Source: Planctomycetota bacterium
Lineage (GTDB): Bacteria; Planctomycetota; PUPC01; DSUN01
Direction: 5' to 3'
Assembly (NCBI GenBank): GCA_016872875.1
Contig: VGYW01000144.1
Coordinates: 1-18,004, forward strand
DNA: 18,004 nt
The notes below the pieces were generated by a model, which saw only the letters and a program-made list of their open reading frames with translations, was not told where the DNA came from and ran no database searches. Below, in pieces: positions 1 to 18,004 of the stretch (position 1 is its first letter; every line of letters begins with the position of its first letter). Both the position numbers and the translations under genes were made by a program.

Positions 1-492
1 GGCACCGACGACACGGGGCCTGTGGAGGTCGAGGGCACCGGCACCTTCCCCACGGATGGCCTCTACGATTCGGCGGTCACCTGGAAGGTCGAGTGCCGCT
101 ACGCCAACGGCCTGAAGATGGTCTACGCCGACCAGGGCCAGGTCGCCCACGGCGTGAAGTTCATCGGCACCGACGGCTGGGTCTACGTCCACCGCGGCGC
201 CATCACCGCCGAGCCCAAGTCATTGCTCACCACTGCCATCGGCCCCAACGAAGTCCACCTCTACGACAGCCCCGACCACCACGCGAACTTCATCCACTGC
301 GTCAAGACCCGGCGGCGCACCATCTGTCCCGTGGAGGTGGCCCATCGGTCGGTGACGGTGTGCCATTTGACCAACATCTGCCTGTGGCTTGGCCGCAAGG
401 TGCGCTGGGACCCCGCGGCCGAGCATTTCATCAACGACCCCGAGGCCGAGCGGCACGTCTCCCGCGCCATGCGCAGCCCCTGGCGCCTGTGA
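1..492 (+). CDS. Gfo/Idh/MocA family oxidoreductase, C-terminal part (partial)
   Basis: The frame is open from the first base of the window and ends at a TGA at 490-492, giving the last 163 residues of a longer protein. The visible part has the beta-sheet pattern of the Gfo/Idh/MocA C-terminal domain: a segment on a comparison of wild-type-like content (WKVECRYANGLKMVY), then GVKFIGTDGWVYVHRG, then the HHANFIHCVKTRRRTICPVE segment and the closing helix with AHRSVTVCHLTNICLWLGR. In this family the N-terminal half is a Rossmann NAD(P)-binding domain, which lies outside the window. Members oxidise or reduce sugars, inositols and related polyols; the substrate here cannot be told. A second, different member of the family lies at the other end of the window on the opposite strand. 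Family call is firm, function is not. Confidence 0.88.
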   Translation, partial: GTDDTGPVEVEGTGTFPTDGLYDSAVTWKVECRYANGLKMVYADQGQVAHGVKFIGTDGWVYVHRGAITAEPKSLLTTAIGPNEVHLYDSPDHHANFIHCVKTRRRTICPVEVAHRSVTVCHLTNICLWLGRKVRWDPAAEHFINDPEAERHVSRAMRSPWRL

Positions 493-515
493 GCCGGCCC
501 GCCTGTCACAGGTGC

Positions 516-619
516 GATTCAGACGCGGGCTCTCCGCCTCGTGTTCCCGCCCCCACCGACCTTGCGGCAGCGGGGCAGGAACCCAGAGGCTCTGCGTTGC
601 CCCTCCTTACGTCTGAATC
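516..619. repeat. 104-bp imperfect inverted repeat after the first gene
   Basis: The ends are a perfect 10-bp inverted pair, GATTCAGACG (516-525) and CGTCTGAATC (610-619). Inside them nest further pairs: GCCTC/GAGGC (536-540/586-590), TTCC/GGAA (544-547/578-581) and GCCCC/GGGGC (549-553/572-576). There is no T-run, so a classical intrinsic terminator is not obvious. It may be a REP- or MITE-like element, or a strong hairpin that protects the 3' end of the upstream mRNA. The inner 17 bases 546-562 recur with one change at 9196-9212. Confidence 0.6.
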
Positions 620-790
620 ACAGCTCCGTCAGTGGGTCCAATAACGCATTTGTACGCACCAGCGCACGCGATCGCTCGCCCCTTTGGGGCAAGCGCCCTG
701 CTGGCGGCCTTCCGGACCGCCGCGGGACCCGTCCAAGCCCGTCATCGCAGCCTCTACACGATGGCCCCTTGACAATAGCCGTCGGTGCGC

Positions 791-826
791 AGATGATTGC
801 AGAGTCATATGACTCTGCAATCATCT
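791..826. repeat. Perfect 36-bp palindrome
   Basis: The left half AGATGATTGCAGAGTCAT (791-808) is followed with no gap by its exact reverse complement (809-826), centred on CATATG. The next pair outward (c790, c827) does not match, so 36 bp is the full extent. A TTGACA sits at 769-774, and the palindrome falls where its -10 box would be, although that -10 match is poor. An operator for a dimeric or tetrameric regulator, or a cruciform-forming element, are the two readings. No regulator gene is adjacent. Confidence 0.85.
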
Positions 827-990
827 CCGTGCCAGCGGGCAGCCCTGTTCCGGCCAAGTGCCTCCGCTCGGGCTCGACGGGCGGCAGACGCTGAGGTCGC
901 AGCCTCTCGGAGGATGGCGGGTAAGGCCGCGGAGTGGCTGCCAGCCATCGCCCCAGCAGGATGCGTTCGGTGGAGGCGATGGGGTGACGT

Positions 991-1018
991 GCGGTGGCGG
1001 GTGCAAGTCCGTTACCGC
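991..1018. repeat. Hairpin upstream of the promoter at 1039
   Basis: GCGGTGGCGG (991-1000) can pair with CCGTTACCGC (1009-1018) around an 8-base loop, with two G-U pairs. It resembles, in reverse orientation, the stretch around 637-667, which suggests it is the outer part of a degenerate inverted repeat centred on the 36-bp palindrome. Confidence 0.4.
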
Positions 1019-1038
1019 GCCCTCCGTCAGACCCCGCC

Positions 1039-1066
1039 TTGACACCGAGGCAGAGCGGCCTACAAT
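1039..1066 (+). promoter_or_regulatory. Sigma70-type promoter for the membrane propeller gene
   Basis: TTGACA (1039-1044) and TACAAT (1061-1066) are separated by 16 bases. A start near 1073 would give a leader of about 68 nt to the ATG at 1141. Confidence 0.6.
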
Positions 1067-1140
1067 CAGATACCCCTGATGCGCAGGCTCAACAGCCTCC
1101 GACCATATGGAAATGGGCCTCCGGGTAGAGAGTCGCGCGC

Positions 1141-3213
1141 ATGCCTGAGCCCCTCACATTTCGTTCCCGGTGCGACACGAGCATCTTCACGGTCCTCGCG
1201 TTTATCGCCGTCGTGGCCGGCAACCTACTCGTCAACCTGGATTTCCTGAAGCACCTGCCAAGAGAAGGCTATCCCGTGGGGACGGCCATTGCAGCGTTGG
1301 TCATCGCGTGCGTGGTCCGCTTGGCGGCCGTGCTCGCATTGAGCCGCGAGACCATCCTTGTAGATGATGAGGGACTGACGCGTCGCTGGCTCTTCGGCAC
1401 TCGCAGGATCGCCTGGCACGAGGTGCAGGAGGCCAAGCTGCCGTGGGGCGGGCTCTTCTGGCCGCCGGCTATCCAACTGAGGCTGGACCGCCCGAAGCCG
1501 AAGTTCTGGAGCTTGAGCCGAGGCGAGCCGCGCTGGTTCGCGTTCGGCGACGACTATGAGGGCTTCCCCCGCCTGCTCGGCGAGGTGCTGGCCCGCGTGC
1601 CTCACGCCACGCTGAGCGCGAATCTGCGGGCCTACCTGCGGGCGCCCAACGAGGTGGCCTGGCGCCACCGCCTGCCGGCGCTTCTGACGCTCACGGCGAA
1701 CGTGGGGGCGCTCTGCTGGCTCCTGGGCCTGATGCTCTCGGGCAGCGCTTCGGCACGCTCCTGGGTAGAAGGAGCGGCTGTGCTGGCTCTGCTCAGCGTC
1801 TTCCCGATGGTTGGTGGAGCCTTGGGGCGCGAGTGGCGCTGGAAGCCGTCGTTAGTGACCGTCTACGGGCTGGCTGTGCCGGCTACGTGTTCCAACCTGG
1901 GTCCGTCGGCCAGCATGGGGCGTGGGGAGACCTTCCTGCTCCTGGCGGCGGGGTGCCTTGCCTGCGCGATCGCGACCCTGCTCATCTGTCTGCCCTGGCG
2001 ACCCCGGGCGTGGCAGGCAATCGTGCTCTACTCGGGAGTGGCCGCGGCTCTCCTCGGTTGGACGCACTGGCGAGCCGGCGTCGAACCCTTCGCCTTCGGC
2101 GCCACGGAGGTGCTGAGGCCGGGGCCATCGCATGTGGCATGGTCGGCAGATGGGCGGTGGGTGTGCGGGATCAGCCCACCCCGCGATGGGGGGCGCAAAT
2201 GGGTTTGCTACGTTGTGGATAGCCGATCGCTCGCGGTCAGGTCATTCCCCATCCCACACTACGGCTATTGGCACGTTATGCCGAACGCGCGGCGCGTGTT
2301 CTACCGTGACTGGCGAGCGGTCGAGGGCGAGGGGAAGTCGCTATGCCACGAGCTCTGGACGCTCGACACGGCGCGCGGCGAGGTCAGGCGCCTGCACGGG
2401 GGGCCGGAGCTGTCTTTGTCCGACGTGTGCGCTCTGTCACCTGACCACGGCCAGCTCGTCTTCGTTGCCGGGCCGGAGCGGGGGAAGCGCGCCGTCCATG
2501 TCGTTGGGGTGGACGACCTGTCCGTAAGGAAGCTCGATGTTCATCTCGACTTCGCGCGGGCGTCGCGCGCCCTGTGGCGAAGCGATGGCCAACTGCTCCT
2601 CGTCGAGGAGCCTGCGCGTGAGGACAGGGACAAGACGGTGGTTTTCTGGGCCGTGCCGCCCGATGGCAGGGCGCCCACGTGCCTCTATCGCAAGGCAAGC
2701 GCTCGGGACAACGCGCGTGTTTCTCCAAACGGTCGCTGGGCCATCGTCTGGACGGAGGCGGGAGTTGAACTTGTTGACCTCCTGAGCGGGAAATGTCGAA
2801 CGATCAAGCCATGCCCCGGGTGGACGGGGGAGACAGGCTTGCTCTGGTCGCCCGACGGAGATACCCTTGCGTTCCAGGACCGCGATGAGCGCACCTTCGT
2901 GGTCGTGAAGGCGCTGACAGGGGAGGTATCCCGCCCCTACACGGCGCCCGATGGGGTCATCGAGCTGGTCGCCCTCTCGAAGGGCGCGCGCTACGCCTTG
3001 TGTACCGTGCTCGGAGACCTCGGGGTCCGCGCGCGCATCATTGACGTAGCCAGCGGCCGTGCCAGAACCCTCCGCAGATGGATGAGCCTTGGGGAGAGCC
3101 TGTTGGGCCAGGCCTACTGGTCACCTGCCGAGACGCTGCTGGAGGTGACCGACTGGCAGAACGTGCTCGCCCCAGAGCAGCCGGTGCGGTTCGGGTTCTA
3201 CCAGGTGGAGTGA
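1141..3213 (+). CDS. Multi-pass membrane protein with PH-like region and C-terminal beta-propeller
   Basis: I do not recognise a named family for the whole 690-residue protein. Two hydrophobic helices (about 14-34 and 46-67) are followed by a soluble segment at about 68-150 with the ETILVDDEGLTRRWLFGTRRI pattern typical of bacterial PH-like membrane domains. Four or five more membrane helices follow (about 178-200, 209-228, 237-252, 264-285, 291-308). From about residue 325 to the end there are WD40/TolB-like propeller blades, seen as repeated WSADGRW, LSPDHGQLVF, WRSDGQLLLV, VSPNGRWAIV and WSPDGDTLAF motifs, about seven in all. The propeller is probably on one face of the cytoplasmic membrane and suits protein or ligand binding. 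The start is the ATG preceded by a weak purine-rich GGTAGAGAG; a good promoter lies upstream. Base composition looks somewhat less GC-rich than the neighbours. Function unknown. Confidence 0.8.
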   Translation: MPEPLTFRSRCDTSIFTVLAFIAVVAGNLLVNLDFLKHLPREGYPVGTAIAALVIACVVRLAAVLALSRETILVDDEGLTRRWLFGTRRIAWHEVQEAKLPWGGLFWPPAIQLRLDRPKPKFWSLSRGEPRWFAFGDDYEGFPRLLGEVLARVPHATLSANLRAYLRAPNEVAWRHRLPALLTLTANVGALCWLLGLMLSGSASARSWVEGAAVLALLSVFPMVGGALGREWRWKPSLVTVYGLAVPATCSNLGPSASMGRGETFLLLAAGCLACAIATLLICLPWRPRAWQAIVLYSGVAAALLGWTHWRAGVEPFAFGATEVLRPGPSHVAWSADGRWVCGISPPRDGGRKWVCYVVDSRSLAVRSFPIPHYGYWHVMPNARRVFYRDWRAVEGEGKSLCHELWTLDTARGEVRRLHGGPELSLSDVCALSPDHGQLVFVAGPERGKRAVHVVGVDDLSVRKLDVHLDFARASRALWRSDGQLLLVEEPAREDRDKTVVFWAVPPDGRAPTCLYRKASARDNARVSPNGRWAIVWTEAGVELVDLLSGKCRTIKPCPGWTGETGLLWSPDGDTLAFQDRDERTFVVVKALTGEVSRPYTAPDGVIELVALSKGARYALCTVLGDLGVRARIIDVASGRARTLRRWMSLGESLLGQAYWSPAETLLEVTDWQNVLAPEQPVRFGFYQVE

Positions 3214-3238
3214 CGCCAACGAAGCAGGAGAGCACAAG

Positions 3239-3817
3239 ATGGCCACAGGGACTTCGGTGAGGTACGCGTCGGCCCTTCTGGTGTGCGTGGTTTCAGCGGC
3301 TCTCGGCGCGGCGGCGGAACGGCCGGCTGTGGTGAGTGCCGCCGACTTCGCGCGGCCCGACAGCCCGACCGCCGGGCTCCAGGAGGCCATTGGCGCGCTG
3401 CCGAAGGAGGGGGGCGTCGTGAGCATCCCGCCGGGCACCTACGTGCTGCGGCAGGCGCTGGTGCTGCGCTCGCACGTCACCCTTCGCGGCGCCGGCTCCA
3501 CCACCATCCTCACCCGCGGCAAGCAGGCGCACACCAAGCTCGCCAAGCCAGCCCGAAAGGGCGAGACGGCCATCGAGGTCGAAACCACCGACGGCTTCCG
3601 GCCCGGCGACGAGGTGGCACTGATGGACGACCCGATGCACGGCTGGTACATGGCCCACGGCATCGTGCTCGGCATCGAGGAGTGCGAGAAGAGCGACCAC
3701 AACGTGGTGGCGGCCAACCTCTGCGAGGGCAACGCCCAAGGCGGCATCGCCATCGTCGGCAAGAACACCCAGGCCACCGGCAACGTCGGCACCCTCGCCC
3801 GCGCTCAGGGCAAGTAG
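3239..3817 (+). CDS. Exported pectate-lyase-like protein, apparently internally deleted
   Basis: A signal peptide (YASALLVCVVSAALGAAAE, residues 8-26) leads into the N-terminal cap of a right-handed parallel beta-helix protein: SAADFARPDSPTAGLQEAI, a GGVVSIPPGTYVL segment, then LRSHVTLRGAGSTTILTRG. At about residues 140-146 the sequence jumps from the MHGWYMAHGIVLGIE segment directly to ECEKSDHNVVAANLCEGNA and GGIAIVGKNTQATGN, which look like late beta-helix rungs. Relatives with this cap are normally several hundred residues long; this one has 192. The most likely reading is an in-frame loss of the central rungs, so the polysaccharide-binding groove would be gone. A good AGGAG precedes the ATG, and the gene follows the upstream one by 25 bp, probably in one transcript. 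Its last 13 bp overlap the 3' end of the opposing lactonase gene. Whether it still works is doubtful. Confidence 0.75.
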   Translation: MATGTSVRYASALLVCVVSAALGAAAERPAVVSAADFARPDSPTAGLQEAIGALPKEGGVVSIPPGTYVLRQALVLRSHVTLRGAGSTTILTRGKQAHTKLAKPARKGETAIEVETTDGFRPGDEVALMDDPMHGWYMAHGIVLGIEECEKSDHNVVAANLCEGNAQGGIAIVGKNTQATGNVGTLARAQGK

Positions 3818-4971
3818 CGGACGCAGACGGGGGCCGGGATGTCGGCCTTGACGCCGGCCGGTGTGAGAGCGCCGCTCTTGGGGTCAATGCGGAAGACGAC
3901 GACAGAGGCGGAGTTCTGGTTGGCGGCGAGGAGCCAGGCGCCGGCCGGCTCGATGGCGAAGTTGCGCGGGTTCTTGCCCTGGGTCGGCTCGTGGCCGGCC
4001 GGCGTCAGCTTGCCCGTCTCGGCGTCAACCGCGAAGATGGCGATGCTGTCGTGCCCGCGGTTCGAGCCGTAGAGGAACTTGCCCGACGGGTGCACCACCA
4101 CCTCGGCGGTGGAGTCGGCCGGTGTCGTCTCGCGGCCCTCGGGCAGGGTGCGCACCGTCTGAAGCTCCCTCAGCGCCCCGCGCTCGGCGTCGTAGGCGAA
4201 CGCCGTGACGGTCATCCCCATCTCGTTGATGACGTAGGCGAAGCGGCCGTTGGGGTGGAACGCGAAGTGCCGTGGCCCGGCGCCTGGGGCCACGGAGGCG
4301 GACGGCGGGTCGTTGGGCGTCAGGGCGCCTTTCGCCGCGTCGAAGCGATAGATGAGGAGCTTATCGAGTCCCAGGTCGGCGGCGAAGGCGAAGCGGCCGG
4401 CGGGGTCGAGATTGATCGAGTGGGCGTGCGGCCCCTCCTGCCGCCTGGGGTCGTGGCCCTTGCCCTGGTGCTGGATCGTGCAGGAGGGCTCCTCGAGCGA
4501 GCCGTCGGCGGCGATGGGGAGGATGGCGACGCTGCCGCCGCTGTAGTTGGCCACGAGCAGGTTCTTCCCCTCCTTGTCCACCGTCACGTGGCAGGGTCCG
4601 GCTCCGCCCGAGCGCTGCGAGTTGAGGGGCGTGAGCTTGCCCGTGCCGGGCGCGATGGCGAAGGCACTCACGGAGCCGCTCGACTTGCCCTTGAAGCTGC
4701 CGATCTCGCCGACTGCGTAGAGGAAGCGCTTTGAGGGGTGGATGGCGAGGAACGTGGGATTCGTGGCCTCGGCAGCCAGCTCAGGCGCGGAGAGCTTGCC
4801 CGTTGCGAGGTCAAGCTCCATCAGGTAGATGCCCTTGCTCTCCTTCCAGGTGTACGTGCCGACGTAGACGCGGAGCTTCCCCATCTTGGCCTCCTCGCCG
4901 CCGCGCGCGGCGGCAAGACACACGACAAGGGCGTGGGCGAGCAACATCAACCACTGGGATGCTGGTGTCAT
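3805..4971 (-). CDS. Lactonase family seven-bladed beta-propeller protein (6-phosphogluconolactonase type), exported
   Basis: The 388-residue protein has the features of the Pgl/YbhE-like lactonase family: YVGTYTWKESKGIYLMELD at about 36-54, GGAGPCHVTVD (122-132), VANYSGGSVAILP (140-152), GPHAHSINLDPAGRFAFAADLG (about 170-191), GPRHFAFHPNGRFAYVINE (222-240), VVVHPSGKFLYGSNRGHDSI and NPRNFAIEPAGAWLLAANQ. The family member in E. coli hydrolyses 6-phosphogluconolactone, but many relatives act on other lactones. Here a hydrophobic N-terminus (LMLLAHALVVCLAAARGG) points to export, which argues against a cytosolic pentose phosphate role. I keep the ATG at 4971 because it includes that signal; the AAGGAGG upstream is about 25 nt away, which is long. 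Met30 would be a leaderless alternative. It lies 34 bp downstream of the aspartic protease gene, in the same direction, so co-transcription is likely. Confidence 0.88.
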   Translation of the reverse strand: MTPASQWLMLLAHALVVCLAAARGGEEAKMGKLRVYVGTYTWKESKGIYLMELDLATGKLSAPELAAEATNPTFLAIHPSKRFLYAVGEIGSFKGKSSGSVSAFAIAPGTGKLTPLNSQRSGGAGPCHVTVDKEGKNLLVANYSGGSVAILPIAADGSLEEPSCTIQHQGKGHDPRRQEGPHAHSINLDPAGRFAFAADLGLDKLLIYRFDAAKGALTPNDPPSASVAPGAGPRHFAFHPNGRFAYVINEMGMTVTAFAYDAERGALRELQTVRTLPEGRETTPADSTAEVVVHPSGKFLYGSNRGHDSIAIFAVDAETGKLTPAGHEPTQGKNPRNFAIEPAGAWLLAANQNSASVVVFRIDPKSGALTPAGVKADIPAPVCVRYLP

Positions 4972-5005
4972 GGCGTGTTGCGGTGCCGGGCACCTGCCTC
5001 CTTCT

Positions 5006-5386
5006 TCATTTCGCCAGGACGTGAGGGATGTTTGGGCTTTCGGGATTCACCACCACGGTCCTCTGCGATGGCGAGATCACGAGGTCCATGTCCTCCATCG
5101 GCACGGCCCCGAGGAGCACTTCGTCGCCCAGCACGATGGCCCCAACGTAGCAGTTGCGGTTCTCGAACACCACCTCGATCGGCCCCACATAGGGCACCAC
5201 GTGCTTCTTGGCGTCGGCGGCAGTCACCTCTCGCACGCGGTCGCTCTTGAGCTGCAACTGAAGCGCGATGTGTTCGGGAATGCTGAGCGTCATGGCCCCC
5301 GTGTCCGCGATGGCCCTCACCCTGACCCTCTTGAGGTCAGGCCGACTTGGGTTCCCCAGCTCGATCTCGGCGTACACGTAACCCAT
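5006..5386 (-). CDS. Clan AA (retropepsin-like) aspartic protease
   Basis: The 126-residue protein matches the small single-domain clan AA aspartic proteases found in cyanobacteria and planctomycetes. The catalytic motif is DTGA at residues 28-31, followed by LSIPEHIALQLQL; the C-terminal signature LGDEVLLGAVPMEDMDLVI is at 87-104, and the end NPESPNIPHVLAK is typical. Active enzymes of this clan are homodimers with one Asp from each chain. There is no signal peptide, so it is cytosolic unless exported by another route. The start is firm: AAAGGAGG lies 7 nt before the ATG. Substrate is unknown. It is the first gene of a probable two-gene minus-strand unit with the lactonase. Confidence 0.9.
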   Translation of the reverse strand: MGYVYAEIELGNPSRPDLKRVRVRAIADTGAMTLSIPEHIALQLQLKSDRVREVTAADAKKHVVPYVGPIEVVFENRNCYVGAIVLGDEVLLGAVPMEDMDLVISPSQRTVVVNPESPNIPHVLAK

Positions 5387-5487
5387 CGCCTGTCCTCCTT
5401 TCCCATCTAAACCCTATCGTGCCCGTGCCCGAAAGTCAAGCGCCGCTCCTCTTGCTCCGCCGCGGATCGAACGGTCGCGGCTGGAGG

Positions 5488-5519
5488 GGAACGGCTTGCC
5501 GTTCCGAGGGCATCGGAAC
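5488..5519 (-). promoter_or_regulatory. Two mutually exclusive hairpins in the leader of the protease/lactonase transcript
   Basis: GGAACGGC (5488-5495) pairs with GCCGTTCC (5498-5505). The GTTCCGA at 5501-5507 can instead pair with TCGGAAC at 5513-5519. The two share 5501-5505, so only one can form at a time. There is no T-run after either, so if it is a switch it would act on translation or RNA stability. Function is inferred only. Confidence 0.4.
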
Positions 5520-5585
5520 CCATGGCGGGTGTCAGAATCGAGCCGAAGAGGGGAGCGAGCAAGCCGAAGTCGTGGCCGTGGGCGT

Positions 5586-5614
5586 TGTATAGCACATGGA
5601 GGCCCGGCTGTCAA
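5586..5614 (-). promoter_or_regulatory. Sigma70-type promoter for the aspartic protease and lactonase genes
   Basis: Read on the minus strand, TTGACA (5614-5609) and TATACA (5591-5586) are separated by 17 bases. Transcription would begin near 5580, leaving a leader of about 190 nt. Confidence 0.6.
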
Positions 5615-5650
5615 CTCGTGTAACGGGACTGTAACTTGCCCGGATTTGCC

Positions 5651-5678
5651 TTGCGGAATGGCCGGGCCGCGCTATAAT
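5651..5678 (+). promoter_or_regulatory. Sigma70-type promoter for the first STN-TPR gene
   Basis: TTGCGG (5651-5656), 16 bases, then TATAAT (5673-5678) followed by CC. The same arrangement, TTGCG with a 16-base spacer and TATAATCC, precedes rsmB at 9282. The leader would be about 44 nt. Confidence 0.6.
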
Positions 5679-5728
5679 CCAAGTGGAGATGAGCGAAGGC
5701 CAGAGGCAGTGACGCCAGGAGTTGTGCC

Positions 5729-7408
5729 ATGGTGAACTTGCGAGTGCGAGCGTTGAGCTGGCCGCTCCTGGGCCTGCTCGGGCTGCTGCCGGCGTGCGCG
5801 GTGGGGGCGGAGGCCACGGGTCCCGCGAAGCCGCCCGGTCCCGCCAAACAGCAGCTCTCGCCTGACGAGCAGGCCGCACACGACATCCTCGAACGCTACA
5901 AGGCCGACGCGAAGATCAAGCAGGACCAGTCGCGGGTCCTGGCCGAGCAGCACTTCAGGACGGGAAGGGCACACTTCGACCTGGGCGCATGGGGGGCGGC
6001 TCGCGAGCACTTCCAGAAGGCCGTGGCACTCGACCCCACCCACAAGGAGGCGCAGGACCACCTTCGGAAGACGGCGGGCCTCCTGGGCCTCAAGGAGGGC
6101 AGCCCAGGCCTCGTTGACTCGGTGGTGGCCCAGGAGAAGGTGCGGCGCGAGGCGCAGATGATCCAGCTCCTGAGCCTCTTCGAGCAGGCGAAGGCCGCCT
6201 ACGCGCGGGGGCAGTTCGCCGAGGCACTCGAACTCTTCATCCGCGTGAAGGCCAAAGCCAACTTCCTCGCCCCCCATCTCGACACCTCGAAGGTGGCGGA
6301 GGATGCCGAGAAGGGCATCCAGCAGTCCAAGGCGGCCATTGACCGCCAGCGCAGCGAGGGCGAGCAGGAGCAGCGCCGCCGGGCCGCCGCGGAAGCCGAA
6401 AGGCTCCGCAGGGAGGGCCAGAGCCTCGCCGCCGAGCGTCGCGAGGCCCAGCTCGCCCAGGCCCTCTCCCTCTTCGGCGAGCACCGCTACGGCCAGGCCC
6501 GCAAGCTCTGCGACGAGGTGCTGCGCCACGACCCCGCCAACGCCTCGGCTGCCGCGCTCCGCGACAACGCCCTCCAGGCCGCCAGAGCCGAGGGCATCGC
6601 GCAAGCCATCAACGCCCGCGCCTCCGAAACCAGCCTCCTCATGCGGCAGCTCACCGCCTACACCATCCCCCAGAACTGCATCATCTCCATCTCGCGCCAG
6701 CGCATCGAGGAGCTGCGCAACCGCAAGGGCGACCCGCTCTACGAATCGAGCCTCAAGCCGCCCGAGGAATGGGAGAAGCGCATCCGCGAATCGCTCGAAA
6801 AGAAGGTCACGTTCGATTTTGTCGAGACGCCTTTCCCTGACGTGCTCTCGTTCCTCGGCTCGCTGACGGGCGTCACGCTGGTGCTCGACACCGAGGCGGT
6901 GAAGGGTGCGAGCCCGAACGTCACCCTCCGCGTGCAGGAGATGCGCCTGGAGGCGGCGCTCAACTGGCTCTGCAAGCTCGCCGGGCTCGGCTACACGCTC
7001 CGCGACGAGGCGGTCTTCATCTCGCGGCCCGAACGCATCCACGACACCCCGGTGCTGCGGATGTACGACATCACGGACCTGACGATTGGCATCAAGAACT
7101 TCAAGGGGCGCCAACGCGCCCTGGCCACCGACACCGGCTTCGGGGCACAGCAGAATGTCCGCGACTTCTTCGAGGACGAGGAGGATGAGGACGAGTCGGA
7201 GAAGCCGCTCTCGGGGGCCGAGATGGTGGAGTTCCTCAAGCGCATCGCCGCCCCGACCGGCCCGGAGGACGATGCCGGCCTGGAAAGGGTCCAGCAGGTG
7301 CTCGGCCTCCCGCGCGACGAGCGCCCCGGCAAGGCCCAGGAGCTGGTTGACCTGATCGGCGTCACCATTGGCGGCCGGTCGTACATCGGCGTGAAGACCC
7401 GCGAGTAA
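5729..7408 (+). CDS. Exported TPR protein with C-terminal STN (secretin/TonB N-terminal-like) domain, copy A
   Basis: An N-terminal signal (SWPLLGLLGLLPACAVGA) sends this 559-residue protein across the membrane; the LPAC could be a poor lipobox. Then come a TPR at about 71-105 (HFRTGRAHFDLGAWGAAREH and the following helix), a second TPR-like pair at about 150-175, a charged coiled-coil stretch at about 195-245, and another TPR at about 248-282. Residues 348-423 form an STN-like fold: KVTFDFVETPFPDVLSFLGS, then NVTLRVQEMRLEAALNWLC and YTLRDEAVFIS, as in the N-terminal domains of secretins and TonB-dependent receptors. An acidic run (about 472-483) and a short tail follow. No secretin channel domain is present. 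The start has AGGAG 7 nt upstream. It is the most diverged of three paralogues in the window and has an extra C-terminal tail of about 40 residues. Role unknown; protein binding in the periplasm is likely. Confidence 0.8.
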   Translation: MVNLRVRALSWPLLGLLGLLPACAVGAEATGPAKPPGPAKQQLSPDEQAAHDILERYKADAKIKQDQSRVLAEQHFRTGRAHFDLGAWGAAREHFQKAVALDPTHKEAQDHLRKTAGLLGLKEGSPGLVDSVVAQEKVRREAQMIQLLSLFEQAKAAYARGQFAEALELFIRVKAKANFLAPHLDTSKVAEDAEKGIQQSKAAIDRQRSEGEQEQRRRAAAEAERLRREGQSLAAERREAQLAQALSLFGEHRYGQARKLCDEVLRHDPANASAAALRDNALQAARAEGIAQAINARASETSLLMRQLTAYTIPQNCIISISRQRIEELRNRKGDPLYESSLKPPEEWEKRIRESLEKKVTFDFVETPFPDVLSFLGSLTGVTLVLDTEAVKGASPNVTLRVQEMRLEAALNWLCKLAGLGYTLRDEAVFISRPERIHDTPVLRMYDITDLTIGIKNFKGRQRALATDTGFGAQQNVRDFFEDEEDEDESEKPLSGAEMVEFLKRIAAPTGPEDDAGLERVQQVLGLPRDERPGKAQELVDLIGVTIGGRSYIGVKTRE

Positions 7409-7420
7409 ATGAAGCGCTTT

Positions 7421-7506
7421 TCGATTTTTGATTTTCGATTTGCGATTGAAGAGGCGCGAGGCCGGCGTTCTCCCTCAATCGAAAATCGAGAATCACAAAT
7501 CAGAAA
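7421..7506. repeat. AT-rich imperfect inverted repeat between STN-TPR copies A and B
   Basis: The left arm (7421-7449) is built from GATTTTT/GATTTTC/GATTTGC units. The right arm (7475-7506) is its near reverse complement, with about three changes over 28 positions; the loop is about 25 bases. The AT-rich arms stand out sharply from the GC-rich genes. A related direct-repeat tract lies before copy C at 10766. I see no promoter here. Confidence 0.7.
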
Positions 7507-7560
7507 TGACCGACGGGGGCTGGAGCCGACACCCTGGTGGGAGGCGAAAGGGGTCCAGCC

Positions 7561-9141
7561 ATGCGACGATGGTGGAAGTGCGGGTTGATATGCGCGCTCC
7601 TGGTGGCCGCGCTCTGCGCCGCTGACGCGCCAAAGGCCAATGGGGAGGAACAGAAGCCCGTCCTCAGCCCCGAGGAACAAGCCGCACTCGACATCATCAA
7701 GCGCTACCAGGTCGAGCAGCGGGTCCAGGCCGATCAGAAGCGGTTCCTTGCGGCACAGCACGTGGCCGCAGGCCAGGCGCACCTGGTGCAGGGGGCCTTC
7801 GAGGACGCCCGCCGCCAGTTCGAGGAGGCCCTGAAGCTCGACGACACGAACAAGGACGCCCAGGAGGGCCTCCGCAAGGCCCAGAGCCTCCTCGGCGTCA
7901 TCAAGCCCAAGTTCGGCCAGCTCGTGACCGACTACGTCGGCCAGCGCGCCGTCGTCATCGAAGCCCAGAAGACCGAGCTGATGAACATGTACGACCAGGC
8001 CCGCCGCCAGCTCGAGGCGGGGAACTACATTGACGCCATCGAGGGCTTCACCCGCGCCGCCGCGAGAGGCCGCTACCTCTCCCCGAACGTGGACGTTGGC
8101 AAGATCGTCGAGGACTGCGAGGCCCTCATCCAGAAGTCCATGCTCAGGATGGAGCAGAAGCGGGTGGAGGACGAGAAGACACGGCGCGAGGCCGCCGAGA
8201 AGTCGGTCCGCGACATGGTCGAGCAGCGCCAGAAGCTCCTCGACGAGCGCATGCAGGCCCTCTACCGCCAGGCCACCGTGCTCATGGCCGAGCACCGCTA
8301 CAAGGAGGCCGAGAACGTCTGCCACGAAATCCTCCGCAAGGATCCCTCCAACGGCGCCGCGCTGACGCTCATGGAGACCGCCAAGGCCGCGGCCCGCAAG
8401 GAGGACATCGAGGCCGCCCTCAAGGAACGCGCCTCCGCCAGCGAGGAGCACTGGCAGGAGACCCAGGCCTACTGCGTCCCCTACAACCAGGTGCGCCCCT
8501 ACATGCCGCGTCCCAAGTTCGAAGAGGTCGTGCGCCGCAAGGGCATCACCTCCTTCGGCGAGAAGACCGAAAAACAAGAATGGGAGAAGCGCATCGAGGA
8601 GTCACTCAACAAGAAGGTCACATTCGACTTCGTCGAAACCCCGCTCCAGGACGTCGTGAACTTCCTGTCGAGCCTGGTGGACGTGACGATCGTGCTCGAC
8701 CACGCGGCCACTAAGGACGCCCCGAACGTCACACTGCGCGTCAACGACATGCGCCTCCTATCCGCGCTCAACTGGATCCTCAAGCTCGTCGCCCTCAAGT
8801 ACACGCTCAAGGACGAAGCGGTCTTCATCTCCAAGGGCGAGAACATCGTTGACAAGGCGGTCCTGCGCATGTACGACGTGACCGACCTGACGATTGACAT
8901 CAAGAACTTCCAGGGCCACCAGCAGGCCCTCGCCTCCGATGGCGGGTACTCCTCCACAGGCTCAACCTTCGGCGGCGGCGGCGGCCAGATGGCCCAGGCG
9001 TTCTTCGAGGGCTGCGAGGACGAAGACAAGGAGGAAGACCGCCTCACCGGCGAGACCCTCGTCGAGTTCATCAAGAAGACCATTGCCCCGAATAGCTGGG
9101 ACATGGGCGACGCGGTGGCCGGCAACAAGGAGTTCCGATGA
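7561..9141 (+). CDS. Exported TPR protein with C-terminal STN domain, copy B
   Basis: The 526-residue protein starts with a signal peptide (CGLICALLVAALCAADA). A TPR at about 62-96, a second at about 131-165, a coiled coil with many Lys, Arg and Glu at about 190-230 and a TPR at about 232-265 follow. The STN domain begins with KKVTFDFVETPLQDVVNF at 351 and ends with TLKDEAVFIS near 424. After VLRMYDVTDLTIDIKNFQG comes a Gly/Ser-rich linker, an acidic run and VEFIKKTIAP. I chose the ATG at 7561, not an earlier in-frame start, because GAGGCGAAAGGGG lies upstream and this leader is conserved before copy C. Copy B is close to copy C along its whole length, and 282 bp are identical (8041-8322 against 11366-11647). 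All three copies end shortly after the STN region, where I would expect a further domain in secretin-like relatives. Confidence 0.82.
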   Translation: MRRWWKCGLICALLVAALCAADAPKANGEEQKPVLSPEEQAALDIIKRYQVEQRVQADQKRFLAAQHVAAGQAHLVQGAFEDARRQFEEALKLDDTNKDAQEGLRKAQSLLGVIKPKFGQLVTDYVGQRAVVIEAQKTELMNMYDQARRQLEAGNYIDAIEGFTRAAARGRYLSPNVDVGKIVEDCEALIQKSMLRMEQKRVEDEKTRREAAEKSVRDMVEQRQKLLDERMQALYRQATVLMAEHRYKEAENVCHEILRKDPSNGAALTLMETAKAAARKEDIEAALKERASASEEHWQETQAYCVPYNQVRPYMPRPKFEEVVRRKGITSFGEKTEKQEWEKRIEESLNKKVTFDFVETPLQDVVNFLSSLVDVTIVLDHAATKDAPNVTLRVNDMRLLSALNWILKLVALKYTLKDEAVFISKGENIVDKAVLRMYDVTDLTIDIKNFQGHQQALASDGGYSSTGSTFGGGGGQMAQAFFEGCEDEDKEEDRLTGETLVEFIKKTIAPNSWDMGDAVAGNKEFR

Positions 9142-9162
9142 GAACCCTCGCCCGGCCTCACA

Positions 9163-9231
9163 AGCCCGGCCGCGCGCCACGAGGCCGCTGAAGCCCCCGC
9201 CCCTACCGACCTCGTGTCGCTGGGGGCGGGG
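9163..9231 (+). terminator. Hairpin region after STN-TPR copy B
   Basis: AGCCCGGCCG at 9163-9172 equals the left arm of the terminator after copy C, but its right arm is missing here. Instead CCCCGCCCC (9195-9203) can pair with GGGGCGGGG (9223-9231). No T-run follows, so termination may be weak. Confidence 0.4.
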
Positions 9232-9281
9232 ATGTCACTCGGTGCTGTTTGCGTCTGGACCGCCGCAGAGGCGAATTGCAC

Positions 9282-9309
9282 TTGCGCTGGCGACGCGAAG
9301 TGGTATAAT
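9282..9309 (+). promoter_or_regulatory. Sigma70-type promoter for rsmB
   Basis: TTGCGC (9282-9287), 16 bases, then TATAAT (9304-9309) followed by CC, almost the same layout as the promoter at 5651. The start would fall near 9316, about 60 nt before the rsmB ATG. Confidence 0.6.
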
Positions 9310-9377
9310 CCGATTGCGCGGCCGAGTGGCGTTCCGCGTGCCGTGCCGCACGCTCCATACGAGGCCGTGCCAAAGGG

Positions 9378-10763
9378 ATGAAGAGCTACCACTTCGGCCG
9401 CAGCCCGCGGGCGATTGCCGCCTTCGTGTGCCACATCGCCAACGGCACCAGCCAGCGGGCGAAGGACCTGCTCGAGCACGAGCTCGAGCGCAGCGGCTTT
9501 GACAGGCGGGACCGCGACCTGGCCACGGAGCTGGCCTACGGCACGCTGCGGCAGCGCGGCACGCTCGACCACCTCCTGGCTCAGTTCAGCTCCCTGCCGC
9601 TCAAGAGGATTCAGCCGCAGGTGCTCGAAGTCCTGCGGATTGGCGCGTATCAACTGCTGTTCCTTGACAAGGTGCCTGCTCCTGCCGCCGTCAGCGAGGC
9701 GGTGGAGATGGCCAAACGGGTCAGTTCCCGCGGCGCGGTGGGCTTCGTCAACGCCTGCCTCCGCGCGCTCCACAGGGCCATCGTGGCCAAGGAGAGCCAG
9801 GCGGGCGACGACCCCCGGCGGGCGCTGCCCGTGGGCGACGACGCCTGGTGCGTCTTCGACCGGCCAGTGCTGCCGGACCCCCGGCGGGCGCTGGCGGCCT
9901 GGCTGGCCGCCGCCCACTCGCACCCGCTGTGGCTCGTGCGGCGCTGGCTGGGCCGCTTCGGTGAGGCCGCCACGCGTCGCCTCTGCGAGATGGGCAACCG
10001 CCACGCCGGCCTGGCGCTCCGCGTGAACCGCCTTCGGGCGACGCGCGACGGCCTGGTCGCCGAGCTCGTGAAGGGCGGCCGCTGGGCCAAGCCGCTGGGC
10101 GCCGACCACGTGGTGATTGACCCCGCCGGCTCCCTGGCCGACCTCGCGGCCCTCCGCGACGGCCTCTGCACGGTGCAGGGCGTCGCGGCCTCCGCGGCGC
10201 CGGCGCTCCTGGCGCCTCAGCCGGGCGAGTTGCTGCTCGACGTCTGCTCCGCGCCCGGCTCGAAGGCCTGCCAGCTCGCGGAGCTGGCCCGAGGCGAGGC
10301 CAGGGTGGTGGCACTCGACGTCTCGCCGAAGCGCCTCCGCCAGGTGGCTGCAAACATCCAGCGCCTCGGCGCCCGAACCGTCTGGCCCGTGGCGGGCGAC
10401 GGCGCGGCCTGCGAGCGGCTCTTCAGGGCGGCCTTCGACGCCGCCCTGGTGGATGTGCCGTGCTCGAACACGGGCGTGTTGGCCCGCCGCGTGGAGAGCC
10501 GCTGGCGCCTCTCGGCGGAGACGATTGCCGGGCTGGCCGAGCTCCAGGGGCGGCTCCTGGCGTCGGCCGCCGCGGCCGTGCGGCCGGGCGGACGGCTCGT
10601 CTACAGCACGTGCAGCCTGGAGCAGGAGGAGAACGAGCAGGCCGTCGAGAGCTTCTGCCGCGAGCAGGCGGCCTGGCGTCTCGCCGAAGCGCGCTACATC
10701 CTGCCGCACGAGACGGGCGACGACGGCGGCTATGTGGCGCTCCTGAGGCGAACGGCCGAATGA
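9378..10763 (+). CDS. rsmB: 16S rRNA (cytosine-967-C5)-methyltransferase RsmB
   Basis: The 461-residue protein is a two-part RsmB. Residues about 10-135 are the NusB-like RNA-binding domain (RDRDLATELAYGTLRQRGTL, YQLLFLDKVPAPAAVSEAVE, GFVNACLRAL). The C-terminal half is the SAM-dependent methyltransferase: SAM-binding LLLDVCSAPGSKACQL at 285-300, ALDVSPKRL at 312-320, motif IV DVPCSNTGVLARR with Cys362, and motif VI STCSLEQEEN with Cys412, the expected methyl-transfer nucleophile. It methylates C967 of 16S rRNA using S-adenosylmethionine in the cytosol. A linker of about 40 residues (about 140-180, with FDRPVLPDP) is longer than in E. coli; I associate this with planctomycete proteins. SNTG replaces the more usual SGTG. 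The purines AAAGGG abut the ATG, an unusually short spacing. It sits between STN-TPR copies B and C but has its own promoter and no obvious link to them. Confidence 0.93.
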   Translation: MKSYHFGRSPRAIAAFVCHIANGTSQRAKDLLEHELERSGFDRRDRDLATELAYGTLRQRGTLDHLLAQFSSLPLKRIQPQVLEVLRIGAYQLLFLDKVPAPAAVSEAVEMAKRVSSRGAVGFVNACLRALHRAIVAKESQAGDDPRRALPVGDDAWCVFDRPVLPDPRRALAAWLAAAHSHPLWLVRRWLGRFGEAATRRLCEMGNRHAGLALRVNRLRATRDGLVAELVKGGRWAKPLGADHVVIDPAGSLADLAALRDGLCTVQGVAASAAPALLAPQPGELLLDVCSAPGSKACQLAELARGEARVVALDVSPKRLRQVAANIQRLGARTVWPVAGDGAACERLFRAAFDAALVDVPCSNTGVLARRVESRWRLSAETIAGLAELQGRLLASAAAAVRPGGRLVYSTCSLEQEENEQAVESFCREQAAWRLAEARYILPHETGDDGGYVALLRRTAE

Positions 10764-10765
10764 AC

Positions 10766-10824
10766 CGGATTTCGGATTTCGGATTTGCGGTTTCGGATTT
10801 CCCGCGCTTCGCCAGAAGCGCGGG
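10766..10824. repeat. CGGATTT direct repeats followed by a perfect 10-bp hairpin
   Basis: CGGATTT occurs at 10766, 10773, 10780 and 10794, with a degenerate CGGTTT between the last two. It is followed at once by CCCGCGCTTC (10801-10810), a GCCA loop and GAAGCGCGGG (10815-10824). There is no T-run after it. It sits between the rsmB stop and STN-TPR copy C. Confidence 0.75.
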
Positions 10825-10873
10825 CAAGGGGGCTGGAGACAACACCGTGGTGGGAGGCGAAAGGGGTCGAGCC

Positions 10874-12466
10874 ATGCGACGATGGTGGAAGTCTGGATTG
10901 GCGTGCGCGCTCCTGGTGGCCGCGCTCAGCGGGGCACCGCGTGCCGCGGATGCGCCCAAGCCCGAGGGCGAAGCGCCCAAACCCGTCCTCAGCCCTGAAG
11001 AGCAAGCCGCACTCGACATCATCAAGCGCTACCAGGTGGAGGAGCGGGTGCAGCACGACCAGAAGCGGTTCCTGGCGCAGCAGCACGTGGCCGCGGGCCA
11101 GGCCCACCTGGTCAACGGGGCCTACGAGGACGCCCGCCGCCAGTTCGAAGAGGCCATGAAGCTCGACGACACGAACAAGGACGCCCAGGAGGGCCTCCGC
11201 AAGGCCCAGAGCCTCCTCGGCGTCATCAAGCCCAAGTTCGGCGACCTCGTGACCGACTACGCCCGCCAGCGCGCCATCGCCATCGAGGTCCAGAAGACCG
11301 AGCTGATGAACATGTACGACCAGGCCCGCCGCCAGCTCGAGGCGGGGAACTACATAGACGCCATTGAGGGCTTCACCCGCGCCGCCGCGAGAGGCCGCTA
11401 CCTCTCCCCGAACGTGGACGTTGGCAAGATCGTCGAGGACTGCGAGGCCCTCATCCAGAAGTCCATGCTCAGGATGGAGCAGAAGCGGGTGGAGGACGAG
11501 AAGACACGGCGCGAGGCCGCCGAGAAGTCGGTCCGCGACATGGTCGAGCAGCGCCAGAAGCTCCTCGACGAGCGCATGCAGGCCCTCTACCGCCAGGCCA
11601 CCGTGCTCATGGCCGAGCACCGCTACAAGGAGGCCGAGAACGTCTGCAACGAAATCCTCCGCAAGGACCCCTCCAACGGCGCCGCGCTCACGCTGATGGA
11701 GACGGCCAAGGCCGCGGCCCGCAAGGAGGACATCGAGGCCGCCCTCAAGGAGCGCCGCTCCGCCAGCGAGGAGCACTGGCAGGAGACCCAGGCCTACTGC
11801 GTCCCCTACAACCAGGTCCGACCCTACATGCCGCGCGACAAGTTCGAAGAGGTCGCTCGCCGCAAGATCGCCACCTCCTTCGGCGAACAGGTCGAAGAGC
11901 AGGAGTGGGAACGCCGCATCAAGGAGTCCCTCAACAAGAAGGTCACGTTCGACTTCGTCGAGACCCCGCTCCAGGACGTCGTGAACTTCCTCTCCAGCCT
12001 CGTGGACGTGACGATTGTGCTCGACCACGCGGCCACGAAGGACGCCCCGAACGTCACCCTCCGCGTCAACGACATGCGCCTCCAGTCGGCCCTCAACTGG
12101 ATCCTCAAGCTCGTCGCCCTCAGGTACACGCTCAAGGACGAAGCGGTCTTCATCTCCAAGGGCGAGAACATCACGGAGAGGCCGGTCCTGCGCATGTACG
12201 ACGTCACTGACCTGACGATTGACATCAAGAACTTCCAGGGCCGCCAGCAGGCCCTCGCCTCCGACAGCGGCTACTCCTCCACCGGCTCGAGCTTCGGCGG
12301 CGGCGGCGGCAGCGGCCAGATGGCACAGGAGTTCTTCGGCGGCGACGAAGACGAGAACGAGGAGGAAGACAGGATCACGGGCGAAAGCCTCGTGGAGTTC
12401 ATCAAGAAGACCATCGCCCCAGGCTCCTGGGACGTCGAGGGCGCGGCCGCCGTCAAGGAGTTCTGA
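10874..12466 (+). CDS. Exported TPR protein with C-terminal STN domain, copy C
   Basis: This 530-residue protein is a near duplicate of copy B. It has a signal peptide (SGLACALLVAALSGAPRAADA), TPRs at about 66-100, 135-169 and 236-269, a coiled coil between the last two, and an STN domain from about 355 to 428. A Gly/Ser-rich linker, an acidic run (GGDEDENEEEDR) and VEFIKKTIAPGSWD close the protein. The ATG at 10874 has GAGGCGAAAGGGG upstream, the same leader as copy B. Differences from copy B cluster in the first 110 residues, after residue 290, and in the acidic tail. The gene is followed by a convincing terminator. Recent duplication with later gene conversion fits the pattern. The substrate or partner is not known; the protein TonB-like gene downstream is a candidate partner. 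Confidence 0.83.
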   Translation: MRRWWKSGLACALLVAALSGAPRAADAPKPEGEAPKPVLSPEEQAALDIIKRYQVEERVQHDQKRFLAQQHVAAGQAHLVNGAYEDARRQFEEAMKLDDTNKDAQEGLRKAQSLLGVIKPKFGDLVTDYARQRAIAIEVQKTELMNMYDQARRQLEAGNYIDAIEGFTRAAARGRYLSPNVDVGKIVEDCEALIQKSMLRMEQKRVEDEKTRREAAEKSVRDMVEQRQKLLDERMQALYRQATVLMAEHRYKEAENVCNEILRKDPSNGAALTLMETAKAAARKEDIEAALKERRSASEEHWQETQAYCVPYNQVRPYMPRDKFEEVARRKIATSFGEQVEEQEWERRIKESLNKKVTFDFVETPLQDVVNFLSSLVDVTIVLDHAATKDAPNVTLRVNDMRLQSALNWILKLVALRYTLKDEAVFISKGENITERPVLRMYDVTDLTIDIKNFQGRQQALASDSGYSSTGSSFGGGGGSGQMAQEFFGGDEDENEEEDRITGESLVEFIKKTIAPGSWDVEGAAAVKEF

Positions 12467-12490
12467 GCCGGCCTCTCCCGCAGCCTGACG

Positions 12491-12530
12491 AGCCCGGCCG
12501 CGCGCCCACGGGCCGCCGGCCGGGCTTGTT
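12491..12530 (+). terminator. Intrinsic-type terminator after STN-TPR copy C
   Basis: AGCCCGGCCG (12491-12500) pairs perfectly with CGGCCGGGCT (12517-12526); GCCC/GGGC inside the loop can pair too. A short TTGTT follows. Confidence 0.65.
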
Positions 12531-12557
12531 CATGTCGGAGCGGATGTATGGATGACT

Positions 12558-12600
12558 GGATGGGTGGATGGATGTCAGGCAACCATCCATCCACCCATCC
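12558..12600. repeat. 17-bp perfect hairpin built from GGAT/CATC tetranucleotides
   Basis: A 17-base arm of GGAT-type units (12558-12574) pairs without mismatch with 12584-12600 across a 9-base loop. It lies after the copy C terminator and 54 bp before the toroid gene, so it could form in that gene's leader or be a simple-sequence inverted repeat. Confidence 0.75.
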
Positions 12601-12654
12601 AAACATCCCCTTGATTTCCCGCATCTCGCCGGGAATGCGGGCCAGGTGGTGACC

Positions 12655-14943
12655 ATGCCCAACCTGCCCTTCCGCCCGCCGAGGGGGGTGCGCGAGACGC
12701 GCCGCGTGCGCCTGGACGCCGCACGCGGACAGCGCCCGGGGGAGCTCGCCGCCGTCGCCTCCCAGCTCCGCCGAATCCCCTGGTTCCTCATCTCGGCCAT
12801 CGTCCACGTCTGCGCACTCATCGTCATCGCCCTCCTGTCGGGCAGGAGGGCCGTCGCCCCAGAGGAGCCGCTCGCCTACACCTTCGAGGTCGGCCTCTAC
12901 GCCGAGCGCCCACAGCCGGTCGAGGAGCCCAAGCCGCCCGAGCCGCCCCCGGAGCCGCCCAAGCCCAAACCCATCGAGCCCGTGCCTGAGGTGAAGCCTG
13001 AGCCAGAGCCCGAGCCGGCCCCGCCCGCGCCGCCCAAGGCCCCCGAGCCTCCCACGCCACCCGTCCCCGAGCCGGCCAGCGTCAAGGCCACCCCCGTCGT
13101 CGAGGTCCCTGGCGGCCGGGAGCCGGCCCGCGACATCTTCGCCTCCCGAACCCCCGCCGCGCGCGCCGAAGCCGTCAAGCTCTGGGGCGGAACCCCAGCC
13201 TCCGAGCGGGCGGTGGACTCCGCTCTCGAATGGCTCGCCCGCAAGCAGGAGCCCGACGGCCGCTGGGCCGACGGCGACCCGCAGCTCAAGCTCGCCCCCG
13301 GCCTCTCCGCCCTCGCCGTCCTCGCATTCCTCGGCAAGGGCCACACCCAGGCCGACGACGGCCCCTACCGCGCCACGGTCGCCCGCGGCCTGCGCTACCT
13401 CCTGAGCATCCAGAGCGCCGAGGGGCGCTTCGGCGAGCCCTACCTCGCCGGCGGCGAGCGCAACAACCGCTACCTCATGTACCACCAGGCGATCGCAACA
13501 ATGGCACTCGCCGAGGCATTCGCCATGACCCGCGACCCCGAGCTCCGCGACCCCGTGCGGCGCGCCATCGCCTTCATCGAACGCGCCCAGCAGGACGCCG
13601 GGGGCTGGGACTACGGTGATGCGCCCACCGGCCGCAACGACACCTCCGTGACCGGCTGGCAGCTCATGGCCCTCAAGAGCGCCCATGCCGCCGGCATCGA
13701 GGCCGGCTGGCCCACCCTCTTCGGCGTCATGCGCCACCTCGACCTCAACACCAGCCCCGCAGGCGAGGTGGTCTACGCCAACCGCGACCCCGGCTCCTGG
13801 CGCCGCGGGCCGGGAATGGCCGCCGTCGGACTCTTCTCCTACCTCGCCCTCGGCTGGCCCCGCGACGCCTCGCTCCTCACCCAGCAGGCCGATCTCCTCC
13901 TCAAGGAGCTCCCCGACTGGGCCGAGATGAACCGCAACGACCCGCGCGACCCCGCAAGCTACCTCCACACCATCTACTACTGGTACTACGGCACCCTCGC
14001 CCTCTTCCAACTGGGCGGCCACTGGTGGCAGCAGTGGAACACCCACCTCCGCGATCTCCTCGTCGCCCGCCAGTGCCGCGAGGGCGACCGCAAGGGGAGC
14101 TGGGACCCGCCCGAGCGCGGCTTCGACGCCGCCGGCGGCCGCGTCTACGCCACCGCCCTCTGCGTCCTCTCCCTCGAGGTCTACTACCGCTACCTCCCCT
14201 TCTACCGCTCCGAAGCCTTCAGCGCCCTCGACATCCTTGAGAAGACCCTCGCCGTTCGCGGCTCGGACGCCACGCGCCGCCGGGCACTCCACCTCCTCGT
14301 CTCCTTCAAGGATGAGCGCGCCCAGGGCCTCCTCGCCGCCGCACTCGCCGACCCCGACCCCGCCACCCGCGCCACCGCGCAGCGCGTCCTCGTTGACCAG
14401 AAGTCCGAGCGGGTGGTCCCCGACCTCCTCCGCCAGCTCGAATCCCTCAACGCCCTGGCGCGCATGCAGGCCGTCTCGGGCCTGGCCCGCTTCGACGCCA
14501 AGCGCTTCATCCCACAGCTCGTCAAGGCCCTCCGCGACCCCGACAAGGTGGTCCGCGACCGCGCCATACAGTCACTGCGCAAGCTCACCGGCGAGAGCTT
14601 CGGCTTCCAGGCCGACGCCTCCGCCGACCGCCGTGAAGAAGCCGCGGCGCTCTGGGACCGCTGGCTCAAAGGCGAGCTCGCCCAGCCCCCGCCCGAGGGC
14701 ATTCGCGGCAAAATCCTCGTCCTCGACCAGCAGGCCCCCGACGCCGTCATCCTCGACGTCGGCAGCGACAAAGCGGTCCGCCGAGGCCTCCGCTTCGAGG
14801 TCCTCCGCGACGGCAAGCCCATCGCCACCCTCCGCGCCGAAAAGGTTGACCCCACCCTCACCATGGCCCGCGTCCTCGAGCGCCGCGGCGACGCCCCCCT
14901 CCGCGAAGGCGACCCCGTGAGGTCCCTCCCCGACTCGCCCTGA
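12655..14943 (+). CDS. Inner-membrane protein: TonB-like proline-rich stalk, terpene-cyclase-like toroid and HEAT repeats
   Basis: The 762-residue protein has a basic N-terminus, one membrane helix at about 43-62 (FLISAIVHVCALIVIALLSG) and a Pro/Glu/Lys-rich stretch at about 87-144, as in TonB-type periplasmic stalks. Residues about 187-505 form an alpha/alpha toroid of the squalene-cyclase/prenyltransferase repeat kind: ALEWLARKQEPDGRWADGD, GLRYLLSIQSAEGRFGEPYL, AIAFIERAQQDAGGWDYGDA, DTSVTGWQLMALKSA. I see no DXDD catalytic motif, so a terpene cyclase activity is unlikely. HEAT-like repeats follow (about 515-640; LLAAALADPDPATRATAQRV, LVKALRDPDKVVRDRAIQSL). A small beta domain closes it (about 672-757; ILDVGSDKAVRRGLRFEVL). 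I take ATG 12655 as the start; an in-frame earlier start would add residues read through the hairpin at 12558-12600. GTGs 6 and 9 nt upstream are alternatives. Likely role: periplasmic scaffold or force-transmitting partner of the STN proteins upstream. Confidence 0.78.
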   Translation: MPNLPFRPPRGVRETRRVRLDAARGQRPGELAAVASQLRRIPWFLISAIVHVCALIVIALLSGRRAVAPEEPLAYTFEVGLYAERPQPVEEPKPPEPPPEPPKPKPIEPVPEVKPEPEPEPAPPAPPKAPEPPTPPVPEPASVKATPVVEVPGGREPARDIFASRTPAARAEAVKLWGGTPASERAVDSALEWLARKQEPDGRWADGDPQLKLAPGLSALAVLAFLGKGHTQADDGPYRATVARGLRYLLSIQSAEGRFGEPYLAGGERNNRYLMYHQAIATMALAEAFAMTRDPELRDPVRRAIAFIERAQQDAGGWDYGDAPTGRNDTSVTGWQLMALKSAHAAGIEAGWPTLFGVMRHLDLNTSPAGEVVYANRDPGSWRRGPGMAAVGLFSYLALGWPRDASLLTQQADLLLKELPDWAEMNRNDPRDPASYLHTIYYWYYGTLALFQLGGHWWQQWNTHLRDLLVARQCREGDRKGSWDPPERGFDAAGGRVYATALCVLSLEVYYRYLPFYRSEAFSALDILEKTLAVRGSDATRRRALHLLVSFKDERAQGLLAAALADPDPATRATAQRVLVDQKSERVVPDLLRQLESLNALARMQAVSGLARFDAKRFIPQLVKALRDPDKVVRDRAIQSLRKLTGESFGFQADASADRREEAAALWDRWLKGELAQPPPEGIRGKILVLDQQAPDAVILDVGSDKAVRRGLRFEVLRDGKPIATLRAEKVDPTLTMARVLERRGDAPLREGDPVRSLPDSP

Positions 14944-14997
14944 TGTCGCCCGCCGGCGCCCCAATGCCCAAAGCCGCCCATGGTCTGGTGGTTCGAA

Positions 14998-15082
14998 TCG
15001 TCGTCGTCGTCGTCCTCGTCGTCGAGCCTCCGTGATGGGAAGAGCCCGAAGACTCGACGACGACGACGAGGACGACGACGAG
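14998..15082. repeat. Inverted GTC/GAC triplet repeat
   Basis: The left arm (14998-15026) is a run of CGT units broken by one CCT. The right arm (15053-15082) is a run of ACG units broken by one AGG. The inner 10 bp pair perfectly (15017-15026 with 15053-15062) and the rest pairs with two mismatches, because the odd triplet sits in a different position in each arm. The loop is 26 bases. It starts 55 bp after the toroid gene and could act as its 3' hairpin. Confidence 0.7.
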
Positions 15083-15146
15083 CACGAGAAGGCGAGCGGG
15101 GGCCTGCGCCAATACCGGAACCCATAGTCCCGAGGCCGCGGGCGCC

Positions 15147-15175
15147 TTGATCGCCGGACAGGGATAGCCTATAAT
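15147..15175 (+). promoter_or_regulatory. Sigma70-type promoter for the flavoprotein gene
   Basis: TTGATC (15147-15152), 17 bases, then TATAAT (15170-15175). The predicted start is near 15182, exactly where the cloverleaf element begins. Confidence 0.6.
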
Positions 15176-15181
15176 TGGCTT

Positions 15182-15302
15182 CTGTTGCGGAAGGTGGTTC
15201 CCCGAGCACGCCCAAACAAGTTTGGGCGTGGCACCCGCAACTCTCACCAATCCGGCGGAGGGTGCCACGGACAAACTTGTTTGTCCGTGTCTTCCGCAAC
15301 AG
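15182..15302 (+). repeat. Cloverleaf-like element of two inverted 30-bp units in the flavoprotein leader
   Basis: An outer 12-bp pair, CTGTTGCGGAAG (15182-15193) with CTTCCGCAACAG (15291-15302), encloses two 11-bp hairpins (15207-15230 and 15266-15289, each with a 2-base loop) and a central 9-bp pair, GTGGCACCC (15228-15236) with GGGTGCCAC (15260-15268). The central stem shares three bases with each hairpin. The second unit (15260-15289) is the reverse complement of the first (15207-15236) except at four positions, which form two compensatory base-pair changes. It may be a REPIN-type repeat, a leader RNA structure, or both. Confidence 0.75.
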
Positions 15303-15366
15303 GAGCTGATTGGCAGATTGGCAGGCCGGGGACATGTGACCTCAACCACAGGAGAGCGTCCGCCCA

Positions 15367-16257
15367 ATGGCAGAAGTCCAATCGGCAGTCAGGAGCCAGC
15401 AGTCGGAGGCCGCCCCGCCACACGCCCCCCACATCTATTATCCGATGCTCACGCGCATCGCGGCGATACGCGAGGAGGCGCCGCTCGTGCGCACGTTCAG
15501 GCTGGAGTTCGTGGACCCCGCCGACGCCGAGCGGTTCACGTTCAAGACCGGGCAGTTCGGCGAATACTCGTGCTTCGGGGCGGGCGAGAGCACGTTCTGC
15601 GTGGCCTCGCCCCACACGCGGAAGGGCTACATCGAGTGCACGTTCCGCGAGGCGGGGCGCGTGACCCGCGCCCTGGCGCGGAGCGAGGTGGGCGACATCG
15701 TGGGCTTCCGCGGGCCGTACGGCAACCACTTCCCCGTGGACGAGTGGCAGGGCAAGAAGCTCATCTTCATCGCCGGCGGCATCGCACTCCCCCCCGTGCG
15801 GAGCGTCATCTGGACCTGTCTGGACGAACGCGAGCGCTACAGCGACATCTGGATCATCTACGGCGCGCGGACGGTTGCCGACCTTGTCTACAAGGACGAG
15901 TTGGCGGAATGGCAGGAGCGGGGCGACGTGCAGGTGGTCCAGACCGTTGACCCCGGGGGCGAGACGGAGGACTGGGCCGGCCGCATCGGCTTCGTGCCAA
16001 CGATTGTCGAGCAGGTCAAGCCCCCGGTCGAGAACTCCATCGTCGTCCTCTGCGGCCCGCCCATCATGATCAAGTTCACCCTCGCCACGCTCAAGAACTT
16101 GGGCTTCTCGCTCCAGCAGGTTTACACCACCCTCGAGAACAGGATGAAGTGCGGCCTGGGGAAGTGTGGGCGGTGCAACGTCGGCCCGATATACGTCTGC
16201 AAGGAAGGCCCGGTCTTCACCGCGGCCCAGCTCGCCGGCCTGCCGATGGATTATTGA
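15367..16257 (+). CDS. FAD/NAD(P)-binding oxidoreductase subunit with C-terminal [2Fe-2S] cluster (hydrogenase/sulfur reductase gamma-subunit type)
   Basis: The 296-residue protein belongs to the ferredoxin-reductase-like group that includes sulfhydrogenase gamma and anaerobic sulfite reductase B subunits. An FAD-binding barrel covers about 25-125 (VRTFRLEF, TGQFGEYSCFGAGESTFCVAS, GFRGPYGNHFP). The NAD(P) domain covers about 130-240 (IFIAGGIALPPVRSVIW, IIYGARTVADLVYKDEL, VLCGPPIMIKF). The C-terminal cysteines C252, C257, C260 and C268 (spacing 4, 2, 7) bind a [2Fe-2S] cluster. Such proteins pass electrons between NAD(P)H and an iron-sulfur partner. The usual partners (dicluster ferredoxin, hydrogenase or heterodisulfide reductase subunits) are absent from the window, so its electron acceptor is unknown. 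AGGAGA lies 11 nt before the ATG. The first 20 residues look disordered; Met27 is a possible later start. The gene has its own promoter and a structured leader. Confidence 0.87.
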   Translation: MAEVQSAVRSQQSEAAPPHAPHIYYPMLTRIAAIREEAPLVRTFRLEFVDPADAERFTFKTGQFGEYSCFGAGESTFCVASPHTRKGYIECTFREAGRVTRALARSEVGDIVGFRGPYGNHFPVDEWQGKKLIFIAGGIALPPVRSVIWTCLDERERYSDIWIIYGARTVADLVYKDELAEWQERGDVQVVQTVDPGGETEDWAGRIGFVPTIVEQVKPPVENSIVVLCGPPIMIKFTLATLKNLGFSLQQVYTTLENRMKCGLGKCGRCNVGPIYVCKEGPVFTAAQLAGLPMDY

Positions 16258-16287
16258 GAGGGCGCCCAGGAGCGAGGAAGCCGCCTT

Positions 16288-16318
16288 GCCGCAATAGGTC
16301 CTATAGGTCCTATGCGGC
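16288..16318. terminator. ATAGGTCCT repeat hairpin between convergent genes
   Basis: GCCGCAATAGG (16288-16298) pairs with CCTATGCGGC (16309-16318) with one bulged A and a 10-base loop. The interior is a tandem ATAGGTCCT. It lies in the 79-bp gap between two converging genes, so it could end both transcripts, though no T-run is present. It also looks like a dispersed repeat unit. Confidence 0.55.
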
Positions 16319-16336
16319 CACGCACGGTGCTCTGCC

Positions 16337-17785
16337 TCAGCCGTCGAGGGTCCAGCCCTCGCGGTACTTGCGCTTGAGGAGGGCGTTCGCCTCGTCGTTG
16401 TCGGTGACGACGCCCTTGGCGGGGTCGTAGGCGATCTTCTTGCCGACGCGATAGGCTACGAGGCCGAGAAGCATGGTCTCGATCATCGTGCCGCTGTAGT
16501 CGAAGTCGCAGTGGGTCTTCTTGTTCTTCGGGTCGCGGCAGGCGGCGAGCCACTCGCGCTGGAAGCCGGCCACGGGGGGCTGGAGCTGGTCCTTCGCGCG
16601 CGGCTTGTAGTAGGTCATGTCGTCGGCGTCGCCGAACGGGATGAGGATGCGCGAGCCGTAGTCGCAGACGAGGAAGCCGTGCGAGCCCTTGAACATGGCG
16701 CCGTGGCCGATCCTGTTGAGGTCCACGTAGTTCCTCGGCGACCGCGGCATCATGCCGCCCTGCCACCAGTTGACCTTTATGGCGGGGCGCCAGTTGTTCG
16801 CGGGCATGTCGAAGGTGGTGTGGAGCTCGACGGGAGTGACCTCTGGGTGGGGCGGGATGGGCTGTGCGGGGGCCGCCTTGGCCTTCTCGCCGCCGCGGCC
16901 GCCCCCGCCGCCGCCGGCCTCGGCGGAGCCGGCGGGATACGCCTCGGCCTGGGCCGTGGTGGGCAGCACGGGGTCAATGGCGTTCCACACGAGGTCCATC
17001 GTGTGGCTGCCCATGTCGCCGATCTGGCCGCTGCCGAAGTCCCAGTACATGTTCCAGGCCAGGCATCCGCCGAAGTAGCCGGGGTTGTAGGGGTGGAAGG
17101 GGGATGGGCCGAGCCAGAGGTCGTAGTGGAGGTGCTTGGGGGGCTCGCCTGCGGCGGGGAGGTAGCCTGAGCGGCGGATCTGGCGGTCGCCCCAGGCGTG
17201 CGCCTGGCTGAGCTCGCCGATGGCGCCGTCGCGGATGAGCTCGGCCACGCGGTTGAAGTTGTCCATCGCGTGGCGCTGGGTGCCGCACTGGGTGGCCACC
17301 TTGTCCTTCCGCTTGAGGTAGTTTGCGCGGACGACGCGCGCCTCTTCCACCGAGTTGGCGAGGGGCTTCTCGCAGAAGACGTGCATGTCGCGGTTCAGCG
17401 CCCAGTTGGCCACGAAGGCGTGCGTGTGGTCGGTCGTCGAGCAGATGACGGTGTCAATGTCCTTCTGGTCGAGGCACTTCCGCCAGTCCACGTAGGTCTT
17501 GGCATTGGGGCAGCGCTTGGCGGCGGCCTCGAGGTGCCTCTCATCAACGTCGCAGAGGGCCACGATGTTCTCGCTGCCCGCCACGCCGAAGTGTGCGCCG
17601 GCCCGGCCGCCGGTGCCGACCATAGCGACGTTGAGCTTCTTGCTGGGGGCCTCGGCGCCCAGGGCGCCGCTCCGCAGCACGAGCAGCCCTGCCCCGGCGC
17701 CCGCGGCCGACCCCAGGAACTGGCGTCGCCCGAGCCCGCGGCCCTCCTTCGGCTGACCGGGGGTGTCCTTCTTCATACTGGCCAT
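16337..17785 (-). CDS. Tat-exported Gfo/Idh/MocA family oxidoreductase
   Basis: The 482-residue protein opens with a twin-arginine signal (GRRQFLGSAAGAGAGLLVLRS, Arg20-Arg21), so it is folded with its cofactor before export. The Rossmann NAD(P) site is KLNVAMVGTGGRAG at about 50-63, the acidic ALCDVDE at 77-83 ends the second strand, and the family's EKP motif is at 139-141 (HVFCEKPLANS). The C-terminal domain has CGTQRH (167-172), YDLWLGPSPFHPYNPGYFGG and GQIGDMGSHTMDLVWNAI. A Gly/Ala-rich low-complexity insertion sits at about 277-307. The start is the ATG at 17785: AAAGGAG lies 9 nt before it, and the ATG nearer the Shine-Dalgarno has no spacing at all. Such proteins are numerous in planctomycetes and act on sugars or polyols in the periplasm; the substrate here is not known. 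It converges on the flavoprotein gene. Confidence 0.9.
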   Translation of the reverse strand: MASMKKDTPGQPKEGRGLGRRQFLGSAAGAGAGLLVLRSGALGAEAPSKKLNVAMVGTGGRAGAHFGVAGSENIVALCDVDERHLEAAAKRCPNAKTYVDWRKCLDQKDIDTVICSTTDHTHAFVANWALNRDMHVFCEKPLANSVEEARVVRANYLKRKDKVATQCGTQRHAMDNFNRVAELIRDGAIGELSQAHAWGDRQIRRSGYLPAAGEPPKHLHYDLWLGPSPFHPYNPGYFGGCLAWNMYWDFGSGQIGDMGSHTMDLVWNAIDPVLPTTAQAEAYPAGSAEAGGGGGGRGGEKAKAAPAQPIPPHPEVTPVELHTTFDMPANNWRPAIKVNWWQGGMMPRSPRNYVDLNRIGHGAMFKGSHGFLVCDYGSRILIPFGDADDMTYYKPRAKDQLQPPVAGFQREWLAACRDPKNKKTHCDFDYSGTMIETMLLGLVAYRVGKKIAYDPAKGVVTDNDEANALLKRKYREGWTLDG

Positions 17786-17879
17786 TGTCGGCATCTCCTT
17801 TCTAGAGTCGCTTGGCACAACCGGCGCAGAAGAACAGGGTCGGGCCGGGTGCGAGCCGGGATTCCAGGCACATTCCGCA

Positions 17880-18004
17880 GCCCCAAAGGGGCGACATGGG
17901 AAAGCCCAGGGCAACGCCCTGATCTTTGCCCACATCTCGGGGCCTTGTAGCCCGCGGACGCGGGCGACCCAGCCGTAGCCCAGGGCGACCGAAGGGAGCC
18001 CTGG
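17880..18004. repeat. Cluster of REP-like hairpins upstream of the Tat oxidoreductase
   Basis: Four short hairpins follow each other: GCCCC-AAA-GGGGC (17880-17892), CAGGGC-AAC-GCCCTG (17907-17921), GCCCGCG-GA-CGCGGGC (17950-17965) and CCAGGGC with GCCCTGG (17980-17986/17998-18004). The last two are each preceded by GTAG, the tetranucleotide typical of REP sequences linked to RAYT transposases. The cluster reaches the window edge and may go on. Confidence 0.6.

Follow-up and report, generated by a model that had tools for sequence, protein, structure and literature searches.

The striking folded leader in front of a flavoprotein gene seems to have come along with mobile DNA and does not look like an RNA switch built for the purpose. 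It lies in an 18,004-nt stretch of a Planctomycetota bacterium (contig VGYW01000144.1, assembly GCA_016872875.1), which as a whole is called the window here. We consider it highly probable that positions 15179-15305 are a non-autonomous composite transposon, made of a MITE shell and a REPIN core, that landed immediately downstream of the -10 box in the promoter of the flavoprotein gene. Behind this stand a family of related copies, their common ends, duplications across the copies, an association with RAYT genes, and a homologous leader that lacks the element. The features are listed in Table 1.

Table 1. Features of the leader region in the window and RAYT genes of the two relatives, G001 and G002
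Feature	Position	Strand	Remarks
Promoter TTGATC-17 nt-TATAAT	15147..15175	+	pattern search; similar in homologous locus L001
Left target-site duplication ATAATTGG	15171..15178	+	overlaps -10 box
Whole inserted element, 127 bp (MITE shell and REP-pair core)	15179..15305	.	shell and duplication comparison
Left terminal inverted repeat	15179..15194	+	2 mismatches to consensus TTYCTGTTGCGGAAAG
REP unit 1	15207..15236	+	hairpin 15207-15230, GCCC type, plus head
REP unit 2	15260..15289	-	inverted; hairpin 15266-15289, GGAC type, plus head
Right terminal inverted repeat	15290..15305	-	3 mismatches to consensus TTYCTGTTGCGGAAAG
Right target-site duplication CTGATTGG	15306..15313	+	6/8 identical to left copy ATAATTGG
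Flavoprotein gene, NAD-binding Fe-S electron-transfer subunit	15367..16257	+	its leader received the element
RAYT of G001	L151:1368-2024		units at 1353-1376, 2056-2079, 2173-2196
RAYT of G002	L152:1562-2140		units at 1547-1570, 2152-2175, 2211-2234, 2279-2302

The original prediction described two inverted units that differ by compensatory base pairs and are enclosed by a 12-bp outer stem, and both parts of this description were borne out. The units are complementary at 26 of 30 nt (87%), with their stems located as claimed, and the outer stem (15182-15193/15291-15302) is perfect over all 12 bp. CAAACWWGTTTG occurs twice in the window at up to one mismatch, compared to 0.02 expected. For the outer-stem 12-mer, 2 matches at up to two mismatches were found in the window against a chance mean of 2.02; since this number is near chance, the significance of the outer stem rests on the family and not on the window copy. 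RNA folding of 15182-15302, which had been proposed as a check, gave -67 kcal/mol (z = -7.83), and none of 200 shuffles was equally stable. The cloverleaf drawn earlier for this stretch was ruled out as the most stable fold with both RNA and DNA parameters. Instead, the minimum-energy fold is a single long hairpin, in which unit 1 pairs with unit 2 across two 2x2 mismatches, at -67.0 compared to -63.8 kcal/mol with both hairpins forced (RNA) and -41.4 compared to -39.4 kcal/mol (DNA). The two-hairpin form is weaker by 3.2 (RNA) and 2.0 kcal/mol (DNA) and, therefore, the two forms are close competitors.

The promoter was found where it had been placed, and the duplication overlaps its -10 box, so that the transcript would start at about the first bases of the shell. 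The closest homologues of the flavoprotein are encoded in two Planctomycetota MAGs, at L001 in genome G001 (86% identical) and at L002 in genome G002 (79% identical), and the element is absent from the leaders of both. An ungapped comparison of 15147-15177 with L001 showed 23 of 31 positions to be identical, where the best of 2000 shuffles reached 19 and the best of 234 other L001 tiles reached 17. The L001 leader has 58 nt before the ATG compared to 191 nt in the window. Subtracting the element and one duplication (127 + 8 = 135) leaves 191 - 135 = 56 nt. When the whole leaders were aligned locally with gaps, the score was 30, which is not significant given a shuffle 95% value of 40; with the element excised, it was 39, above the 95% value of 32.5 and below the shuffle maximum of 41.5. 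In a separate comparison, the residual leader aligned weakly with that of L001 (p 0.05). The gene upstream of the window's promoter encodes a cyclase-like/HEAT-repeat protein, which had no match in L001 or L002, and the loci are thus not syntenic. Because the leader alignments are weak and the upstream genes unmatched, L001 is a homologous leader without the element and not a perfect empty site. Across 80 homologous loci, some of which hold little upstream sequence, neither CAAACWWGTTTG nor CTTCCGCAACAG occurred exactly (0/80). The composite of MITE shell and REP core was probably inserted at the transcription start of the flavoprotein gene.

Several other features of the region were seen along the way. 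In L002, a cysteine-rich protein (CxxCxxC, by eye; L002:1-287) precedes the flavoprotein gene. Upstream of the window's promoter, 14996-15095 form a (GTC)n-rich inverted repeat that looks like another interspersed repeat. BLAST found stretches 79-84% identical to it in L207/L208, L350, L153/L123, L204, and L122, part of this likeness being simple repeat since the low-complexity filter was off. The ORFs 7537-9141 and 10460-12466 look very similar by eye, with a common MRRWWK start and PVLSPEEQAALDIIKRYQVE, and flank a NusB/RsmB-type methyltransferase gene (9378-10763). A third ORF with TPR matches (5729-7408) seems by eye to be related to them.

The window's structure is one copy of an interspersed family. 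A search with 15170-15310 gave 75 matches in G001 and 24 in G002 at E<=10 (best 8.8e-37), many of which count one palindrome on both strands, and the weak hits are due to chance. The hairpin unit at up to three mismatches was found 32 times per strand in G001 and 7 and 8 times in G002, compared to 0 for the reversed-pattern control. The REP unit of this family is CACGNNCAAACNAGTTTGNNCGTG with a GGCACCC head at one side. Covariation was scored over 45 hairpins (25 distinct), picked by a palindromic pattern at up to four mismatches, which biases the set to pairing except at two free pairs. Paired cells made up 94.2% compared to 86.1% in shuffles, two-sided cells numbered 16 compared to 4.5, and the covariation score was 0.225 compared to 0.081 (each 0/500), with slid controls at most 0.112. 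Less can be read from how many pairs had changed on both sides (4 compared to 2.5 in shuffles, 43/500). The most variable pairs, 5-20 and 6-19, are the same two that differ between the window's units. Thus, the other copies and the covariation across them, for which a search had been suggested, were both found in the relatives. Unit types GCCC and GGAC both recur among the other copies. Since the same pair of unit types recurs elsewhere, the compensatory difference was inherited from an ancestral copy and not born in this leader. Inverted unit pairs with a variable spacer are also common: a pattern search at up to three mismatches in the window and L151-L178 gave 24 inward head pairs, and for 12 of them the stem on each side is perfect over at least six pairs. 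Those at L160:1101 and L171 have no perfect stem of six or more, and some of the 24 probably fit the pattern by chance.

Matches to Y1 transposases at E<=0.001 numbered 19 in G001 and 4 in G002. A check for RAYT genes had been recommended, and each of these relatives has one with hairpin units on both sides (Table 1). The proteins scored 93.9 (L151) and 82.8 bits (L152) against NF047646 (REP-associated tyrosine transposase; cut-off 80) and are 59% identical over 181 residues. When the L152 protein was aligned to E. coli TnpA-REP (4er8), the HxH (PEHIH/PEHMH) and VDYI motifs matched, and we take the HxH and the tyrosine to be the catalytic residues. The true starts of the RAYT genes are probably further downstream, because the listed ORFs (TTG) begin inside the upstream palindrome. 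A third Y1 protein, at L153, stayed below the cut-off of 80 with 53.7 bits, and a single palindrome lies downstream of it.

The outer stem does not belong to the REP unit but forms the terminal inverted repeat (TIR) of a separate MITE family, called the shell here. The 12-mer YCTGTTGCGGAA of the TTYCTGTTGCGGAAAG ends occurs exactly 111 times in G001 compared to 3 for the control, and in G001 and G055 stretches of 79-171 bp with other cores lie between paired TTYCTGTTGCGGAAAG-type ends. At up to one mismatch, the TIR matched 68 of 294 phylum genomes; G001 (123) and G055 (22) stand out, with 0 in controls, and the other genomes have 0-4 hits each. In G055, a 1.8-Mb Planctomycetota genome, the same TIR frames GC-rich cores with GTCAGAC/GTCTGAC tracts (L259-L269). 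By eye, L175:640-740 looks like a mini-element in which one hairpin is flanked by similar ends (CTGTTGCGGA...TGCGCAACAG), perhaps a one-unit version of the shell.

Target duplications were scored in 59 shell rows, drawn from among the YCTGTTGCGGAA matches listed, the REP loci, and some G055, G075, and G002 loci. Most rows come from G001, with four from G055, one from G002, and one from the window; two (L368, L192) repeat an element in a second register. Duplications matched at 6 or more of 8 positions in 42 of the 59 rows, compared to 17.8% with re-paired flanks. Flanks agreed in 37-49 of the 59 rows at positions -8 to -1 and in 9-23 outside them, and the duplication is taken as 8 bp because identity is raised at those eight positions only. 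A 6-bp duplication, first considered from few copies, was rejected since the position-by-position identity fits 8 bp. The window copy, with 127 bp and perfect 12-bp stem, agrees with the size (70-300 bp) and TIRs of a MITE, and its duplications (ATAATTGG/CTGATTGG) are imperfect. Those of L154 and L163, which have the same kind of core, match at 6/8 and 7/8.

Shell and core are separable. Shell ends were present on both sides of 3 of the 24 inward REP pairs (window, L154, L163), on one side of 8, and on neither side of 13, and about seven kinds of hairpin pair occur as cores of the shells. The window core matches the RAYT loci L116, L130, and L123. Fourteen other shell cores were compared with 20 RAYT loci, and the GTAG-type core of L199 matched around the RAYT of L121 (E 4e-9); the cores of L192 and L179 gave weak matches (E 0.004 and 4e-4), and the other cores gave none at E<=0.01. 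Two of the about seven kinds of pair have matches in the sequence around RAYT genes.

The units within a shell are almost never identical. Out of 58 rows scored (one with more than five mismatches was dropped), 12 had no unit pair and 46 had a scorable one, for which perfect stems in both units and an identity of at least 60% were required. The units differed by one or two compensatory pairs in 45 of these 46 shells, 35 of the 46 belonging to one core family. As two perfect stems were required, the stem differences are compensatory by construction, and the informative part is the near absence of identical units. In silico, this inequality weakens the competing long hairpin. One possible explanation, which we put forward tentatively and rate as rather doubtful, is that the shell acts as a vehicle of general use, which more than once took up REP pairs belonging to different RAYT families. 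On the same proposal, the units inside have to keep their compensatory inequality, since two equal units would form one long and perfect palindrome, which cells cleave or delete. If the shell is such a vehicle, REPINs gain a second, cut-and-paste route of spreading.

We searched for a mobiliser of the shell in phylum genomes, plasmids, and viral sequences and recovered no intact transposase with TTYCTGTTGCGGAAAG-type ends. The plasmid collection gave no match at E<=0.01. The exact 16-mer was present in 67 viral stretches, 6 of which have a distant second end with flanks all at 1/8, and these occurrences were judged to be chance. Two loci have an IS-like end followed by an ORF start; L272 reaches the contig end, and the ORF of L278 is short. 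The IS-like end of G002 matched 4 of 392 phylum genomes, namely G002 itself and three with short partial matches, and the L278 ORF matched 5 of 392, one of which is its own genome, G041. A degraded element in G135 (L388) has a similar end (3 mismatches), CTAAATAG before it, and a broken reading frame. It matched the ISNCY family NF033593 partially (93.4 bits, residues 4-129; cut-off 325). In six genomes, the ISNCY family gave weak matches in five and none above the cut-off; the L388 piece matched only its own genome among six and had no relative in the viral contigs. An ISNCY-like relative as the mobiliser is a lead only.

Taken as a composite transposon, the outer MITE with TTYCTGTTGCGGAAAG ends would be moved in trans by a putative cut-and-paste transposase that leaves 8-bp duplications, and the core would be an inverted REP-unit pair (REPIN), whose relatives at other loci lie on both sides of the family's own RAYT. 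The element would have inserted directly after the -10 box, and the predicted transcript would begin at about its left end, with a very stable stem. Any effect of the fold on the flavoprotein gene, such as a shielded or slowed 5' end, would probably be incidental. The original prediction left a choice between a REPIN-type repeat that landed in the leader and a regulatory RNA for an iron-sulfur/flavin enzyme. The other copies and the unit-flanked RAYT genes in relatives support the former, but it is incomplete, as the outer stem is a MITE shell with 8-bp duplications. A plain REPIN moved by a RAYT, with the outer stem as a conserved REPIN flank and the 8-bp repeats at the window copy accidental, is in line with REP pairs coexisting with RAYT genes of their own family and with a TCTTCCGCAACAGG-like flank that recurs at one side of REP pairs, including beside the L151 RAYT (12/14). 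We think this unlikely, given that many elements with other cores share these ends and have 8-bp duplications and that 13 of the 24 inward pair matches lack shell ends. Also, the known IS200/IS605 members have no terminal inverted repeats or larger target duplications according to the available part of PMC2817692.

Very improbable, in our assessment, is a palindromic element retained for a role in DNA, such as a binding site for chromosomal proteins or a terminator, and not for movement. Gyrase and IHF are proteins that bind REPs and BIMEs. Palindromes are abundant in the relatives, and REPs and BIMEs are described as protein binding sites (PMC2817692, available part). However, the 8-bp duplications point to insertion, as does the homologous leader that lacks the element, and the sole terminator-like match is on the opposite strand (1 found compared to 0.5 expected). 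A leader fold selected as a regulatory RNA that controls the flavoprotein gene (riboswitch, attenuator, or 5' stabiliser) is the least probable reading. The very stable fold at the predicted 5' end would suit it, and transcribed MITEs can stabilise or destabilise mRNA (PMC3733652, available part). The fold is missing before the 86% and 79% identical homologues, though, its exact motifs are absent from all 80 homologous loci, related copies occupy many other places in the relatives, and an Rfam scan of the window found 0 families at the gathering score. Lacking both conservation at homologues and an Rfam match, the flavin or iron-sulfur regulatory RNA was rejected.

The composite transposon has consequences beyond this leader. 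The spreading of REPs is poorly understood and might involve TnpA-REP (PMC8266576, available part), and a MITE shell with exchangeable REP cores would add a second route. The same hairpins, occurring both within a transposon that has clear target duplications and outside it, would be a natural experiment, and the repeated compensatory inequality (45/46 scorable shells, about seven core families) suggests a rule on the palindromes that bacteria tolerate. There is also a caution: a near-perfect 5' fold with compensatory changes can be mobile DNA and not a riboswitch.

In the parts available to us, the literature already describes compensatory changes in REP doublets and one MITE with a REP inside (PMC3116915, PMC2817692, PMC5896051, PMC3733652, PMC10969869). 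A MITE shell with several REP-pair cores was not found among titles and the starts of abstracts, mostly of papers outside subscription journals. Like the window family, REPINs or REP doublets with a RAYT are inverted palindromic pairs in many copies, with the RAYT flanked by inverted units, and their hairpin sides show compensatory changes, the palindromes being preserved by complementary mutations (PMC3116915, PMC2817692, available parts). They differ in their GT(A/G)G head, whereas that of the window family is GGGTGCC, and a GTAG head is present in the L199/L364 core family. Unlike REPINs, the window's REP pair sits in a MITE shell with target duplications. ISNCY insertion sequences (NF033593) share a similar end and the CTAAATAG flank only in the degraded L388 of another genome, and their link to the shells is putative. 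The TIRs and TIRtrons of tyrosine transposases in Pseudomonas are similar in joining degenerate REP units to other stem-loops in hundreds of copies; unlike the window shell, those TIRs flank RAYT-like genes, and the available part of PMC3733652 does not mention 'target site'. QMITE2 is likewise a MITE with TIRs and a REP inside, in its case a GTAG REP, has direct repeats of 7-11 nt, and its small copies resemble bare REPs (PMC5896051; review PMC10969869; available parts). QMITE2 is one MITE family containing a REP, whereas here one type of TIR frames about seven kinds of hairpin pair.
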